This document shows, piece by piece, positions 1 through 64,000 of a stretch of DNA of 64,000 nt. The translations under genes were made by a program, and so were the position numbers. Numbering within the stretch: the stretch's first letter is position 1; each line of letters begins with the position of its first letter. The notes beneath the pieces were generated by a model. It searched no databases, was not told where the DNA came from, and was given only the letters and a program-made list of their open reading frames with translations. The DNA is from Catenuloplanes indicus (lineage in GTDB: Bacteria > Actinomycetota > Actinomycetes > Mycobacteriales > Micromonosporaceae): the NCBI RefSeq assembly GCF_030813715.1, contig NZ_JAUSUZ010000001.1, positions 1,240,001 through 1,304,000 of the forward strand. Direction: 5' to 3'.

Positions 1-555
1 AACCGGCTCGCCGTCGAGCGCGACATCAGCGAGGCCGCGATGCGGCTCTTCGTGACACAGGGCTTCGACGCCACCACCACCGACCAGATCGCACGCGAGG
101 CCGGTGTGTCGCCGCGGTCGCTGTTCCGCTACGTCGGCTCGAAGGAGGACATCGTGCTCGGCGACATGCTCGCCGCCGGCGAGTCCGTGCTCGGCGCGCT
201 GCGCGAACGGCCACCGGCCGAGGGCCCGTGGGAGGCGCTGCGCGCCGCGCTGCGCGTGCTGGAGGGCAACCCGCCGGATCGCGCGCTCGCGCTCGCCACG
301 ATGTTCCTGGAGACTCCGTCGCTGCGGGCCCGCCGGCTGGAGAAACGCCTCGCCTGGCTCGGCCTGCTGGTCCCGGAGATCACCCGCCGCCTCGGCCGCA
401 CCCCGGGCGACGTGCCCGACCCGGCCGCGCACGCGATCGTCGCCGCCGCGCTGGCCTGTCTGGACAGTGCCACGGAGATCTGGGCACGCCGCGGTGGTGC
501 CGGAGACGTGGTGGCTGTCTTCGACGAGGCGCTGGACGCGGTGCGGCACGCCTGA
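1..555 (+). CDS. TetR/AcrR-family transcriptional regulator (5' end outside window)
   Basis: The frame is open from base 1, so the start codon lies upstream of the window; about 184 residues are visible. The N-terminal helix-turn-helix is clear: an ISEAAMRLFVTQGFDATT helix followed by the recognition helix region GVSPRSLFRYVGSKED, which matches the TetR_N pattern. The alpha-helical ligand-binding half (about residues 65-180) is rich in Ala, Leu and Arg and gives no clue to the ligand. TetR proteins usually act as dimeric repressors of a neighbouring gene. The target cannot be named because the upstream neighbour is not visible. The family call is firm; the function is open. Confidence 0.9.
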   Translation, partial: NRLAVERDISEAAMRLFVTQGFDATTTDQIAREAGVSPRSLFRYVGSKEDIVLGDMLAAGESVLGALRERPPAEGPWEALRAALRVLEGNPPDRALALATMFLETPSLRARRLEKRLAWLGLLVPEITRRLGRTPGDVPDPAAHAIVAAALACLDSATEIWARRGGAGDVVAVFDEALDAVRHA

Positions 556-741
556 GACAGCGTCCGCGGCCGTGCCCGTAGCCGCACCGGCCGTACACGA
601 CCGACGCCGAGGTCACGCCGTCCCCGGCGCGGCTGGTCCACGGCCGGGCTGACGGCGCTGTACGAAGTCGCGGACCGACCCGCGCCGCGACCTCGCTCAC
701 AGCACGGATCCCGGCCGCCGCCGGGCTGTCATGATTGCCCA

Positions 742-1266
742 ATGTTCCAGGCGGGGGCGCGCTCGCGGCGCGTCGGTACGTTCATGCTGGCCGAGGACGA
801 GGCCACGTTCCAGGAGCGGCTGGCGCCGGTGGTCGCGAAGCTGGGCGGGTGGGAGACGCACGACCGGCGCGGCCGGACCAGCACGGCGCACGCCACGCTG
901 CCGGACGCGATGCGCCGCGACGGGCTGCGGGCGTTCCTGCGGCTGCGCGACCGGGACGGCAGTCCGCTGATCCAGTACGAGCGGTCCACCACCGCCGGCG
1001 GGTCCGCGTCGATGCGCCCCGGGCGCCTGGCCTGGACCTGGTTCCCGGACGACCACGCCGACCCGGTCCGGCGCGAGTTCGCCACGCTCGCTGACGCGGC
1101 CTGGACCGCGCTGCAGGCCGTCACGTCGCCGCACGTGGCGACCGTGGACGGCCGCAACGCCCGCGGCTACCGGATCGGCCCGGCCGCGGCGGCGTGGATC
1201 CTGGCGCACCCGGACCGGCGCCTGCACGACGGGGTCCCCCTGATCCTCACGGAGAAGACCCGATGA
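742..1266 (+). CDS. Hypothetical protein, first gene of a two-gene operon
   Basis: A 174-residue soluble protein with no signal peptide or membrane segment. I do not recognise the family. It is rich in Arg, Ala and aromatic residues, with a conserved-looking C-terminal part (RGYRIGPAAAAWILAHPDRR). The ATG at 742 gives the longest product; an in-frame ATG at 784 is a possible alternative start, and neither has a strong Shine-Dalgarno sequence. Its stop overlaps the start of the homoserine-dehydrogenase-like gene (ATGA at 1263-1266), so the two are very probably translated from one message. Codon use is typical of the window, so I consider it a real gene of unknown role. Confidence 0.7.
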   Translation: MFQAGARSRRVGTFMLAEDEATFQERLAPVVAKLGGWETHDRRGRTSTAHATLPDAMRRDGLRAFLRLRDRDGSPLIQYERSTTAGGSASMRPGRLAWTWFPDDHADPVRREFATLADAAWTALQAVTSPHVATVDGRNARGYRIGPAAAAWILAHPDRRLHDGVPLILTEKTR

Positions 1267-2291
1267 CCCGCAAGACGGTACGGCTCGCGCTCAGCGGCCT
1301 CGGCGCGATCGGCGGCTCGCTGCTGCGCCTGATCGCCGACGGCGCACAGGGCACCTACTCACCGCGCGGTACCGCGCTGGACCTGCGCGTCGTCGCCGCG
1401 GTCGACTCGTCCGGCGCGATCGCCGACGCCGCCGGCATCGACCCCGCGCCCCTCGCCGCGCACAAGGCCGCCGGTGGCCGCGCCGTCGACCTGCCCGGCG
1501 TGACCGTGGCCGGCCGCACGGTGGCGGACCTGCTCGCCGCCGGCGTCGAGTTCGATCTGCTGGTCGAGGCCGGCCCCGGCGACCTGGAGACCGGCGGCGC
1601 CGGCCTGGCCGCGGTCCGCGCCGCCCGCGCGGCCGGCCTCCCGGTCGTGCTGGCCGCGAAGGCCCCGCTCGTGCTCGCCTGGGACGAGCTGACCGGCCCC
1701 GGCCCGGCCGTCGCGTACAGCGCCTGCGTCGGCGGCGCGCTGCCGACCGTCACGCTGCTGCGCGCCACGCTCACGTCCGCGCGCGCGTCGAAGATCGAGG
1801 CCGCGCTGAACGGCACCAGCGTCTACGTGCTCAGCCTGATCGAGGACGGTCTCTCCCCCGCGGACGCGGTCGCGCGCGCTCAGGCCACCGGCATCGCCGA
1901 GCCCGACCCGTCGTTCGACCTGGACGGCTGGGACGCCGCCTGCAAGCTCGTCATCCTCGCCAACGCCACGCTCGGCGCCCACGCCCGCCTGACCGACGTG
2001 GACCGCACCGGCATCACCGACGTCACCCGCGACGACCTGCTCCGTGCCCGTGCCACCGGCCACCGGATCGTCCCGGTCGGCACCGCGGTCCCGAACGGCA
2101 CCGGCTGGCGGCTCACGGTCGCACCGGTCGCGCTGCCCGCCGACCACCCGCTGGCCCGGATGGACCCGGAGGAGATGGGCGTCGTCGTGCACACCGACGT
2201 CGCCGGCCGCCTCTGCGCCACCACCCGGGAGCCCGACGCCGTCCCGTCCGCCGCCGCGGTCCTCCGCGACATCCTCACCACGGCGGGCTGA
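1263..2291 (+). CDS. Homoserine dehydrogenase-like oxidoreductase
   Basis: A 342-residue protein. The N-terminus has a Rossmann nucleotide-binding motif (LSGLGAIGGSLL, residues about 9-20). A lysine in AAKAPL and the DAACKL segment (about residues 223-229) correspond to the homoserine dehydrogenase substrate-site Asp and catalytic Lys. The length fits ACT-less homoserine dehydrogenases, so feedback control by threonine through an ACT domain is not expected. Homoserine dehydrogenase reduces aspartate semialdehyde to homoserine. Genomes of this type usually carry a separate ACT-containing hom in the threonine operon, so this copy may act on a related substrate (inference). The ATG at 1263 is chosen over an in-frame GTG further upstream because it overlaps the preceding stop. 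Confidence 0.8.
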   Translation: MTRKTVRLALSGLGAIGGSLLRLIADGAQGTYSPRGTALDLRVVAAVDSSGAIADAAGIDPAPLAAHKAAGGRAVDLPGVTVAGRTVADLLAAGVEFDLLVEAGPGDLETGGAGLAAVRAARAAGLPVVLAAKAPLVLAWDELTGPGPAVAYSACVGGALPTVTLLRATLTSARASKIEAALNGTSVYVLSLIEDGLSPADAVARAQATGIAEPDPSFDLDGWDAACKLVILANATLGAHARLTDVDRTGITDVTRDDLLRARATGHRIVPVGTAVPNGTGWRLTVAPVALPADHPLARMDPEEMGVVVHTDVAGRLCATTREPDAVPSAAAVLRDILTTAG

Positions 2292-2486
2292 CCGGCCGCC
2301 CGCCTTGCCCGCGGCACCGAACACGGGCGCGGCCGGAAAGATCTGGAGCGGCGGATTCACCAGGACGGGGAGATCCTCCGCGGCACGCCCCGGCCCACCA
2401 CGCGGCGAAGGGCGCGGTCCGGCCGCTGACCGGCGCGTCCCGCGCACGGTGGCCGCGAGGGTCTCGCCGGGAGTTCCCGGCCGTCC

Positions 2487-3266
2487 CTACAGCGGCGGCC
2501 GCCGGGCGACGATGCACACGTTGTGCGGGTCGAGCGCCCCGGCGGCCGTCAGCGCGGCCAGGCACTCGTCGATGAACGCGTCGGTGTCGTCGCCGAGCAC
2601 CTCGGCCTGCGCCGCGAACGTGGCCGCGCGCAGCGCCGCCCGCAGCCGGTCCAGGTCACCGGCGCCGAGGTCCTGCGCGACCGGCTCGACCGGTGAGACG
2701 GCCAGCCCCTCCGCGGCCAGCAGCAGCGACACGTCGGCCGCCGGGTGCTGGTGGAACATGATCGGCGCGTCCGTCAACCGGTCCCGCCAGGCCGGCCGGT
2801 CCGCGACCGCGCGCAGCGTGTCCCGCAGCGCGAACCCGTCCGCGCGCGGCTGGCCCGCGCTGTACTGCAGGACCAGCGTGCCGCCGGGCGCGACCGCGCG
2901 CGCCATCGTCCGTACCGTGTGAGCGGGGTTGTCCAGCCAGTGCAGCATCCACGACGAGTGGACCACGGCATATGCCCCGGACGGCAGCGACAGCCGCCGC
3001 GCGTCCTGCCGTGCCACGGTGACCGGCAGCGCCGCGCACCGCGCGCGGGTCGCGTCCACCATGGACTCGCTGATGTCGCACGCGTCGACGGTGAGCCCGC
3101 GCCGCGCCATCGCCTCCGCGACCTCGCCCGACCCGCAGCCGACGTCCGCGAACCGGCCGTCGCGCGGCAGCCCGGCCTTGGCCAGCGCCTTGAGCGCGGC
3201 GCGCACCTGTCCCGCGTTCGCCGCCCGGTACGGTTCCGCCCGCCACTCGTGCCCGGTCCGTGCCAT
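2487..3266 (-). CDS. Class I SAM-dependent methyltransferase
   Basis: A 259-residue protein when read from the ATG at 3266 (MARTGHEWRAEPYRAANAGQ). The glycine-rich SAM-binding motif I (DVGCGSG, residues 41-47), an acidic loop after strand 2 (ACDISESM) and motif III (PGGTLVLQYSA) follow in the usual order of small-molecule methyltransferases (UbiE/TrmN-like fold). A longer reading exists upstream, but its extra 34 residues look non-coding and would run into the divergent metallophosphoesterase promoter, so the shorter start is preferred. The substrate is unknown. It is transcribed divergently from the 3319 gene across a spacer of about 50 bp. Confidence 0.85.
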   Translation of the reverse strand: MARTGHEWRAEPYRAANAGQVRAALKALAKAGLPRDGRFADVGCGSGEVAEAMARRGLTVDACDISESMVDATRARCAALPVTVARQDARRLSLPSGAYAVVHSSWMLHWLDNPAHTVRTMARAVAPGGTLVLQYSAGQPRADGFALRDTLRAVADRPAWRDRLTDAPIMFHQHPAADVSLLLAAEGLAVSPVEPVAQDLGAGDLDRLRAALRAATFAAQAEVLGDDTDAFIDECLAALTAAGALDPHNVCIVARRPPL

Positions 3267-3318
3267 CTCCCTACGGTCCCAGCTCCGCGCACGCGCCGCC
3301 ACCCCATGATTACGATGG

Positions 3319-4146
3319 ATGACGATGAGTACGCCAGGCTTGTACGCGGTCAGCGACCTCCACGTCACCTACCCCGAGAACCGCGCGATCGCCGAGTCGC
3401 TGCACCCGGTCACGCCGGACGACTGGCTGATCGTGGCCGGCGACGTCGCCGAGAAGGTCACCGACATCCAGCGGACGCTGGCCCTGCTGGCCACCCGCTG
3501 GTCCACCGTGATCTGGGCCCCCGGCAACCACGAACTGTGGACGGTCCGCGACGACACCGTCCAGCTGCGCGGCGAGGAACGCTACCGCCACCTGGTCGAG
3601 GTCGCCCGTGACCTGGGCGTCCACACGCCCGAGGACCCGTACCCGATGTGGCACGGCACGGCCGTCGCCCCACTGTTCGTCGGGTACGACTACTCGTGGC
3701 GGCTCCCCGGCCTGACCACGAAGGAGGACTCGCTGCGCAACGCCGAGGCCGCCGGCGTCGTCTGCACCGACGAGTTCCTGCTCCACCCCGACCCGCACCC
3801 GTCCCGCGACGCCTGGTGCGCCGACCGCGCCCGCATCACCGCCGCCCGCCTGGCCGCGCTTCCCCCCGACGTGCCCACCGTCCTGGCCAACCACTACCCC
3901 CTGGTCCGCGAGCCCACCGACATCCTGTGGAAGCCCGAGTTCGCCCAGTGGTGCGGCACCACCCGCACCGCCGACTGGCACCTCCGCTTCCGCGCCACCG
4001 TCATGGTCTACGGTCACCTGCACATCCCCCGCACCACCTGGCACGACGGCGTCCGCTTCGAGGAGGTCTCGCTCGGCTACCCCCGCGAGTGGCGCCACCG
4101 CGGCACCACCGCCCCGTCCCCCGTCCGCCGGATCCTCCCCGCATGA
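3319..4146 (+). CDS. Calcineurin-like metallophosphoesterase
   Basis: A 275-residue protein with the metal-ligand motifs of the calcineurin superfamily in order: SDLHV (about residues 12-16), GDVAEK (about 41), GNHELW (about 71), a histidine in ANHYPL, and YGHLH near residue 230. It should bind two divalent metals and cleave a phosphoester; the substrate cannot be told. Translation may start at the ATG at 3319 or the next ATG at 3325. The stop overlaps the start of a phosphopantetheinyl transferase gene (ATGA at 4143-4146). From memory, this pairing recurs in actinomycetes, which suggests a linked role, perhaps in handling CoA or carrier-protein phosphopantetheine (inference). Confidence 0.87.
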   Translation: MTMSTPGLYAVSDLHVTYPENRAIAESLHPVTPDDWLIVAGDVAEKVTDIQRTLALLATRWSTVIWAPGNHELWTVRDDTVQLRGEERYRHLVEVARDLGVHTPEDPYPMWHGTAVAPLFVGYDYSWRLPGLTTKEDSLRNAEAAGVVCTDEFLLHPDPHPSRDAWCADRARITAARLAALPPDVPTVLANHYPLVREPTDILWKPEFAQWCGTTRTADWHLRFRATVMVYGHLHIPRTTWHDGVRFEEVSLGYPREWRHRGTTAPSPVRRILPA

Positions 4147-4766
4147 TCGAACAACTGCTGCCCCCCGGCGTGGCCTGGGCCGAGTCCTTCCGCGACGAAC
4201 ACTGCACCCTCTTCCCCGAGGAAGAGGCCACCATTGCCCGCGCCGTCGACAAACGCCGCAACGAGTTCACCACCGCCCGCTGGTGCGCCCGCCGCGCCCT
4301 CGCCACCCTCGGCCTGCCCCCGTCCCCGATCGTCCCCGGCGACCGCGGCGCCCCCAGCTGGCCCCCCGGCGTCACCGGCGCCATCACCCACTGCCCCGGC
4401 TACCGCGCCGCCGCCGTCGCCCACACTCCCGCCGTCGCCTCCATCGGCATCGACGCCGAACCCCACGCCCCCCTCCCCGACGGCGTCCTCGACCTGGTCA
4501 CGCTCCCCACCGAACGCGAGTGGATCGCCCACGCACCCCACGGCGTCCACTGGGACCGCCTGCTGTTCAGCGCCAAGGAATCCGTCTACAAAGCCTGGTT
4601 CCCGGTGGCCCGCCGCTGGCTCGGCTTCGAGGAGGCACACGTCACCGCCTCCCCCGACGGCACCTTCCACGCGGAAATCCTCATCGACGGCCCGGTCAAG
4701 CATTTCTCCGGCCGCTGGACGACCGCCGAGGGCCTCATTCTGACCGCGATCATCAACACCGGATAG
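4143..4766 (+). CDS. 4'-phosphopantetheinyl transferase, Sfp/EntD type
   Basis: A 207-residue protein that should move the phosphopantetheine arm of CoA onto a serine of acyl or peptidyl carrier proteins and so activate PKS, NRPS or fatty-acid enzymes. The two signature motifs of the Sfp/EntD family are present: GIDAEPHAPL (about 101-110; Asp and Glu are Mg ligands) and FSAKESVYKAW (about 142-152). The N-terminal FPEEEATI and RARWCAR-like region matches EntD-type enzymes of about 210-230 residues. The ATG at 4143 overlaps the stop of the metallophosphoesterase gene. A longer in-frame reading starts inside that gene and is not credible. No secondary-metabolite cluster lies in the window, so it is likely a general activator acting in trans. 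Confidence 0.92.
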   Translation: MIEQLLPPGVAWAESFRDEHCTLFPEEEATIARAVDKRRNEFTTARWCARRALATLGLPPSPIVPGDRGAPSWPPGVTGAITHCPGYRAAAVAHTPAVASIGIDAEPHAPLPDGVLDLVTLPTEREWIAHAPHGVHWDRLLFSAKESVYKAWFPVARRWLGFEEAHVTASPDGTFHAEILIDGPVKHFSGRWTTAEGLILTAIINTG

Positions 4767-5027
4767 TTAACCGGCGTGGCATAGCAGGCGTGCTCCCGCG
4801 GGCACCGGTCCAATGCCACTCAGCTTATTTTGATCTTGCAGGCCGTGTCGCCGGTGACGCGCGCGCGTCGCACGCCGCCGCAGGCGGGCTGACGCCCGGG
4901 ATGATCTTCCATCCGTGCGGGGATCGAAGATCCAGATGTCGTTGTGGCCGCTTCGCACGGATCGAAGCAGCCGGCGGTGGCGTGCAGATCTCGCACGGCA
5001 CCACCGAGCCGGCGGCCACCGCACCCC

Positions 5028-5050
5028 GCGCCCGAAATATCGTGATATCG
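5028..5050 (+). repeat. AT-rich dispersed motif, copy 1
   Basis: GCGCCCGAAATATCGTGATA begins here; it contains a partial dyad (CCGAAATATCG / GATATCGG). It closely resembles stretches at 5172 (inverted), 24210 and 58625, all in spacers. Function unknown. Confidence 0.55.
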
Positions 5051-5171
5051 GGGATGAGGCGCCCGGCGGTTCTCCGCCGGCCCGGCGCGAAGGCGGCGCC
5101 GCCGGCCCTGATTGATCACTCAGCCGGGCGGGCGGGATTCCCGCGTACGCGGACACTCGACGGCGGAGCGA

Positions 5172-5193
5172 GATATGGCGATATTTCGGACGC
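5172..5193 (-). repeat. AT-rich dispersed motif, copy 2 (inverted)
   Basis: On the minus strand this reads GCGTCCGAAATATCGCCATA, nearly the same as the copy at 5028 but in opposite orientation about 140 bp away. Confidence 0.5.
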
Positions 5194-5322
5194 GGGCTTC
5201 GCGCGCGCTCCGAAGCAGCCGCGGGGCATCGCCACCACGCAGCGCAACGCTGCGCTGCGCGGCCCGACGCTGCCCTTCGCGCGTTCGTGTGGTGCCCGGC
5301 GAGCCTGCACCACGCCGGGCCG

Positions 5323-5376
5323 CACCTTCGCGCCGGGCCGCACCTTCGCGCCGGGCCGCACCTCCAGGCCGGATCG
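5323..5376 (+). repeat. 18-bp tandem repeat
   Basis: The unit CACCTTCGCGCCGGGCCG occurs twice exactly (5323-5340, 5341-5358). It is followed by a diverged third unit and preceded by a shortened one. The period of 18 keeps a hexapeptide frame (APGRTF), but no start or conserved sequence supports translation. Confidence 0.75.
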
Positions 5377-5452
5377 GGCCTTCGCACCGGGGCGGGTATC
5401 CGGGCCGGGTCTCCGCGCGGGCGGTGGGGCCGCGAGTCCCTGGCCGGCGCGG

Positions 5453-5540
5453 ATGCCGTCCCGTGCGGTGCGGCGGGCAGGGAGCAGAGGCGGTGGGGTG
5501 CTTTGTAGAAAGCCAGGTCAGAGTCCGTGATCAAGTTGAG
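5453..5540 (+). repeat. Dispersed ~88-bp repeat, copy A
   Basis: This stretch matches 63137-63225 over about 88 bases with a 2-base gap. The best-kept blocks are ATGCCGTCCCGTGCG, CGGCGGGCAGGGAGCAGA and AGGTCAGAGTCCGTG. Both copies lie between convergent genes and in the same orientation. Read on the minus strand, both can encode a short LxLxTDSDL-containing peptide, so a decayed coding origin is possible. Confidence 0.8.
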
Positions 5541-5677
5541 CTGGGTGGCGTTGGCCCCGGTTCCGTGGCGGCCAGGAACCACCCCAGGCCCGGCTCGACC
5601 ATTGCGAAATCCTCGCGGGTCATCCGGCACCTGCCGGTGCGCTCGACCATCGCGGGGGCGGCTCCGGCTCCGACGGC

Positions 5678-6103
5678 CTAGGGCAGGTCCGGCGGGCAGG
5701 CCGAGAGCTCGATGGCGGCGACCTCGGTTGCGGCGCCCAGGGGTGTGGTGATCTCGAAGGAGAAGCAGAGCGGCTCGGTCCCGTCGAAGCGGGCCCTGAG
5801 GACCCACGCCGGGTCGGTGCGCCGCAGATCCCACGCCCCGCCGACGGCCTCGTCGATCTCCTCGTCGGTGAGGCGGCCGTCCGCGGACGCCATGGCCAGC
5901 TCCTGCTGTACGGTGGCCGCCGCCTGGCGGGACAGCTCCGTCTCCGCCTCGGCGATCTCGCGCTGGTGGTTCGGGAGGGCGACGCCGTACATCCAGAGAA
6001 CCACGCCGGCCACCCCGAGGAAGCCCAGCAGCGGCAGCACGACAACGGTCCCGAGCGCGCCGGCGGCAAGGCGGGGCGCCCAGGACTTCCGGGAACGAGG
6101 CAT
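5678..6103 (-). CDS. Hypothetical single-TM membrane protein
   Basis: A 141-residue protein read from the ATG at 6103 (MPRSRKSWAPRLAAGALGTV). A basic N-terminus precedes one long hydrophobic segment (about residues 13-38), then an extracytoplasmic region with an acidic helix (EIAEAETELSRQAAATVQQE) and a C-terminal part ending SACPPDLP. The layout is that of a type II membrane-anchored protein with the bulk outside. I do not recognise the family. It is followed on the same strand only by the repeat spacer, and lies about 34 bp downstream of the PIG-L deacetylase gene, so it may be the last gene of that operon. Confidence 0.7.
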   Translation of the reverse strand: MPRSRKSWAPRLAAGALGTVVVLPLLGFLGVAGVVLWMYGVALPNHQREIAEAETELSRQAAATVQQELAMASADGRLTDEEIDEAVGGAWDLRRTDPAWVLRARFDGTEPLCFSFEITTPLGAATEVAAIELSACPPDLP

Positions 6104-6137
6104 CAGGCCGTTGTAACCGATGCCGTCAACAACTCGG

Positions 6138-6932
6138 TCAGCCTGCTCCCGGTCCACGCAGCGACCCGAACACGTCGTCGCCGGGCCCGCGCGCGCCGTG
6201 CTCGACGAACCACTCCCGGCCCGCCACCAGCGCGAACAACGGTCCCGGCAGTCCCGCCAGCAGCGCCACTGTCCGGATGCCCCGCCCGCCGGTCGCCTGA
6301 CTGCCGTGTGCGCGCAACGCGGCGCGCTTCTGTCGCAGGTAGCCGCGCACGTCCACCACATGGGTCAGCTCCGCACGCGGGGTGAACACCGTTGCCGCCG
6401 CACCCAACGGCAGCCGCGGCAACAGGCGCCCGGCCACCGCCGACAGCCACAGCACCGGCCGCAGCACGTCGCGGTCCACCGTGGCCTCCAGCAGCACTCG
6501 TGTCCCGGCGAGCCGCGCCGCGGCCCTCGCCGCCCGGTGGACCTGCACATGATCGGGGTGCCCGTAGCCGCCGCGCGCGTCGTACCCGATCAGCACGTCC
6601 GCGCGTTCCTCCCGCAGGATGCCGGCGAGCCGTTCGGCGACCTCGCCGACCGGAGCCGCCGCGAAACACCGGTCGTCGCCGGCCGACAGCCCGGAGTCCC
6701 GGTACCCGAGTACCTCCACCCGCGCGCACCCCAGCGCGGCCGCCGCCGCCTCCAGTTCGGCGCGGCGCCGCTCACCCAGCCGAACCGCGTCGGACGCGAG
6801 GCCGGCCTCGCCCAGCGTCGCGGTCACCAGGACCACCCGGTGGCCCTCCGCCGCCGCGCGCGCCAGTGTGCCGCCGGTCAGCAGCGTCTCGTCGTCCGGG
6901 TGGGCGTGGAACGCCACCACCGTGTAGGTCAT
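6138..6932 (-). CDS. PIG-L family N-acetylglucosaminyl deacetylase
   Basis: A 264-residue protein. The N-terminus has the zinc-site signature AFHAHPDDE (residues about 7-15). YGHPDHVQVHRAA carries the second metal-ligand histidine, as in PIG-L, MshB and BshB. Such enzymes remove the acetyl group from GlcNAc linked to a lipid, inositol or malate. The ATG at 6932 overlaps the stop of the glycosyltransferase gene (ATGA at 6929-6932), so the deacetylase is translationally coupled to the GT. A GT4 enzyme followed by a PIG-L deacetylase parallels the MshA-MshB steps of mycothiol synthesis. The adjacent membrane protein argues instead for a lipid-linked or exported glycan (inference). Confidence 0.88.
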   Translation of the reverse strand: MTYTVVAFHAHPDDETLLTGGTLARAAAEGHRVVLVTATLGEAGLASDAVRLGERRRAELEAAAAALGCARVEVLGYRDSGLSAGDDRCFAAAPVGEVAERLAGILREERADVLIGYDARGGYGHPDHVQVHRAARAAARLAGTRVLLEATVDRDVLRPVLWLSAVAGRLLPRLPLGAAATVFTPRAELTHVVDVRGYLRQKRAALRAHGSQATGGRGIRTVALLAGLPGPLFALVAGREWFVEHGARGPGDDVFGSLRGPGAG

Positions 6933-8062
6933 GCCGTCACCACCGGCGCGCGCGTCGCCTCCTGCAGGCATGCCGCCGCCGCGTACCGCGTCTCCGCCGC
7001 GGCCAGCACACCGTCCCAGTGCAACCGCGGCACGACCGCCCGGTTGTGCCGCGCCACCTCCGCCAGCGGACCCGGCGCGGTCAGCAGCCCGGACACCGTG
7101 GAGATCAGTTCCGCGTCCGACCCGACCAGCCACCCGTCGACCCCGTGCTCGACGAAGTCCGCGACGCCGCTACCGCGCCGCGCGACCACCGGCAGTCCCG
7201 CGCACCGCGCCTCGAGCGCCGCGATGCCGAACGACTCGCGATGTGCCGGTGCGACGTACAGGTCCGCCGCCGCCAGCAGCGCCCGGATGTCGTGCCGCGG
7301 CAGCGCGCCGGTCAGCCGCACCTGCCCGGCCAGCCCGGCCGCGGCGACGTCCGCCCGCAGTCGCGGCAGCAGCGGGCCGTCGCCGACCAGGATCGCCCGG
7401 AACCGCCCGGGGTGCGCGTGCCGCAGCGCGGCCAGGACCCGCAGCAGCGGCCGGGGCCGTTTGCGGCGCACCATCCGCATCACGCTGACCACGGTCGGCA
7501 CGCCGTCACGCGGCGCCGGTGGGGCGAGCCAGGCCGCCGGGTCGATGCCGTTCGGCAGTACCGCGACCGGTGTGCCGTCCAGCGCCTCGCGGACCGCCGC
7601 GGCCGCGGCCGTGCTGACCGCGGCCCAGTCGACCGGCCAGCGGGCGGCGCCGCGGCGGCGTGCGTACCAGCGCATGACCGGGATGACGTCGTGCCACATG
7701 GAGTGGACCGAGACCACCGTGGGTACGCCGTGCACGCCGGCCAGCCGGGCCGCGCTCCAGGCGAGCGGCGAGAACGCGGACACGTGCGCGTGCACCGCGT
7801 CGGCCCGGTGTTCGCGCAGCACGCGGCACAGGTCCTGGTCACGGATCGCGCGGTACGGGCCGACGCCGGGCGCTCCCAGACGTACCGCCGGAATGGCCGT
7901 GTCCGGATCGCCCCCCGGCGTCGCGGTGATCACGAAGGGGGTGTGCCCGGCCGTCGCCTGCCGGGTGGCGAGGTCGCGGACCTGGAGTTCCACGCCGCCG
8001 AGGCGGGGCAGGTAGACGTCGGTGACGTGGGCGATGCGCATGGGCGGGTTCTCCGGGGTCAT
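6929..8062 (-). CDS. GT4-type glycosyltransferase
   Basis: A 377-residue GT-B glycosyltransferase. The N-terminal domain opens with MRIAHVTDVYLPRLGGVE, typical of the GT4 acceptor domain. The C-terminal domain shows the donor-binding pattern (VGDGPLLPRL, then PAHRESFGIAALEARCAGLP with the E-x7-E motif). The retaining GT4 family transfers sugars from nucleotide donors to lipids, inositol or glycans. The ATG at 8062 is used because it overlaps the stop of the upstream gene (TGA at 8059-8061); a second in-frame ATG at 8041 is an alternative. It is flanked in one operon by a flippase-like protein and a PIG-L deacetylase. Confidence 0.88.
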   Translation of the reverse strand: MTPENPPMRIAHVTDVYLPRLGGVELQVRDLATRQATAGHTPFVITATPGGDPDTAIPAVRLGAPGVGPYRAIRDQDLCRVLREHRADAVHAHVSAFSPLAWSAARLAGVHGVPTVVSVHSMWHDVIPVMRWYARRRGAARWPVDWAAVSTAAAAAVREALDGTPVAVLPNGIDPAAWLAPPAPRDGVPTVVSVMRMVRRKRPRPLLRVLAALRHAHPGRFRAILVGDGPLLPRLRADVAAAGLAGQVRLTGALPRHDIRALLAAADLYVAPAHRESFGIAALEARCAGLPVVARRGSGVADFVEHGVDGWLVGSDAELISTVSGLLTAPGPLAEVARHNRAVVPRLHWDGVLAAAETRYAAAACLQEATRAPVVTA

Positions 8063-9072
8063 GACGGTGCCGCGTGGTCCCGCCGGCGGCGGGTGGCGAG
8101 CCACAGCAGGATCGCGATGCCGCCGACCGGGATCTCGGCGGCGAAGACGAACGCGCGGAACAGCAGCACACCGGCGAGCGCGCCGGTGGCGTCCGTGCCG
8201 AGGCCGATGAGCACCGCGACCGCGCCGGTCTCGACCAGTCCGGTGCCGCCGGGTGTGACCGCGGCGAGCGTGAGCGCGCGGGCCGCGGCGAGGCCGGCGA
8301 GCAGCACCGGGACCGGCACGCTCACGCCGACCACGGTCAGGCAGAGCCAGAGCAGGACCCCTTCGAGTACGCAGTAGCCGGCCATGCCCGCCGTGAGTGC
8401 CCGCCAGCGCCGCCGGACCAGGTGGTCGACGCCGTCCAGCAGCGCACCGGCCGCGGACGTCCAGCCGGTGCCGGACCGGCGCGCGATCCGTTCGGCGGCC
8501 GTGACCAGGCGCAGCAGCGGCCGGGCGCGGCCCAGCGAGGCGGCGGTCAGCAGCGCACCCGCGGCTGCGGCGAGCGTGGTCAGGCCGAGCCACGGCGGCC
8601 ACGGGCCGAGCCGCCCGGTGACCGTGAGCAGGACGGCCGCGACGGCGGGGAGGGTCAGGCGGGCGGCGACGTCCCAGACCTTCGACACGACCACGAAGCG
8701 GGCGAAGTCCCGGTTGGTGTGGCCCCATCCGCGGATCATGGTGAGATTGAGGACGGTGCCGGCGACGCCGCCGAGCGGTAGCAGGTTCGCGATCGCGCTG
8801 CCGGAGAGGTTGAGCGTGAGCGCGCGCCCGTGGGTCAGGCCGGGCAGCGACGCGTCCAGCACGAACGTGTGCACCCAGAGGCCGAGCAGCCAGACCGCGC
8901 CGAGCAGCAGCAGCCACCACCGGCCGACCTCGCTGATCGTGGCCCAGGCCGCGGTCCAGGACGCACCGGCCGCGCCGAGGTGGTGCGCGGCCCACATGAC
9001 GACCAGCACGGCGGCGAGCAGCAGTCCGAGGCGTCGCAGCCGTCCTCGCCGCGACGTCGCGGTGCGCTCCAT
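8059..9072 (-). CDS. YbhN/AglD-type integral membrane protein (flippase-like)
   Basis: A 337-residue protein with about eight hydrophobic segments. It belongs to the lysylphosphatidylglycerol synthase transmembrane-like family (UPF0104, YbhN/AglD). The family hallmarks are the NLLPLGGVAGTV stretch near residue 98 and AAVTPGGTGLVETG near residue 272. Members are proposed to move lipids or lipid-linked sugars across the membrane. It is the first gene of the operon with the GT4 and PIG-L genes. The start is the ATG at 9072, and the upstream spacer (9073-9248) is shared with the divergent SDR gene. Confidence 0.82.
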   Translation of the reverse strand: MERTATSRRGRLRRLGLLLAAVLVVMWAAHHLGAAGASWTAAWATISEVGRWWLLLLGAVWLLGLWVHTFVLDASLPGLTHGRALTLNLSGSAIANLLPLGGVAGTVLNLTMIRGWGHTNRDFARFVVVSKVWDVAARLTLPAVAAVLLTVTGRLGPWPPWLGLTTLAAAAGALLTAASLGRARPLLRLVTAAERIARRSGTGWTSAAGALLDGVDHLVRRRWRALTAGMAGYCVLEGVLLWLCLTVVGVSVPVPVLLAGLAAARALTLAAVTPGGTGLVETGAVAVLIGLGTDATGALAGVLLFRAFVFAAEIPVGGIAILLWLATRRRRDHAAPS

Positions 9073-9248
9073 CCACTCCTCCCGGGCGCCGGTAGATAAC
9101 TCACCGTAGCGCCCGATGCAGGGCTTTAGCGGTATTTAGTCCGTTTTGGTCATGCGGCGCGTCCGGATGCACGATCGGGCCGCCAAGGACTGCCGAGCAG
9201 CCGGAGAAAGCCCGGAATGACGCGGCGGATCCTGGGAAAACGGTGCCC

Positions 9249-10142
9249 ATGAACCAGTACGAGATCCGTGATCCACGCAGCCAGTACCCGACGCCGGACC
9301 AGCTCACCGGCGGCGACCAGGGCGAGCCCGGCACGACCGGCGAGATGCCGGACAAGCCGGACCACGGCGAGGAGACCTACCAGGGCAGCGGGCGGCTGAC
9401 CGGGCGGCGCGCGGTGATCACCGGCGGCGACTCCGGCATCGGCCGCGCGGTGGCGATCGCCTTCGCCCGCGAGGGCGCCGACGTGCTGATCTCCTACCTC
9501 CCGGAGGAAGAGGAGGACGCGGCGGACACCGCGGCGCTGATCGAGAAGGCCGGCCGCAAGGCGGTCCGGATGCCCGGCGACATCCGCGACGAGGCGCACT
9601 GCGCCGCGATCATCGACCGGGCGGTGAGCGAGCTCGGCGGCGTCGACATCCTGGTCAACAACGCCGCGTTCCAGATGGCGCAGCCCGGCGGCATCGTCGA
9701 CATCACCACCGAGCAGTTCGACAAGGTCATGAAGACCAACCTGTACGCGATGTTCTGGATCTCCCGGGCTGCGGTCCCGCACATGCCGGCCGGGTCGGTC
9801 ATCATCAACACCGCGTCCATCCAGGCGTACCAGTCCTCCGCGCCGCTGCTCGACTACGCCACCACCAAGGGCGGCATCGTCGCGTTCACCAAGGCGCTCG
9901 CCGAGGACCTCGCGGAGAAGGGCATCCGGGTCAACGCGGTCGCGCCCGGGCCGATCTGGACGCCGCTGATCCCGGCCACCATGCCGGACGGCAAGGTGGA
10001 CAGCTTCGGTGCGGACACCCCGCTCAAGCGCGCCGGGCAGCCCGCGGAGCTGGCGCCGGCCTATGTGTACTTCGCCAGCCAGGAGTCCAGCTACACCACC
10101 GGAGAGGTACTCGGTGTCACCGGCGGTAAGCCGGTGAGCTGA
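9249..10142 (+). CDS. SDR-family oxidoreductase, general-stress (YghA/GSP39) type
   Basis: A 297-residue protein with an N-terminal extension (about 45 residues, rich in Pro, Gly and Asp) typical of the YghA/general stress protein 39 subgroup. It then shows the classical SDR fold: the cofactor motif TGGDSGIG (about 58-65), NNAA in the strand 4 region, the catalytic Ser in NTASIQAY, and Tyr and Lys in YATTK (about 203-207). The C-terminal end (TTGEVLGVTGGKPVS) is also typical. NADP-dependent reduction of an aldehyde or ketone is expected; the substrate is unknown. The ATG at 9249 is preferred over the GTG at 9243. It sits just upstream of a STAS regulator, which would fit a stress-regulon gene. 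Confidence 0.88.
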   Translation: MNQYEIRDPRSQYPTPDQLTGGDQGEPGTTGEMPDKPDHGEETYQGSGRLTGRRAVITGGDSGIGRAVAIAFAREGADVLISYLPEEEEDAADTAALIEKAGRKAVRMPGDIRDEAHCAAIIDRAVSELGGVDILVNNAAFQMAQPGGIVDITTEQFDKVMKTNLYAMFWISRAAVPHMPAGSVIINTASIQAYQSSAPLLDYATTKGGIVAFTKALAEDLAEKGIRVNAVAPGPIWTPLIPATMPDGKVDSFGADTPLKRAGQPAELAPAYVYFASQESSYTTGEVLGVTGGKPVS

Positions 10143-10218
10143 CAGTCAGCGTCATGTCACAGGACTGTCGCATCTCTGGCGTAGGCTCGGCGCACCGCTT
10201 TCTGATCGGAGCAGAAGT

Positions 10219-10563
10219 GTGACCGGTTCCTTCTCAGTGGTGAAGTCCGAGGACGGCGAGGGCACAATCCGCCTGTCGATCAGCGGCGACGTCGACAACG
10301 ACGTCGCCCCGGCACTCACCGACATCATCGCCAACGCGGCGGACCAGCCCGGTGCCGGGCCGATCGTGGTCGACCTGGACCGGGTGTCCGCGTTGACCGC
10401 GGCCGGCATCCGCGCCCTCCTGGAGGGACGGGAAGCCGCCGAGCGGTGCGATCGTCCGTACCGGATCGTCAACGTCCACGACGAGACGGCCGGGCACGCA
10501 CTGCGCGTCGTGGGGCTGGCCGACATAGCCGAACAGGTGACCGCGCTCCAGCAGCGACGGTGA
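10219..10563 (+). CDS. STAS-domain anti-anti-sigma factor-like protein
   Basis: A 114-residue single-domain STAS protein (SpoIIAA/RsbV fold) starting at GTG 10219. The strand pattern TIRLSISGDVDNDVAPAL and the central VVDLDRVSAL match the family. In classic anti-anti-sigma factors the loop that follows reads DSSG and carries the phosphorylated serine; here it reads TAAG, so the phospho-acceptor appears to be missing. The protein may therefore be constitutively able to bind its anti-sigma partner, or may use another control. The convergent gene at 10577 is a STAS/ATPase fusion and is a candidate partner. Confidence 0.82.
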   Translation: MTGSFSVVKSEDGEGTIRLSISGDVDNDVAPALTDIIANAADQPGAGPIVVDLDRVSALTAAGIRALLEGREAAERCDRPYRIVNVHDETAGHALRVVGLADIAEQVTALQQRR

Positions 10564-10576
10564 CCGGGCGGGCGGG

Positions 10577-11305
10577 TCACCGGTCGACCGGCAGGCCCGC
10601 CCAGACCACCTTGCCGCCCGGCGCCGGCAGCACTCCCCAGCGCCGGGCGATCGCCTCGACCAGCCGCAGGCCACGACCGGTCTCCGGCGCGTCCGCGGGC
10701 CCGGTGTCCAGACGCGGCCGGTCGGGCGAGCCGTCCCGCACGATGATCAGCAGGAACCGGCGGCCGAGCGACACCCGCAGGTCGGCCATGGTCCGCGCGT
10801 GCACGATCGCGTTCGTGACCAGCTCTCCCGCGATCAATGCGGCCGGGACGCCGAGCGCGGGCACGTTCCACCGGTCGCAGGCCTGCTCGGCCAGGTCCCG
10901 GGCGCGGCGGCTGGCCCCGGCCGCGGGCAGCACGGTGTCGCCGACCGTCGGCATGCGGCGGCCCGCGCGCGCGGTCAGCGCGGCCGCGGCGGTCGGGAAG
11001 ACCTCCAGCCGGCCCAGCCCGTCACCGGAGAGCAGCCGCGCGGTCTCCGGCGCGGGCACGCAGAGCAGCAACGGCGTGCCCGGCCACACCGCCGCCTGCC
11101 AGGCCACGGTACGGAACACGGACAGCGCCACCGGCTCGCGCACGCGCAGCCCGGCCAGGTCCACGATCAGCGCGTCCGGCACGTCGACCAGGCACTTCGA
11201 CAGCGTCAGCCGCACCTGCGGGGCGCTGGACAGGGTGAGGTCGCCGCGCAGACGGACCAAGGTCCTGGTCCCGATCTGGTCGACCTCGGTGGAGAGAGGC
11301 GGCAC
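10577..11305 (-). CDS. STAS-like plus HATPase_c fusion (anti-sigma regulatory ATPase)
   Basis: A protein of about 242 residues when started at GTG 11305. An ATG at 11377 would add a low-complexity leader and is less likely. The N-terminal half resembles a STAS domain (TRTLVRLRGDLTLSSAP, then DALIVDLAGL) without the DSSG phosphosite. The C-terminal half is a GHKL ATPase with an N box (AGELVTNAIVHA) and a G box (ETGRGLRLVEAIA), as in the RsbW/SpoIIAB-like serine kinases of actinomycetes. Such proteins bind sigma factors or phosphorylate anti-anti-sigma factors. It converges on the STAS gene at 10219, so the two could be partners although they are not co-transcribed. Confidence 0.78.
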   Translation of the reverse strand: MPPLSTEVDQIGTRTLVRLRGDLTLSSAPQVRLTLSKCLVDVPDALIVDLAGLRVREPVALSVFRTVAWQAAVWPGTPLLLCVPAPETARLLSGDGLGRLEVFPTAAAALTARAGRRMPTVGDTVLPAAGASRRARDLAEQACDRWNVPALGVPAALIAGELVTNAIVHARTMADLRVSLGRRFLLIIVRDGSPDRPRLDTGPADAPETGRGLRLVEAIARRWGVLPAPGGKVVWAGLPVDR

Positions 11306-11392
11306 GACCCCATTGTCCGTCGGACGCGGCCGAAATGCCGGACAGCGGCACGTTCGGGTATCCGGCAGACCCGGCATCCGCCGGCGCAGCGC

Positions 11393-12160
11393 TCATGTCG
11401 CCTCCTCGTTCGGGTGGAAGAGCAGGTGGAGTTCGCCGTCGAGCTCCAGCCGGCGGACGCCGATGCCGTAGACCGGTTCGAGGATCTTCGGCTCCAGCAC
11501 CTCGTCCGTGGTACCGGCCGCGACCACGCCGCCGTCGCCGAGCAGCACCAGGTCGTCGCAGTAGCGGGCGGCCAGGTTGAGGTCGTGCAGCACCACGATC
11601 GCGCAGGTCCCGAGCCCGCGGACCAGCCGGAGGATCTCGTGCTGGTAGCGGATGTCCAGGTGGTTCGTGGGCTCGTCGAGCAGCAGGTGGGTGGCCTGCT
11701 GGGCGAGCGCGCGGGCGATCAGCACCCGCTGCCGCTCGCCGCCGGACAGCCCGGCGAACGCGCGCGTGCCCAGGTGCGCCGCGCCGACCCGCGCCAGGCA
11801 GCGGGCCGCGATCGCGTGGTCGGCGGCGCCGGCCCGCTGGAACGTGCCGAGGTGCGGGCCGCGGCCGAGCAGCACCATCTCGCCCACGGTCAGCGCGGTC
11901 TCGCCGCCGGTCTCCTGCACCACCACGGCCAGCCGCCGGGCCGCCTCCCGGCTGCCCAGGCCACCGAGCCGGTCGCCGTCGACGGTGACCGTCCCGGTGG
12001 CGCTGCGCAGCGCGCCGTAGAGCAGCCGGAGCAGCGTGGTCTTGCCGCTGCCGTTCGGGCCGATCAGCCCGAGCATCCGGCCGGGACGCGCGGCCACGCT
12101 GACGCCGTCGATGACGGGGTGCGCGCCGTAGCGCCAGGACACCCCGGCCGCCTCGATCAT
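11393..12160 (-). CDS. ABC transporter ATP-binding protein, FecE/BtuD type
   Basis: A 255-residue ATPase with Walker A (GPNGSGKTT, about 33-41), signature (LSGGERQRV) and Walker B followed by the D loop (LLLDEPTNHLD). The THLLLDEPTNHLD and HDLNLAARYCD segments are typical of ATPases that serve FecCD permeases for iron-siderophore, haem or cobalamin uptake. The ATG at 12160 overlaps the stop of the binding-protein gene, and the order permease - binding protein - ATPase forms one operon (13135-14196, 12157-13125, 11393-12160). It drives import; the ligand is not evident. Confidence 0.92.
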   Translation of the reverse strand: MIEAAGVSWRYGAHPVIDGVSVAARPGRMLGLIGPNGSGKTTLLRLLYGALRSATGTVTVDGDRLGGLGSREAARRLAVVVQETGGETALTVGEMVLLGRGPHLGTFQRAGAADHAIAARCLARVGAAHLGTRAFAGLSGGERQRVLIARALAQQATHLLLDEPTNHLDIRYQHEILRLVRGLGTCAIVVLHDLNLAARYCDDLVLLGDGGVVAAGTTDEVLEPKILEPVYGIGVRRLELDGELHLLFHPNEEAT

Positions 12161-13125
12161 GCGCCGACCCTGAACCGCTCGACGATCCGCTCCAGCCCGT
12201 CCACGCTCAGCGGCGACGGCGGCTCGGTGAAGTTGAACAGCTGGGTCATCACGTTGCCCTTCGCGACCGCCGTGAGCTTCTCCGAGCCGGGCAGGCCGGT
12301 CAGCGCCTTCTCCACCGCGGCCGGGTCGCCGTCGCTGTACAGCAGGATGATCACGTCGGGGTTCCGGCCGAGGATCTCCTCCAGCGTCACCTCGAAGACC
12401 CGCTCCTCGGCGTCGCCGAACACGTTGGTGAACCCGGCGGCCTCGACCTGCGGGTGCGCCATGCTGGTCCTGCCGTACGCGTAGGTGACGCCGCCGCCGA
12501 CCGTCGGGTAGAGCACCGCGGCGGTACGGTTCTCCACTTTCTGGATCTTCGCCATCCGCTCCTTCAGCGCCGTGATCGCGGTCTGCGCCTCGGCCGGTCT
12601 GCCGAACACCCGGCCATACGTCTCCAGCTGCCGGTAGATGTCGTCGAACGTCGGCACGACCGTGTTGTCCGGGCACATCGCCGGCTCCTCCAGCAGCGGG
12701 ATGCCGACCGCGTCCAGCGTGTCCCGGGAGAGGTTGTCGACCTCGCCGAGCACCAGGTCCGGCTGCTGCGCGATCACCACCTCCGTGGAGATCTGCAGGT
12801 GGCCGCTGGTGTCCATCCGGTCCGTCAGCAGCGGCACCTTCGCCAGCTCCGCGAGCGTGGCCGGGTCGTAGTACTCCTCCGGGTACGCCCCGGCGCGCGC
12901 CGTGACCCGGTCCATCACCCCAAGATCATGCAGATACGGTACGGCCGAACTCTTCAACATCACGATCCGCTCCGGCGCCTCGTCGAACGTGACGTCGGCG
13001 CCGCAGTTGGTCACCGTGAACGGGAAGCCCGCGGGCGTACCCGCGGCGGCGGTGCCGTCCGGCCCTTCGCCGCACCCGGATATCAGCAGCGTCGCGGCGA
13101 GGATCGTGGCCAGGCGTGCCTTCAT
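12157..13125 (-). CDS. Iron-complex-type ABC substrate-binding lipoprotein (FecB/BtuF fold)
   Basis: A 322-residue lipoprotein. The signal peptide ends in a lipobox with the acylated cysteine at residue 18 (LLISGC). The mature part begins with the helical-backbone binding-protein pattern (FTVTNCGADVTFDEAPERIV) seen in FecB/FhuD/BtuF proteins, and continues with two lobes joined by a long helix (TAITALKERMAKIQ). It would capture a chelate outside the membrane and hand it to the FecCD permease encoded upstream. Substrate could be a siderophore, haem or cobalamin. No IdeR or cobalamin-riboswitch signature is visible upstream to decide. Confidence 0.9.
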   Translation of the reverse strand: MKARLATILAATLLISGCGEGPDGTAAAGTPAGFPFTVTNCGADVTFDEAPERIVMLKSSAVPYLHDLGVMDRVTARAGAYPEEYYDPATLAELAKVPLLTDRMDTSGHLQISTEVVIAQQPDLVLGEVDNLSRDTLDAVGIPLLEEPAMCPDNTVVPTFDDIYRQLETYGRVFGRPAEAQTAITALKERMAKIQKVENRTAAVLYPTVGGGVTYAYGRTSMAHPQVEAAGFTNVFGDAEERVFEVTLEEILGRNPDVIILLYSDGDPAAVEKALTGLPGSEKLTAVAKGNVMTQLFNFTEPPSPLSVDGLERIVERFRVGA

Positions 13126-13134
13126 GGGGGTCTC

Positions 13135-14196
13135 CTAGGCGTTGGTGGCGTGCAGCCGGCGGATGAGGATCAGCAGGAACGGGGCGCCGAGCAGCGACGT
13201 GATGATGCCGATCGGGATCTCCTGGGGCGCCAGCAGCACGCGGGCCACCACGTCCGCCCAGACCAGCAGGATCGCGCCGAGCAGCGCCGCGACCGGCACC
13301 ACCCGCACGTGCGCGGCCCCGACGATCCGGCGGGCGAGGTGCGGCACGACCAGCCCGGCGAACCCGATGCTGCCGCTCGCGGACACCAGCACGCCGACCG
13401 CCAGCGACACGATCACCAGCAGCCGCATCCGGAACCGGTCCGGGCCGACGCCCAGCGTGTGCGCGGTCTCGTCGCCGACCGCGAGCACGTCGAGCCGCCG
13501 GCCGGCCACGGTCAGGTAGCAGGTCGTGCCGATCACGATCGCGGCCGTGACCGTGAGCAGCGGATCCCAGCGGGCCAGTCCGAGCGAGCCGAGCAGCCAG
13601 AACATCACCGACCGGGAGCCCTCGGCCGAGCCGGACGCGAAGATCAGGAAGCTGGTCGCGGCGTACAGCGCGTAGCCGACCGCGACGCCGGCCAGCAGCA
13701 GCCGGACGCTGGTGATCCGGCCACCGCTGCGCGCGATCAGGAAGACCAGCAGCGACGCCGCGAGCGCCCCGGCGAACGCGCTGCCGGACAGCGCGTACTG
13801 GCCGAAGCCGGCACCGGCGCCGAACAGCAGCGCCGCGGCCGCACCGCTGGACGCGCCGGAGTTGATCCCCAGCAGGTACGGGTCGGCGAGCACGTTGCGG
13901 ACCATCGCCTGCAGCGCGACGCCGCAGATGGCCAGCCCGGCGCCGACCAGCATGCCGAGCAGGACGCGCGGCAGCCGCACCTGCCAGACGATCGCCTCCT
14001 GCGGCGGCGTCCAGTCCCCCGCGGTCATCGCGAAGAGCCGGTGGCCGATGATCCGGGCGACGGTGGCCGGGTCGATCAAGATCGCACCGGTTCCGACCGC
14101 GACCAGACCGGTCATGATCAGCGCGGCGGTCAGTCCGATCAACCAGAGAACGGTGCTACGCCGGCGCGCACCCACGCCCAGCGGGTCGGAGGACAC
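13135..14196 (-). CDS. FecCD-family ABC transporter permease
   Basis: A 353-residue membrane protein with about ten hydrophobic segments. Family landmarks include RLPRVLLGMLVGAGLA near residue 74, DPYLLGINSGASSGA near residue 110 and the coupling region SGSIGFAGLVVPHLAR near residue 275. It forms the channel of a BtuCD-like importer, probably as a homodimer because only one permease gene is present. It is the first gene of the three-gene operon, 9 bp ahead of the binding-protein gene. Its upstream region carries a perfect 12-bp inverted repeat (14209-14241), a candidate operator. Confidence 0.92.
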   Translation of the reverse strand: MSSDPLGVGARRRSTVLWLIGLTAALIMTGLVAVGTGAILIDPATVARIIGHRLFAMTAGDWTPPQEAIVWQVRLPRVLLGMLVGAGLAICGVALQAMVRNVLADPYLLGINSGASSGAAAALLFGAGAGFGQYALSGSAFAGALAASLLVFLIARSGGRITSVRLLLAGVAVGYALYAATSFLIFASGSAEGSRSVMFWLLGSLGLARWDPLLTVTAAIVIGTTCYLTVAGRRLDVLAVGDETAHTLGVGPDRFRMRLLVIVSLAVGVLVSASGSIGFAGLVVPHLARRIVGAAHVRVVPVAALLGAILLVWADVVARVLLAPQEIPIGIITSLLGAPFLLILIRRLHATNA

Positions 14197-14208
14197 CGGC
14201 CGCTCTCC

Positions 14209-14241
14209 CTACGTTGTTGCCAATCTTTTGCAACAACGTAG
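14209..14241 (-). promoter_or_regulatory. 12-bp perfect inverted repeat upstream of the FecCD operon
   Basis: CTACGTTGTTGC (14209-14220) and GCAACAACGTAG (14230-14241) are perfect reverse complements separated by 9 bases. The dyad lies 13-45 bp upstream of the permease ATG, which fits an operator or a 5'-leader hairpin. It does not match the usual IdeR/DmdR or Zur boxes. Confidence 0.7.
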
Positions 14242-14365
14242 CAGCAAGATCATTCACACGGAAGCTCCGGTTCCGCTCGTCACGTCCCCCCGCGCCGCGG
14301 CCGGGGAGCGGAAACGGTCAGGAATCGAGAAGTGGGGACGTGCGGGGGAACCTAGCGTGAGCTGC

Positions 14366-14566
14366 ATGAACAAACTTGTTCGCCGGGTGCACCGGTGGTT
14401 CGCGAGCGCCTTCACCGTGTCCGTCGCCGTGGTCACCGGGGCGATCATCGTGGCGGGAGAGCCGGCCGGGTGGGTCTATGCCCTTCCGGTGGTACCGGCA
14501 CTGCTCCTCCTGCTCTCGGGGTGGTACCTGCTCGCGGCGCCGTATCTGCGGCGGCGCGCGGCCTGA
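14366..14566 (+). CDS. Small two-TM membrane protein
   Basis: A 66-residue protein (MNKLVRRVHRWFASAFTVSV...) with a basic amphipathic N-terminus and two hydrophobic segments (about residues 13-31 and 39-58), ending in LRRRAA. The ATG at 14366 is the first in frame after the intergenic region. The longer reading in this frame runs antisense through the permease gene and is not credible. This layout, seen in many actinomycete genomes as an unnamed small membrane protein, gives no function. It is divergent from the FecCD operon and converges on the TetR gene at 14568, with only 1 bp between stops. Confidence 0.65.
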   Translation: MNKLVRRVHRWFASAFTVSVAVVTGAIIVAGEPAGWVYALPVVPALLLLLSGWYLLAAPYLRRRAA

Positions 14567-14567
14567 G

Positions 14568-15179
14568 TCAGGAGCGCAGCAGCGTGCGGGCGGCGGTGTC
14601 GCGGAGCCAGGATTCGGCCTCGTCGGCGGTCCAGGTGGCGTCGCGAAGCAGGCGGGGCCAGGACCAGATGCCGAAGAGGTACCAGAGGACGTCGGTGGCG
14701 CGGGCCTCGTCGACGCCGTCGGCGAGCGCGCCGAGATCAGCGAGGCGGCCCGCGACGGTCGCGATCGCGCCGCGGTAGGAGCGGTTTGCGACGGTGAGGA
14801 TGCGGCGGGCCGCGGGCTCGGAGGTCGCCGTGTCCAGCAGCAGCTCGATCACGGCGCGATGCCGGCGGTACGTGCTGCCGGTACCGGCGGCGATCAGGTC
14901 GATCACCTCGCGGCCGGTGGTGGTGGCGGCGACCTTCCGCAGCGTCTCGGCCACGCCGGTGTCCTCGACACCTTGGCGGACCAGGTGTTCGAGCAGGACG
15001 GGCTTGCCGCCGACGCTGGTGTAGACGGTCGCCACCACCACGCCGGCGGCCTTCGCGATGTCGTTGACGGTGGCCTTCGCGTACCCGTCGGCGGTGAAAC
15101 GCTCCAGCGCGGCCCGCAGGATCAGCTCCCGGGTCTGTTCCGCGGCCTGTGCGCGCCGGCTGTTCGGGTTCGCGGCCAT
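14568..15179 (-). CDS. TetR/AcrR-family transcriptional regulator
   Basis: A 203-residue protein. The N-terminal DNA-binding domain is typical: TRELILRAALERFTADGY, then a HTH with DIAKAAGVVVATVYTSVGGK. The recognition helix fits TetR_N. The C-terminal half should bind a small ligand and dimerise. Its neighbours are a small membrane protein and, downstream of its promoter, an MGT-type glycosyltransferase on the same strand, so it may control either, or the palindrome at 14209 (inference). Confidence 0.9.
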   Translation of the reverse strand: MAANPNSRRAQAAEQTRELILRAALERFTADGYAKATVNDIAKAAGVVVATVYTSVGGKPVLLEHLVRQGVEDTGVAETLRKVAATTTGREVIDLIAAGTGSTYRRHRAVIELLLDTATSEPAARRILTVANRSYRGAIATVAGRLADLGALADGVDEARATDVLWYLFGIWSWPRLLRDATWTADEAESWLRDTAARTLLRS

Positions 15180-15214
15180 CTGTGCTCCGCCTTCGCTCGC
15201 GTGGAGCCCCGATC

Positions 15215-16453
15215 CTAGAGCGCGGCGGCGAGCGTGGCCGCAACCTCGCCCGGCGCCGGCATGGCGTCGATCTGCTTGCGCACGTCGGCGGCCGCGGCGG
15301 CGATCGACGGGTCGGTGAGCACGGTGCGGACGGCCGCGCGCAACTGTTCCGGGTCGGGGCGGCCGGGGGCCGTGGCCACGCCGCAGCCGGCGGCGGAGAC
15401 GGCGGCGGCCTGGACGAACTGGTCGGCGCCCTGCGGGACGATCACCAGCGGCAGGCCGAGCGACAGCGCGCCGAGGACCGTGCCTGCGCCGCCGTGGGTG
15501 ACCACGGCGGCGATGTCCCCGGCCAGCAGGTTCGCCATCGGCTGGAACGGCACCAGACGAACCCCGCCGGCAGCCGGACCACCGCCGTTTCCGGCGCCGG
15601 CCACGTCACCGCCGGAAACGGCGGGAGCGGGCTCGCCACCCGGACCGGCCGGGGCCGGATCCGCGACGGCGGAATCCGTGAGGGCCGGGTCCGCGCCGGG
15701 CAGCGCGGTGCCGACGAAGTCCGCGTCCACGCCGTCCCGCAGCGTGCTCAGCAGGTCCCGCACGATCTCCGGATCGCCGAAGTGCGAACCGAACGTGACC
15801 AGCACGCGCGGCCGCCCGCCCCCGGCCGGCGGGAACGCGGGCGTGACCGCGCCGTCCGCCCCGCGATGCGCCTCCGGCCGCAGCGGCAGCCGCGTCATCC
15901 CGTCCGGGATGCCGACCGGTCCCAGGATGTCCGGGCACAGATCGAGCACCCACCGCCCGGCCGGGAGCGTGGCCGGCGCCTCGACGCCGCGGGCGGTGAA
16001 GTACGGCGCGATGTTCGCCGCGATCGCGCCGCGGAACTCGGCCGGGATGCCGGGACCGAACGACAGCGTGGCCAGCGGCGTGCCGAGCACGGCCGCGACC
16101 AGCGGCCCGACCGTGTCGGTCAGTTCCGCGACGATCAGGTCCGGCGACCAGTCCCGCGCGGCCTCGATCGCGTCGTCCGCCGAGGCGTCCAGGCGCACCT
16201 CGCCGAAGAACGCGGACACGCTCTGCGGGGTGGGCTCGGCCGCCGCGTCCTGGCCCGTGCGCGCGGCCGCCTCGGCGAACAGCGCGTCCGGCATCGGGCC
16301 GGCCGGCAGCAACGGGAAGCCGTCGAGCACGCCGGCCATGCCGGCCGAGGTCAGGAACGCGACGTGGTCGCCGCGGCGGGCGAACGCACGGGCCAGGGGC
16401 AGGAGCGGGTACGCGTGCCCGATCGCAGGCACGCAGCTGAACAGAACTCGCAT
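15215..16453 (-). CDS. MGT-type (GT1) glycosyltransferase
   Basis: A 412-residue GT-B enzyme. The N-terminus MRVLFSCVPAIGHAYPLLPL and the C-terminal donor-binding motif THGGAGTVLGALSLGLP identify the macrolide/aglycone glycosyltransferase group (GT1; EryCIII/OleD/Mgt-like). These enzymes attach a sugar from a nucleotide donor to a small hydrophobic acceptor, either in antibiotic synthesis or in self-protection by inactivating macrolides. No biosynthetic cluster surrounds it, so resistance or xenobiotic glycosylation is plausible (inference). A Gly/Ala/Pro-rich insertion of about 30 residues sits in the linker near residues 250-285. Confidence 0.88.
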   Translation of the reverse strand: MRVLFSCVPAIGHAYPLLPLARAFARRGDHVAFLTSAGMAGVLDGFPLLPAGPMPDALFAEAAARTGQDAAAEPTPQSVSAFFGEVRLDASADDAIEAARDWSPDLIVAELTDTVGPLVAAVLGTPLATLSFGPGIPAEFRGAIAANIAPYFTARGVEAPATLPAGRWVLDLCPDILGPVGIPDGMTRLPLRPEAHRGADGAVTPAFPPAGGGRPRVLVTFGSHFGDPEIVRDLLSTLRDGVDADFVGTALPGADPALTDSAVADPAPAGPGGEPAPAVSGGDVAGAGNGGGPAAGGVRLVPFQPMANLLAGDIAAVVTHGGAGTVLGALSLGLPLVIVPQGADQFVQAAAVSAAGCGVATAPGRPDPEQLRAAVRTVLTDPSIAAAAADVRKQIDAMPAPGEVAATLAAAL

Positions 16454-16567
16454 GCTCGTCAGAATAACGTTCCAGTCATCGGAATACCATTCCGACCAGA
16501 GCGCACGCGTGCGAGAAATCGATAACCGATCGGCGTTGACCCGGCCGGTTCCGGGTAGAAGACGGCG

Positions 16568-17017
16568 GTGGGGAACTTGAGCACGTCGCTACCGCCGCCG
16601 GATGCGACAGAGGTACGGGTGTGGACCCTTCACACCCCTGATGAGCTGCGCAGACTCCGAGCCGGGCTGGGCGAGATCATCGCCGACGCGCCCTGGACGG
16701 ACGAGGACGAGCTGGCGGACGTACCCGAGCGGATGGTGCTCGTCGCCAGTGAGCTGGCCACCAACGCGATCCGGCACGGGCAACCGCCGACCGAGGTGCG
16801 TCTGCTGCGTACCGAGGAACAGTTCGTCCTGGACGTGATCGATCACGACCCGGAGACGCCGCCGGAGCCGACCGAGGCGGACGACTTCGACTCCGGCGGC
16901 CGCGGCCTGCACATCGCGCAACGACTGTCGCTGGACGTCGGCTGGTACACCACGGACAACATGTCGAAGCACGTCTGGGCGAGTTTCCCGATCACCGAAC
17001 CGTCTGCGGCGGGATGA
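16568..17017 (+). CDS. HATPase_c_2 anti-sigma regulatory ATPase
   Basis: A 149-residue GHKL ATPase domain protein starting at GTG 16568. The N box (LVASELATNAIRHG, about residues 56-69) and the G box (SGGRGLHIAQRLSLD) are clear. Such stand-alone RsbW-like ATPases are numerous in actinomycetes and act as anti-sigma factors or serine kinases on STAS proteins. Its 3' end overlaps that of the convergent GGDEF-EAL gene by 26 bp. There is no STAS gene next to it; the nearest in the window is at 10219. Confidence 0.82.
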   Translation: MGNLSTSLPPPDATEVRVWTLHTPDELRRLRAGLGEIIADAPWTDEDELADVPERMVLVASELATNAIRHGQPPTEVRLLRTEEQFVLDVIDHDPETPPEPTEADDFDSGGRGLHIAQRLSLDVGWYTTDNMSKHVWASFPITEPSAAG

Positions 17018-19211
17018 GGTTGAGGCCTTCCTCGATCTCCGCGGCCGGCCGGGGCCGGCTGAACAGGTAGCCCTGCCCGCTGGTGCAGCCGAGCAGTTGC
17101 AGCTCCGCGACCTGGGCCGGCGACTCGATGCCCTCCGCGACCGTGTCCAGCCCGAGGATCTGGCCGAGCCGGACCACGGCCTCGGCCACCGCGGCACCCT
17201 GCGTGGTGCTGTCCAGCTGGGTGACGAACGCACGGTCGATCTTCAGACCGTCGATCGGCAGGCCCAGCAGGTACTGCAGCGACGAGTAACCGGTGCCGAA
17301 GTCGTCGATCGCGATCCGGATACCGAGCGCGCGGAACTCCGCCAGAATCGGCGCGGCGCGCTCGGTGTCCACGATCGCGGTCTCGGTGATCTCCAGTGTG
17401 AGGTGGGCCGGGGACAGGCCGGTCCGCTCCAGTACGGCCACCACGTCGGCGACGATGCCGGGCTTGAGCAGCTGCCGCGGCGACAGGTTGACGCTCAGGT
17501 GCAGCGGGTCGGCGTGCTGCCGGGTCTGCCACGCGCGGACCTGCGTGGCCGCCTCGGTCAGCACGTGCATGCCGATCGTGTGGATCAGGCTGGACCGCTC
17601 CGCGATCGGCACGAACTCGCTCGGCGGCACGAACCCGTAGTCCGGGTGCTGCCACCGGGCGAGCGCCTCGACGCCGACGGTACGGCCGCTGGCCAGATCC
17701 ACGATCGGCTGGTAGTGCACGCTCAGCTGACCGGCGTCGACCGCGTGCTCCAGCAGGTCGGCGAGGATGCTCTCCCGGGTGCGCTGGTCGGTCATCGACG
17801 GGTCGTACGCGCGCCAGCCGTGCTTGTCGTTGCGCTTCGCCTCGTACATCGCCAGGTCCGCGCGGTGCTGCACGGCCTTCGGGTCCTCGTCGCCGGCGGA
17901 GACGGCCACGCCGATGCTGGCGTGCGCGAAGATCCGGTGCTCGCCCACCTCGATCGGGGTGGCGGCGAACGCGGCCAGCACGCGCTCCGCGACGTCGAAG
18001 GCCTGCTTCTCGCCGTCCAGGTCGAACAGCACGATGACGAACTCGTCGCCGCCGACCCGGGCCGTGATGTCGGTGGACCGGACCGTGCCGCGCAGCGTGT
18101 CCGCCACGTGGGTGAGCAGCAGGTTGCCGGTCTCGTGCCCGTACCGGTCGTTGACCGGCTTGAAGTCGTCCAGATCGATCAGCAGGATGCCGAACCGGCC
18201 GGTCGCGCGGCGCAGCCCGGCGCGCAGCCCGGCCAGGTTCGCCAGGCCGGTGAGCGGGTCGGTGCTGCCGGCGTCACGGCTGTCCCGCAGCGACACGAGC
18301 TGGCGCAGCATCACCGCGATGGTCATCGCGCTCTGCGCCAGGATCAGGCCGCCCCAGGTGGCGAACGCGTGGTCCTGGATCGTGATCACGACCAGCACCA
18401 CACTGCCGAGCGCGACCCCGATGTACGGCAGGTGCAGCGACCAGATCGGCGGCGCGCTCCAGGCCACGCCCGCGTCCCCGCGCGTGGCCGAGTCGGTCCG
18501 CATCGCCGCGACCGTCATCAGCAGGCTGGCCGAGGTGAGCGCCAGCACCGTGCCCGGCGACTCGGACGGGTTGCCGCCGTTGATCCGGATCGACGAGAAG
18601 ACGATGTCCGCGACCGCCCAGGACATCATGCCCCAGAGCAGCAGCGTGATCGGCTCGCTCAGCCCGCGCCCGGCGCCGCGCAGCAGCAGCGTGCCGATGA
18701 CCACGCTGAGCAGCAGGTTGCCGAGCCCGAAGCCGATGTCGAAGACCCACCGGTAGCTGGCCGGGGTGAGGAACGCAGGCGCCAGTACCAGCTGCCAGAC
18801 CACGATGAACGCGCAACTGAACACGGTGAGCAGCTCGGCCGCGAACGCGATCCGCTGCCGGCCGCGCAGCCGCCGGGCGGACGCGGCGAGCGCGGTCGCG
18901 GTGAGCATCGCGAACATCGCCAGGCCGGACAGCGCGCCGGCCCACCACCAGACCAGCGACGGCCGCACGCTGTCGACCGCGAAGCAGACCGACATGGACA
19001 GCGACAGCGCGCGGGCGGACGCCGCGAGGCCCCAGGTGAGACGGGCGCCGTACCGGGCCGCGCGCAGGCTGTAGCCGATCCCGAGCGCGTCGAGCAGCAG
19101 CAGGGACAGGCCGAAGATCGGTACCCGGACGTCCGGCTGCACGAACGAGGCGACCTGACCGGCGGCGACGACGACCGTGAGCACGATCGGGGCGGCGACG
19201 GCACGTTTCAC
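16992..19211 (-). CDS. Membrane-bound GGDEF-EAL cyclic-di-GMP enzyme
   Basis: A 739-residue protein. About nine or ten hydrophobic segments fill residues 1-300 (a membrane sensor of unknown ligand). A GGDEF domain follows (DPLTGLANL near 317, RVGGDEFV near 387) and then an EAL domain (GVEALARW near 514, DDFGTGYSSLQYL, and AEGIE). Both active-site signatures are intact, so the protein could make and break cyclic-di-GMP. I do not see the usual RxxD inhibitory site clearly. In actinomycetes c-di-GMP controls development through BldD. The start is ATG 19211; the spacer upstream (19212-19474) is shared with the divergent rtcB gene. Confidence 0.93.
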   Translation of the reverse strand: MKRAVAAPIVLTVVVAAGQVASFVQPDVRVPIFGLSLLLLDALGIGYSLRAARYGARLTWGLAASARALSLSMSVCFAVDSVRPSLVWWWAGALSGLAMFAMLTATALAASARRLRGRQRIAFAAELLTVFSCAFIVVWQLVLAPAFLTPASYRWVFDIGFGLGNLLLSVVIGTLLLRGAGRGLSEPITLLLWGMMSWAVADIVFSSIRINGGNPSESPGTVLALTSASLLMTVAAMRTDSATRGDAGVAWSAPPIWSLHLPYIGVALGSVVLVVITIQDHAFATWGGLILAQSAMTIAVMLRQLVSLRDSRDAGSTDPLTGLANLAGLRAGLRRATGRFGILLIDLDDFKPVNDRYGHETGNLLLTHVADTLRGTVRSTDITARVGGDEFVIVLFDLDGEKQAFDVAERVLAAFAATPIEVGEHRIFAHASIGVAVSAGDEDPKAVQHRADLAMYEAKRNDKHGWRAYDPSMTDQRTRESILADLLEHAVDAGQLSVHYQPIVDLASGRTVGVEALARWQHPDYGFVPPSEFVPIAERSSLIHTIGMHVLTEAATQVRAWQTRQHADPLHLSVNLSPRQLLKPGIVADVVAVLERTGLSPAHLTLEITETAIVDTERAAPILAEFRALGIRIAIDDFGTGYSSLQYLLGLPIDGLKIDRAFVTQLDSTTQGAAVAEAVVRLGQILGLDTVAEGIESPAQVAELQLLGCTSGQGYLFSRPRPAAEIEEGLNLIPPQTVR

Positions 19212-19474
19212 GGCGGTTCCTCCCAGATGGGCGCGATTCGTGTCGGCAGCGTTCCCATCGGCCGGGCCGTCAGCGGCTCAAGGATTTACCGCGTGCCCGC
19301 GCGGCGACGAGGCCGCACCAGCGGGAAAACCGGTTGCGGGCGTACGCCGGTGTTCGTGATCATCGTGGGCATGACGTACTGACGGACCCTCTCTGTGACG
19401 GCCCCCCGTGGCGTAGCGCCCGGGGGGAGGCCGCCTGTCCGCGTGTCTCCAGATCTTCGTGAAGTGGGAACTCC

Positions 19475-20554
19475 TTGTCTCAGCACGCCAGTGTGTCCGT
19501 TTTTGCGTCCCCGTCGAGCTGGATCGAGTCGGATGCGCTCGATCAGTGCCACCAGGTGGCCGCGCTCGACGGGATGATCCATGTCGCCGCCATGCCGGAC
19601 CTGCATCCCGGCAAGGGGGCACCGATCGGCGCGGCGATGTCGTCGCGCGTGCTCTACCCGTTCCTGGTGGGCTCGGACATCGGGTGCGGGATCGCGGTGT
19701 TCCCGATCCGGATCAAGCGCCCGGTCGCGGAGCGGCTGGCCGCGCGGTTCCCGGACCTGGACCGGCCGGTCGACCCGGCCGGGATCGACACCGACATTCC
19801 CGCCGGGTACGCCGAGCAGCTCGGCACGGTCGGCCGCGGCAACCACTTCGTGGAGCTGGCCCGGGTGCACGCGGTGCACGACGACGCGCACGCGGCGCGG
19901 CTCGGCCTGGACCGCAACGACCTGGTGCTGATCGTGCACAGCGGTTCGCGCGGCCTGGGCGAGCGGATCCTGCGCGCGCACACCGAGGTGCACGGCGCCG
20001 GCCCGGCCGCGGACGTCGGCGCCTACCTGTCCGCGCACGACGAGGCGGTGCGCTGGGGCTCGCTGAACCGGCGGCTGATGGCCGCACGGGTCGCGGACGC
20101 GCTGGGCGCGGCCGCGGAGGACCCGATCGTGGACGAGTGCCACAACTCGGTGACCGTCGTGGACGGCGCCTACCTGCACCGCAAGGGCGCGGCGAACGGC
20201 GACGGCCGGGACGTGCTGGTCGCCGGAACCCGCGGCACGCCGTCGTTCCTGGTGGCGGCGCACGCGGGCGCGGACGCGAACTACTCGGTGGCGCACGGCG
20301 CGGGCCGCAAGATGTCCCGGGCGGACGCGCTGCGCCGCGGCAAGGCGAAGCACACCGTGGAGGAGCTGCGGCGCACGCCGGTCGGGTCGTACGTGGTGTG
20401 CGGCGACCGGCAGCTGTTGTTCGAGGAGGCGCCGACCGCGTACAAGAAGATCGAGCGGGTGATCGACGACCTCGTGGAGTTCAAGCTGGCCACGCCGGTG
20501 GTCAGCACCCACCCGGTGGTCACCTACAAGACCGCGGACAAGGCACGCCGATGA
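19475..20554 (+). CDS. rtcB: RtcB-family RNA ligase, release-factor-H-coupled type
   Basis: A 359-residue RtcB protein that should join RNA 2',3'-cyclic phosphate (or 3'-phosphate) and 5'-OH ends using GTP and Mn2+. Metal and nucleotide motifs are present: DLHPGKGAPIG, SDIGCGIAV (metal-binding Cys), GRGNHFVEL, HSGSRGLGE, and the guanylylated histidine in AHGAGRK. The protein is shorter than housekeeping RtcB (about 400-480 residues) and fits the PrfH-linked subfamily. The start is TTG 19475 after a weak GGGA; no earlier in-frame start is better. Its stop overlaps the prfH start (ATGA at 20551-20554), so the two are translationally coupled. No RtcA or RtcR is nearby. Confidence 0.93.
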   Translation: MSQHASVSVFASPSSWIESDALDQCHQVAALDGMIHVAAMPDLHPGKGAPIGAAMSSRVLYPFLVGSDIGCGIAVFPIRIKRPVAERLAARFPDLDRPVDPAGIDTDIPAGYAEQLGTVGRGNHFVELARVHAVHDDAHAARLGLDRNDLVLIVHSGSRGLGERILRAHTEVHGAGPAADVGAYLSAHDEAVRWGSLNRRLMAARVADALGAAAEDPIVDECHNSVTVVDGAYLHRKGAANGDGRDVLVAGTRGTPSFLVAAHAGADANYSVAHGAGRKMSRADALRRGKAKHTVEELRRTPVGSYVVCGDRQLLFEEAPTAYKKIERVIDDLVEFKLATPVVSTHPVVTYKTADKARR

Positions 20555-21138
20555 ACCTGCTGATCTCGGCCGGGCGCGGCCCGGTGGAGTGCACGTGGGC
20601 GCTGCCCCGGCTGGTGCGCCGGCTGGAGGCGGAGGCCACGCGGCGCGGTGTGACCGTGACCCGGGTCGAGGAGGTGCCCGGCGACCGGCCGGGCACGTAC
20701 CGGTCGATCCTGCTGTCCATCGACGACGCGGCGTTCGCGGCCACCTGGACCGGCACGCTGTGCTGGCAGGCGCCGTCCCCGTTCCGGTCCACGAGGCGCA
20801 AGAACTGGTACGTGATCGCCGCGCCGGTCACGCTCGGCGTCCCAAAAACCGCCTTCGACGAGGCGGACGTGGAGATCGTGCCGATCCGCACCGGTGGGCC
20901 CGGCGGCCAGCACCGCAACAAGGTCAGCTCGTCCGTGCGCGCCACGCACCGGCCGACCGGTCTGGTCGTCGTCGTGGACACCGAGCGCGGCTTCGGGCTG
21001 AACCGCGCGCTGGCGCTGCGCCGGCTGCGGGACCGGCTCCGGGCCGGTGACGTCGCGGCCGGCGAGCGGCTGAAGACCCAGCGGTGGGAGGTGCACGACG
21101 ACCTGGTCCGCGGCGACCCGGTCCGTACCGAGAGCTGA
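20551..21138 (+). CDS. prfH: Peptide chain release factor homologue PrfH (RF-H)
   Basis: A 195-residue release-factor-like protein. The peptidyl-tRNA hydrolysis loop is intact (RTGGPGGQHRNKVSSSV; GGQ near residue 115) and is followed by the conserved VRATHRPTGL stretch. The stop-codon recognition domain of RF1/RF2 (SPF/PxT) is missing, which matches the PrfH family of about 200 residues. The PrfH family is known from linkage with RtcB. Published work on E. coli homologues indicates that PrfH releases peptides from ribosomes whose decoding-centre RNA has been cut, while RtcB reseals the rRNA. Here the gene overlaps rtcB by 4 bp, so the pair should act together. Confidence 0.93.
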   Translation: MNLLISAGRGPVECTWALPRLVRRLEAEATRRGVTVTRVEEVPGDRPGTYRSILLSIDDAAFAATWTGTLCWQAPSPFRSTRRKNWYVIAAPVTLGVPKTAFDEADVEIVPIRTGGPGGQHRNKVSSSVRATHRPTGLVVVVDTERGFGLNRALALRRLRDRLRAGDVAAGERLKTQRWEVHDDLVRGDPVRTES

Positions 21139-21146
21139 ACCACTTC

Positions 21147-21168
21147 TTGTACGCATCGTTGCATACAA
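21147..21168 (+). promoter_or_regulatory. Imperfect inverted repeat upstream of the MFS gene
   Basis: TTGTACGCA (21147-21155) and TGCATACAA (21160-21168) form a dyad with one mismatch and a 4-base spacer, 18 bp before the MFS ATG. This is the usual size and place of a TetR- or MarR-type operator. It suggests that the exporter has its own regulated promoter in the 48-bp gap behind prfH. Confidence 0.65.
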
Positions 21169-21186
21169 GGCCGTAGCGTCGAGCGC

Positions 21187-22455
21187 ATGACGGCGACGCT
21201 CACCGCTCCCCCGGCAACGACCTCGGTACGCACGCATCGGCCGTGGATCTCCGTCTACGCCGTCATGTTCTTCTCCACCTGGGCCGGTAACCAGTTCAGT
21301 CCGCTGCTGCTGCTCTACAAGCAGCGCGAGCACTACGGCGTGGTGGCGGTCAACGGCTTCCTCGGCGTGTACGTGCTCGGCCTGGTCCCGGCGTTCCTGC
21401 TCAGCGGCGCGCTCGCCGACCGGCACGGCCGCCGCCCGGTCATGTTCGGCGGCGTGCTGGCCGCGCTCGCGGCCAGCACCGCGCTCGCGTTCGGTGAGAC
21501 CGGCCCATTGATGATCTGCGTGGGCCGGTTCCTGGCCGGGCTCGCGGTCGGCACCGCCACCTGCGTCGGCACGTCCTGGCTGAAGGAGCTGTCCCAGGGC
21601 GTCTACGACCCGCGGGCCGACACCGGCGCCGGTGCCCGGCGCGCGACCACGTCGTTCGCGCTCGGCTCCGCCACCGGCGCGATGGTCGCCGGGCTGTTCG
21701 CGCAGTGGGGCCCGTGGCCGTTGCAGCTGCCGTTCGCCATCCACCTGGTGCTCACGCTGCCGTTCGCCTGGCTGGTGCTGCGCGCGCCGGAGACCGCGCC
21801 GCCCGGCCCCCGGTCGTCGCTGCGCGTGCCGGCCGCCGGTGACCGCCGGTTCCGGCGTGTGGTGGTGGTCGCGGCACCATGGCTGTTCGTCGCGCCGTCC
21901 GTCACCTACGGGTACCTGCCGGTGCTGCTGGAGGAGACCACCGGCGGCGTCGGCATCGCGTACGCCACGCTGCTCACCGTGCTCGCGCTCGGCGTGTCCG
22001 CGCTGATCCAGCCCGTGGTGAAGCGCCGGACCGGGTTCGACAGCACGCGCGGCCTGATCGCCGCGATCACGCTGATCACCGCGGGCGTGGCGCTGGCCGC
22101 GACCGCGAACCACCTGCAGTCCTGGGCCGCGGGCCTGGTCACGGCCACGGTGATGGGCTGCGGGATCGGCGTCGGCATGGTCTCCGCGATCATGGAGGTG
22201 CAGCGCATCGCCGGGCCTCGCGACCTGGCCGGGCTGACCGGCGTGTTCTACGCGGTCGCGTACACCGGCTTCCTCACGCCCACGCTGCTGGCCGCGAGCA
22301 CGGACGCGCTGGGCACCACCACGCCGCTGCTCGGCGTGACCGGGCTCGGCGTGCTCAGCGTGCTGCTGCTGGTCATCGCGTACCGAACGCTCCGGCCAGC
22401 GGATCCGGAAGTCGCCGCCAGCCGTCCTCCCCGTCGGCCAGTTCCGCGTCCGTGA
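21187..22455 (+). CDS. MFS transporter
   Basis: A 422-residue membrane protein with about twelve hydrophobic segments. The MFS loop 2-3 signature is present (GALADRHGRRPVMFGG, about residues 78-93). It would move a small molecule by proton coupling; many relatives are drug exporters. The 3' end overlaps the convergent cobW-like gene by 83 bp, so the last 28 residues (Pro/Arg-rich) may be a poorly constrained tail. An operator-like dyad sits just upstream. It follows prfH by 48 bp but probably has its own promoter. Confidence 0.9.
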   Translation: MTATLTAPPATTSVRTHRPWISVYAVMFFSTWAGNQFSPLLLLYKQREHYGVVAVNGFLGVYVLGLVPAFLLSGALADRHGRRPVMFGGVLAALAASTALAFGETGPLMICVGRFLAGLAVGTATCVGTSWLKELSQGVYDPRADTGAGARRATTSFALGSATGAMVAGLFAQWGPWPLQLPFAIHLVLTLPFAWLVLRAPETAPPGPRSSLRVPAAGDRRFRRVVVVAAPWLFVAPSVTYGYLPVLLEETTGGVGIAYATLLTVLALGVSALIQPVVKRRTGFDSTRGLIAAITLITAGVALAATANHLQSWAAGLVTATVMGCGIGVGMVSAIMEVQRIAGPRDLAGLTGVFYAVAYTGFLTPTLLAASTDALGTTTPLLGVTGLGVLSVLLLVIAYRTLRPADPEVAASRPPRRPVPRP

Positions 22456-23521
22456 GCAGGCATGCGGTCAGCCGCCGGTGCAGCGCGGCCGCGTCCAGCT
22501 CCAGGCCGATGAAGACCAGGTAGTGGTGCCGGTCGCCGTAGTACGGGTCCCAGTCCATCGCGGCGGCCAGCCGGCGCTGGTCCGAGACGAGGTCCCAGTC
22601 GGCGTCCGGCACCGCGGCCAGCCACCGGCCGAGCGAGCCGAGCCCGAGCGAGCCACCGGCGAACTCCCACGCCAGCACCGTGTCCGGCTGACTGGCCAGC
22701 CAGAAGTGGCCGCGTGAGCGCAGCACGGACTCGTTGATCTCGTCGAGCGCGTCGTGCAGCCGGCCCGGGTGGAACGGGCGGCGGGCCCGGAAGACCGCGG
22801 AGACCACGTCCCACTCCGGCGCGGGCTCGTGCACGCCGAGCGCGAACCCCTCGAGGCCGCGGGCCAGCACCGCGGGCGTCTCCGGCCGGTGCCGGTACGT
22901 CCGTACCCCGGCCGGCAGTTCCCGGGCCGCCCACGGCGCGAGCCGGTACAGCAGCGCCCGGACCTGCACGTCCGCGTCGCCGTGCAGGACCAGCGTGTCC
23001 GCGTACTCGATCTGCCGCACCACCAGGTCCGCGAGCGTGCGCTCGTCGTCGGCCAGACCGAGCGCGGCCAGGTCCTCGTCGGTGCCGAGCGCGTCCAGCA
23101 GGTGCTCGCCGTCCACCACGGTCACGTAGGAGTCGACGCGCACGCTCTCCGGCCACGCGTCCGCCAGCATCTCCGGCTCGGCCAGCTCCGGCAGGTGCAC
23201 CACCAGGTCGTGGCCCGGGTGGGTCTCGGCCAGCCGCGCCACCGTGGGCAGCACGTCGTCGCGCAGCGTGCAGGACACGCAGGCGTGCACCGAGTCGACG
23301 CGCACGTCCTCCAGCAGGCCGGCCGCGGACCGCACCGTACGCCGCACGTGATCTTCGTGAATCTCGTGCCGCACGACGAGCCGGGACGGGTCCCGGGCGA
23401 GCAGCGTGCCGGCGACCTCCCGGACGGCTTCCGGCCAGAAGCCGGAGAGCACGGTGAGTGACGGACGGGCGTCGGACGCCCGGGCCGGCACGGAGCGCGG
23501 GGCCACCGGAGACGAGGACAT
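22373..23521 (-). CDS. CobW/COG0523-family protein of the Zur regulon, P-loop lost
   Basis: A 382-residue protein started at ATG 23521, 6-13 bp after a good AAGGAAGG site; a longer in-frame reading would cross the Zur box and is rejected. The family's cysteine motif is present as [11 protein letters not shown] (about residue 80). The C-terminal CobW_C domain is recognisable from [14 protein letters not shown] on. Where COG0523 GTPases carry GxxGxGKT, this protein reads [14 protein letters not shown], so Walker A is absent. From memory, the mycobacterial Rv0106 protein of the zinc regulon has the same loss. It is divergent from L28 and L33 paralogue genes, so a role in zinc starvation (metal binding or delivery) is expected. 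GTP hydrolysis is unlikely. Confidence 0.87.
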
Positions 23522-23537
23522 GACCTTCCTTCCTTGT

Positions 23538-23552
23538 TGGAAACGATTGTCA
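23538..23552. promoter_or_regulatory. Putative Zur box between cobW-like and rpmB genes
   Basis: TGGAAACGATTGTCA matches the actinobacterial Zur consensus TGAAAATGATTTTCA at 12 of 15 positions and is itself a near palindrome. It lies 17 bp before the cobW-like ATG and 46 bp before the rpmB start, so one repressor could block both directions. A TATAGT hexamer (23554-23559) just right of it is a likely -10 for the ribosomal genes. Confidence 0.8.
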
Positions 23553-23597
23553 TTATAGTGTGGGCACGATCCCGCTCCAGGAAGGTGGACCCCCGTC

Positions 23598-23834
23598 TTG
23601 TCCCGTCGATGCGACGTCACCGGCGCGAAGCCCGGCTACGGCAACGCCGTCTCCCACTCCCACCGGCGCACCCGCCGCCGCTGGGAGCCCAACCTCCAGC
23701 GGCACCGCTACTGGCTGCCGTCCGAACGCCGCTGGATCACACTCACGCTCACCACCAAGGCGATCCGCACCATCGACCGCGACGGCATCGAACGCGTCGT
23801 GGCCCGCCTGCGGGCATCCGGGGTGAGGCTCTGA
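23598..23834 (+). CDS. rpmB: 50S ribosomal protein L28, zinc-independent paralogue
   Basis: A 78-residue L28 protein starting at TTG 23598 behind GAAGGTGGA. The N-terminus [20 protein letters not shown] and the [13 protein letters not shown] segment are diagnostic. Zinc-binding L28 carries two CxxC pairs; this copy keeps a single cysteine, so it cannot form the zinc ribbon. Such C-minus paralogues replace the zinc form when Zur is derepressed, which frees zinc. The stop overlaps the rpmG start by one base (TGATG), and a Zur box lies upstream. Confidence 0.95.
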
Positions 23835-24001
23835 TGGCCCGCCAGACCGACGTCCGCCCGGTGATCAAGCTGCGCAGCACCGCCGGCACCGGCTACACCT
23901 ACGTCACCCGCAAGAACCGCCGCAACGACCCGGACCGCCTGGTCCTGCGCAAATACGACCCACTCGTCCGCCGCCACGTCGACTTCCGCGAGGAACGCTG
24001 A
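23834..24001 (+). CDS. rpmG: 50S ribosomal protein L33, zinc-independent paralogue
   Basis: A 55-residue L33 protein ([20 protein letters not shown]...) with no cysteine at all, so it is the zinc-independent form. The [14 protein letters not shown] and [10 protein letters not shown] segments are typical. It is the second gene of the Zur-controlled unit with rpmB. In related actinomycetes the set often also contains rpsN and rpsR paralogues; these are missing here. A GC-rich hairpin follows at 24069. Confidence 0.95.
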
Positions 24002-24068
24002 CGACCCACCACGGCCGCACCGGCCACGCCGCGCCGATCGCCGGCCACGCGCAGTTCTCCTGACCACT

Positions 24069-24106
24069 GCCCGGGCGTCATCCCCCGATATGGACGACGC
24101 CCGGGC
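24069..24106 (+). terminator. Hairpin after rpmG
   Basis: GCCCGGGCGTC (24069-24079) pairs perfectly with GACGCCCGGGC (24096-24106) across a 16-base loop. No T tract follows, as is common for high-GC actinomycetes. Confidence 0.65.
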
Positions 24107-24209
24107 CCGGCACCGACGACATCCCACTGCGCGGCGGACGCGCCCCCGGAAGGCGCAGCGCACCCAGCGCTCTGCGCACGGCGAACAACCCGCGCTCGCC
24201 GGGCGCGTT

Positions 24210-24230
24210 GCGCCCGAAATTTCATGACAT
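24210..24230 (+). repeat. AT-rich dispersed motif, copy 3
   Basis: GCGCCCGAAATTTCATGACA differs from the copy at 5028 at few positions and again lies in a spacer. Confidence 0.45.
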
Positions 24231-24334
24231 AGACATGTATTCCCCGCGACCGTGCCGGGAAACTCGGTGGTTAGGCGGAATGACCGCGACAGACGGGCGA
24301 CCCTGCGCGGGCGACCGGGCGTCACCGGGTCCCG

Positions 24335-24874
24335 ATGGTGACGTTGGGCGGGCGAGGGACCTGCGGGACGACGGTGGAGAGTGCAGACGTGGGGCTGTGG
24401 CGACGTGGTGGGCAACGGACGAGGGGCGAGCACGACGAGGTGGTGATCCTCGGCCGGGAGGTGATCGCCTGCGCGTACCCGTCGGAGCTCGTCGCCTTCG
24501 ACGACGTGGCGTGCGAGCTGCGGCGCGGCCGGGGGCTGTCCGCGCGGCGGACCCGCCCGCCGGCCGGGCCGGACGTGCCCGCCGACTCGATATCACCGGC
24601 CCTGATCGGCGTGCTGCAGACACTCTCAACCGCGGTCAACACCGGCTCGGCCGCCCTGCCCGGCTCGTTGGCCGAACCCGGCCGCCGCCGGATCGCCACA
24701 CTGCTCAACCGGCGCCCCGGCGCCGGTGCGCTGGACCCGGCCGAGGAGGCGTCGGTCCACGAGACGCTGGTCGAGGCCGCGATCACCCGGCACGCCCTGA
24801 CCCGCGACAACGCGGAACAGCTGGGCACCGCCGTGATCAGCGCGCTCCGGCTGCGCGCCGACGGCCGCCCCTGA
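24335..24874 (+). CDS. Hypothetical protein
   Basis: A 179-residue soluble protein, if started at ATG 24335. The first 30 residues are Gly/Arg-rich and may not be coding; a later start near HDEVVILGREVIACAYPSEL is possible. The C-terminal half (SISPALIGVLQTLSTAVNTG, then an acidic helix DPAEEASVHETLVEAAITRH) has the look of a helical domain. The frame keeps the codon bias of the region. I do not recognise a family. Its stop lies inside an 18-bp direct repeat, and it converges on an XRE/NTPase gene. Confidence 0.5.
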   Translation: MVTLGGRGTCGTTVESADVGLWRRGGQRTRGEHDEVVILGREVIACAYPSELVAFDDVACELRRGRGLSARRTRPPAGPDVPADSISPALIGVLQTLSTAVNTGSAALPGSLAEPGRRRIATLLNRRPGAGALDPAEEASVHETLVEAAITRHALTRDNAEQLGTAVISALRLRADGRP

Positions 24875-24991
24875 TCTCGCGGCCGCCCCTGATCTCGCCG
24901 CCCGGACCCCGCGGCCACCCGGGTCACCGCCGCCGCCCGGACCACCGCGGTACCCAGAATCACCGCGGTACCCCCGGATCACCGCGGTGGG
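24863..24991. repeat. Two 18-bp tandem repeats at the junction of convergent genes
   Basis: GGCCGCCCCTGATCTCGC occurs twice in a row (24863-24880, 24881-24898) and contains the stop of the 24335 gene. Further right, units of 18 bp built around ATCACCGCGGTACCC run from about 24938 to 24991 (three copies, the last diverged) and contain the stop of the 24979 gene. Both repeats have the same period as the one at 5323. Confidence 0.7.
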
Positions 24992-26130
24992 TGGCGAGCG
25001 AACAGGCGGACCAGGGTGTGGAGATGGTGGCGCCCTGCGACGCCGGTGGGGGTGAGCAGGCCTGCCGCGGCGAGTTCGCCGAGGGCGGTCCGGGCCGACG
25101 CGGCGTCGGCGCCGGTGACCGCGATCAGCGTCCCGGTGTCGACGTCGCGGGCCGGTGTGTGCGCCAGGCGGTGGATCAGCGTGCGGGTGGGCGCGGATAG
25201 CCGGGCGAACGACGGCGCGAGCGCGGCCTCGACGGACAGGTCACCGGCGGACAGCACCGCGAGGCGGCGGTCCTCGTCGGCCAGCCGCGCCGCGAGGTCC
25301 GTCATCGTCCAGCCGGGCCGCCCGGCCAGGCGGTTCCCGGCGATGCGCAACGCCAGGGGCAGGTGCCCGCAGTGCTCGGCGACGGCCGCCGTGACCGCAC
25401 CGGCCCGGCTGCCGGTGATCGTGGCCAGCAGCGCGACCGACTCGCCGGCCGGCAACGGCGGCACCTCGATCCGTATCGCGCCGTCGACGCCGGGCAGCGG
25501 TGCCCGGCTGGTGACCAGCACGGCCGCCGTACCGGTCAGCGACAGCAGCGCACCCAGTTGCCGCTCGCCGGCGACGTCGTCGAGCACCACGAGGCCGCGC
25601 CCGGACGTCGCACCACCGATCGCCGGCAGCCGCCGCGGCACGGCCGGATCCGCGGCACCGGTTCCCGCGCGGCCGGCCCGCGCCGCACCGGACGGCGTGG
25701 TGCCGTAGCAGCGGAGGAAGTGGGTGGCGCCGGGGAAACGGGTGGCGGCGTGGACGGCGAGCGCGGTCTTCCCGGCGCCGGGCAGGCCGTGCACGATCAC
25801 CGGGGCCGCCCCGGCGCACGCTGTGATCAGCCGGTCGAGCAGCGTGGCCCGGCCGGTGAAGTCGGGTACGTCGCGCGGCAGCGGGAACGCGCCCACCGGC
25901 GCGGACCGGGCGGCCGCGGCGGCCGTGGTCAGCGCGGCCCGGTCGGCCGCGCCGAGGCCCAGCGCGGTGGCGAGTGCGGCGAGCGTACGGGCCTGGGCGG
26001 TGCTGCGGCCGCGTTCCATGTCGCCGATCGCGCGCACGCTGACGCCGGACGCGGCCGCCAGCTCGTGCAACGTCATGCCGGCGGTACGGCGGTGGGCGCG
26101 GATCAGGGTGGCGAACGGCGGCACGGTCAC
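24979..26130 (-). CDS. XRE-family regulator with NB-ARC-like NTPase, no TPR domain
   Basis: A 383-residue protein. The start GTG 26130 is fixed by a GAGGAG 4 bp upstream; a longer reading to 26208 lacks such a site. Residues about 5-65 are an XRE helix-turn-helix (MTLHELAAASGVSVRAIGDM). An NTPase follows with a P-loop (VHGLPGAGKTALA near 113) and Walker B (LVVLDDVAG near 173), then a GxP motif (HCGHLPLALRIAG) as in AfsR/NB-ARC proteins, and a winged-helix-like end. Actinomycete relatives normally carry long TPR arrays after the NTPase. Here the protein stops, so the sensor part is missing or separate. It lies divergent from the LAL regulator at 26236. Confidence 0.82.
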   Translation of the reverse strand: MTVPPFATLIRAHRRTAGMTLHELAAASGVSVRAIGDMERGRSTAQARTLAALATALGLGAADRAALTTAAAAARSAPVGAFPLPRDVPDFTGRATLLDRLITACAGAAPVIVHGLPGAGKTALAVHAATRFPGATHFLRCYGTTPSGAARAGRAGTGAADPAVPRRLPAIGGATSGRGLVVLDDVAGERQLGALLSLTGTAAVLVTSRAPLPGVDGAIRIEVPPLPAGESVALLATITGSRAGAVTAAVAEHCGHLPLALRIAGNRLAGRPGWTMTDLAARLADEDRRLAVLSAGDLSVEAALAPSFARLSAPTRTLIHRLAHTPARDVDTGTLIAVTGADAASARTALGELAAAGLLTPTGVAGRHHLHTLVRLFARHPPR

Positions 26131-26235
26131 GTCGCTCCTCGGTGAGTCGGTGGGCTCGGCCAGACTGCCGCCGCGGCACCGGCCCACGCTTGAGTACGAC
26201 GACTGCACCGTTTACTTCGATGGCAGAATGAGCCC

Positions 26236-29004
26236 GTGCCGGCCACCGTCCCCCTCCTGTTCGGACGGTCCGGCGAGATCGCCCGGCTGGACCGGCTGGC
26301 TGCGGCGGCGGCCGCGGGCCGGGGCGGCGCGCTGGTCATCCGCGGCGAGCCCGGGATCGGCAAGACCGCGCTGCTCGACGCGCTGGCGCAGGCGGCCGCG
26401 CGGCACGGCCTGCGGGTGCTGCGCGCGGCCGGCACGGAGAGCGAGTCGCGCCTGCCGTACGCGGCGGTCCACCAGCTCGTCCATCCGCTCACCGACCGGA
26501 TCGCCGATCTGCCGCCGGCACACCGGGACGCGCTGCGGACCGCGCTCGGGCTGGCGGAGGGCGAGCCGGACGTGTACGCGGTCGCCCGCGCGCTGCTCGA
26601 ACTGGTCACCGACGTGGCCGCGGACCAGCCGGTCGCGCTGCTCCTCGACGACCTGCACTGGCTGGACCGGGCCAGCCTGGACGTGCTCGGTTTCGTGGCC
26701 CGCCGGGTGTCGTCCGAGCCCGTGCTGGCGGTCGGCGCGACGCGCACCGTGGCGCTGGACGACCCGCAGCGGCGGGCCGGCCTGCCGGACACCGAGCTCG
26801 GCCGGCTCGGCGGCGCGGACGCGGCCGCGCTGCTCGACTCGCGGGCACCCCGGCTCCCGCACCCGCTGCGCCAGCGCCTGCTCGCGGAGGCGGCGGGCAA
26901 CCCGCTCGCGCTGGTCGAACTGCCCGCGACGCTGGCCGCGCTGCCGACGCCGCTGCCGTTGCCGGACCCGGTGGGTTCGCCGGGCGACCCGCCGGCGCCG
27001 CTGACCGGCGCACTGCCGCTGAACCACCGGCTGGAGGCCGCGTTCGCCGCACGCGCGGCCGGGCTCGGCCGCCGGGCCACCGCGCTGCTGCTGGTGCTGG
27101 CCGCGGACACCACCGCCGACCTGCGCCGTCTGCTGGCTGCCGCGTCCGAGACGTGCGGCGAGGAGACCGGGCTGCGGGACGCGCAGGAGGCGATCGACGC
27201 CGGCCTGATCGAGACCGCGGGCGCGTCGCTGCGGTTCCGGCATCCGCTGATGCGCTCGGCCGTCTACCAGCGCGCACCGGTCGCGGACCGGCTGGACGCG
27301 CATCGCGCGCTCGCCGGGCAGCTCACCGCGGCCCCGGACCGGCGCCTGTGGCACCTGGCCGCGGCCGCGATCGGCACCGACGAAGGGCTCGCCGCGGACC
27401 TGGCCCGGTACGCCGACCGGGCGCGGGGCCGGGGCGCGACCATGTCCGCGGTCGCCGCGCTGCGCCGGGCCGGTGAGCTGACGGACTCACCGCGTACCGC
27501 CAGATCGCTGTTGCTCCGGGCGGCGGAACTGGCCAGCGAGGTCGGTGCCCGGCACGAGGTGGAACAGCTGCTGGCCGGCGGGGACCTGACCGGGCTCGGG
27601 CCGGTCGAGACGGCCCGGCTGACGAACGTGACCGAGGTGGTGCGCTACGGGCGCTACCGGGACGCGCTGCATCGGGTGCGGGAGCTGACCGGCATCGCGG
27701 TCGCGGCGCACCGGGCGGGCCGGCCGGAGCTGAGCATGCAGCTGCTCTGGCGTGCCGCGTCCCGGTGCTTCTTCCAGGCGACCGGGCCGGAGACCGCGGA
27801 GGCGCGGGCCGCGATCGCCGCGCTGGTCGACGTGGCCGCGCCGCACCCGGACGACCCGCAGGCGCTGGCCGTCCTGGCCTACACGGTCCCGGAGGAACGC
27901 GGCGCCGAGGTGCTGGCGCGGCTGCGGCACGCGACCGCGGACGGCCCGGACGCGCGACGGTTCCTGGGCAGCGCCGCGCTGGTCCTCGGCGACTTCGCGC
28001 GCAGCTGCGACTGGACCGACGTCGCGGTCGCGGACGCGCGCGCCCAGGGCCGGCTCGGTGTCCTGCCCCGGTTGCTCGGCGGCAGCAACTGGGGCCGGCT
28101 GTGGCTCGGCCGGTGGGACACCGCGCACGCGGAACTGACCGAGGCGCACGCGCTGGCGCAGGAGACCGGCGAGGCGTTCTACGCGGTCGCGGCGCAGACC
28201 AGCCTGGCCACGATCGCCGCGATGCGCGGAGATCTGGCGCGCGCGACCGCGTTGCTGGACGAGGTCGCGGCCAGCCCGCTCGCCGGCGGGATGCGGTACA
28301 TCCAGGTCGCGGTGGCGCAGGCGCGCGGGCTGGTGCACCTGTTCCGGGGTGAGGCGCAGCAGGCGTACGCGACGCTGGCCGGCACGTTCGACCCGGTGGA
28401 CCCGAGCTACCACCGGTACATGCGCTGGTGGCTGGTGCCGGATCTGCTCGACGCCGCCGTGGCCGCGGGCCGGCTCGACGACGCCCGCGCACTGATCGCC
28501 GGCCTGGACGAGCTGGCCGGCCGGGTACGGGCGCCGATCCTGCTGGTCGCCGCGGAGTACGCGGCCGTCGTCACCGGCCCGGACGGGTCCGGTCCGGACG
28601 GTGGTGAGCTGGGCCGGTGGCCGCTCTACCGGGCGCGGGTGCAGCTGCACCTGGGCCGGGCGGCACGCCGCCGGCACCGCATCCAGCCCGCCCGGGACCT
28701 GCTCCGCGCGGCCCGGGACACGTTCGACGCGCTCGGCGCCGGCCCGTGGTCCGAGGCGGCCCGCGAGCAGCTGCGCGCGACCGGCGAGCAGAGCCGCCGG
28801 CGGGTGTCCGCGGCCCGCGAGCAGCTGTCCCCGCAGGAGCTGCAGATCGCGGCGCTGGCCGCGCGTGGCCTGACGAACCGCGAGATCGCGGAGCGCCTGT
28901 TCCTGTCGCACCGCACGGTCGGCTCGCACCTCTACCGCATCTTCCCCAAGCTGGGCATCACCCGCCGCGCCCAGCTCGCCGAGGTGCTGGACGGCACCGC
29001 ATAG
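26236..29004 (+). CDS. Large LuxR-family ATP-binding regulator (LAL/MalT type)
   Basis: A 922-residue protein starting at GTG 26236. Residues 1-200 form a AAA-type ATPase with Walker A (GEPGIGKTALL near 36) and Walker B (VALLLDDLHWLD). A long helical repeat region of about 550 residues follows. The C-terminus (about 850-915) is a LuxR helix-turn-helix: LSPQELQIAALAARGLTNRE, then LSHRTVGSHLYRIFPKLGI. The architecture is that of MalT-like LAL regulators, which activate carbon-use or antibiotic genes on binding ATP and an inducer. The likely targets are adjacent but unproven: the hydrolase operon downstream converges on it. A hairpin terminator follows the stop. Confidence 0.92.
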   Translation: MPATVPLLFGRSGEIARLDRLAAAAAAGRGGALVIRGEPGIGKTALLDALAQAAARHGLRVLRAAGTESESRLPYAAVHQLVHPLTDRIADLPPAHRDALRTALGLAEGEPDVYAVARALLELVTDVAADQPVALLLDDLHWLDRASLDVLGFVARRVSSEPVLAVGATRTVALDDPQRRAGLPDTELGRLGGADAAALLDSRAPRLPHPLRQRLLAEAAGNPLALVELPATLAALPTPLPLPDPVGSPGDPPAPLTGALPLNHRLEAAFAARAAGLGRRATALLLVLAADTTADLRRLLAAASETCGEETGLRDAQEAIDAGLIETAGASLRFRHPLMRSAVYQRAPVADRLDAHRALAGQLTAAPDRRLWHLAAAAIGTDEGLAADLARYADRARGRGATMSAVAALRRAGELTDSPRTARSLLLRAAELASEVGARHEVEQLLAGGDLTGLGPVETARLTNVTEVVRYGRYRDALHRVRELTGIAVAAHRAGRPELSMQLLWRAASRCFFQATGPETAEARAAIAALVDVAAPHPDDPQALAVLAYTVPEERGAEVLARLRHATADGPDARRFLGSAALVLGDFARSCDWTDVAVADARAQGRLGVLPRLLGGSNWGRLWLGRWDTAHAELTEAHALAQETGEAFYAVAAQTSLATIAAMRGDLARATALLDEVAASPLAGGMRYIQVAVAQARGLVHLFRGEAQQAYATLAGTFDPVDPSYHRYMRWWLVPDLLDAAVAAGRLDDARALIAGLDELAGRVRAPILLVAAEYAAVVTGPDGSGPDGGELGRWPLYRARVQLHLGRAARRRHRIQPARDLLRAARDTFDALGAGPWSEAAREQLRATGEQSRRRVSAAREQLSPQELQIAALAARGLTNREIAERLFLSHRTVGSHLYRIFPKLGITRRAQLAEVLDGTA

Positions 29005-29011
29005 CGGGAAA

Positions 29012-29038
29012 GGCCGCGCGGGCGGCGCCCGCGCGGCC
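29012..29038. terminator. Bidirectional terminator hairpin
   Basis: GGCCGCGCGGGC (29012-29023) pairs perfectly with GCCCGCGCGGCC (29027-29038) over a 3-base loop. It sits between the convergent stops at 29004 and 29052. Confidence 0.75.
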
Positions 29039-29051
29039 GGTCAGGACACGC

Positions 29052-29846
29052 TCAGCGGGCGTGCCGCAGCGCCCAGTCGAGCGCGGTGTCCGCGATCTTC
29101 TCCCAGCCGGGCTCCGCGCACGTCCAGTGCGAGCGGCCGGGGAACTCGATGTAGTCGGTCACCGTACCCTCGGCCTTGTAGTGGTGGGCGTTGGAGCGGT
29201 TCACCGCCGGGGGCATGATGTGGTCCGCGCCGCCCGCGATGAACAGCAGCGGGGCGCGCTCCGGGTTCCGGTAGTTCACCCAGGTCTCCTGCTTGCCCGG
29301 CTTGAAGTTCGCGATCAGGCCGTACGACCAGACCCAGCTGCCCGGCGCCGGGATCGCGTACCGCTCGTAGGCGGCGCGTGAGTCCTCTTCGGACAGCGTG
29401 TTCGTGAACGCGTAACGCCACTGCTCGTGGGTGAAGCCGGCGGCCCGGTGGCGCTTGGCCGGGTTGTTCAGGATCGGGAACAGCGACTTGATCTGCGACG
29501 GCGGCGTGACCCGGATGCCCTCCGGCGGCGCGGAGTTGACCACCACACCGGCCGCGCCGTGGCCGCGGTCCAGGAGCAGCTGCGTCAGCGTACCCCCGAA
29601 GGAATGGCCCATGATGATCGGCTTTTCCGGCAGCTCGGTGATCACTTTTTCCAGGTGGGCAACGGTCTCCGGCACGGTCAGCGTGGCGATCGGTGTCGGG
29701 TCGGCCCGCAGCGCCTCCACCTCCACCTCGAAGCCGGGATAGGCCGGGGTGATGACGGTGTGGCCCTTGCTCTCGTAGTGCCGCACCCAGCCCTCCCAGC
29801 TGCGCGGCGTCACCCAGAGCCCATGAACCAGAACAATGGTGCTCAT
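29052..29846 (-). CDS. Alpha/beta hydrolase
   Basis: A 264-residue alpha/beta-hydrolase. The oxyanion-hole region is LVHGLWVTPRSWEGW; the nucleophile elbow is GHSFGG (Ser near residue 101), the acid is likely in AGGADHIMP, and the catalytic His is in FPGRSHWT. No signal peptide, so cytoplasmic. Third gene of a run of three hydrolases on the minus strand (31559 to 29052), 70 bp behind the second. Substrate unknown; esterase or lactonase activity is plausible. Confidence 0.88.
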   Translation of the reverse strand: MSTIVLVHGLWVTPRSWEGWVRHYESKGHTVITPAYPGFEVEVEALRADPTPIATLTVPETVAHLEKVITELPEKPIIMGHSFGGTLTQLLLDRGHGAAGVVVNSAPPEGIRVTPPSQIKSLFPILNNPAKRHRAAGFTHEQWRYAFTNTLSEEDSRAAYERYAIPAPGSWVWSYGLIANFKPGKQETWVNYRNPERAPLLFIAGGADHIMPPAVNRSNAHHYKAEGTVTDYIEFPGRSHWTCAEPGWEKIADTALDWALRHAR

Positions 29847-29916
29847 GCCGGATTTCCCTTCGCCGTGCGGTTTCGCCGTGGTCGGCGCTGAGCCGATGAT
29901 TCGCTCGCAGGCTCGT

Positions 29917-30735
29917 TCATGCCTTGAACTCCTCCAGGAACGCGAGCAGGTCGGCGCCGAGCTGCTCCTTGTGGGTGTCGGTGATGCCGTGCGGCGCGCC
30001 GGCGTAGACGATCAGCTCGGCGTCCTTGATCAGGGCGGCGGACCGCTTGCCGCCGACGTCGAACGGCACGACCTGGTCCGCGTCGCCGTGGATGACCAGC
30101 GTCGGCACGTCGAACCGGGCGAGGTCGTCGCGGAAGTCGGTGGCCGAGAACGCGGCGATGCACTCGTACGCGTTGCGGTGCCCGGCCGCCATCGACTGCA
30201 GCCAGAACGCGTCCTGCACGCCCTGCGACGCCGCGCCGCCGAAGAACGGCCCGGCCGCGAGATCCCGGTAGGTCTGCGACCGGTCGGCCAGCGACCCGGC
30301 CCGGATGCCGTCGAACACCGTGATCGGTACGCCCTCCGGGTTGTCCGGCGTGCGCAGCATGAACGGCGGCACCGCGGACACCAGCGCGGCCTGCGCGACC
30401 CGTCCGGTACCGTGCCGGCCGATGTACCGCGCCACCTCGCCGCCGCCGGTGGAGAACCCGACCAGCGTCGCGTCCCGCAGATCCAGCGTGTCCAGCAGCG
30501 CCGCGAGATCGTCGGCGTAGGTGTCCATCTCGTTGCCGTCCCAGGTCTGCGTGGACCGGCCGTGACCGCGCCGGTCGTGCGCGATCACCCGGTAGCCGTG
30601 CGACGCCAGGAACAGCGCCTGCGCCTCCCAGCTGTCCGAGTTCAGCGGCCAGCCGTGCGACAGCACGACCGGGCGGCCGCTCCCCCAGTCCTTGTAGAAG
30701 ATCTGCGCACCGTCTTGCACGGTCACGAACGGCAT
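29917..30735 (-). CDS. Alpha/beta hydrolase, non-haem chloroperoxidase type
   Basis: A 272-residue protein ([20 protein letters not shown]...) typical of the cofactor-free haloperoxidase/aryl esterase group. The nucleophile elbow reads GFSTGGGE, as in these enzymes, with [10 protein letters not shown] holding the acid and APHGITDTH the catalytic His. Length matches the family (about 270-280). It starts 2 bp after the stop of the secreted hydrolase gene, so the two are co-transcribed and probably coupled. Reported in vitro halogenation is thought to be a side reaction of perhydrolysis; the natural substrate is open. Confidence 0.9.
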
Positions 30736-30737
30736 GA

Positions 30738-31559
30738 TCAAAAACCCTTCGACACGGTACGGGCGGCGAGCGCGATCACGTCCGCGGTCGCCCTGGGCTG
30801 GGAGATCAGTGCGGCGTGCGAGGCGCGGATCTCGACGGCGCGGGCGCGGGCCCGGGTCGCCATGAAGCGCTGCGCCGCGGCCGGGATGAGGTTGTCGTCG
30901 CGGGCGACGAGGTACCACGACGGGATGTCGCGCCAGGCCGGTGCGCCGGACGGCTCGCCGAGCGTGTGCGTGTCGCCGGGCCGCTGGGTCGCCCAGAGCA
31001 CGTCCGTGGTCGCCTTCGGCAGGTCGGCCGCGAAGATCTCCCGGAACGACGCGGCCTTGACGTAGCCGTCGTACCCACCGGCGTGCGGCCGGAAGTCGAG
31101 CTGCGTCTCGTCCAGCTTCGTGCCGGGGAACCGGGTCTGCAGGCCCTGCACGGTCTCGCCCGCGTCCGGCGCGAACGCGGCCACGTAGACCAGCGCCTTC
31201 ACGTCGACGTTGCCGGTAGCGGCGTTCGTCAGCACGAAGCCGCCGTACGAGTGTCCGGCCAGGACGATCGGGCCCGGCACGGTGGTCAGGAAACTCGCCA
31301 GGTAGGCGGAGTCGGACGCGACGCCGCGCAGCGGGTTCGGCGGTGCCAGCACCGGGTAGCCGTCGCGGGTCAGCCGGCGGATCACCTCGGTCCAGCCGGA
31401 CGCGTCCGCGAACGCGCCGTGGACCAGGACGACCGTGGGTTTCGTCCCCGTGCCGGGACCGGCCGCGGCGGCCGGGGCGGCGGTCGTCGCGGTGAGGACG
31501 CCCGCGGCCACGACGGCCGCGGAGCCGGCCAGCACCGTACGCCGGGGTAGTTCGCTCAT
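30738..31559 (-). CDS. Exported alpha/beta hydrolase with Tat-like signal
   Basis: A 273-residue protein with an N-terminal twin-arginine-like signal ([19 protein letters not shown], Arg 6-7) and a likely cleavage site after APAAAA near residue 33. The mature part is an alpha/beta hydrolase: [16 protein letters not shown], nucleophile GHSYGG, and a C-terminal IRASHAAL with the catalytic His. It belongs to the salicylate-esterase-like family in which members act on small esters. First gene of the three-hydrolase operon; the promoter should lie in 31560-31632. Confidence 0.87.
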
Positions 31560-31632
31560 GTGTTCCTCCGGATCGGTGATCAGGTTGTTGCCACATGCAA
31601 TCAGCGGGCCGAGCGGCGAACCATGCGGAACA

Positions 31633-32661
31633 TTAGGCAGAATCCGGTGCCGGGCCGATGAACGGCCGGGCCGCGTCCGGCAGCCGGTAGTGGTCCGCCC
31701 CGTCGGGCTGCAGCAGTCCCAGGTCCAGCAGGTCCTCCAGCAGGGTCTCGGCGGTGATCGGGTCGCATCCGGCGGCGACGGCGGCGTCCGCCGTGCCGAA
31801 GGACGACATGGACCGGCGCGCGAGGCCGCGGAGCATGGTCCGGGCGTCGGTGCCGAGTTCGGGGAACGCGATCCCGCCGCTGGTGCCCGGCGGTGCCGGG
31901 GACCGGCCGGGCGGAAGCGGCGCGGACTCGGTGGGCGGCAGCGGTGCGACTGGATAGCGGCGGACGGCCTCCAGGCCGGCGAGGGATCGGCGGCTGGTGA
32001 TCAGCACGCAGCCCGTGCCCGGCAGCAGCGCGCGGACCTGCGCCTCACCGGCCGCGCCGTCCAGGACGAGCAGGCACCGGCGGCGGCCGAGGAGCGCCCG
32101 CAGCTGCCCGGCCCGCTCGTCGCGGTCCGCCGCGATCAGGCGCGCGCCCATGCCCAGCGCGCGCAGCAGCACGGTCTCCGGCTCCGTACCGGCCCGCAGA
32201 TCCGCGTAGAACGCGCCACCCGGGAACCGGTACCGGTGCCGCTCGGCCAGCCGGACCGCAAGCGCGGTCTTGCCCACCCCGGGCAGCCCGTGCAGCACCA
32301 CGACCAGCGCCGGTCCGTCCGGTGGCGACGTCGTGATCCAGCCGCCGATCTCGGCCAGTGCGGCCGGCCGGCCGGCGGCCGCCACGGTGCGCCGGGGCAG
32401 CTCGCCCGCGCGCGGCCGGCCCGCGGCCACCGTGCCGCGGCCGGAGCGGGCCAGCGCCGCGAACGCGTCGGCGTCGTCCCGGTCGAGACCGAGCGCCGCG
32501 GTGAGCGCCGTGACGGTCCGGGGCCGGGGCGTGCGGCTGCGGCCACGCTCGGTGTCGCTGATCGCGCGCACGCTCACCCCCGACGCCCCGGCCAGCCCCT
32601 CGATCGTCAGACCGGCCCGTAACCGTAGCTCACGAAGCAGGTCCCCGAGTTCCTCCCGCAC
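31633..32661 (-). CDS. XRE-family regulator with NTPase domain, short form
   Basis: A 342-residue protein. The XRE helix-turn-helix occupies about residues 5-62 (LTIEGLAGASGVSVRAISDT). An NTPase follows with a P-loop (HGLPGVGKTALAV near 122), Walker B (CLLVLDGAAGEAQ) and the LITSRR sensor-like segment. A winged-helix-like end with FPELGTDARTMLRGLARRSM follows. Like the 24979 protein, it ends where AfsR/SARP-like relatives begin their TPR repeats, so it is a compact NB-ARC-like switch. It lies upstream of, and on the same strand as, the three-hydrolase operon, 73 bp away, and could control it (inference). Confidence 0.8.
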   Translation of the reverse strand: MREELGDLLRELRLRAGLTIEGLAGASGVSVRAISDTERGRSRTPRPRTVTALTAALGLDRDDADAFAALARSGRGTVAAGRPRAGELPRRTVAAAGRPAALAEIGGWITTSPPDGPALVVVLHGLPGVGKTALAVRLAERHRYRFPGGAFYADLRAGTEPETVLLRALGMGARLIAADRDERAGQLRALLGRRRCLLVLDGAAGEAQVRALLPGTGCVLITSRRSLAGLEAVRRYPVAPLPPTESAPLPPGRSPAPPGTSGGIAFPELGTDARTMLRGLARRSMSSFGTADAAVAAGCDPITAETLLEDLLDLGLLQPDGADHYRLPDAARPFIGPAPDSA

Positions 32662-32761
32662 CGGACGACGCTATCGGCGCCGGACCGCGGCCGATCGGCC
32701 CTCACCGCACGCTCGTCGGCCCACGGTGCACGATTCGCCGGGTCGCGCCGGGCCGGTGCGA

Positions 32762-33715
32762 TCAGCCGGGACCGGCCTCGGCGGAGCGGCGCAGCCGGCT
32801 GGGGAGGATGCCGTAGCGGGCCTTGAAGCGGCGGGTGAAGTGGGTCGGGTCGCGGAAGCCCCAGCGGCGCGCGATCGCGGCCACCGGGCGGTGCCGGTTC
32901 TCCGGGCGGAGCAGGTCCTGCCGCGCGTACCGCAGCCGCTCCCCGATGATCCACTGTTCCAGGCTCAGGTCCGCCGCCGCACAGACCTGGTAGAGGTGCC
33001 GCAGCGACACGTTGTGCGCGGCCGCGATCGCCGCCGGGGTCAGCTCCGGATCGGCGAGGTGCCTGCGCACGAACGCCCGCACCCGGGTCAGCAGCGTCTC
33101 CGCCAGCACCCGCCGGGTGTCCCGGTCCGGCCCGGCCGCGGACGCCAGCAGCGCCCCCGCCAGCTCCACGCTCGCGGTCGCCACCGCGGCGTTCCCGGTC
33201 AGCCCCGCCGGATCGCGCGCCAGGTGTCCGATGTGGTCGGTCAGCATCCGGTAGTACGGGCTGGACCGGATCTCCGGCGCGGCCCGCCGCACCACGTCGA
33301 CCGGCAGCCCGAGCCGGTCGAACGGGATCTGGATCGCACCGGCCGCGCCGTCTCCGGACCACGAGTAGTCGTACGCGGCCGACAGGTCCACCGCCAGCAG
33401 CTCGCCGGCCGGCACCACGGCCTGCCGCCCGGACCGCTCGATCCACCCCTCGGCCCGCAGCTGCACGGACAGCGCCACCACCGGCATCGCGTCCTGCCGG
33501 GCCAGCCGCTCCGTGCGCAGCAGCCGGATCCCGGACGACCGGTGCGTGAACACGTTCGCGTCGCCGAGGTCCCACACCTCCATCCGCGCGTGCACCGGCC
33601 CGCCCGGATCCTCGTGGATGACGTGACAGGGCGCGGACGCGTACATCATCGCGGCCCGCACCGCCTCCACCCGGTCCCCCGGCGGAAGATCGACGGTGTC
33701 CAGTACGTACGCCAC
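32762..33715 (-). CDS. AraC-family transcriptional regulator
   Basis: A 317-residue protein starting at GTG 33715. The N-terminal AraC_binding_2 domain (as in NphR/FeaR-like proteins) covers about residues 20-190. The C-terminal domain has the two AraC helix-turn-helix units: ELTPAAIAAAHNVSLRHLYQ and AAIARRWGFRDPTHFTRRFK, ending RYGILPSRLR. Such regulators often activate catabolic oxygenase genes. No candidate target is adjacent; the neighbours are another regulator and a TetR gene. Confidence 0.92.
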   Translation of the reverse strand: MAYVLDTVDLPPGDRVEAVRAAMMYASAPCHVIHEDPGGPVHARMEVWDLGDANVFTHRSSGIRLLRTERLARQDAMPVVALSVQLRAEGWIERSGRQAVVPAGELLAVDLSAAYDYSWSGDGAAGAIQIPFDRLGLPVDVVRRAAPEIRSSPYYRMLTDHIGHLARDPAGLTGNAAVATASVELAGALLASAAGPDRDTRRVLAETLLTRVRAFVRRHLADPELTPAAIAAAHNVSLRHLYQVCAAADLSLEQWIIGERLRYARQDLLRPENRHRPVAAIARRWGFRDPTHFTRRFKARYGILPSRLRRSAEAGPG

Positions 33716-33735
33716 CGGCTCAGTGTGCCGGAGAG

Positions 33736-34440
33736 TCAGCCGGCGAGGCGCCCCAGCCAGTCGCGCAGCAGCGCGGTCTCGGCCGGGCGCAACGCGTCCG
33801 GCGGGCCGGCGGCGAGCGCGGTGTCCAGCGCGACCGCCAGCGGCGCCAGGCCGGGCTCCGCGGTCGCGGGCACGCCGGTGAGGAGCGCGGCGAACAGGCT
33901 GTCCCGCATCCGCCCGGACAGCCCCGCGTCGTCGGCGATCGGGGCCGTGCCGGAGCCGGCCGCGCCGCCGATCAGTGTGAGCGTGACGCCGACGCCGCCG
34001 GCCAGCGCCAGATCCGCCGCGACCGTCGCCGGCACGCGCAGCCGCCCGGCCGCCGCGACCCGCTCCACGTACCGGAGCAGCAGATCGTAGGCCTGTTCGA
34101 CCGCGGGCGGCCGGCGGCCGGGCCGGGCCGGGCCGAACATCAGCAGGTAGAACGCGGGGTGCCGGAGCCCGAAGTCGACGTGCATGTCCCAGCCGCGCCG
34201 CAGGTCGGCAATCGGGTCGCCGGTTGCCGCCAGCGTCTGCTTCTCGGCCAGGTACCGGTCGAAGACGTGCCGGGCGAGCGCCGCCAGCAGCCCGTCCATG
34301 TCACCGAACAGCTGGTACAGCGAGGCCGCCCGGATCCCGGCCGCCGCGGCCACCGCACGGGTCGAGACCGCCTGCGCGCCGCCGCTCTCCAGGATCCCGG
34401 CCGCCACGTCGAGGATCTGCCGCCGCTTCTCGTCATCCAT
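33736..34440 (-). CDS. TetR/AcrR-family repressor of the divergent aldo/keto reductase
   Basis: A 234-residue protein. The DNA-binding domain shows RRQILDVAAGILESGGAQAV, then STRAVAAAAGIRAASLYQLF. The C-terminal half fits the TetR_C family with a WHG-like motif region. The 88-bp gap to the divergent aldo/keto reductase remnant holds three TGCTACG half-sites (34449-34505), typical of autoregulated divergent TetR control. Since the reductase gene is broken, the regulator may now have lost its target or may control others. Confidence 0.9.
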   Translation of the reverse strand: MDDEKRRQILDVAAGILESGGAQAVSTRAVAAAAGIRAASLYQLFGDMDGLLAALARHVFDRYLAEKQTLAATGDPIADLRRGWDMHVDFGLRHPAFYLLMFGPARPGRRPPAVEQAYDLLLRYVERVAAAGRLRVPATVAADLALAGGVGVTLTLIGGAAGSGTAPIADDAGLSGRMRDSLFAALLTGVPATAEPGLAPLAVALDTALAAGPPDALRPAETALLRDWLGRLAG

Positions 34441-34448
34441 GGTTGCAA

Positions 34449-34505
34449 TGCTACGGCATTCGGCGTATCACTGTTACAGGCAGTGCTACGAGATTTGCCG
34501 TAGCA
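34449..34505. promoter_or_regulatory. TGCTACGGCA operator repeats
   Basis: TGCTACGGCA (34449-34458) and its exact reverse complement TGCCGTAGCA (34496-34505) flank the spacer, with a further TGCTACG at 34484-34490. The inner pair TGCTACG / CGTAGCA is 8 bases apart, a usual TetR operator size. The set spans the region where both divergent promoters must lie. Confidence 0.7.
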
Positions 34506-34528
34506 CCGATACATCAAGGAGAAGCACC

Positions 34529-35360
34529 ATGAACCGCATCGGGTACGGCGCCATGCAGCTCGCCGGCCGAGATCCGGGCCCAGGTGCACGAGGCCCTGAC
34601 CGACCTGGGTACGGACGTGAGCGAACTGACCTACCTGCGGCTCGGCGGCGACCTGGGCGTGGTGTCCGCCGAGGAGGACCTGGAGGAGCGCCTGGGCGTG
34701 CTCGCCGAACTGCGCGAGCAGGGCCTGATCCGCCGGATCGGCCTGTCCGGCGCGTCCCCCGGGGACCTCGCCCGCGCGCAGAGGGTGACGCCGATCGCGG
34801 CCGTGCAGAACCGCTTCAACCTGCTCGACCGCAGCGGCGTCCGGGTCCTCGCGGACTGCGAGGCACAGGACATCCTGTTCGTGCCGTACTTCCCGCTGGC
34901 CGCCGGCCGGCTGACCGGCTACGCCGAGCTCACCGCACCCGCGGAACGCCTCGGCGCCACACCGGCCCAGATCGCGCTGGCCTGGCTGCTGCGCCGCAGC
35001 CCCGCCGTGGTGGCCATCCCCGGCACCACGAACCCGGGCCACCTGCGCGCCAACGTGGCCGCCGGCCCACTGGCGGCCGGCCTGACCGACGCGGAGGTCA
35101 CCCGCCTGACCGCGCTCACCGACGAGTCCACGGCCGCGCTGCACGTCCGGCGACCAGTCCAGCATCGACGCCATCTCCGCCACCGTCGCACACTGACGCC
35201 CCACCTCGGCCGGACGGCCGGGACGGCGGCATGTCCGGACATGCCGCCGCCGGTTTCGCCGCCCGGGCCGGGCGGCGGTGCCGCCGGTCAGGCCGGGCGA
35301 CAGGCCACCGGACGGCGAGAGCACGTCCGCGGCCTCATGGCCGGTGTGCTGCGCGGATGA
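34529..35360 (+). pseudogene. Aldo/keto reductase with large internal deletion
   Basis: A good ribosome site (AAGGAGA) precedes ATG 34529, and the first 13 codons (MNRIGYGAMQLAG) are a perfect aldo/keto reductase start. The frame then breaks at about 34566, and the rest of the protein continues in another frame (AEIRAQVHEALTDLGTDVSE...) from a point that in family members lies some 85 residues further on. The missing part holds the catalytic Asp, Tyr and Lys. The C-terminal barrel is well kept (GLIRRIGLSGASPGDLARAQ, then IPGTTNPGHLRAN). The end runs past the normal stop into unrelated sequence up to 35360. The product cannot be active. A loss of this size cannot be a sequencing slip. Confidence 0.85.
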
Positions 35361-36213
35361 CGCCGCCGGCCGCCTCGTCGGACCGGTCTGCGCGCAGGCC
35401 GGCGAAGAGGTCGTTCTCCGGTATCGGGGCGCCGGTGGAGTCCTGGACGCGGATGAACGACTCGGTGCGCAGCAGCTCGCCGAACGTCTCGCGGCCGAGG
35501 CCGATGAAGAAGGCGCCGTCGCCCTGGCTGGCGTGCGCGGACAGGGCGTCGAACTTCTGCGCGGTGACGCCGGCGGTGTCGATGCGGGTGGTGATGTCCT
35601 CGTCCGGGACGCCCATCGGCGGCGCGTCGGCCGGGATGTCCTCCGCCTTGAGCAGACCGGCCGCGATCATCCGCTCGCCCATCTCCGCCATCGTGGACCG
35701 GGACGTGACGCTCCAGTAGACCTTCGGCACGTCACCGGCCAGCGCGACCGCGGCCATCGTCACCCGGTGCGTCTGGATGTGGTCCGGGTGGCCGTAACCG
35801 CCGTTCTGGTCGTAGGTCACCACGACGTCCGGCCGGTACCGCCGGATCAGTTCGGCCAGCCGCGCGGCCGCCTCGTCCACCGGTGTGGACCAGAACGAGC
35901 CCGGCGCGTCGTTGGTCGGCCAGCCCATCATGCCGGAATCGTGGTAGCCGAGCGTCTCCAGGTGCGTCACCTTGAGCACGCCGCAGCTGGCCTCCAGCTC
36001 ACCGCGGCGGATCGCGACCACCTGCTCCGGGTCGTGCCCGGCCTCGCCCGGCTTGGCGCCGCCGGGACCGTCGCCGCAGCGGCCGTCGGTGCAGGTCACC
36101 ACGATCGTGGTCACGCCCTCGGCCGCGTACCGGGCGAGCACGCCGCCGGTGCTCGTCACCTCGTCGTCCGGATGTGCGTGGACGGTCATCAGGGTCAGCG
36201 GACGGATGTTCAC
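35335..36213 (-). CDS. PIG-L family deacetylase, MshB/Mca-like
   Basis: A 292-residue protein with the zinc motif VHAHPDDE (about residues 11-18), a conserved Asp/Gly loop (TCTDGRCGDGPGG), and GYGHPDHIQTHR with further metal-ligand histidines. Length and the GYHDSGMMGW segment resemble the mycothiol pathway enzymes MshB (GlcNAc-inositol deacetylase) and Mca (mycothiol conjugate amidase). The match is not close enough to tell which, and it could be a paralogue acting on another N-acyl sugar. Its 3' end overlaps the reductase remnant by 26 bp. A second, more distant PIG-L protein is encoded at 6138. Confidence 0.85.
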   Translation of the reverse strand: MNIRPLTLMTVHAHPDDEVTSTGGVLARYAAEGVTTIVVTCTDGRCGDGPGGAKPGEAGHDPEQVVAIRRGELEASCGVLKVTHLETLGYHDSGMMGWPTNDAPGSFWSTPVDEAAARLAELIRRYRPDVVVTYDQNGGYGHPDHIQTHRVTMAAVALAGDVPKVYWSVTSRSTMAEMGERMIAAGLLKAEDIPADAPPMGVPDEDITTRIDTAGVTAQKFDALSAHASQGDGAFFIGLGRETFGELLRTESFIRVQDSTGAPIPENDLFAGLRADRSDEAAGGVIRAAHRP

Positions 36214-36270
36214 CCGGCAAGCCTACGGCCGGCCGGCCTCGGTCCGCGTCCGGCGAGGCCAGGAACACAT

Positions 36271-37645
36271 CTACTCGAAGCGCACCCCGTCGATCGTGAC
36301 GGTGCCGCGGCCGCCGTACCAGAAGCCCATCGCCAGCTGCCGCGGGCGGGCGCGGTCGATGCCGTTCGCGGCCATCGGGATCCGGATGTCCCGGTACCGG
36401 GAACGCGCGCACCTTCAGCGGCATGACCGTGCGCAGGTCCCAGGGCGTGTCCCAGGTCTTCACCACGTCGCCGGCCGCGTTCCGCAGGCCGAGCGTGACC
36501 GTCCACGGGTAGTAGAACGGTGCCACGCCGCGGTTCTCGATCGTGACACCGACCGTGGCCGTGCCGGCGGCGTCGTCCGGGAGGTACGCGTGCGTGGCCG
36601 TCAGGTCGTAACCCATCAGCCGAATCGCCGCCGCCACCTCCGGATCGGACGCGGCGTACCCCTGGCTGCCCTGGTTGATCTTCCAGGTGGTGTGCTCCAG
36701 CTCGATGCAGGCCCGCATGTCGTCGACCTGGCCGGCGCCGCCGGGCCAGGCGTCGAACGCGTTGCCCTGGATCTCCGGCCGCACCTCGCCACCCATCGAG
36801 CTACGGGTCCACTTGTTCTCCACGCCCCGGTCCAGCGCGCGCTGGAGCTGCGAGTAGTCGCTGCCGCCCATCGACCGGGGCAGCGTGACGCCCGCGGCGG
36901 GCGAACCCTCGCGATAGCAGAACGAGTCGTCGTGGTAGCCGATGTCCCGGCCGTCCGCGGCGCCACCGGCCGACTCCGGGTAGCGGATCTCCAGCTTGGT
37001 GACGTCGAAGGCGTCGTCGAACGCGGCCACGATCCGCGCGCCGCTCGCGTCCGACGGCATCAGGTCCGGGTATCCGTCGGCGGTGTCCGCGTCGAACGGC
37101 CAGGTGTGCCACTCGCCCCCAGAGCCCGACCAGGCCCAGGTTGATGAAGCCGATCCGCGGGTCGCCGTCGTACCGGGCGCCGAACGCGGCGATGAAGGCG
37201 GTGAGCGCGTCCAGCAGGTACGGGCTGTCGTAGTCCGGCGAGACCGTGCCCCACCGGGTGTTGTCCCGGTAGGTGACGTGCCCGTCGAAGCAGCGCGGGA
37301 TCGCGTTCGCCGGGTGGCTGCCGGTGCCGCCCGGGTACTCCAGGTAGAACCGGATCGCGGCCTGATTGCCGTACGACGCCGTCTCGGTCAGCGCCCGGTC
37401 CACGACCGTCCAGTCGTACGCGGCGCAGTCGGCCGCGCCGGTCATCACCTCGGACAGCCCGAAGTAGCTCCACGACAGCGACCGCGGATAGCCGTGTTCT
37501 GGTCCTCGCCGGGCACGTAGAACCGGGCGAAACCCTTGAGCGGATTGTCCAGCGGACTCGGCGCCGCGGTGAGCGCGTGGGCGGTCAGCGACGGATCCGG
37601 CGCGGCCGGTGGCGCGGGCCGCGCGGGTGCACCGGTGAGCGTCAC
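36271..37645 (-). pseudogene. DUF4832/DUF4874-like gene with three frameshifts
   Basis: Pieces of one protein lie in different frames of the minus strand. The start is probably GTG 37645, which overlaps the stop of the MFS gene; the first piece reads NPLKGFARFYVPGEDQNT. It breaks near 37497, and GYPRSLSWSYFGLSEVMTG continues in a second frame to GFINLGLVGLWG. A third piece (EWHTWPFDADTADGYPD...) starts near 37125 and runs to PLKVRAFP, after which YRDIRIPMAANGIDRARPRQ in yet another frame ends at a stop at 36271. The joined product would be about 455 residues. The family is found in secreted or cytosolic actinomycete proteins of unknown role. Two of the shifts lie in runs of G, so assembly error must be considered, but three in one gene favour decay. 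Confidence 0.8.
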
Positions 37646-38892
37646 GGCCGTACCGGGCCGGGCTCCCGCGGTGCCGGTGCCACGAGCGGGAACAGGAGAG
37701 CACTGGTCAACGGTACGGCCGCCAGCGCCAGCCACGGGACGACCGGCCCGGCGGAGTCGAGCAGTGCGCCGGTCGCGGTGCTGCCGGCCAGCACCGCGAG
37801 GCCACCGGCGGCGGAGAGCACGCCGAAGTGGGCGCCGAGCCGCCGCTCGGCCGCGAGCCGCGCCGCGGTGTCCCGGGCGACCGGGGAAGCCAGCATCTGG
37901 CCGGCCGTCAGCAGCACCACCATGGCGAGCGCGGACCACGCGCCCGGCAGCACCGGCACTACCGCGAACGCGGCCGACATCAGCGCGAATCCGCACGTCA
38001 GCGCCGCGCGGGGACCGAGTGCGCGGCGGGCGTACCGGGCGATGGTCAGCTGTCCGGTGATCATCAGTATCGAGGCGAGCGCGAACAGCCAGCCCAGTGC
38101 CCAGGCCGCGTCCTCGGCGTCGAGTTCCAGCGGCAGGGCCAGGTAGAGCTGGTGGTAGGCGAGCAGCCCGGCGCCGTTCACGGCCGCGAACGCGAGGAAG
38201 CGGCGGTTGCCGAAAACCTCGCGCAGGCCGTCCGCGACCGGCTCGCCCGCGTGCGCGCCCGGCTCGGCCGGCAGCAGCCGCGAGTGCATGGCCAGGATCA
38301 GCGCGAACACGGCCGCGGCGGCCAGGCAGACCGCGGGGAAACCGGCCGTGAGCAACAGCACGCCGAGCAGCGGGCCGGTGACCGCGCCGGCCTCGCCGGC
38401 CGCGGAGAACATCGCGAACAATTCGGTGCGCCGCACCGTGCCGGCCGCCTCGAGGCGCGCGCCCTCGCGGGCCAGCGCGGACTCCACGGCCGGCGAGAAC
38501 AGCGCGGCGGCCACGCCGATCAGCAGCGTGCCGGCCAGCACGGCGGGCAGGTCGCGGGCGGCCGCGAGGACGCCGAAACCGGCGATCCGGACCGCGCAGC
38601 CGGCCAGTACGACCGGGCGGGCGCCGTACCGGTCGGCGAGCACGCCGCCGATCAGGAACAGGCCCTGCTGGCTGAACGTGCGCAGGCCGAGGACGAGGCC
38701 GACGAGCGCGGCGGCGAGGCCGAGGTCGGCGCGCAGATGGTCGGCGAGGAACGGCAGCACCAGGTAGAAGCCGACGTTGAAGGCCAGCTGCGTGAGGACC
38801 AGCAGCCGGGGTAGGGCCGGCAGCCGGGCGATCTCCGTAAGGATCAGGAGCTTGTTGCCATAAGTTTGCAAGTAGCCAAGAATAGCGATCAT
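37642..38892 (-). CDS. MFS transporter
   Basis: A protein of about 416 residues if started at ATG 38892, with twelve predicted hydrophobic segments and the MFS loop signature GGVLADRYGARPVVLAG. Family alignments from memory begin near ALPRLLVLTQLAFNVGFYLV, so the true start may lie closer to 38830 and use a rare codon; the AT-rich stretch 38845-38890 looks more like a promoter than coding DNA. Probable drug or metabolite exporter. It overlaps the start of the DUF4832-like remnant by 4 bp, so they were once one operon, and is divergent from a GNAT acetyltransferase gene. Confidence 0.82.
   Translation of the reverse strand: MIAILGYLQTYGNKLLILTEIARLPALPRLLVLTQLAFNVGFYLVLPFLADHLRADLGLAAALVGLVLGLRTFSQQGLFLIGGVLADRYGARPVVLAGCAVRIAGFGVLAAARDLPAVLAGTLLIGVAAALFSPAVESALAREGARLEAAGTVRRTELFAMFSAAGEAGAVTGPLLGVLLLTAGFPAVCLAAAAVFALILAMHSRLLPAEPGAHAGEPVADGLREVFGNRRFLAFAAVNGAGLLAYHQLYLALPLELDAEDAAWALGWLFALASILMITGQLTIARYARRALGPRAALTCGFALMSAAFAVVPVLPGAWSALAMVVLLTAGQMLASPVARDTAARLAAERRLGAHFGVLSAAGGLAVLAGSTATGALLDSAGPVVPWLALAAVPLTSALLFPLVAPAPREPGPVRP
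38845..38890. promoter_or_regulatory. AT-rich divergent promoter region
   Basis: This stretch (CTTGTTGCCATAAGTTTGCA in its centre) is far richer in A and T than its surroundings and contains opposed TTGC/GCAA half-sites. It should hold promoters for the MFS gene (left) and the acetyltransferase gene (right). Confidence 0.5.
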
Positions 38893-39421
38893 GCTCGCCA
38901 CGTACACCCTGCGCACCGCGGAGGTCGCGGACGTGCCCGGCGCACGCCGCGTCATGCTCGACACGCTCTACCGCGACATGCGCAGCGGGTACGTGCCGCG
39001 CTGGCACGGCGACGTCATCGACATCGCCGGCGCGTACCTGGAGCCGCCACGGCACACGCTACTGGTCGCGACCGCGCCGGACGGTGCGGTGGTGGCGACC
39101 GGCGGCGTCCGCTCGCACGGCCCGTCCGCGCCGGACTGGCTGGCCCAGCGGTACCCGGCCGGGATCACCGCCCAGCTCTGCCGGGTCTACGTGGACCCGG
39201 CCCACCGCCGCCGAGGTCTCGCCCGGGCGATGGTGGACCGGCTGCTCGCGTTCATCGCGGCGGACGGTGGTTACACCGCGGCATACCTGCACACCGACCC
39301 GATCTCGCCCGGTGCCGAGGCGTTCTGGACCGCGCACGCCCGCCTCGTCCACGACGAACGCCCCACGCCGCACGGCCCCGGCACCGTCCACTTCGAACTG
39401 GAGATCCCGGTCAGGGGATGA
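38891..39421 (+). CDS. GNAT-family N-acetyltransferase
   Basis: A 176-residue protein. The acetyl-CoA-binding motif A is clear: LCRVYVDPAHRRRGLARAMV (Q/RxxGxG/A as RRRGLA, near residue 105). The motif B region is IAADGGYTAAYLHTDP. The fold and length match the GNAT superfamily; the substrate may be an antibiotic, amine or protein N-terminus. The start ATG 38891 shares the CATG with the candidate MFS start on the other strand. Its 3' end overlaps the convergent oxidoreductase gene by 11 bp. Confidence 0.88.
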   Translation: MLATYTLRTAEVADVPGARRVMLDTLYRDMRSGYVPRWHGDVIDIAGAYLEPPRHTLLVATAPDGAVVATGGVRSHGPSAPDWLAQRYPAGITAQLCRVYVDPAHRRRGLARAMVDRLLAFIAADGGYTAAYLHTDPISPGAEAFWTAHARLVHDERPTPHGPGTVHFELEIPVRG

Positions 39422-40379
39422 GCAGCACGCGGCCGAACGCGGCGCGGCTCTCGATGTAGTGGTGCGCCCCGGCCGCGTCGGCGAGCGGGAACTCGCGGTC
39501 GATCACGACCGTCAGCTCGCCCGCGGCGACGCGTGCGATCAGCTTCTCGATGACCGTGCGGATCCGGGCCCGGTCGTGCTGCATCCCGCCGGCCAGATAG
39601 ACGCCGTGCAGGGACGCGTTCTTCACCATCAGCGGCCGGATCTGCGGCGTGTGTCCGTCCCGGCCGGCCTCGCCGATCCAGGTGATCCGGCCCCGGTACG
39701 CCAGCGCCTCGATGCTGCCCTCCAGCGTGCGCCCGCCGACCGGGTCGATCACCACGTCGACGCCGCGGCCGCCGGTGATCTCCTTGACCCGCGCCACCAC
39801 GTCCGTGTCCCGGTAGTTGATCGCGTGGTCCAGGCCGTGCTCGGCCAGCCGGGCCAGCTTCTCGTCGCTGGACGCGGTGCCGATCACGGTGGCACCGGCC
39901 GCCTTGGCCAGCTGCACCGCGGCCAGGCCCACGCCGCTCGCCGCGGCCTGCACCAGCACGGTCTCGCCGGCCCGCAGCTTGCCGACCTCGAACAGGCACT
40001 CGTCCGCGGTGGCGAACTCGACCAGGATGCCGGCCGCGATCCGCGGGTCCATGCCGTCCGGCACCGGGTACACGTTGAAGTCCTTGACCACGGCCAGTTC
40101 GGCGTGCGACCCGGCGGCCATGAACGCGACCACCCGCTGCCCCTCGCGCAGCCCGGTGACGCCCTCGCCCAGCGCGGCGATCGTGCCGGCCGCCTGGTAG
40201 CCGACGATGTGCGGCGCGGAGCGCACCGGCGCGAACTGCCGGAACAGCACGTCACCACCCTGCACGCCGACCGCCTCGACCCGCAGCAGCACCTCACCGG
40301 CCCCGGCCACCGGGTCCGGCACGTCCTCGTAGCGCAGGACGTCCGGACCGCCGTTCTGGTAGTACACCGCTGCCTTCAT
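39411..40379 (-). CDS. Quinone oxidoreductase-like zinc-free MDR dehydrogenase
   Basis: A 322-residue protein of the medium-chain dehydrogenase/reductase family. It has the GroES-like N-terminus (MKAAVYYQNGGPDVLRYEDV) and the NADPH-binding motif AAASGVGLAAVQLAKAAGA (about residues 140-158), followed by VVIDPVGGRTLEGS. No zinc-ligand cysteine cluster is present, which fits the QOR/zeta-crystallin group that reduces quinones with NADPH. Single-gene unit; convergent with the GNAT gene. Confidence 0.9.
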   Translation of the reverse strand: MKAAVYYQNGGPDVLRYEDVPDPVAGAGEVLLRVEAVGVQGGDVLFRQFAPVRSAPHIVGYQAAGTIAALGEGVTGLREGQRVVAFMAAGSHAELAVVKDFNVYPVPDGMDPRIAAGILVEFATADECLFEVGKLRAGETVLVQAAASGVGLAAVQLAKAAGATVIGTASSDEKLARLAEHGLDHAINYRDTDVVARVKEITGGRGVDVVIDPVGGRTLEGSIEALAYRGRITWIGEAGRDGHTPQIRPLMVKNASLHGVYLAGGMQHDRARIRTVIEKLIARVAAGELTVVIDREFPLADAAGAHHYIESRAAFGRVLLIP

Positions 40380-40563
40380 TGCCGTACCTCCCGAGGAAGA
40401 TCAAGTTTCAGGGACCAACTATCCGCGTACCCACGGTCGGTTGCCCGTCACTGTGGGCGGCGACACGCGGATGATCGAGGCATGGCGAGGTTCCCGACGG
40501 AAGCTGTCGGGAACCGGTGACAGTGTCGTCGGTGACCGAGCCCGATCGACCTGGGAGAGCGCC

Positions 40564-41049
40564 GTGACCGATGGCCGTACCGACTTCGACTTCATCTTCG
40601 GGAGCTGGCGGGTGCGCAACCGCAAGCCACCCGACAACAGCGACCCGGGCTGCACGGAATGGGTCGAGTTCGACGCGACCGCGCACGCGGAGCCGATCCT
40701 CGGCGGGCTCGGCCACATCGACCGGATCCGGGCCGGCGACTTCGAGGGGCTCACGCTGCGCCAGTTCGACCCGGACGCGCGCGTCTGGCGGATCTGGTGG
40801 GCGTCCAGCAACCGGCCGGGGCACCTGGACCCGCCGCTGGAGGGCACGTGGTGCGACGGCACCGGCGTGCTCCTCGGCGACGACGGGGTCGGCGGGCGGC
40901 CGGTGCGGCTGCGCTTCGAGTGGACCACCGACGGGGCGGACTCGGCCCGCCGGCAGCAGGAGTTCTCCTACGACGGCGGGCAGAGCTGGCGGCTCAACTG
41001 GGTGATGGAGCTGACCCGCGACCCCGCCGGCGGTCCCTCGGCTCGCTAG
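40564..41049 (+). CDS. DUF1579-like hypothetical protein
   Basis: A 161-residue soluble protein started at GTG 40564 after a GGGAG site. The start at 40441 in the same frame would add 41 residues with no family resemblance. The FDFIFGSWRVRNRK opening, repeated WR-x-W pattern and C-terminal SYDGGQSWRLNWVMEL are typical of the lipocalin-like DUF1579 family, which probably binds a small hydrophobic ligand. No function is known. Its stop overlaps the end of the convergent PH-domain gene by 4 bp. Confidence 0.78.
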   Translation: MTDGRTDFDFIFGSWRVRNRKPPDNSDPGCTEWVEFDATAHAEPILGGLGHIDRIRAGDFEGLTLRQFDPDARVWRIWWASSNRPGHLDPPLEGTWCDGTGVLLGDDGVGGRPVRLRFEWTTDGADSARRQQEFSYDGGQSWRLNWVMELTRDPAGGPSAR

Positions 41050-41426
41050 ATGGACGCGGCGCTCTTCAGCGCCTTGACGAAGTGCTCGCCGCCGTCCTTG
41101 TCGACGCCGCCGACCTCGATCTCGCTGCCGGCGAGCACGCTGATCGTGCCGAGGTTGACCGCGGTGCTCCAGCCGACGCCGGTCACCTCGGAGATCGGGA
41201 TGACCACCTCCGCCTCCCGGATCAGCCCCTCGAACACGAACAGCACCCGCGAGTCGGTCAGCACCAGCACGCCGTTGCCCGGCCCGTGCCGGCCCGCGAC
41301 CAGCGCGGACACCTGCTCGCCCGGCCGCAGCCGCTCCTCCAGCCCGGCCAGCTCCTTGCGCGCGCCGACGCTCGAACCCATCCGCACGGCCGCGGCCGCG
41401 ATGTCGTCCCGGTAGGTCTCGCTCAT
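41046..41426 (-). CDS. PH-domain-like protein (bPH type)
   Basis: A 126-residue protein. After a short helical N-terminus, RLRPGEQVSALVAGRHGPGN leads into a beta-rich domain (GVLVLTDSRVLFVFEGL, then ISEVTGVGWSTAVNLGTISV) that matches the bacterial pleckstrin-homology-like fold. Such small proteins are common in actinomycetes and mostly uncharacterised. It is divergent from the ECF sigma gene at 41514, with an 87-bp shared promoter region. Confidence 0.75.
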   Translation of the reverse strand: MSETYRDDIAAAAVRMGSSVGARKELAGLEERLRPGEQVSALVAGRHGPGNGVLVLTDSRVLFVFEGLIREAEVVIPISEVTGVGWSTAVNLGTISVLAGSEIEVGGVDKDGGEHFVKALKSAASI

Positions 41427-41513
41427 CCCGTTCCTCCTGGTCCCGATCCCAGTGAAGTCGTTGGATCATTTCCCCTGCCGCCCGCCAGCGGAAACCCGTT
41501 ACGCTGGCTCGCG

Positions 41514-42488
41514 ATGACGCCGGGTGAGCTGGAGCTGTTCGCGCGCGTCCGGGGGCGCCTGGAGGCGATCGCGTACCGGATGCTGGGCTCGGCCGGGGAT
41601 GCCGAGGACGCGGTGCAGGACACCTTTCTGCGCTGGCAGACGGCGGACCGGGAGCACATCGGGACGCCGGAGGCATGGCTGACGACGGTGCTCACGAACG
41701 TGTGCCTCAACCAGCTCACCTCCGCGCGGGCGCGGCGCGAGACGTACGTCGGGCAGTGGCTGCCGGAGCCGGTGCCGGCCGGCGACCGGATGCTCGGCCC
41801 GGCCGAGACCGCGGAGCAGCGCGAGTCCGTCTCGATCGCGGTGCTCACGCTGCTGGAACGCCTCTCGCCGAACGAACGTGCGGTGTACGTGCTGCGCGAG
41901 GCGTTCGGCTACCCGCACGCGGAGATCGCCGGGATGCTCGGGCTCACCGAGGCGAACTGCCAGCAGATCCGTCACCGCGTCCGCCGGCACGTCGCCACCG
42001 GCCGGACCCGGGTCACGGTCGACGCCGCGGCCGCCGAGAAGATCGCCGAGAACTTCCTCCGCGCCGCCACGAGCGGCGAGATCGCGCCACTGATCCGGCT
42101 GCTGACCGACGACGCGGTCAGCGTCGCGGACGGCGGCGGGCACGTGCCGGCCCGCACCACGCCGATCGTGGGCGCGCTCGCGATCGCCCGCTTCCTGCGG
42201 TCCGCGTTCCGGCCGGAGGCCGCACAACGCCTGATCGGTGCGGATCAAGGAGTTCATCTGCGCGGGCGCGGCCTGGAGCGTCAGCCACCCCACACTGCTC
42301 CTGCCGGTCCGCCGCCGCGTCACCACCTCGGGCGCCGCGTCGACGGCCCTGCGGTCCTGAACGACGGCCAACCGCGGAACGGGCGGGGAGCCCGGCGGCC
42401 GCCCCGGCCACCCACCGTTCTTATTGCAAGGCTTTTGCATTTGCTGCATGATGACCCTAATGCGTGCGCCACGGGAGAGGCGGCGTGA
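41514..42488 (+). CDS. ECF41-like RNA polymerase sigma factor with altered C-terminus
   Basis: A 324-residue protein. Region 2 (LEAIAYRMLGSAGDAEDAVQ, residues about 17-36) and region 4 (LSPNERAVYVLREAFGYPHA, then IAGMLGLTEANCQQIRHRVR) are typical ECF. An SnoaL-like domain follows and includes the ECF41 marker DGGG (VADGGGHVPA). After about residue 240 the family resemblance stops: the frame runs on through a Pro/Arg-rich tail to 42488, and the NPDKL motif expected at the C-terminus is absent. ECF41 genes usually neighbour a carboxymuconolactone-decarboxylase-like or similar oxidoreductase gene; none is adjacent here. Work on ECF41 showed the fused domain controls activity, so truncation could change it. 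Confidence 0.78.
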   Translation: MTPGELELFARVRGRLEAIAYRMLGSAGDAEDAVQDTFLRWQTADREHIGTPEAWLTTVLTNVCLNQLTSARARRETYVGQWLPEPVPAGDRMLGPAETAEQRESVSIAVLTLLERLSPNERAVYVLREAFGYPHAEIAGMLGLTEANCQQIRHRVRRHVATGRTRVTVDAAAAEKIAENFLRAATSGEIAPLIRLLTDDAVSVADGGGHVPARTTPIVGALAIARFLRSAFRPEAAQRLIGADQGVHLRGRGLERQPPHTAPAGPPPRHHLGRRVDGPAVLNDGQPRNGRGARRPPRPPTVLIARLLHLLHDDPNACATGEAA

Positions 42489-42540
42489 GGGAGATGCCCC
42501 GGCACTCGCGATGATCCAGCGCGCCGGGGTATCACCACGG

Positions 42541-43562
42541 TCAGGCCACCGCCGGCCGACGCCGCCGGGCGGCACCCGCGATCAAGGCCGTGACCAGCAG
42601 GAACGGAATGGCCACGGCGAGGTAGAAGCGGTCGAACGCGCTGAACGCACCCCACAGCGTGACCGGCGCGCCGCGGAGCACCGGATCCGGCAGCAGCATC
42701 GTGACGCCGTCGATCCAGACCGCGGACGCGGGCAGTGCCAGCGCTACCAGCGCGGTGACGCCGCAGAGCAGGCCGGCGGTCCGCCACCACGGGTCGGCAC
42801 GGCCCAGCCGGACGCCGGCCCAGGCGATGAACTGCCAAATCACGGCGGCCGCGAGAACCGCGCCGGCGACACCTCCGGCATAGGCGGTCCAGGGCATCTC
42901 CGCCTGGAACGACGCCGCGACGAACGCGGTCCGGTCACCGGCCGCGCCGGGCGTGATCGGCCACTCCGCGGCGTAGTCCAGCCGCACACCGTCCCGCTCC
43001 GCGACGAACGTGGCCCGGTGCAGGTCGTAGGCGTCATCGGTGCGGCACTGCGCGATCTCGATCGGGCCGACGTCCCAGCCGTCGGCCGCGATGCGCGCGG
43101 CGGCGGCCCGGGCGTCCTCGGCGTCCCACCACCGGGTGGCCGATCGACGAACGTCTGCGGTACGACGTGCGGGACACCGTGGTAGTCGTGGCGCGGCAAC
43201 GGCGCATCGGCCGGTCCGCCACGGTCGGCCGCGAGGCCGGTGAGCCACTGGGCGTGCGCACCGTCCGGCAGCGCCACCGGCGTGACGCGCCAGGCGGTCC
43301 AGGCGCCGGCGGCCGCACCGATCCCGGCGCAGAACAGCGCGGCCACCACGGCGAACGCCAGCATCCAGCGGCCGGCCGGCAGCCGGAAGCGCTGGCGCAG
43401 CCCGCCGCGCACGAGGTCGAGCACGTCCGCCGGGTCCGGCTCGGTCTGGCCGGGCCGCGCCGCGTCCAGCAGCGTCGTGATCAGCTCCGGACCGTGGCGG
43501 CGGCGGTAGTCCCGCGGGTAGCACCGGAGCCAGGCGCGGTAGCGATCCTCCAGCTCGCTCAT
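42541..43562 (-). pseudogene. Hypothetical membrane protein with a frameshift
   Basis: The first part, from ATG 43562 (MSELEDRYRAWLRCYPRDYR), encodes a DUF-type cytoplasmic head with a TM segment (MLAFAVVAALFCAGIGAAA) and runs to HGVPHVVPQTFVD. It breaks near 43140, and SATRWWDAEDARAAAARIAA continues in another frame to 42541 with three or four more TM segments. One base restored at the junction would give a single protein of about 340 residues. The head resembles proteins commonly encoded next to PadR regulators, but no PadR gene is present. A single shift could be a sequencing error. Confidence 0.7.
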
Positions 43563-43676
43563 GCCGACGCCCCCGGGCGGGCATCGGGGACGAGCGCGAC
43601 GCGAATCAGGAACGTCGGTTCCCGCAGGGATGGCATGCCCGGACACTACCGCCACCGTAATATGCCGTCAAACGTA

Positions 43677-44333
43677 CTATCGCGGCCCGGGTGCCACCAG
43701 GCGCCTTTCCCAGGCCCAGGCCGCGATCTCCACCCGGTTGCGCGCACCCAGCTTCGCCTGCACGCTGCTCAGGTGGGTCTTGACCGTGCCGATCGAGATG
43801 AACAGCTCGGCCGCGATCTCCGCGTTCGTGCGGCCCTGCGCGGTCAGCCGGACCACGTCCAGCTCGCGCGGTGACAGGTCGCCCAGGTCCTGACGGACCG
43901 GTGCGGGCGGCGTCATGTGCTCCAGCAGCCGGACCGTGATCGACGGGCTGATCAGCGCGTCACCGGACGCGGCCGCACGCACCGCCTCGACCAGCAGCGC
44001 CGGGCCGGAGTCCTTGAGCAGAAAGCCGCAGGCACCGTTGCGCAGCGCCGCGTGCACGTACTCGTCCAGGTCGAACGTGGTCACCACGACCACGTTCACC
44101 GGGTCCGCCACGCCCGGGCCGGCCAGCCGCCGCAGCGCCTCCAGGCCGTCCATCTTCGGCATGCGGATGTCCATCAGCGCCACGTCCGGTCGCAGCCGCG
44201 ACGCCAGCTCGACGGCCTGGAGACCGTCCGCGGCCTCGCCGACCAGCTCCATGTCCGGCTGCGCGCCGATGATCATGCCAAATCCGGTACGGACCATCGC
44301 CTGATCGTCCGCGACCAGCACCCTGATCGTCAC
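43677..44333 (-). CDS. NarL/LuxR-type response regulator
   Basis: A 218-residue protein. The receiver domain has acidic residues (VADDQ), the phospho-acceptor Asp 55 in ALMDIRMPKMDG, Thr in VVVTTF and Lys in LLKDSG. The C-terminal LuxR helix-turn-helix is LSPRELDVVRLTAQGRTNAE, then ISIGTVKTHLSSVQAKLGA. Its ATG overlaps the stop of the histidine kinase gene (ATGA at 44330-44333), so the pair is one operon. It likely controls the divergent ABC exporter. Confidence 0.95.
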   Translation of the reverse strand: MTIRVLVADDQAMVRTGFGMIIGAQPDMELVGEAADGLQAVELASRLRPDVALMDIRMPKMDGLEALRRLAGPGVADPVNVVVVTTFDLDEYVHAALRNGACGFLLKDSGPALLVEAVRAAASGDALISPSITVRLLEHMTPPAPVRQDLGDLSPRELDVVRLTAQGRTNAEIAAELFISIGTVKTHLSSVQAKLGARNRVEIAAWAWERRLVAPGPR

Positions 44334-45517
44334 TGTCGCTCCTCACCCGCCGCGATCGGAAGCGCCGCGTCGACCATCCATCCTCCGTTGATCCCCGGCC
44401 CGGCGCGCAACCACCCGCCGACGGACGCGACCCGCTCCCCCAGACCGTCCAGGCCGAAGCCGCGGCGGTCGGTCGCGCGCGGCGCCGCGGTGCCGTCGTT
44501 GGTCACCCGGACGAACAACCAGTCGGGGGTACGCCGCAGCTGCACGTCGGCCCGGGTCGGCGCGATCGCGTGCCGCCGGACGTTGGTCAGCGCCTCCATC
44601 ACCACCCGGTACGCGGACGTGCTCACGTCCACCGGCAGCCCGTCCAGCGGCCCCTCCACGAAGAGCCGTGCCTGCGCGCCCCCGGCCGCGGAGAACTGCT
44701 CCAGCAGTGGTTGCAGGTCGCTGACGCCGGCCAGCGGCGCGAGCGGTGCGGCCGCGTCCGCGCCGCGCAGCACGCCGACCATCCGCCGCATCGCGGACAT
44801 CGTCTCCGCACCGGCCTTCTCGATCTGGTCCAGCGCGGTGATCACTCGCTGCGGGTCCTGCTCCGCGATGAACCGCGCGCCCTGCGCCTGTACCACGATG
44901 CCGGTCACGTGGTGGGCGATGAAGTCGTGCAGGTCCCGGGCGAACTCGGCGCGCTGCTCCGCCCGTACCGTCGCGATCTGACGTTCCCGCTGCCCGGCGG
45001 TGAACCGGGTCCAGACCCCGATCGCGCCGACGCCGCCACCGGCCATCACCAGCAGCATGCCGAAGACGACCATCTCGATGCCGAAGCCGATCCGCTGTGG
45101 TTGCAGCAGCAGCGCGAACAGCACCGCCAGCCCGGCCGGCCAGGCGACCGCGGGGCGGCCGTAGCGCGCCACCACGTAGATCGCCAGCAGCAGCGACACG
45201 GTCTCGGCGAGCCCCCAGGTGCCGCTGGTGGAACCGCCGCCGACCAGGACCAGCGTGCCGAACGTCACCACCACCGACGCCACGGACAGCCCGATCGCGA
45301 GCACCGGCAGCAGCTGGCCGCCCTGGCGGTAGCGCCGGGCCCAGATCAGCGCGCCGGCGCCGGCCAGCACCAGCGACGGCAGCAGCATCACCACGTAGCC
45401 GCCGTCCGCCTGAGCCGTGGCGATGAACAGGTCGAGCAGGACCGTCAGTCCGAAACCCGCGAGCAACGCGCCGCGCCGGTAACCCAGGCGCCCGCGCTTC
45501 CGTCCAGAGATCATCAT
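44330..45517 (-). CDS. Sensor histidine kinase, HisKA_3 type
   Basis: A 395-residue membrane kinase. About five hydrophobic segments (residues 18-165) are followed by a HisKA_3 dimerisation helix with the phospho-acceptor His in ARDLHDFIAHHVTG (near residue 205) and a GHKL ATPase with N box MEALTNVRRHA and G box RRGFGLDGLGERV. The start is ATG 45517 after GGGGAG. With few extracytoplasmic residues, the kinase probably senses within the membrane, as kinases linked to peptide-antibiotic exporters do (inference). It is divergent from the ABC transporter genes. Confidence 0.93.
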   Translation of the reverse strand: MMISGRKRGRLGYRRGALLAGFGLTVLLDLFIATAQADGGYVVMLLPSLVLAGAGALIWARRYRQGGQLLPVLAIGLSVASVVVTFGTLVLVGGGSTSGTWGLAETVSLLLAIYVVARYGRPAVAWPAGLAVLFALLLQPQRIGFGIEMVVFGMLLVMAGGGVGAIGVWTRFTAGQRERQIATVRAEQRAEFARDLHDFIAHHVTGIVVQAQGARFIAEQDPQRVITALDQIEKAGAETMSAMRRMVGVLRGADAAAPLAPLAGVSDLQPLLEQFSAAGGAQARLFVEGPLDGLPVDVSTSAYRVVMEALTNVRRHAIAPTRADVQLRRTPDWLFVRVTNDGTAAPRATDRRGFGLDGLGERVASVGGWLRAGPGINGGWMVDAALPIAAGEERQ

Positions 45518-45694
45518 CGTCTCCCCAGCGTAGTCGCGGTGCGGCCGGGCGGGGTTCTGCCGAAGGACAGGGCGGGCCATCCGACTTTCGGCGGAGGTGG
45601 CCGGGTTGATCTCCGGTCGGCGGGCGGATGTGACCGGGCGGGCGGTCCCGGCAGTCTGTGTCCGCTCTCGTTTCCGACCGAAGGGACTTCGACG

Positions 45695-46426
45695 ATGATG
45701 CTCGCCTGCGAGGCACGTGACCTGGTCAAGGTCTACGGCCGCGGCGACACCGCGGTGCGTGCGCTGGACGGTGTGACGGTAGGGTTCCCCCGCGCCGAGT
45801 TCACCGCGATCATGGGCCCGTCGGGTTCCGGGAAGTCGACGCTGATGCACTGCCTGGCCGGCCTGGACCGCGCGACCAGCGGCGCGGTCATGCTCGGCGA
45901 CGTGGACCTGACCCGCCAGTCCGACAAGGTGCTGACCAAGGTCCGCCGGGAACGGATCGGGTTCGTCTTCCAGGCGTTCAACCTGCTGCCGCAGCTGACC
46001 GCGGCACAGAACATCACGCTCCCGCTCGACCTCTCCGGCACCAAGCCCGACCCGGCCCTGTTCGGCCGCCTCGTCGACGTGCTCGGCCTGCGCGACCGCC
46101 TCAAGCACCGCCCGAGCGAACTCTCCGGCGGCCAGCAGCAGCGCGTCGCCCTGGCCCGCGCGCTCGTCTCCCGCCCGGAGGCGGTCTTCGCGGACGAGCC
46201 GACCGGCAACCTCGACTCCCGCACCGGCGCCGAGGTGCTGTCCTTCCTGCGCAACGCGGTCCGCGAGTACGGCCAGACCGTCGTCATGGTCACCCACGAC
46301 CCGGTCGCGGCCTCCTACGCCGACCGCGTGATCATGCTCGCCGACGGCCGGATCTCCGGCGAGATCCTGCACCCGACCCGCGAGTCCGTCACCGACGCGC
46401 TGCACCAGCTGGCCGGTGCCCGATGA
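45695..46426 (+). CDS. ABC transporter ATP-binding protein, MacB/LolD type
   Basis: A 243-residue ATPase with Walker A ([10 protein letters not shown] near 45), Q-loop ([14 protein letters not shown]), signature ([15 protein letters not shown]), Walker B ([13 protein letters not shown]) and switch His (VTHDP). The [10 protein letters not shown] and EPTGNLDS segments are typical for partners of FtsX-like permeases. It starts at ATG 45695 (ATGATG) and ends in an ATGA overlap with the permease gene. Its divergent two-component system suggests inducible export or membrane-stress defence. Confidence 0.94.
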
Positions 46427-48987
46427 CCGTGCTGCGCACCCAGCTCGCCGGCCTCGCCCGCCGCCCCGCCCGGCTGCTGCTCACCGGCCTCGCACTCATC
46501 GTCGCCGCCACGGTCGTGTTCGGCACCGTGCTCGCCCAGCGGATCACGTACCAGACCATCCTGGACACGTTCAGCGGTACGTCCGCGGCCGCCGACCTGG
46601 TGGTCGGCAACGAGGCCTCGGCCACCTCGGCGGCGCTGGCCATCGTCCGGCAGACCGCGGGCGTCGAGTCGGCCACGGCCCGCAACAGCGCCTACTACGA
46701 CGTGCCGTCGCTGCCCGGCGGATACCTGGTGATCACCGGCGACCCCGGCTCCGGGCCACTGTCCGAGGTGACGCTGACGTCCGGGACGTACCCGACCGCG
46801 GAGAACCAGATCGCGGTCACCACGCGCACCGCCGAGCGGATGGGCCTCACCGCGGGCCGGACCGTGGTGGTGCGACTCGGCCCGGACGCGCCGGAGCGCA
46901 CGCTCACCGTGACCGGCATCGTGTCGCCGCTGCGCGGCGAGGGCTTCGCCGGCACCGCGTACACCAGCGGCGACCTGGTCACCGCGATGTCCACCGCAGA
47001 CGTCCCGGTCTACGAGGAATCCGGCCTCGGCCGCGTCGAGGTGCACCTCGCGGACGGCGCCAGCGTCGAGGCGGTGACCCGGGAGCTGAACCGCACACTG
47101 CCGCAGGTGGTCAACCCGATGGGCGACGGCGTCGCGAAGAAGCAGCTGGACGTGCGGAACGGCGCCGAGGTGCGCAAGCAGGAGGCACTCGATGCGGCCT
47201 CCTCGATGGACGAGCTGTTCTTCCTGGTCTCCATCTTCGTCGCGATCGCGGCCGCCGCGGCCGCGCTGGTCGCCACGTCCACGTTCCGGATCGTGTTCGC
47301 GCAGCGGATGAAGCAGCTCGCGCTGCTCCGCGCGGTCGGTGCCGGACGCGGCCCGCTGACCCGGGCGCTGATCGTCGAGGGCGCGCTCACCGGCGCGGTC
47401 GCGGGCGTCACCGGCGTACTGACCGCGTACGCGCTCGGCCTCGCCGCCGGCCCGGCCGCGCGCGTCTTCCTCGACGTGCCGCTCGCCCTGCCCGGCCTGC
47501 CGATCGTGCCCGCGATCCTGGTCGTGGCCGGCACCACGATCGTCGCGATCATCGCGGTCCTCTCCCCCGCGGTCACCGCGGCCCGCGTCTCGCCGCTGGA
47601 GGCGCTGCGCTCCGCGGCCGTCACCGGCGCCAGCGCGCGGCTCGGCGTACTCCGCTGGATCCTCGGTCTGCTCCTGACCCTCGCGTCGCTGGCACTGGTC
47701 GCGTTCGCGGTGGCCAACCTGCCGGAGCCGAACACGCCGAGCGAGACCGGCGAGACCGTCATGCTCGCCACCGTCGCCGGCGGCACGCTGAGCTTCTTCG
47801 CGCTGATCGTGCTCGGGCCGGCGATCCTCCGCCCGGTGCTGTGGCTGGTCGGCCAGCCACTGCGCGCGTTCGGACCGACCGGACGGCTCGCGATCGGCGG
47901 CGTCGGCGGCGCACCGAAGCGCGCCGCGGCGGTCAGCGTGGTGGTGGCGCTCGCGGTCACGATGATCGCCGGTGCGCTGGTCGCGCTCTCCACCGCGCGC
48001 GCCGCCATGGACCAGCAACTCGCGCTGATGGCCCCGGCCGACCTGCAGATCTCCGCGGAGGCCGGTCAGGCGCTGCCGGCCGGAGCGGTGGACGCCGCGC
48101 GCGCCCACCCGGCGCTGCGCGACATCGTCCCGTACCGGCTCACCGAGGCGGACATCCCGGTGGAGGGCGACCGGGAGGACCCGAACGCGCACTCGCCGGT
48201 GCTCGACCTGTCCCTGACCTCGCTGCGCACCGCCAAGGACATCCAGGTCACCGAGGGTACGCTGGACGCGCTCGGCCCCGGCAAGATCATCGCGCTGGAC
48301 TACCTCGGTGACTTCACCGCGCTCGGCATCGGCGAGACCGCCACGATCACCCGCGACGGCAAGACGGTCACCGGCACCGTCGTAGCCACCGTCGCCGGGC
48401 TGCCGATGGACGCGTGGGCCGTGCTCGACCCGGCCGACATGACCGCGCTCGGCCTCCCGCCGTCCCCGACCGGCGTGCTGGCCGACGCGGCCGGCGACCG
48501 GACCACGGCGTACCAGGCCGCCCAGACGCTCGCCCCCGGCGGCGGCGTCAGCGTGCTCGCCGACCAGCGCGACGACTACGCCGAGCAGCTGGTGGTGCTC
48601 ACGGTCGTGGCGCTCGGCCTGGTCGGCATGACGGTCTCGGTCGCGGTCGTCGGCGTCGGCACCACCACCGCGCTCTCCGTGGTGGAACGGCTCCGCGAGG
48701 CCGGGCTGCTCCGCGCCGTGGGCATGTCCCGCGGCCGGCTGCGCGCCACGCTGCTGATCGAGGCATCACTGTACGGCGTGGTGGGCTCGCTGCTCGGGCT
48801 GGCGCTGGCCGTACCGTTCGCGTCGCTGATGCTGAGCGGGGTCGGGCTGGACGGGCCGATCACGCTGCCGTGGGGGCAGCTGGCGCTGGTGGTGCTGGTG
48901 CTGGGGCTGCTGACCGCAGCCTCCGGCGTGCTCCCGGCCCGCCGCGCGTCCCGGGTCGCGCCGACCGCGGCCCTGGCGATGGACTGA
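46423..48987 (+). CDS. FtsX-like ABC transporter permease
   Basis: An 854-residue membrane protein. One N-terminal TM segment (about 18-38) precedes a large extracytoplasmic domain (MacB_PCD-like, 45-255). The first FtsX bundle (about 262-400) follows, then a second extracytoplasmic domain and the second FtsX bundle (about 715-845). The repeated LRAVGAGRGPLTRAL and LRAVGMSRGRLRATLL coupling segments mark the two halves. This layout is usual for actinomycete FtsX permeases that work with a MacB-type ATPase in extrusion of peptides or lipophilic compounds. A strong terminator follows 18 bp after the stop. Confidence 0.93.
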   Translation: MTVLRTQLAGLARRPARLLLTGLALIVAATVVFGTVLAQRITYQTILDTFSGTSAAADLVVGNEASATSAALAIVRQTAGVESATARNSAYYDVPSLPGGYLVITGDPGSGPLSEVTLTSGTYPTAENQIAVTTRTAERMGLTAGRTVVVRLGPDAPERTLTVTGIVSPLRGEGFAGTAYTSGDLVTAMSTADVPVYEESGLGRVEVHLADGASVEAVTRELNRTLPQVVNPMGDGVAKKQLDVRNGAEVRKQEALDAASSMDELFFLVSIFVAIAAAAAALVATSTFRIVFAQRMKQLALLRAVGAGRGPLTRALIVEGALTGAVAGVTGVLTAYALGLAAGPAARVFLDVPLALPGLPIVPAILVVAGTTIVAIIAVLSPAVTAARVSPLEALRSAAVTGASARLGVLRWILGLLLTLASLALVAFAVANLPEPNTPSETGETVMLATVAGGTLSFFALIVLGPAILRPVLWLVGQPLRAFGPTGRLAIGGVGGAPKRAAAVSVVVALAVTMIAGALVALSTARAAMDQQLALMAPADLQISAEAGQALPAGAVDAARAHPALRDIVPYRLTEADIPVEGDREDPNAHSPVLDLSLTSLRTAKDIQVTEGTLDALGPGKIIALDYLGDFTALGIGETATITRDGKTVTGTVVATVAGLPMDAWAVLDPADMTALGLPPSPTGVLADAAGDRTTAYQAAQTLAPGGGVSVLADQRDDYAEQLVVLTVVALGLVGMTVSVAVVGVGTTTALSVVERLREAGLLRAVGMSRGRLRATLLIEASLYGVVGSLLGLALAVPFASLMLSGVGLDGPITLPWGQLALVVLVLGLLTAASGVLPARRASRVAPTAALAMD

Positions 48988-49004
48988 TCCTCGGAGGTAG
49001 GGGC

Positions 49005-49039
49005 AGGACGGGGCCCCGCGGTTCGCGGGGCCCCGTCCT
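49005..49039. terminator. Strong bidirectional terminator hairpin
   Basis: AGGACGGGGCCCCGCG (49005-49020) and CGCGGGGCCCCGTCCT (49024-49039) are perfect complements over a 3-base loop. It lies between the convergent stops at 48987 and 49065. Confidence 0.85.
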
Positions 49040-49064
49040 GGCGTTCATGGCTTCGTCCGCGCGT

Positions 49065-49484
49065 TCAGCGCGGTGGCGGCTGCACCCGGGTCATCGGCAC
49101 ACCGGCCTTCCGGCAGGAGTGCTCCGCGCCCATCAGCAGGACCGCGCCGCGCATCCCGTCGATCGGGCGCTCCGGGTCGTCCTCCTGCTGGCCGAGCTGG
49201 AACACCTCGCCGATGCGGGTGAGGTCGTCATGGCCGGAGGCGGCCAGTTGGTCCGCCAGTCTCCGCGCCTCGGTGCTGGAGACCTCGGGACGGCCACCGG
49301 CCACGAACTCCCTGGTGAACTCGTCGATCCGGCGGCAGGCCAGGACACCGGGATCCTCGTGGGTGGCGACGTGGACCGCGGCAACGGCCGCGGCCGGCAC
49401 CGCCACGGCCATGGCTAGCGTCGCCGCGAGGACGACCGGTCGCTTCCGGCGCGGTGCGGGCGGTCCGGCGCTGGGTGTGGTGAT
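49065..49484 (-). CDS. Small single-TM protein, paralogue 1, apparent ATC start
   Basis: A 139-residue protein if read from ATC 49484. The region just upstream has a normal GAGGAG site, and the context GCCGTCATCACC equals the GCCGTCATGACC start of paralogue 3 except for ATG to ATC. There is no ATG or GTG before the membrane segment (VVLAATLAMAVAVPAAAVAA). After the TM segment come an acidic exported part with ACRRIDEFTREF, SSTEARRLADQLAASGHDD and AEHSCRKAGVP. Paralogue 2 shows the same order (CHRIDQLGMDLA, LTPDELDEIADDLAGSENDV). It starts 11 bp after paralogue 2. Either ATC is used as a rare start or the gene has lost its start. Confidence 0.65.
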   Translation of the reverse strand: MTTPSAGPPAPRRKRPVVLAATLAMAVAVPAAAVAAVHVATHEDPGVLACRRIDEFTREFVAGGRPEVSSTEARRLADQLAASGHDDLTRIGEVFQLGQQEDDPERPIDGMRGAVLLMGAEHSCRKAGVPMTRVQPPPR

Positions 49485-49495
49485 GACGGCTCTCC

Positions 49496-49921
49496 TCAGT
49501 TCGATGTCGCCATGTCGACGCCCGCCACCACGCAGGCCGGGAGGGCCTGGGTGTGGAGGTGGAGCGTGCCCTGGGCGCCCCTGAACCGCTCCGGCTCCCC
49601 GGCGAGCGCCCACCGCAGGTATTCGAGGCCGAAGTGCGACAGCACGTCGTTCTCCGAACCCGCGAGGTCGTCGGCTATCTCGTCCAGCTCGTCGGGTGTG
49701 AGGACCGGACGAGCGCCCTCCGCGAGGTCCATGCCGAGCTGGTCGATCCGGTGGCAGGCGGCGATCCCGGAATCGCGCGGCGTACTGAGGTAAACGGCGA
49801 GCGCGACACCGGCGGCGAGCACGGCGACCGCCGCGATCGCGGCGATGATGATGATCGACCGGTGCCGGCGCACCGACGGGGCGGCACCGGTGTCGGCAGT
49901 GGACGGATGAGTAGGTGGCAT
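49496..49921 (-). CDS. Small single-TM protein, paralogue 2
   Basis: A 141-residue protein from ATG 49921, which has an AAGGAGA site 7 bp upstream; an ATG at 49945 has none. A short Pro/Thr-rich cytoplasmic head precedes one TM segment (SIIIIAAIAAVAVLAAGVAL, about 25-44). The exported domain carries two cysteines (ACHRIDQ and LPACVVAG) and a helical LTPDELDEIADDLAGSENDV segment. It shares this layout with paralogues 1 and 3. I recognise no named family. Just upstream lies a copied fragment of the gene end found before paralogue 3. Confidence 0.72.
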   Translation of the reverse strand: MPPTHPSTADTGAAPSVRRHRSIIIIAAIAAVAVLAAGVALAVYLSTPRDSGIAACHRIDQLGMDLAEGARPVLTPDELDEIADDLAGSENDVLSHFGLEYLRWALAGEPERFRGAQGTLHLHTQALPACVVAGVDMATSN

Positions 49922-49941
49922 GCGTCTTCTCCTTGGTCGAC

Positions 49942-49976
49942 GCATTATTCAGTGATCTTGCAGCGGTCGTACAGCG
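49942..49976 (-). repeat. Duplicated 3' gene fragment (KITE-stop), copy 1
   Basis: On the minus strand this stretch reads ALYDRCKITE and a TAA stop, matching SLYAASKITE plus TAA at 51041-51075. In this copy no open frame extends upstream beyond a TAG near 50038, so it is a remnant. It marks the edge of a duplicated segment. Confidence 0.75.
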
Positions 49977-49996
49977 CGTTTTGATCTCGATGACCA

Positions 49997-50032
49997 CGAA
50001 GGGAGTCCGGCGAACTCGCCGGACTCCCTTCG
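49997..50032 (-). terminator. Hairpin terminator after paralogue 3
   Basis: CGAAGGGAGTCCGGCGA (49997-50013) pairs with TCGCCGGACTCCCTTCG (50016-50032). It stands 5 bp downstream of the stop of the 50038 gene on the minus strand. Confidence 0.8.
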
Positions 50033-50037
50033 TTCCT

Positions 50038-51036
50038 CTACTGAGGAGGCTCGAACGATACCCAGATCCAGGTGTCGCCGCAGGCCTCGTGGGTCGCGTC
50101 GATGAGCGCGCGGGCCGCGGCCGGGCCCTGGACCCACGTGGCCGCCTCCGGGTCGACCGGACCCAGGACGATGCTGCCCGGATCCGTCCCGCCGTAGGCC
50201 ATCTCGACCGCGATCAGGTAGTCACGGCCGACCGCGGCAAGGGTGTCGTTGTTCGACGCGGCCAGGTCCGCGGCGATGCTCACCGTGTGGAGCGGCCGGA
50301 TGTTCGGCCGCCCGGACTCGGCGATCTCCTTGATGGCCACACAGCCGTCCGAGGCCTTCTCGTCCGCGAAGAGCACAGCCACACCCGCGACGACGTTCAA
50401 CACCAGCCCTGTCACCACAGCAATGATCAGCCACGGGTTCCGCCAGGGATTCGGCCGCGGCTGCCCGGGATTGGCCGGCACGAAATAGCCGGGCGGCGCG
50501 ACCGGCGGCGACATCGGGCCGTGCGGCCCGCCGAAGACGGGCGTCCCGGGCGGGGGCATGTACGCCCCGGCACCGGCCGGGGCGCCGTACGCCGCTACCG
50601 GAGCCGAGGGGGCGGCCACCGGTGCCGCCTCGGCTCGCGGCGCGGACGGCGCCGGATCGTGCGCGGGCCCATCAGACGATGCAGCGCCCGGCGACGCAAC
50701 GGCGGACGAGACGGCGCCGGAAGCCGGGCTGCCGGTGGCGGCGGATGGTGACGTGGCATCCACAGAGGATGACGGCGTAGCATCGCCCGCCGGAACTCCC
50801 GGCACGCGGGCGGCCTCCGGGTCCGGTTGCGGCGCCGCCGGGCCGGCGGCGGCATGACCGGCCACGATGGGCGGTGTGGTCACGCCGGCCGGAACGAGGT
50901 CTGCGGTATCGCGAGCCGCGACCGGCGACACGGTGACGTCGGCCGGGACCGGCCCCGCGGTGTCGCGATCCTCGGGTGTACAGGTGGCGTCCGGCGGCGG
51001 CTCGGACTGTTGCGGAGAAACGCCAGGCGCGGTCAT
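50038..51036 (-). CDS. Single-TM protein with long Pro/Ala-rich head, paralogue 3
   Basis: A 332-residue protein from ATG 51036. Residues 1-195 are a low-complexity cytoplasmic region rich in Pro, Ala, Val and Ser, ending in PPVAPPGYFVPANPGQPRPN. One TM segment follows (WLIIAVVTGLVLNVVAGVAV, about 207-226). The exported domain has two cysteines (DGCVAIKEIAE and HEACGDTW) and the ADLAASNNDTLAAVGRDYL helix that matches the paralogues. Heads of this sort occur in many actinomycete envelope proteins of unknown role. The start is only 7 bp after the stop of the small gene at 51044, so they are likely one operon. Confidence 0.8.
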   Translation of the reverse strand: MTAPGVSPQQSEPPPDATCTPEDRDTAGPVPADVTVSPVAARDTADLVPAGVTTPPIVAGHAAAGPAAPQPDPEAARVPGVPAGDATPSSSVDATSPSAATGSPASGAVSSAVASPGAASSDGPAHDPAPSAPRAEAAPVAAPSAPVAAYGAPAGAGAYMPPPGTPVFGGPHGPMSPPVAPPGYFVPANPGQPRPNPWRNPWLIIAVVTGLVLNVVAGVAVLFADEKASDGCVAIKEIAESGRPNIRPLHTVSIAADLAASNNDTLAAVGRDYLIAVEMAYGGTDPGSIVLGPVDPEAATWVQGPAAARALIDATHEACGDTWIWVSFEPPQ

Positions 51037-51040
51037 GACG

Positions 51041-51075
51041 GCATTATTCAGTGATCTTGGATGCGGCGTACAGCG
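51041..51075 (-). repeat. 3' gene end (KITE-stop), copy 2
   Basis: This is the parent-like copy of the fragment at 49942. It encodes SLYAASKITE and a TAA stop as the end of the small gene at 51044. The GCATTATTCAGTGATCTTG block is identical in both. Confidence 0.75.
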
Positions 51076-51253
51076 ACTTCCGCCGGAACCACATGATCCG
51101 GCGGGCGCCCTCGGCGGACCACTCATCGGGACCAGGCCACTCCCGCGGTAGGTCTTTCGCATCGTGGCTGTCGGCGGGCCGGCGGCCGAGGCGACGGTGA
51201 CGACGCCTGGGATTGTGGGTATCCCTGGGCTTGACGTCGGCGCGGACCGTCAT
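51044..51253 (-). CDS. Small basic hypothetical protein
   Basis: A 69-residue protein if started at ATG 51253. The first half is Arg-rich and may be non-coding; the second half (GPDEWSAEGARRIMWFRRKS, then LYAASKITE) looks like a real protein end. Support for translation comes from the duplicated copy at 49942, in which the same C-terminal frame and stop are preserved. It lies 7 bp upstream of the paralogue 3 start. No family is recognised. Confidence 0.45.
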   Translation of the reverse strand: MTVRADVKPRDTHNPRRRHRRLGRRPADSHDAKDLPREWPGPDEWSAEGARRIMWFRRKSLYAASKITE

Positions 51254-52172
51254 CGACCTGTAGGGCCGCCGGGCCGCACCGGCCAGCGACCCCACCGGCC
51301 CGGCGAGCGCCGGCGGTCCCGACAGCCCGGCATTGTGGGCGCTCCGGCGGCCCCATGGGCTGCAACGGCGCGGCTGGCTCCAGCCGCCCCACGGTCCCGG
51401 ACCTCAGCGGCTCCTACGCCGCTGTGGCCGTCCGCCCCAGCCGCCGGCCGTCACCGCAGGAGCGTGCGGATTCCGGAAGATTCGATGAGCGGACCCGCAT
51501 GGCGCGAGGTACGGAGCGCTTCACCGGACGCCGGCGATCTCCGGTCGCCGGGTGCACACCCTGACCACCCGACCGCTCCACCCCGTCGACCGCCCTGGGC
51601 CGAGCCCAGAGGCACCGGTTCCGCACCGGCCGCGGACCGCGACCGGTCCTTGAACACGCGCCTTCCGCCGGCGGGCCGGAACCCGGTGGTGCGGCCGATG
51701 ACCGCCTCCGAGACGAGACCGGGTGGGACGACCCGCGAAGCCTCGGATCGAGGCCGCGCCGAGAGTTCCCGCCTCCGCGACCCGCCCCGGCGGGGCAGTG
51801 CGGGCGGGTTTGGGTGGCCGAGGCAACAAAAACAGGGTGGTTTGCAGCGGAGAACGGCGGGGAAAGGGGGCGTGATTCCGGGCTCCGGCTCCCGGATCGT
51901 GGGGCAGAGCGAGGATGTTGATCACTTTATGGGCTCGACATGATCACTTTGCGTGAGTTCGCCTGCGCGGTTTCGTACCGTTATATCTTGATTTTTGGGG
52001 CTTTAGCGGCTGGGACGAAGGGCTATAGCACACGCCGACTACCGAATTGTTACAAGCGGCGGTCGCGCGGGATCTTGCGAAACGTGTTCGCCTTGAAATA
52101 AGTTCCTCCCCGCAACAAATGCACATCAGCTGATGAAGACCTCCCGGAGGCAACCATGACGGTCGTGAGGCC
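51254..52172. other. Spacer of 0.9 kb ahead of the sugar ABC operon
   Basis: No convincing gene; open readings on both strands are Arg/Pro-rich and lack starts with ribosome sites. The right end (51910-52172) is much richer in A and T and should hold the promoter and control sites for the operon at 52173, including the repeat at 51919 and a GGAGG near 52145. An odd ATG-containing mini-frame just before 52173 may be part of the leader. Confidence 0.55.
51919..51950 (+). promoter_or_regulatory. TGATCACTTT direct repeat
   Basis: TGATCACTTT occurs at 51919-51928 and 51941-51950, 22 bp apart, so both copies lie on the same face of the helix. Each contains the palindrome TGATCA. They sit about 220-250 bp upstream of the sugar transporter operon and could be activator or repressor sites. 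Confidence 0.5.
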
Positions 52173-53720
52173 ATGAGCAGTGCCCCGGTCCTGCTTGAGA
52201 TGCGTGCGATCACCAAGGAGTTCCCTGGTGTGAAAGCGCTCTCCGACGTCTCGCTGCGCGTGCGGGCGGGCGAGATCCACGCGATCTGCGGCGAGAACGG
52301 CGCCGGCAAGTCGACGCTGATGAAGGTGCTCAGCGGCGTCTACCCGTACGGGTCCTACGACGGGCAGATCGTCTACCAGGGCTCCGAGGTGAAGTTCGGG
52401 GACATCCGGGCCAGCGAGAACGCGGGCATCGTGATCATCCACCAGGAGCTCGCGCTGATCCCGCTCATGTCGATCACCGAGAACCTGTTCCTCGGCAACG
52501 AGCCGAAGAAGAACGGCGCGATCGACTGGAAGGCGGCGCAGCTGCGGGCGACCGAGCTGATGGCCCGCGTCGGTCTGGACGAGAACCCGGACACGCTGGT
52601 CAAGGACCTCGGCGTCGGCAAGCAGCAGCTCATCGAGATCGCCAAGGCGTTCGCGAAGAACGTGAAGCTGCTGATCCTGGACGAGCCGACCGCGGCGCTG
52701 AACGAGAACGACTCCCAGCACCTGCTGGACCTGCTGCGCGGCTTCCGGGAGCGCGGCATCACCTCGATCATCATCTCGCACAAGCTGAACGAGATCGAGG
52801 CGATCGCGGACTCCATCACGATCATCCGGGACGGCAAGAGCGTCGAGACGCTGGACGTCAAGGCGGACGGCGTGGACGAGGACCGGATCGTGCGCGGCAT
52901 GGTCGGCCGCGAGCTGACCAACCGCTACCCGGACCACACGCCGAAGATCGGCGAGGTCTTCTTCGAGGTGCGCGACTGGACCGTGCGGCACCCGATCTCC
53001 ACGGAGCGCCTGGTGGCCAAGGGTTCCAGCTTCACGGTGCGGCGCGGTGAGATCGTCGGGTTCGCCGGGCTGATGGGCGCGGGCCGCACCGAGCTGGCGA
53101 TGAGCATCTTCGGCCGGTCGTACGGCGTCTACGAGCGCGGCGAGATCTGGAAGGACGGGAAGCGGATCGAGATCAAGACGGTCTCGGACGCGATCCACCA
53201 CGGTCTGGCCTACGTCAGCGAGGACCGCAAGGCCGTCGGGCTCAACCTGCTCGACGACATCAAGACCTCCACGGTCTCGGCGAAGCTCTCCAAGATCCGC
53301 AAGTTCCTGAAGCTGGACGAGGTCGCCGAGTACAAGGCGGCCGAGGGCTACCGGCAGAGCCTGCGGATCAAGACGCCGACCGTGGACGAGGGCGTCAACA
53401 AGCTCTCCGGCGGCAACCAGCAGAAGGTCGTCCTGGCGAAGTGGATGTTCACCGACCCGGACCTGCTGATCCTGGACGAGCCCACCCGCGGCATCGACGT
53501 GGGCGCGAAGTACGAGATCTACGGCATCATCCAGCAGCTCGCGGACCAGGGTAAGGGCGTCATCGTCATCTCCTCGGAGCTGCCCGAGCTGCTCGGCCTC
53601 TGCGACCGCATCTACACCGTGTTCGAGGGCTCCATCACCGGCGTCATCGACCGGGCCGACGCGACCCAGGAAAACCTCATGAAGCAGATGACCTCCAACA
53701 AGAAGATGCAGACGCGATGA
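52173..53720 (+). CDS. mmsA: Multiple-sugar ABC transporter ATPase, MmsA/GguA type
   Basis: A 515-residue protein with two fused ATPase domains, as in RbsA/XylG/MmsA. Domain 1 has Walker [13 protein letters not shown] (near 37-48) and [15 protein letters not shown]. Domain 2 has the degenerate P-loop [11 protein letters not shown] (near 300), signature [15 protein letters not shown] and [14 protein letters not shown]. The [20 protein letters not shown] and [10 protein letters not shown]-like segments place it in the MmsA/GguA group that imports several monosaccharides (xylose, arabinose, galactose). First gene of a three-gene operon; ATGA overlap with the permease gene. Confidence 0.92.
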
Positions 53721-55009
53721 GCCGATTCAAGGACCTTCAAAAGAACCTCTTCGGGGGTACGACCAGCAACGCGCGCCAGCTCGGCATGATCTTCGCCCTG
53801 GTGGCGATCGTGCTGCTGTTCCAGTACCTGACGGACGGGCTGACGCTCAGCTCGGCCAACATGATCCAGGTCGTCAGCCAGTACTCGTACATCCTGATCC
53901 TGGCCATCGGCATGCTGATGGTGATCGTGGCCGGACACATCGACCTCTCGGTCGGCTCGGTCGCCGCGTTCGTCGGCATCGTGGTCGCCAAGCTGATGGC
54001 CGACCAGCAGATCCACTGGTTCCTGGCGCTGCTCATCGGCCTCGGCGTCGGCGCGCTGATCGGTGCCTGGCAGGGCTTCTGGGTTGCGTACGTCGGCGTG
54101 CCCGCGTTCATCGTGACGCTCGCCGGCATGCTCATCTTCCGCGGCGCGAACCAGTACGTCGGCCGCTCGCAGACGATCTCGGTGCCGGAGGGCTTCCAGC
54201 AGATCGGCGGCGGCTACCTGCCCGAGGTCGGCCCGGCCACGAACTACAACAACCTGACGCTGTTGCTCGGCCTCGCGGTCTGCGTGGCCGTCGTCTACCG
54301 CGAGTGGCAGCTGCGCCGCACCCGGCACCAGATGCAGGCCGACGCGGGCCCGGTCTGGGTCTCCATCCTGCGTGTCGCGGTGCTGCTGGCGGTCATCATC
54401 TTCGCCACGCTGCGGTTCGCCGGCGGCCGGGTCGGCACCAGCTTCCCGATCTCCGGCATCATCCTCGGCGTCCTGGTGCTGGTGTACTCGTTCTACACCC
54501 GGAACACCGCGGCCGGCCGGCACATCTACGCGGTCGGCGGCAACTCCCGGGCGGCCGAGCTGTCCGGCGTGAAGCTCCAGCGCGTCAACTTCGTGGTCAT
54601 GATGAACATGGGCATTTTGGCTGCGCTGGCCGGCATGATCTTCGTGGCCCGGTCCCGCGCCTCCGGCCCGCAGGACGGCCTCAGCTGGGAGCTGGACGCC
54701 ATCGCCGCGGTCTTCATCGGCGGCGCCGCGGTCTCCGGCGGCCTCGGCACGATCTCCGGCTCGATCGTCGGCGGTCTGGTCATGGCCGTGCTGAACAACG
54801 GCCTCCTGCTCGAGGGCGTGCAGTCCGACCGGGTCCAGATCATCAAGGGCCTGGTGCTGCTGCTCGCGGTCGCGCTGGACGTCTACAACAAGCGGCAGGG
54901 CCGCTTCTCCATCATCGGCTCGATCACCAAGGGGTTCCGCGGCAGCGGGCCCTCGGCGCCGGCGGGAACCGGTCCGGCGCAGCAGGTCAAGACACCGGTG
55001 GCCGGCTGA
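53717..55009 (+). CDS. mmsB: Multiple-sugar ABC transporter permease, MmsB/GguB type
   Basis: A 430-residue membrane protein with about ten to twelve hydrophobic segments. The family marker [19 protein letters not shown] (about residues 73-91) and [19 protein letters not shown] match RbsC/XylH/MmsB-type permeases; the extra loops ([19 protein letters not shown]) are typical for the larger MmsB/XylH branch. A soluble tail rich in Pro, Ala and Gly ends the protein. It overlaps mmsA by 4 bp and lies 75 bp upstream of the binding-protein gene. Confidence 0.92.
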
Positions 55010-55084
55010 CCGCCGACCGCTCGAACGCGGGGCGGGCAGGTCCGTCCGCCCCGTACCAACCATTGCAGAAGGGCACCTTTCACC

Positions 55085-56194
55085 ATGCGTAAGTACCTCG
55101 CCAGGAGCGTCGCGATCAGCGCGGTCGCCATGCTGGCCCTGTCCGCCTGCGGCTCCGAGCGCGAAGGCGGCGAGACCCCGGCCGGCGGCGCCAGCGGCGG
55201 CACCGGCGGTTTCGCGGCCGACTCGCTGATCGGCGTGGCGCTGCCGTCGAAGACCTCGGAGAACTGGGTCCTCGCCGGTGACCTGTTCACCAACGGCCTC
55301 AAGGAGGCCGGCTTCACCGGTGACGTGCAGTACGCCGGCGCGTCCACCACCGTGGCCGACCAGCAGAACCAGATCTCGTCCATGATCACCAAGGGCGCGA
55401 AGGTCATCATCATCGGCGCCACCGACGCCGCGCAGCTGTCGGCACAGGTCGACGCCGCGCACGCCGAGGGCATCAAGGTCATCGCGTACGACCGCCTGAT
55501 CAAGGGCACCGCGAACGTGGACTACTACGTCGCGTTCGACAACTTCAAGGTCGGCGAGCTGCAGGGCCAGGCGCTGCTCGAGGGCATGAAGAAGAAGAAG
55601 CCGAACGGCCCGTACACCATCGAGCTGTTCTCCGGCTCCTCGGACGACAACAACTCCGGCGTCTTCTTCGACGGTGCGATGAGCGTCCTCCAGCCGGAGA
55701 TCGACAAGGGCAACGTGGTCGTCGGCTCCGGCCAGACCCAGGTCACTCAGACCGCAACCGACGGCTGGAAGGCCGAGAACGCGCAGCGCCGCATGGACTC
55801 GCTGCTCACCTCGACCTACGGCAGCAAGACGCTGGACGGCGTGCTCTCCCCGAACGACACCCTGGCCCGGGCGATCATCACCTCCGTCAAGGGCGCCGGC
55901 AAGCCGATCCCGGTCGTGACCGGCCAGGACTCCGAGGTCGAGTCGGTCAAGTCGATCATGGCGGGTGAGCAGTACTCCACCATCAACAAGGACACCCGTA
56001 ACCTGGTCAAGGCCTCGATCGACATGGTCAAGGCGCTCCAGTCGGGTGCGGCGCCGCAGGTCAACGACACCACCTCGTACAACAACGGTGTCAAGGTCGT
56101 CCCGGCCTACCTGCTCCCGCCGGTCATCGTCACCAAGGACAACGCGGCCGAGGCGTACGCCAACGACCCGACGCTGTCCGCGCTGACCAAGTAA
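55085..56194 (+). CDS. chvE: Sugar-binding lipoprotein, ChvE/XylF type
   Basis: A 369-residue lipoprotein. The signal peptide ends in LALSAC with the lipidated Cys 22, then a Gly-rich linker. The mature domain is a periplasmic-binding-protein type I fold: ADSLIGVALPSKTSENWVL, QQNQISSMITKGAKVIIIGA, KVIAYDRLIKGTANVDYYVA and VLSPNDTLARAIITSVKGAG. The YDRLI and VSPND-like segments are those of the ChvE/MmsE/XylF group that binds aldoses. It delivers sugar to the MmsAB transporter. A T-flanked terminator follows 14 bp downstream. Confidence 0.93.
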   Translation: MRKYLARSVAISAVAMLALSACGSEREGGETPAGGASGGTGGFAADSLIGVALPSKTSENWVLAGDLFTNGLKEAGFTGDVQYAGASTTVADQQNQISSMITKGAKVIIIGATDAAQLSAQVDAAHAEGIKVIAYDRLIKGTANVDYYVAFDNFKVGELQGQALLEGMKKKKPNGPYTIELFSGSSDDNNSGVFFDGAMSVLQPEIDKGNVVVGSGQTQVTQTATDGWKAENAQRRMDSLLTSTYGSKTLDGVLSPNDTLARAIITSVKGAGKPIPVVTGQDSEVESVKSIMAGEQYSTINKDTRNLVKASIDMVKALQSGAAPQVNDTTSYNNGVKVVPAYLLPPVIVTKDNAAEAYANDPTLSALTK

Positions 56195-56207
56195 TCAGCC
56201 GTTCCGG

Positions 56208-56244
56208 AAAAGCCCTCAGGATCTTGAAGATCCTGAGGGCTTTT
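56208..56244 (+). terminator. Rho-independent terminator of the sugar operon
   Basis: AAAAGCCCTCAGGATCTT (56208-56225) and AAGATCCTGAGGGCTTTT (56227-56244) are perfect complements; the stem ends in a T run on the plus strand. Confidence 0.92.
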
Positions 56245-56365
56245 CTGTGCCCGCTTCCGGCGTGGGCACGGTCCGCATGCTCCCGCGGGCTCCGGTCGTC
56301 GCTGGCGCTCCTCCCTGCACGTCACGTCGTGGCAAGGGCATGTCGCGTCGTGGAACGGCCCGGGG

Positions 56366-57035
56366 TCAGCGCGCGGCCTTCGTCGCCGGTTCGTAGCAGC
56401 GGACGCGCTTCTGCGCGTCGTAGACCAGGACGCCCAGCATCAGCTCGTCCGCGCCGATCCGCGCGACGACCTCCGCGAAGCGCGCTCGCACCTGCTCGAC
56501 CGTGCCGCGCGCCTGCGCGGCGCCGCTGGCCCGCACCGCGTCCCGGACCTCGGCCGGCACCTCCAGGCCGGCCGCCACCTCCGGCGGCAACAGCGCGGTC
56601 TCGCCCAGGCCCTGGAACATCCGGGCGCGCACCAGGTCGATCGGGTGCGCGAGGAACGCGGCCTCCTCCTCGCTCTCCGCCACGATCGTCTCGATCGCCA
56701 CCATCACGTACGGCCGGTCGGACCAGCGGGACGGCGTGAACAGCTCCCGGTAGCGCCGCGCGGCCGCCACCGTGTTCTCCGGGCGGATGTGATGCGCGAA
56801 CGCGACCGGCACAGACCGAGCCGGATCTTTCCGGTCCGCGCCGCGAAATGGGCGATCAGGACGGCCGGGACCACGCTGGCCGCGAACGGCGACCCGTGAT
56901 GCCAGGCGAACCAGCCCCGCCGGTAGCCGAGCTCCTCCACCCGCTGCACCGCGTGCGCCGCGGTCTCCAGCGCATGGGCGCCGGAACGCCCTCCTCTGCG
57001 GCCGCGAGCTCCAGGGCCGACAATGTTATGGCCAT
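56366..57035 (-). pseudogene. Luciferase-like monooxygenase (MsnO8 type) with internal deletion
   Basis: ATG 57035 opens with MAITLSALELAAAEEG, typical of the MsnO8-like LLM family. A one-base shift near 56985 leads to AHALETAAHAVQRVEELGYR and on to PAVLIAHFAARTGKIRLG. There the sequence jumps at about 56820 to PVAFAHHIRPENTVAAARRY in another frame, which in family members lies more than 100 residues further. The C-terminal part then runs intact to 56366. The missing segment holds much of the flavin-binding barrel, so no active flavin-dependent oxidoreductase can be made. About 220 residues of an expected 330 remain. Confidence 0.82.
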
Positions 57036-57085
57036 GGATCGCAGCGTAGACCGCGCCGGAATTCGTCCCGTACCCTGCCGTTTCG

Positions 57086-58429
57086 CTACTTCAGCGCCCG
57101 GCCGGCCAGGGCCGCGGCCTGCCGGCGCACCTCCGGGACCTGACGGTAGAGCGCGTTGCCCGGACACTCGGTCAGCACGCCGTCCCGGTGGGCCGAGACC
57201 CGGCTGAAGATGACCTGGTTGCCGATCCGGTAGCGGTTGTCCGCCCGGGACTCCAGCAGCACCTGTGCACCGGTGTCGGCCGCCTCCGCACCGAGCTTCC
57301 AGGCCGCGAGGTGCGCCAGCGAACGGATCGCCGCGGCGGACGCGGCCCTCGTGGAGTACGTGCCGAGCACCACCACGCCGAACGAGTCGGTGTTGAAGCC
57401 ATAGGTGTGCGCGCCCAGCACGTTCAGCTCCGCGCCGCCCCTGCGCCCCTCGAAGACGGTGCCGCACCTGTCCACCACGAAGTTGTAGCCGATGTCACCC
57501 CACTTACGGCTCTTGACATGATAAAGGTGAATCGCCCGGATCAGCGCGGGCGACTGCGCGCACGTGTAGTCGTTGGTCCCGGCCGTGTGGTGCACGAACA
57601 TCACCTGCGGCGGCCCGGTGTAGAGGACGGCGCCCCGGTTGATCCGCTCGTCCGCCTTCCACGCGGCCCGGTCCACCATCGCGGGCGCCCCCACCAGCGG
57701 CGCCGGCACCGCCGCGGCCTCCACCGCACCGGCCGGTGGCGGCACCACCGCGGTCGGCGCGGGTCCCGGCGGCGTGGCCATCCGCGGCCCGGCGCCCGCC
57801 CGCGACCCCGCGCTGTTGCCCGCCGGCTCGCCACCGTCCCGGCCGCCCCAGGTCCGCTCGCCGCCCGCCGACTCGTCGCCGCCCGCCGGCCCGTCGCCGG
57901 CCGGGGCGGTGCGCGCAGGCCCGTCGCCGGCCGGGGCGGTGCGCGCAGGCGCAGAAGCCGTCGGGCGGCCGATCGCGGCCGGGTTCACCAGTTCCAGGCG
58001 CAGGCCGGTGGGCAGCGGGGAGCGGCCGAGCGCGCGGATGCGCAGCTCGACGCCGTCCGCGGCACCGACCCACAGCGGGTCGGTGCCGCCGCGTACCCCC
58101 TCGGCCTCCGGGGTGCCCACGTCGGCGCCGAAGTGCTGGTCCACGTCGAGTGCCCGCCAGCCGCTCCACTCGCTCCGGGTGCGGACGCGCACCTCGGCCG
58201 TGCCGGCGATCGACTGCGCCGGGTCCGGCCAGGTCACGCCGACCAGGCTGAACGGCCGCACGGTACGCGGCGGCAGCGTCACGGCGCCGCCGTCCCGCGC
58301 GACGGCCAGCTCCAGCTGCTGCACCGCCGGGTCGGCCTGCCCGTCCACCGCGACCCCGACGCCACCGGCGCCGAGCGCCACCGCAGTCAGGGCGGGCAGC
58401 ATCCATCCACGAACCGGCACTTTCGACAC
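57086..58429 (-). CDS. Secreted peptidoglycan-recognition N-acetylmuramoyl-L-alanine amidase
   Basis: A 447-residue exported protein. The N-terminal hydrophobic signal (MLPALTAVALGAGGVGVAVD) is followed by an actinomycete beta-rich domain (residues 35-150; TRSEWSGWRALDVD). A Pro/Ala/Gly linker (about 155-250) holds a 10-residue duplication. The C-terminal amidase_2/PGRP domain (about 255-430) carries zinc ligands in MFVHHTAG and VSAHRDGVLTECPG, and YNFVVDRCGTVFEGRRGG, a PGRP hallmark. It should cleave the amide between MurNAc and L-Ala in cell-wall turnover. Transcribed alone from a spacer with AT-rich motifs. Confidence 0.92.
   Translation of the reverse strand: MSKVPVRGWMLPALTAVALGAGGVGVAVDGQADPAVQQLELAVARDGGAVTLPPRTVRPFSLVGVTWPDPAQSIAGTAEVRVRTRSEWSGWRALDVDQHFGADVGTPEAEGVRGGTDPLWVGAADGVELRIRALGRSPLPTGLRLELVNPAAIGRPTASAPARTAPAGDGPARTAPAGDGPAGGDESAGGERTWGGRDGGEPAGNSAGSRAGAGPRMATPPGPAPTAVVPPPAGAVEAAAVPAPLVGAPAMVDRAAWKADERINRGAVLYTGPPQVMFVHHTAGTNDYTCAQSPALIRAIHLYHVKSRKWGDIGYNFVVDRCGTVFEGRRGGAELNVLGAHTYGFNTDSFGVVVLGTYSTRAASAAAIRSLAHLAAWKLGAEAADTGAQVLLESRADNRYRIGNQVIFSRVSAHRDGVLTECPGNALYRQVPEVRRQAAALAGRALK
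57889..57948. repeat. 30-bp in-frame duplication in the amidase linker
   Basis: A 30-bp unit occurs twice exactly (57889-57918, 57919-57948) and encodes PARTAPAGDG twice within the disordered linker. It is a recent slippage or duplication product. Confidence 0.85.
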
Positions 58430-58891
58430 CCCCGTGATCGATCGTTCCTCCCCGCGAGGCTAACCCCCACAACCTCCCGGGTCGCCCGAAAGCGTCGAAC
58501 AGTGCCGGTCATCCGGCCCCTCCCGCCGACCCTCGCTCCAGACCAGGCGCCGTAGGCCCTGATGACCGAAGTATCGGTATGAGCGGGCGGCGGCTACCGC
58601 ACTCAAGATTGACGTCGGGCACTTCGTGCCCGAAATATCGGCACAAAGGCCTGCCGACGGGTGTCACGCCGGGGGAGCCCGGGCCAACGGACCATCCAGG
58701 CCGCAAGGCCGAGCGCCGAGCCTGGTCGCGGCCGCGTGAGAAGCGACACCGGGGCATCCTGGGATCGGTGGCCGAGGCACCGCCCCGGGCGGGATCGACC
58801 GAGATCGCACGGGCTCACACGCGGTCACCGGCGACACGCGGAAGCGCTCGACGTCCGACCCGGACCGGCCCAGGGATCGACGGGTGTCCGG
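58430..58891. other. Spacer of 462 bp upstream of the amidase gene
   Basis: No gene seen. The spacer carries two copies of the AT-rich dispersed motif and should contain the amidase promoter at its left end. The right end is the 3' flank of the LacI-type gene. The stretch contains direct repeats of CCGA-x-TATCG. Confidence 0.55.
58564..58645 (+). repeat. AT-rich dispersed motif, copies 4 and 5
   Basis: ACCGAAGTATCGGTATGA (58565-58582) and GTGCCCGAAATATCGGCACA (58626-58645) resemble the motif copies at 5028 and 24210. The second has a short dyad of its own (GTGCC / GGCAC). Confidence 0.5.
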
Positions 58892-59887
58892 CTAGGCGCT
58901 GCCGCGGATCACCAGTTCGACCGGGAGGAGTGCGCGGGTGGCGGGCTCGCCGGCGAGGAGGCGGGCCGCCTCGGCGACGGCCAGCGCGCCCATGCGGCGC
59001 TTGTCGAGGGCTACGCTGCTCAGTGGCGGGTCGATCAGTTCGCCGATGGGTAGGCCGTCGAAGCCGATGACGGCGCAGTCGTCGGGGATGCTGAGGTGGA
59101 GGCGGCGGGCGGCGCGGTAGACGCCGAGCGCGAGCATGTCGTTGAACGTGAAGACCGCGGTGATGTCGGGGCGGGCGGTGCGCAGCGCGGTGAACGCGGC
59201 GGCGCCGCCCTCCACGGTGAGATCGGCCTCGGTGATGGCGCCGGCGGTGACCGGCAGGTCGTGCTCGGTCATCGCGGTGACGAACGCGGGGCGGCGGTCC
59301 GGCTGGCCGTCGTCGCCGCAGTCGATCATGCCGATCGCGCGGTGGCCGCGGGCGGCCAGGTAGCCGACGGCGGCGCGCACGCCGGCGTGCGTGTCGACCT
59401 CGATGGCGCCGAACGCGGGCTCGTGCACCACCCGGCCCATAATCACCAGCGGCAGACCCCCGGCGGCGGCCGCGAGCGTGGCATCGGGAGCGCTCAGGTA
59501 ACCGACCACCGCGTCGGCCTGGGCGGCCAGCGTGCGGATCAGCTCGGGCTCGCGGCCGGAGTGGTTCTGCGTGCTGCTGATCAATACCTGCCAGCCGCGC
59601 TCCTCCGCGGCCTCGATCACGCCCGCGATCAGCTCCGGGAAGAACGGGTTCTCCACGTCCGAGACGATCAGGCCGAGCGTGGTGGCGCCAGGCCGGACCA
59701 GGCCGCGGGCGAACCGGGACGGCCGGTAGTTCAGCTCGCGCGCCGCGTCCAGCACGCGCCGGCGGGTCTCCGGATCGATCTCTCCCTTGTCGTTGATCGC
59801 CCGGGACACGGTCTGGTGCGAGACGCCGGCCCGTTTGGCCACGTCCTTGAGGGTGACGCGCCGGGGCGCCCGCTGTTGTTCGCTCAC
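58892..59887 (-). CDS. LacI-family transcriptional regulator
   Basis: A 331-residue protein starting at GTG 59887. The N-terminal LacI helix-turn-helix is TLKDVAKRAGVSHQTVSRAI with the hinge helix at YRPSRFARGLVR. The rest is a periplasmic-binding-protein-like effector domain (GLIVSDVENPFFPELIAGVI, FNDMLALGVYRAARRL, IGFDGLPIGELIDPPLSSVA). It should bind a sugar and repress its targets. A strong LacI-type operator array (59947-59982) lies in its own upstream region, so autoregulation and control of the divergent gene are likely. Confidence 0.93.
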   Translation of the reverse strand: MSEQQRAPRRVTLKDVAKRAGVSHQTVSRAINDKGEIDPETRRRVLDAARELNYRPSRFARGLVRPGATTLGLIVSDVENPFFPELIAGVIEAAEERGWQVLISSTQNHSGREPELIRTLAAQADAVVGYLSAPDATLAAAAGGLPLVIMGRVVHEPAFGAIEVDTHAGVRAAVGYLAARGHRAIGMIDCGDDGQPDRRPAFVTAMTEHDLPVTAGAITEADLTVEGGAAAFTALRTARPDITAVFTFNDMLALGVYRAARRLHLSIPDDCAVIGFDGLPIGELIDPPLSSVALDKRRMGALAVAEAARLLAGEPATRALLPVELVIRGSA

Positions 59888-59946
59888 GATCGTCGCATCG
59901 TATCCGGCCTGCTCCGCAAACCCGCTGGACCACCTCGTTCCGTCCC

Positions 59947-59982
59947 GTTAACGTTAACGTTAGCGCTCACGGGAGCGCTAAC
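59947..59982. promoter_or_regulatory. LacI-type operator array
   Basis: GTTAACGTTAAC (59947-59958) is a perfect palindrome. It is followed directly by GTTAGCGCT (59959-59967) and its reverse complement AGCGCTAAC (59974-59982) with 6 bases between. These CG-centred dyads are typical of LacI/GalR proteins and stand 60 bp before the LacI start and 12 bp before the ATG at 59994. Confidence 0.85.
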
Positions 59983-59993
59983 GGAGGTGTGTG

Positions 59994-60131
59994 ATGAACT
60001 TTGCCGCCCTGGCACTGAGTGTGGAAGCGACGAAGCGGTCATCCCGGTCGGCGCTGCCGGACGCGCCGCGGCGCCCGGAACGCGAGCGCCGCTGGTGGCC
60101 GTTCCGGAAGGGCCGGCGCCGGAGAACGTAG
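59994..60131 (+). CDS. Putative 45-residue basic small protein
   Basis: ATG 59994 follows an ACGGAGGTG ribosome site and the LacI operator array. The frame (MNFAALALSVEATKRSSRSA...) ends at TAG 60131. The second half is strongly basic and aromatic (RERRWWPFRKGRRRRT). The good start context argues for translation. The product may be a real small protein, or the head of a sugar-use gene whose remainder was deleted, since a LacI gene normally faces such a gene. No family is recognised. Confidence 0.45.
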   Translation: MNFAALALSVEATKRSSRSALPDAPRRPERERRWWPFRKGRRRRT

Positions 60132-60253
60132 GGCCGCGGGCACCGCAACGGCAGGCAGCAGAGCGTCGTTCGTAGCGGCTGAGGCGGGTTATCCGGGGCA
60201 ACGGACTCCGGCGACAACACCCACGCGGGTCCGCAGCGTGCCGTGTTGCCCGC

Positions 60254-61306
60254 ATGGTCCACAGTAGGCCGGTGCCCAACGACGACAGGCGGCCCGCCGG
60301 CGGTGTAACCCCCGTGCGCCTCCGGTACCCGATGACGGTGGCCTTGCTGACGCTGGCGGTGCTCTCGCTGGCCGCCTGGCAATGGCGACTCGCCGTGCAA
60401 TGGTGGGAGCACGACCTGGACGGCACGACACAGGTCGGCCCGTTCTCCGTCAGGGACTGGGCGCGGATCGGCAAGGTTGCACAGTTCATGGCGGGGTTCA
60501 CCGTCCTCCTCGACGTCATCGGACCGAAACGGATCCTCGCAATCGCCGCGGAGGTCGAGCGCTATCGGCAGAACGTGCTGAAATCGGTCGGCGAGCTGAG
60601 GAGATCCCAGCGCATCGCGGCCCAGTGGAGTGAGCTGTTCGGAAGCCTCCTCGTCGCACGCGGCGAGGGGGACGGGGGCCCGCTGTGGCACTACGAGGCG
60701 GCAGGCACCGGCCCGCCCAGGGCCGTGCTGCCCTCGGTTGCTCAGGACGGCCTCGACGGGTGGCACAGGGCGGCGGTCGAGCGGCTCGGCCGCCCACACG
60801 ATTGCGACGTCGACCACGAACTCTCGCCCGTCGCTTGTGACTGGCAGGTCGATGTGACCCGGGCGGAGGTCGACCGGTACCTGACGGCGAGCATGCCCGA
60901 ACTGATGGACAAGGACCTCGATGTGATTCGGGCTTCGGTTTCCGCGGTGTACCTGCGAATGGCGATCGGGTCGCTGGCGATCGGTGCGGTCATCGCGCTG
61001 GCGATCGGATTCTTGCTGTACGAGGTCGTCGATACACCGCTGGCCGGGCCGGTGATGTTGGGTGTCATCGGTGCGGCGGCCGCGCTGTTCGGAGTCCTGG
61101 TCCTGACGAACCTCGTCGGCCCCTCTACCTCGCGGTGGGGCACCCTGCCTCTGCGGTGCTATCTGTGGATCCTGACCGCGCCGACGGCGTCGCTCGTCCG
61201 CGCGTGCGGGACCGTCCTCGGCCGCTACCACGAGGGTCAGTCGGTCAAGCTCGTCGCACTCGGCGTGTTCGTCCTCGGGTGGCTGCTGGACTTCTTGGCC
61301 GCCTGA
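60254..61306 (+). CDS. Hypothetical membrane protein
   Basis: A 350-residue protein from ATG 60254 (a GTG at 60272 is an alternative). Hydrophobic segments lie near residues 27-46, 78-92, 235-258 and 264-290, with a fifth at the C-terminus (ALGVFVLGWLLDFLAA). The central soluble part (about 100-225) contains an Arg-rich helix (EVERYRQNVLKSVGELRRSQ) and a Trp-containing domain (GPLWHYEAAGTGPPRAVLPS). I do not recognise the family. The codon third positions look less GC-rich than in neighbours, which hints at transfer. It stands alone between the LacI regulator and the LysR gene. Confidence 0.7.
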   Translation: MVHSRPVPNDDRRPAGGVTPVRLRYPMTVALLTLAVLSLAAWQWRLAVQWWEHDLDGTTQVGPFSVRDWARIGKVAQFMAGFTVLLDVIGPKRILAIAAEVERYRQNVLKSVGELRRSQRIAAQWSELFGSLLVARGEGDGGPLWHYEAAGTGPPRAVLPSVAQDGLDGWHRAAVERLGRPHDCDVDHELSPVACDWQVDVTRAEVDRYLTASMPELMDKDLDVIRASVSAVYLRMAIGSLAIGAVIALAIGFLLYEVVDTPLAGPVMLGVIGAAAALFGVLVLTNLVGPSTSRWGTLPLRCYLWILTAPTASLVRACGTVLGRYHEGQSVKLVALGVFVLGWLLDFLAA

Positions 61307-61348
61307 TCGAGCGCTCGAGCCGGCGCACCTCCCACTGCGATACCGGCG

Positions 61349-62251
61349 CTACAGCGAACCCCACTGCCGCGCCTGGTCAAGCAGGTGCGCATGCACCCGT
61401 TCGGCCGACGGTGCGGTGGAGCCGGTTCGCGTGACCAGGTAGAGCGTGTTGAGCGGTTCGATCGCCGAGCGGTGCAGCTGCATCACCGAGCCGGACGCCA
61501 TCGCCGGTTCGGCCAGGTAGCGCGGCAGGACCGACGCGCCGACGCCGGCCACCACGGCCGCGAGCACCGCGCGCAGATCGGGCACGGTCAGGGCGACCGG
61601 GTTCGGCGGGCGGCGGCCGAACTCGGAGCGCCAGTACCGGCGGATGATCGGCAGTTCCTCCGCGTACGCCACCAGAGGCAGGTGCGCGAGCGCGGTCACC
61701 GGGTCGGCCGCGATCAGTGCCGGGTCCGCGGTCCGGGCCAGCGCGGGCGCGGCCACCAGCACGAACTGCTCGTCGATCAGTGGCGTGCCGCGCAGTGCGC
61801 GGGCGGCCGGGCGGACCGCGGAGACCACCAGGTCGTGCTCGCCCCGCAGCAGCGCGGCGAGCAGGTCCTCGGCCAGGCCGAACGACGTCCGGACGGACAG
61901 CCCGGCCGCGATCAGCGGGCCGAGCGCGGGCAGCACACGCAGACTCATCAGCTCGGCCGGGCCGGCCAGGCGCACGGTGCCGAGCGGCTCCGGCGCCTCC
62001 GGTCCACCGGCGCGCACGGCCCGGCGCAGCGCGTCCAGGTGCGGGGCGACGCGGCGGGCCAGATCGTCCGCACGCGCGGTCGGGGTGACGCCGCGCGGCG
62101 TACGGTCGAAGAGCGGCTCGCCGACCCGCTCCTCCAGCCGGGCCAGCCGCCCGGACACGGCCGGTTGACTCACACCGCCCGCGGTCGCGGCGGCGGAGAG
62201 CGATCCGGTGCGGTACACGTCCAGGAACGTGCCGAGCAGGTCAAGGTCCAC
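61349..62251 (-). CDS. LysR-family transcriptional regulator
   Basis: A 300-residue protein read from GTG 62251. The longer reading to 62476 crosses the divergent gene and is rejected. The winged helix-turn-helix is at the N-terminus (LGTFLDVYRTGSLSAAATAG, then VSQPAVSGRLARLEERVG). The effector domain follows (TVRLAGPAELMSLRVLPALG, AGVGASVLPRYLA). It is divergent from a DJ-1/PfpI-like gene with a 79-bp spacer that holds a TATAA-N6-TTATA dyad, so it is likely to control that gene and itself. Confidence 0.92.
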   Translation of the reverse strand: MDLDLLGTFLDVYRTGSLSAAATAGGVSQPAVSGRLARLEERVGEPLFDRTPRGVTPTARADDLARRVAPHLDALRRAVRAGGPEAPEPLGTVRLAGPAELMSLRVLPALGPLIAAGLSVRTSFGLAEDLLAALLRGEHDLVVSAVRPAARALRGTPLIDEQFVLVAAPALARTADPALIAADPVTALAHLPLVAYAEELPIIRRYWRSEFGRRPPNPVALTVPDLRAVLAAVVAGVGASVLPRYLAEPAMASGSVMQLHRSAIEPLNTLYLVTRTGSTAPSAERVHAHLLDQARQWGSL

Positions 62252-62253
62252 GG

Positions 62254-62269
62254 TATAAGGAATGTTATA
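62254..62269. promoter_or_regulatory. LysR-type dyad TATAA-N6-TTATA
   Basis: TATAAGGAATGTTATA is an inverted repeat with 5-bp arms just upstream of the LysR start. It fits the T-N11-A pattern of LysR binding sites and is very AT-rich for this genome. Confidence 0.65.
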
Positions 62270-62330
62270 GCCGTGCGGCGACGGAGCGATAGGTTCGCTT
62301 TGAACGTTCCGATCGAAGAGGAGATCAGCC

Positions 62331-63038
62331 ATGCCCTCGGTGCTCATGGTCGTCACGGCCGCCGACACGCTCACGCTCGCGGACGGCACCGCCCACCGGA
62401 CCGGCTTCTGGGCCGAGGAGGTTGCCGCGTCGCACCGCATCCTGCGGGACGGTGGCGTCGACGTGCGGATCGCCACGCCCGGCGGCCGGCCCGCGCCGGT
62501 CGACCCGGTCAGCCTGGACTCCCGCGGCGGCGTCGGCGAGGCCGAGGCCGCGGAGTTCCGCGCCTACCTGGACTCGATCGCGGACGAGCTGGGCGCCCCG
62601 CTGGCGCTGGCCGACGCGTCGGCCGGCGACTACGACGCGATCTACCTCCCCGGCGGCCACGGCCCGATGACCGACCTCGCCACCGACCCGGACCTGGCCC
62701 GGCTGCTCGCCGAGGCCGACGCGCGCAAGCTGACGATCGCGGCGCTCTGCCACGGCCCGGCCGGCCTGGTCTCCGCGACCGGCCCGGACGGCGGGTTCCT
62801 GTTCGCCGGCCGTCGCCTCACCGTCTTCACCGACGAGGAGGAGCGCCAGGGCGGCACCGGCGAGGGCACGCCGTGGTGGGTCGAGTCCCGCCTGCGCGAC
62901 CTCGGCGCGGTCATCGCGGCCGGACCGGCCTGGAGCAGCACCGTCGTCACCGACGGCAACCTGATCACCGGCCAGAACCCGCAGTCCAGCGCGGACACCG
63001 CCCGCACGGTCCTGGCCGCCCTGACCAAGGGCGAATAA
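62331..63038 (+). CDS. DJ-1/PfpI-family protein (Hsp31-like type 1 glutamine amidotransferase fold)
   Basis: A 235-residue protein from ATG 62331 after GAGGAG. The nucleophile elbow ALCHGPAGLV carries the reactive Cys 140 followed by His, and GFWAEEVAASHRIL holds the conserved Glu. YLPGGHGPMTDL is the family motif. It matches class I Hsp31/YhbO-like proteins that act as glyoxalase III or deglycase-like stress proteins. The LysR gene opposite suggests induction by an electrophile or metabolite. Confidence 0.92.
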   Translation: MPSVLMVVTAADTLTLADGTAHRTGFWAEEVAASHRILRDGGVDVRIATPGGRPAPVDPVSLDSRGGVGEAEAAEFRAYLDSIADELGAPLALADASAGDYDAIYLPGGHGPMTDLATDPDLARLLAEADARKLTIAALCHGPAGLVSATGPDGGFLFAGRRLTVFTDEEERQGGTGEGTPWWVESRLRDLGAVIAAGPAWSSTVVTDGNLITGQNPQSSADTARTVLAALTKGE

Positions 63039-63136
63039 CCGCCGCTCCCGCCGGATGCGGGCCGCGGCCGGGGGCACGAGTGCCGCTGTCCCCGGCGGGC
63101 GCGCGGCCGGTTCTGACCTTGCTTGCGGCCACGGAT

Positions 63137-63225
63137 ATGCCGTCCCGTGCGATTCGGCGGGCAGGGAGCAGACGCGGTGGGATACTTCGCAAACTCAGGT
63201 CAGAGTCCGTGGTCAACTCAAGCCA
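63137..63225 (+). repeat. Dispersed ~88-bp repeat, copy B
   Basis: Near-identical to 5453-5540 over its whole length, with one 2-base gap and about 17 substitutions. It lies in the same orientation and, like copy A, between convergent genes. The AGGTCAGAGTCCGTG core is unchanged. Confidence 0.8.
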
Positions 63226-63268
63226 AGTGACAGTGCGACCGGTGCCCGCGGGAGCGTGCGGCACCCGG

Positions 63269-63309
63269 CCCGCCGGAAGCGGGAAGAAGGCTCTTCCGCC
63301 TCCGGCGGG
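63269..63309. terminator. Hairpin between DJ-1-like and aldo/keto reductase genes
   Basis: The outer arms CCCGCCGGA (63269-63277) and TCCGGCGGG (63301-63309) enclose an inner GGGAAGA / TCTTCC stem; TTTT follows on the plus strand. It can stop transcription from both sides. Confidence 0.75.
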
Positions 63310-63319
63310 TTTTCGGCCG

Positions 63320-64000
63320 TCAGGCCTTGGACAGGGCGTCGAAGTCCTCGTCGGAAAGCGTGATCTGGGCGGCGGCCACGTTCTGCTCCAGGTGGCCGAC
63401 CGAGGACGTGCCCGGGATCGGCAGCATCACCGGGGAGCGGCGCAGCAGCCAGGCCAGCGCGAGCTGCGACGGGGTGACGCCGAGGCGCTTGGACGGCTCG
63501 TCCAGCGGTCCGCCGGGCTGGGCGAGCCGGCCGGTGGCCAGCGGATGCCACGGGATGAACGCGATGTCGTTGGCCTCCGCGTACTCGAGCACGTCCTCGG
63601 ACGCGCGGTCGGCCACGTTGTAGCGGTTCTGTACCGCGACGATCGAGGTGATCGCGCGCGCGGCCTCGAGCTGCGCGACGGACACCTCGGACAGGCCGAT
63701 GTGCTGGACCTTGCCCTCCTTGCGGAGCGCGTCCAGCTCGCCGACCTGGTCCTCCAGCGGCACGGCCGGGTCGACGCGGTGCAGCTGCAGCAGCGGGATG
63801 CGCTCCAGGCCGAGGTGGCGCAGGTTGAGCTCGGTCTGCTGGCGCAGGTACTCCGGGCGGCCGAGCGGGGTCCAGATGTTCGGGCCCTGGCGGGTGTGGC
63901 CGACCTTGGTCGCGATGACCAGGTCCTTGCGGTACGGGTGCAGCGCCTTCCGGAGCAGCAGATCCGCGGTGTACGGCCCGTACGCGTCGGCGGTGTCGAT
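63320..64000 (-). CDS. Aldo/keto reductase (5' end outside window)
   Basis: The visible 227 codons encode the C-terminal two thirds of an aldo/keto reductase; the frame is open to the right edge, where IDTADAYG (catalytic Asp and Tyr) is just visible. The active-site Lys is in VIATKVG and the substrate-binding His in LLQLHRVD. The C-terminal cofactor region reads IPGTSSVGHLEQN. It reduces aldehydes or ketones with NADPH. It is an intact relative of the deleted reductase at 34529. Confidence 0.9.
   Translation of the reverse strand: MDTADAYGPYTADLLLRKALHPYRKDLVIATKVGHTRQGPNIWTPLGRPEYLRQQTELNLRHLGLERIPLLQLHRVDPAVPLEDQVGELDALRKEGKVQHIGLSEVSVAQLEAARAITSIVAVQNRYNVADRASEDVLEYAEANDIAFIPWHPLATGRLAQPGGPLDEPSKRLGVTPSQLALAWLLRRSPVMLPIPGTSSVGHLEQNVAAAQITLSDEDFDALSKA

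What the first reader, a model, noticed from the sequence alone, without database searches (positions are those of the whole stretch)
19475..21138. RtcB-PrfH operon: RNA repair coupled to a release-factor homologue
An RtcB ligase with all metal and guanylylation motifs overlaps by 4 bp a 195-residue PrfH with an intact GGQ loop but no codon-recognition domain. In proteobacteria this pair is reported to rescue ribosomes with a cut decoding centre and to reseal the 16S RNA. In a filamentous-type actinomycete the trigger is unknown; likely sources are rRNA-cutting toxins of neighbours. No RtcR-type regulator is present, so control must differ.
Basis: partly seen in the sequence, partly recalled or inferred. 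Interest (0 to 1): 0.78.

Follow-up and report, generated by a model that had tools for sequence, protein, structure and literature searches.

The report
Ribosome-repair operon behind tiny upstream ORF
The window holds a known pair of genes thought to rescue and reseal ribosomes cut by toxins, and in front of it lies a previously unreported, strongly conserved three-codon reading frame that probably senses stuck ribosomes and switches the repair genes on.

Summary
The rtcB2-prfH pair is really there (rtcB2 19475-20554, prfH 20551-21138, 4-bp ATGA overlap) and is a known module: NCBIfam release_rtcB and, marginally, PrfH. PrfH structures are solved (7sa4, 9mor), and protection against colicin E3 is shown in E. 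coli. Coupling is strong but not universal: of 201 family genomes, 80 have both genes, 28 RtcB2 alone, 2 PrfH alone.

The new result is upstream. In 102 of 111 distinct operons from two actinobacterial families, a promoter places an ATG 30-32 nt after its -35 element. It opens a minimal ORF (ATG-NNN-NNN-stop; here ATG-ACG-TAC-TGA, 19371-19382). Variants keep start, frame and stop. The exact element occurs in 62 of 201 genomes, always at this locus, also before solo rtcB2. Seven of nine proteobacterial lineages carry a different, Shine-Dalgarno-led 13-16-codon uORF there (0.14 expected). I infer that ribosomes stalled on the uORF release rtcB2-prfH expression. Supporting helices are clear in one leader class, weak in the window's genus. 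Nothing was tested at the bench.

The parts
19325..19339 (+). -35 region GAAAA...TTGCGG (A-tract 19325-19329, hexamer 19334-19339)
   Evidence: Consensus GAAAAnCGnTTGCC in 102 leaders, fixed 30-32 nt before the uORF ATG
19358..19363 (+). -10 element (GATCAT; conserved A at -12 and T at -8 from the ATG)
   Evidence: Column counts A 82/102 and T 82/102; places the start of transcription at or beside the ATG
19370..19474 (+). predicted 5' leader of the rtcB2-prfH mRNA
   Evidence: Promoter geometry; no Rfam family
19371..19382 (+). minimal uORF ATG-ACG-TAC-TGA (M-T-Y-stop), probably leaderless, UGA-C stop context
   Evidence: Identical in 5/5 Catenuloplanes genomes; ATG-NNN-NNN-stop in 101 of 102 leaders, one 5-codon variant; stops TGA 99, TAA 2, TAG 1; unique in own genome with 0-1 mismatches
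19381..19387 (+). GACGGAC box, predicted to pair with 19495-19501; uORF bases 19373-19378 pair with 19504-19509
   Evidence: RNAalifold of 5 Catenuloplanes leaders; invariant, so no covariation; fold z-score only -1.1
19461..19469 (+). weak Shine-Dalgarno region of rtcB2
   Evidence: Aligned with GAAGAGAGCGTCC(TTG) of relatives
19475..20554 (+). rtcB2, RNA ligase of the release_rtcB family
   Evidence: TIGR03073 and PRK09588 above cut-off; metal and guanylylation motifs
20551..20554 (+). ATGA stop-start overlap of rtcB2 and prfH
   Evidence: RTGA overlap in 110 of 111 distinct loci with full-length RtcB2
20551..21138 (+). prfH, peptide chain release factor H (domain 1 absent; codon-recognition superdomain and GGQ domain present)
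   Evidence: PDB PrfH 9mor and 7sa4 best matches; TIGR03072 165.3 bits, cut-off 166.65
20902..20910 (+). GGQ motif of PrfH
   Evidence: Sequence; invariant columns G118 G119 Q120

Best explanation
A known two-gene ribosome rescue-and-repair operon, controlled in cis by translation of a minimal upstream ORF. Transcription starts at or next to the uORF ATG, so 70S ribosomes load on a leaderless AUG, read two more codons and terminate at a weak UGA-C. The uORF RNA can otherwise pair with the rtcB2 ribosome-binding or early coding region and hold it shut. When ribosomes are damaged in the decoding centre or otherwise stalled, they sit on the uORF, keep the inhibitory helix open, and RtcB2 plus (by the overlap) PrfH are made. 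PrfH then frees damaged ribosomes and RtcB2 reseals the RNA, which ends induction. Shown by comparison: operon, promoter geometry, conserved uORF, locus specificity, helix in one leader class. Inferred: transcription start, translation of the uORF, induction by stalling, damaged ribosomes as the stimulus.
For: Element found without a prior motif as the top k-mers upstream of rtcB2. 102 of 111 distinct operons have ATG 30-32 nt after TTGC(C) and a frame of 4 codons incl. stop (101) or 5 (1); other ATGs in the same regions meet a stop that early in 49/390. Departures from TGA are TAA or TAG; codons 2 and 3 vary (MTY, MTF, MML, MRL, MTL), so peptide identity is not what is kept; length variants differ by whole codons. 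Exact 16-mer in 62/201 genomes, every one at this locus; reversed control 1 hit. Same leader in front of solo rtcB2. In TTC-type leaders GACGUUC pairs with GAGCGUC/GAACGUC beside the rtcB2 start: helix of 7 bp or more in 26/34 TTC vs 5/36 TAC leaders tested against the TTC uORF. Proteobacterial operons carry unrelated SD-led 13-16-codon uORFs in 7/9 lineages, expected 0.14. Leaderless RTG translation is robust in mycobacteria (PMC4633059); E. coli toiL-topAI works by this logic (PMC12121999).
Against: No transcript-start, ribosome-profiling or reporter data. The uORF:SD helix is absent in TAC leaders, including the window's genus, where a different predicted helix is invariant and the fold is not exceptional (z -1.1). 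TTC and TAC classes are partly clade-structured. Three operons lack the uORF (L071, L072, L113). The peptide is too short for sequence-specific arrest, so a general stall must be assumed.
Confidence: 0.6

Rival explanations
1. The conserved block is a DNA operator overlapping the transcription start, bound by an unknown regulator; the ORF reading is incidental (TGACG occurs twice, 8 bp apart).
For: High base-level conservation incl. the bases after the stop (CGGAC) and the base before ATG; position fits a +1 operator; TGACG direct repeat.
Against: Changes keep ATG, frame and a stop (TAA and TAG replace TGA; whole-codon length changes); the first TGACG is degenerate in Streptosporangiaceae; proteobacterial operons have unrelated uORFs in the same place; no linked regulator gene is conserved.
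Confidence: 0.2
2. The uORF is translated but only dampens or buffers rtcB2 expression (constitutive low expression, no damage sensing).
For: Helix support is missing in TAC leaders; peptide not conserved.
Against: Element kept with great fidelity over two families and also in front of solo rtcB2; helix retained in TTC leaders; unrelated uORFs recur in proteobacteria.
Confidence: 0.2
3. Ordinary rtcB2-prfH pair with nothing unusual in control; the first reader's finding is simply a further member of a known module.
For: Family matches and literature (PMC1586002, PMC6514570, PMC9223846).
Against: The upstream element is specific to this locus and unexplained by this reading.
Confidence: 0.12
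4. The leader is a decoy or antisense of the 16S decoding helix h44 and senses free or cut 16S RNA by pairing.
For: CAUGACG...UGACGG resembles the complement of the 16S stretch CCGUCACGUCACG with a 3-nt insertion.
Against: Own 16S is CCCGTCACGTCACGAAAG, so pairing has a mismatch; Nonomuraea leaders change to CATGATG or CATGAGG while 16S is identical.
Confidence: 0.03

Closest known systems
RtcB2-PrfH (RFH-RtcB) operon of E. coli and other bacteria
   Same: Both proteins, order, 4-bp stop-start overlap, sporadic distribution, presence on plasmids (PMC1586002, PMC6514570, PMC9223846)
   Different: PrfH is divergent (just under the NCBIfam cut-off); promoter plus 3-codon uORF unreported in the papers held; about a quarter of RtcB2 genomes in the family lack PrfH
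toiL-topAI uORF attenuator of E. coli (PMC12121999)
   Same: Predicted logic: uORF RNA pairs with the downstream ribosome-binding site, stalled ribosomes open it
   Different: Here the uORF is 3 codons plus stop, leaderless by prediction, and the output is a ribosome-repair operon; not experimentally tested
whiB7 uORF leader and leaderless uORFs of actinobacteria
   Same: Upstream ORF senses translation stress in actinobacteria; leaderless starts common (PMC4633059)
   Different: Unrelated sequence; output is RNA ligase plus release factor instead of a transcription factor; much shorter uORF
RtcR/sigma-54 control of rtcBA
   Same: Controls an RtcB-type RNA repair operon
   Different: No RtcR in this genome; RtcR is known for rtcBA, not for rtcB2-prfH (PMC12606134)

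Membership tests
RtcB2-PrfH operon | RtcB of the release_rtcB/PRK09588 type over the curated cut-off | tested here: met
   316.1 vs 271.8 and 460.1 vs 407 bits
RtcB2-PrfH operon | PrfH over the TIGR03072 equivalog cut-off | tested here: inconclusive
   165.3 vs 166.65 bits; closest solved relatives are PrfH by a wide margin; 74 of 82 family PrfHs exceed the cut-off
RtcB2-PrfH operon | Adjacent genes with overlapping stop and start | tested here: met
   ATGA at 20551-20554; RTGA in 110 of 111 distinct loci
RtcB2-PrfH operon | GGQ motif, domain 1 missing, codon-recognition superdomain kept | tested here: met
RtcB2-PrfH operon | Peptide release on cut ribosomes and ligation of 16S RNA | not testable with these tools
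   Needs biochemistry; shown for E. coli proteins only (PMC9223846)
uORF translation attenuator (toiL-like) | Conserved short upstream reading frame with start and stop under selection | tested here: met
   (comparative only)
uORF translation attenuator (toiL-like) | uORF RNA pairs with the downstream ribosome-binding region | tested here: inconclusive
   Met in TTC leaders, not in TAC leaders; alternative helix in the window's genus unsupported by covariation
uORF translation attenuator (toiL-like) | Induction by translation stress that needs the uORF | not testable with these tools
   Reporter and ribosome profiling needed
Leaderless transcript | Transcription start at the A of ATG | tested here: inconclusive
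   Fixed -35/-10 geometry points to it; no start-site data

The most novel reading that the evidence does not exclude
A three-codon leaderless uORF is a direct sensor of ribosomes damaged in the decoding centre: cut ribosomes can still start on the leaderless AUG but cannot read or terminate, and their stalling switches on the operon that frees and reseals them. Independent gain of unrelated leader ORFs in proteobacteria would make stall-sensing the general rule for RtcB2 operons across phyla.
Probability: 0.35. Interest if true: 0.85.

Novelty: new variant of a known kind. Interest (0 to 1): 0.66.

Why it matters
How rtcB2-prfH is switched on, and by what, was not found in the papers held. 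A conserved minimal uORF in front of it in two actinobacterial families, and unrelated uORFs in front of it in proteobacteria, suggest that the ribosome itself is the sensor: the machine to be repaired controls the repair genes. It gives a cheap reporter for finding the natural trigger, and is one of the shortest candidate regulatory ORFs known to me.

Tried and rejected
(1) Ribotoxin or immunity genes near the operon or common in the family: flanking genes are not conserved between genera, E3-type domain in 2/201 and Ntox21 in 7/201 genomes, none in the genus. (2) RtcR: absent. (3) Pairing of the leader with 16S h44: rejected for lack of match and covariation. (4) A common fold for all leaders: RNAalifold finds the uORF:SD helix in TTC leaders only, nothing in TAC leaders, little in Streptosporangiaceae. 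(5) Known RNA family: none in Rfam for the window leader or the E. coli leader. (6) PADLOC: no model matches. (7) Wider Actinomycetota: five hits at 133-140 bits carry no RtcB2 and look like RF2, not PrfH. (8) E. coli-Proteus leader structure: hairpins seen by eye were not returned by RNAalifold on two sequences, so not claimed.

Full report
Observation. rtcB2 runs 19475-20554 from a TTG and prfH 20551-21138, sharing ATGA. RtcB2 passes both NCBIfam models of the PrfH-linked ligase; PrfH is 1.4 bits under the TIGR03072 cut-off, but its nearest solved relatives are the PrfH chains 9mor and 7sa4 (E 4e-36 and 2e-30), then RF2 at 1e-13. PrfH aligns with RF2 from residue 115 on, i.e. it lacks the first domain, not the codon-recognition one; Baranov et al. 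(PMC1586002) and Burroughs and Aravind (PMC6514570) say the same of the family.

Distribution and coupling. In 201 genomes of the same family (Micromonosporaceae by the named loci) PrfH scores are bimodal (150 bits and up against 115 and down); 82 have PrfH, 108 have RtcB2 and 80 have both. The two PrfH-only genomes keep a remnant of rtcB2 or its promoter (L065; G162). Twenty-eight genomes have RtcB2 alone. The RTGA overlap is present in 110 of 111 distinct loci with full-length RtcB2, from Micromonosporaceae and Streptosporangiaceae. Flanking genes differ between genera, and even inside the genus C. japonicus has other neighbours, as expected of a module that moves. It is on plasmids in enterobacteria and alphaproteobacteria and covers at least 80% of the query in about half of E. 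coli genomes (2684 of 5426). Both genes are under purifying selection in the genus.

The upstream element. Aligning the 5' regions of five Catenuloplanes operons showed a 20-bp block identical in all, even where the surroundings are unrelated. A k-mer count over 111 distinct operons returned the same block as the commonest words. Aligned on it, the regions show an A-tract, TTGCC, 17-18 nt, a -10 element with A at -12 and T at -8, and then ATG. The ATG lies 30-32 nt after the -35 pentamer in 102 of 111 operons and opens a frame ATG-NNN-NNN-stop in 101 of them, with one codon more in the other. The stop is TGA in 99, TAA in 2 and TAG in 1; C follows in 85. Codon 2 is ACG, AGG or ATG, codon 3 TAC, TTC or CTC in nearly all. 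L050, L060, L089 and L108 have recognisable variants; L071, L072 and L113 have lost the uORF; L042 and L141 show none. In the background of the same regions 49 of 390 ATGs meet a stop that early. Related sequences are not independent, so the weight rests on the pattern of change: start, frame and stop are kept while codons in between vary.

Specificity. The exact 16-mer CATGACGTWCTGACGG occurs in 62 of 201 genomes, once each; 61 sit within 400 nt of rtcB2 and the last is in front of prfH in the genome that lost rtcB2. The reversed pattern gave one hit. Twelve of the 62 are genomes with rtcB2 but no prfH, so the leader belongs to the ligase. In the window's genome the next best copy has two mismatches.

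Structure. In TTC leaders the uORF bases GACGUUC are complementary to GAGCGUC or GAACGUC between the Shine-Dalgarno sequence and the TTG start of rtcB2; six of the seven pairs form in at least 26 of 27 sequences and the seventh, where U-G and U-A alternate, in 25. A helix of 7 bp or more is found in 26 of 34 TTC leaders, against 5 of 36 when the same regions of TAC leaders are tested with the TTC uORF; within Micromonospora it is 7 of 10 against 3 of 17. L087, with AGG, has CCTC where others have CGTC. In TAC leaders, including the window, this helix is absent. In Catenuloplanes the uORF and the bases after its stop are predicted to pair with rtcB2 codons at 19495-19509 in the consensus, but without covariation and with a fold z-score of -1.1. 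So the uORF is well supported, the way it acts less so.

Proteobacteria. The rtcB2-prfH operons of E. coli, Proteus, Klebsiella, Methylosinus, Tritonibacter, Shinella and Rhizobium each have a Shine-Dalgarno-led ORF of 13-16 codons roughly 110-210 nt upstream (E. coli MTNPLSMTLCRPFQD, Proteus MTTTNMNTLCGQSQK); Skermanella and Novosphingobium have none. Seven of nine against 0.14 expected from first-order random sequence. The two Methylosinus copies differ at two positions in the ORF, both synonymous. The sequences are unrelated to the actinobacterial uORF, which looks like independent gain of the same kind of control.

Mechanism. The closest worked example is toiL-topAI, where a hairpin between the uORF and the ribosome-binding site is opened by stalled ribosomes (PMC12121999). 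Leaderless RTG starts are common and efficient in mycobacteria (PMC4633059). Colicin E3 cuts 16S RNA between A1493 and G1494 in the decoding centre and leaves ends that RtcB can join, and rtcB2-prfH protects E. coli (PMC9223846). From this I infer that cut or otherwise stuck ribosomes on the uORF open the message. Shown here: gene identity, conservation, locus specificity, helix in one class. Inferred: transcription start, uORF translation, induction, nature of the stimulus. That UGA followed by C is a weak stop is general knowledge, not tested here. No paper in the held library links a uORF or leader peptide to prfH or rtcB2.

Verdict. The new part is a conserved minimal uORF as its likely switch, which answers 'control must differ' with a testable candidate.

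Noticed in passing
L136 and L046 (between rtcB2 and prfH): In Actinoplanes flavus (L136) and genome G029 (L046) about 600 bp or more separate rtcB2 and prfH; in L136 this holds a further open frame that starts in the ATGA of rtcB2 and ends near the prfH start.
   Followed up: partly
L065:7800-8020 (locus turned so that prfH is on +): rtcB2 reduced to a short remnant (VAHGAGSKMSRADALRRG) directly before an intact prfH, while a relative with the same flanks (L069) has the full pair.
   Followed up: partly
L001, L002: The window's genome holds two further RtcB paralogues; one lies in a 1042-aa open frame and best matches NCBIfam 'intein-containing RtcB'.
   Followed up: no
L196 and L200: In Shinella a second RtcB family gene lies directly upstream of rtcB2-prfH.
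   Followed up: no
L192: In Skermanella the operon is near a polynucleotide kinase-phosphatase (RNA repair) and an AAA ATPase plus nuclease pair.
   Followed up: no
L191: In Klebsiella a conjugative IncC plasmid carries rtcB2-prfH between qnrA6/HNH genes and sul1.
   Followed up: no
window 19475: rtcB2 is predicted to start with TTG in 95 of 102 leaders, an unusual degree of conservation of a weak start codon.
   Followed up: no
window 19370-19387: CAUGACG...UGACGG is nearly complementary to the 16S decoding-helix strand CCGUCACGUCACG with a 3-nt insertion; not supported by covariation.
   Followed up: yes

Follow-up and report, generated by a model that had tools for sequence, protein, structure and literature searches.

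Three neighbouring genes on the minus strand of a 64,000-nucleotide stretch of the Catenuloplanes indicus genome, the whole of which is called the window here, raise three questions: whether they are copies of one gene, how they are expressed, and what their products could do. They are called A, B and C here. Our preferred reading, to which we give as a whole a probability of about 0.5, is that they encode paralogous membrane-tethered modules, that they form two transcription units, that the last of them is translated from an AUC codon, and that the exported domains have a binding role. The parts of this reading differ in strength and are graded below where each is discussed.

Organization of the three genes

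Gene A (50038..51036, minus strand) was defined by its open reading frame and translation and encodes 332 aa, with a long Pro/Ala-rich head, a transmembrane segment (TM) and an exported two-cysteine domain. It is followed on the same strand by gene B (49496..49921; ORF of 141 aa), which has a short head and a TM and carries Cys56 and Cys130 in its exported domain, and by gene C (49065..49484), whose product has 139 aa if its start is the ATC at 49484-49482 and carries the exported cysteines Cys50 and Cys124. The hydropathy profile placed the TM, all on the minus strand, at residues 203-223 of A (50368..50430; peak 2.70 over 21 residues), 23-43 of B (49793..49855; peak 2.99) and 17-37 of C (49374..49436; peak 2.40). 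The heads thus measured 202, 22 and 16 residues. The exported part was about 95-110 residues in size, and that of A (50041..50367, minus strand) contained Cys232 and Cys319. The original prediction, made from the letters of the DNA, had described three adjoining genes with a head, a TM and an exported two-cysteine domain, and this architecture was confirmed by hydropathy and cysteine positions; the head lengths it had given, about 20 to 195 residues, were close to those measured. The array does lie inside the extent proposed for it (49065-51253), but 51037-51253 falls outside A, whose ATG is at 51036.

The array, in a genome of 9.2 Mb, faces an ABC exporter permease gene (46423-48987) in convergent orientation, and on its other side a sugar ABC operon (52173 onwards) is transcribed divergently from it. 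A terminator-like hairpin with a perfect 17-bp stem was found directly 3' of A (49996..50033, minus strand; RNA fold -38.1 kcal/mol, z -8.0). A second hairpin, also of 17 bp, lies where C and the permease gene meet tail to tail (49004..49040; minus-strand fold z -4.8, plus-strand -3.9). The T-run is absent from both, which is why neither was listed by the terminator pattern scanner. An Rfam search of 48500-52500 gave no match.

Paralogy of A, B and C

A sequence search of the genome gave a clear match between B and C (38% identity, E 6e-15) and revealed additional copies of the family elsewhere in the same genome. The place of A was examined separately, as the match between A and B in such a single-sequence search was marginal (E 0.0014), and as A differs from the other members in length and in the region after the TM, where it is without their EDSG-V-x-AC motif. 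These differences, together with the failure of a structure model for A, could be taken to mean that A shares no ancestry with B and C and merely resembles them in composition, in having one TM and in having two cysteines. However, a profile made from ten relatives without A retrieved A at E 3.3e-7, and a profile-profile comparison of A with the B/C family, TM included, gave a probability of 97.9 (E 4e-13). The profile search with the exported domain that had been suggested as a check was run free of the TM; a profile built without A recovered the exported domain of A at E 1e-5, the best of 2000 shuffles being 0.1. Local alignments free of the TM reached z values of 18 for B-C, 10 for A-B and 7 for A-C, and for each pair none of 1000 shuffles was as good. 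The same promoter-like element also stands in front of A and B. On the strength of the TM-free profile, the profile-profile match and the shuffle tests, A, B and C are paralogues, B and C clearly and A distantly, and we regard a separate origin of A as very improbable.

The three genes had been proposed to arise by segmental duplication. A trace of this survives at the DNA level in the 33-bp promoter-like element, but nothing else in the three genes came up as a direct copy in a DNA self-search. As this element alone is still duplicated in the DNA and the sequences flanking A and B are at background identity, the duplications are old.

Range of the family

In an alignment of A, B and C with 20 further rows from several genera, a single TM preceded an exported domain in every member, and the Cys, Gly and Cys found there in that order were invariant in all 23 rows. 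A profile of these rows matched 106 of 346 Micromonosporaceae genomes at E<=0.001. Since many of those matches were short and covered the TM only, relatives were counted by hand at E<=1e-9, which gave 70 of the 346 genomes and 10 of 42 genera. A draw of 396 genomes from the phylum yielded 25 matches at E<=0.001, comprising the genome of the window itself, G007 from the same family and 23 genomes outside Micromonosporaceae; the best of these 23 had E 9.8e-6, and most were confined to the TM (model positions 1-50). G048, a Micromonosporaceae member of the draw, had no match. The protein family has so far been seen only in Micromonosporaceae in this sample. A genome scan with a peptide pattern, which was narrow, returned a single locus.

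No family fitting A, B or C was found in Pfam, NCBIfam, PHROGs or PADLOC, in agreement with the prediction that they belong to no named family, and the same was true of ten relatives searched against Pfam and six against NCBIfam. The best PDB match by sequence profile (E 0.019) began in the TM region. The DUF732-type proteins, which we take to be small secreted helical proteins with two cysteines and which were tried as a lead, were absent among the Pfam matches to A, B and C at E up to 10. With NF038083 (CU044_5270), curated cut-off 100, B scored 20 bits, C scored 7.4 and A gave no match. A literature search on conserved signature proteins of Micromonosporaceae, the protein family having no name to search by, found no paper. 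A, B and C almost certainly belong to a family of single-pass membrane proteins as yet without a name, and this would define an envelope protein family that is missing from Pfam and NCBIfam and occurs in about one fifth of the sampled genomes of Micromonosporaceae, a group rich in antibiotic producers. Two relatives (L083, 5692-6426; L097, 5990-6721) carried a second, similar C-terminal domain with cysteines, for which no Pfam family was found.

The locus in other Catenuloplanes genomes

Each of the five genomes of the genus (G000-G004, the window lying in G000) has this locus between the same flanking operons. The genes of G001-G004 were taken from our own codon-usage caller and from stop-to-stop frames, with no standard gene finder, and the caller misses long low-complexity heads. 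G003 has A-B-C at the locus. At the G004 locus A and C are present, but an internal deletion has left only the start and end of B, out of frame. A lone C-type gene occupies the locus in G001, and a lone A-type gene in G002, which carries a C-type gene on another contig. Orthologues of A were assigned in G003, G004 and, distantly, in G002, that of B in G003 (65% identity) and those of C in G003, G004 and G001. In the match table of the 346 Micromonosporaceae genomes, read by eye, no two adjoining family genes were seen outside Catenuloplanes; two nearby fragments in a g4 genome appear to be parts of a single broken gene. The small expanding array that had been predicted is half confirmed: it was seen only in the genus of the window, where it both grows and shrinks.

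A tree was built from 53 rows, of which the 15 belonging to the genus fell on one side of a branch with support of 79/30; 14 of them, leaving out a divergent copy E, grouped at 89/70, and A grouped with B at 82/70. Because the tool warned of long branches and the key nodes were weakly supported, we used the tree as weak support only for duplication inside the genus. The dN/dS values were about 0.35-0.57 for the orthologues of A and C and 0.74 for those of B. The orthologues of all three genes are under moderate purifying selection, and the values mark them as real, fast-evolving genes. In A the heads evolve fastest: between orthologues the head is 48-50% and the core 70-76% identical, and the heads up to the NPGQPR motif have 156, 188 and 277 residues.

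Tandem repeats were found at this locus in G003 (L039, 7904-8042, 9213-9401 and 7137-7264), with units of 24-27 bp in the A-B gap and downstream of C, and units of 15, 27 and 42 bp within the head of A; they may explain the changes in head length. The D paralogues of the family (L044 in G003, L045 in G004 and L046 in G000) are conserved, have a TGCATAAT box 7 nt before a leaderless-looking GTG start, and in each of these genomes lie near a very long ORF (1066-1153 aa).

A promoter-like element shared by two probable transcription units

A bipartite element of 33 bp, CTGTAC-N8-CAAGATCACTGAATAATGC, occurs twice in the array on the minus strand, in front of A (51041..51073) and in front of B-C (49942..49974). 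Allowing up to 3 mismatches, the five Catenuloplanes genomes contained six matches, all of them exact, two each in G000, G003 and G004. The 25 fixed positions were identical in all six copies and all 8 spacer positions varied. The reversed pattern, used as a control, had no match in the five genomes. The 100 bp upstream were 0.52-0.67 identical between species, where shuffles gave a mean of 0.52 and a maximum of 0.59; the highest value, 0.67 for the B copy between G000 and G004, is somewhat above background. Parts of the element are kept at the reduced loci, namely CAAGATCACTG before the sole array gene of G001, with the remainder absent, and CTGTAC with a GATCGCTGATAATGC variant in G002. The second copy is intact in G004 despite the broken B, consistent with a promoter now driving C.

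We infer that the element acts as a promoter. The ATG of A lies 6 nt after the TAAT of the first copy and no Shine-Dalgarno sequence is seen, so that the A transcript would be leaderless; gene B has a good Shine-Dalgarno sequence, AAGGAG. A sigma-70 scan of the region found no promoter, and a housekeeping promoter is therefore unsupported. A search for a wider regulon in the genome of the window, with 16 bases at 2 mismatches, returned only one weak extra site (C1:3112322). We are fairly confident that A alone and B-C form two co-regulated transcription units, which are probably made together since both begin at the same conserved element. The array could serve as a test case for what reads an element that is fixed at 25 positions while its surroundings drift.

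Translation start of C

No ATG, GTG or TTG is present at the expected start of C. A proposed ribosome site is found here instead, AGGAG followed after 7 nt by ATC (49482..49496, minus strand), overlapping the stop codon of B. The arrangement AGGAG-7 nt-ATC-ACC-ACA-CCC is kept in G000, G003 (L039) and G004 (L040), the distance from the ATC to the TM varies by whole codons between orthologues, and the C-type gene of G001 has ATG-ACT at the corresponding position. Read from the ATC, C has an I/M-T-T-P N-terminus, and the family mostly begins with [M/V]-T-x-P. A [M/V]T start with a ribosome site was counted by hand in 20 of 38 rows from outside Catenuloplanes; the automatic choice of starts had failed for some rows, including A and C. 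These features make it likely that C is translated from AUC, while a CTG that overlaps the B stop codon could be an alternative start.

AUC is a weak start codon, and C is for that reason probably made weakly. Gene finders limited to ATG, GTG and TTG would cut C within its membrane anchor or miss it altogether. The gene offers a test case for whether selection can keep a near-cognate AUC start in high-GC bacteria. AUC has been used as the start codon of GFP in E. coli (PMC8299109).

A further possibility, which we hold only tentatively, is that the array works as a regulon of its own with two units. The element found only here would be read by a dedicated regulator or sigma factor, a selected AUC start would hold the last gene low and make it sensitive to initiation factors, and both devices together would set the ratio of the three tethered domains.

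Topology, fold and possible role of the products

In the 15 residues before the TM, A, B and C have 2, 3 and 4 Lys/Arg and 0, 1 and 0 Asp/Glu, respectively, which is a positive-inside pattern. This pattern, together with the position of the cysteines beyond the TM, predicts that the head is cytoplasmic and that the C-terminal domain lies outside. The exported part of C was modelled with pLDDT mostly 82-92, dipping to 67-70 around residues 101-120, and with helices at 45-61, 70-81, 86-101 and 110-126, so that it is modelled as a four-helix bundle; the TM and head were below 50. For a comparison of folds across the array, C was modelled well and A poorly, the single-sequence model of A (pLDDT 49) being uninformative. 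The invariant cysteines lie directly behind the TM and close to the end, and most likely pair in a disulfide linking the first helix to the last. Fold searches with the C model gave a best E of 0.81 in Foldseek and a best Z of 7.8 in VIA, to an ESCRT helical bundle; these matches are within the chance range for helical bundles and were rejected.

Tethered to the membrane, the exported bundle would bind a partner in the envelope or serve as its adaptor, and the fast-varying head would be merely a flexible cytoplasmic tether. That the products are such disulfide-held helical modules binding a partner is our guess at their role, and it is offered as a possibility rather than as the expected outcome. 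An all-against-all comparison of the neighbourhoods of relatives found no common neighbour gene across genera, the recurrent neighbours reflecting synteny within a genus.

The original prediction had suggested a sensor or adhesion set and had proposed a linkage to ABC exporters as a check; neither gained positive support. The products could be sensors or anti-sigma-like regulators, which would sense a signal in the envelope through the exported domain and pass it on through the head. The topology permits this, B has a sub-threshold match to CU044_5270 (E 5e-4), and one relative matched the anti-sigma model NF052375 at E 0.0016 (18.4 bits, cut-off 100). However, these matches cover the head and TM or little more and include no regulatory domain, and Pfam found no anti-sigma domain in the heads of A, B and C. 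The heads are only 16-22 residues long in B and C, and that of A is of low complexity and unconserved between orthologues; a signalling domain is lacking from them, and the exported part is small. No sigma factor or kinase accompanies the relatives across genera, a sigma-factor-like gene in genus g29 being a synteny neighbour in three loci. We therefore consider a sensor role unlikely.

A somewhat less likely role still is that of accessory subunits of the adjoining ABC exporter with its two-component system. The exporter, the kinase and regulator genes and the sugar ABC operon do flank the locus in five of the five genus genomes. The array is, however, convergent with the exporter and separated from it by a strong hairpin, and G001 and G002 keep the exporter while their array is a single gene. 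Moreover, the linkage is not conserved across genera, as a homologue of the neighbouring permease was found in none of 20 fetched loci with relatives (one of which, L098, is from G003, the same genus, at a different place). Surface adhesins, which would likewise be exported, paralogous and rapidly varying, are highly improbable, as the exported part, with only about 95-110 residues, has no wall-binding or sorting domain found by Pfam and sits at the membrane, below a thick wall, and as it is the cytoplasmic head, not the outer domain, that varies most. Membrane-tethered modules that bind an envelope partner thus remain the role we prefer.

Comparison with known systems

Proteins of NCBIfam NF038083 (CU044_5270) are, like those of the array, TM proteins, and B matches this model over residues 13-74; the match is, however, mainly to the TM region and far below the cut-off. 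In its proposed start, C can be compared with infC-type genes, which use a non-AUG near-cognate start, AUU. The AUC of C would likewise be near-cognate, but C is not a translation factor, and its start was read from sequence. The closest likeness is to other unnamed single-pass proteins of Micromonosporaceae (such as L080, L082 and L088, with EDSG-V-x-AC after the TM), which have the same succession of head, TM and two-cysteine helical exported domain and often a [M/V]T..P N-terminus, as is proposed for C. These relatives are single genes in unrelated contexts, whereas the array, the common element and the putative AUC start occur only in the genus of the window.
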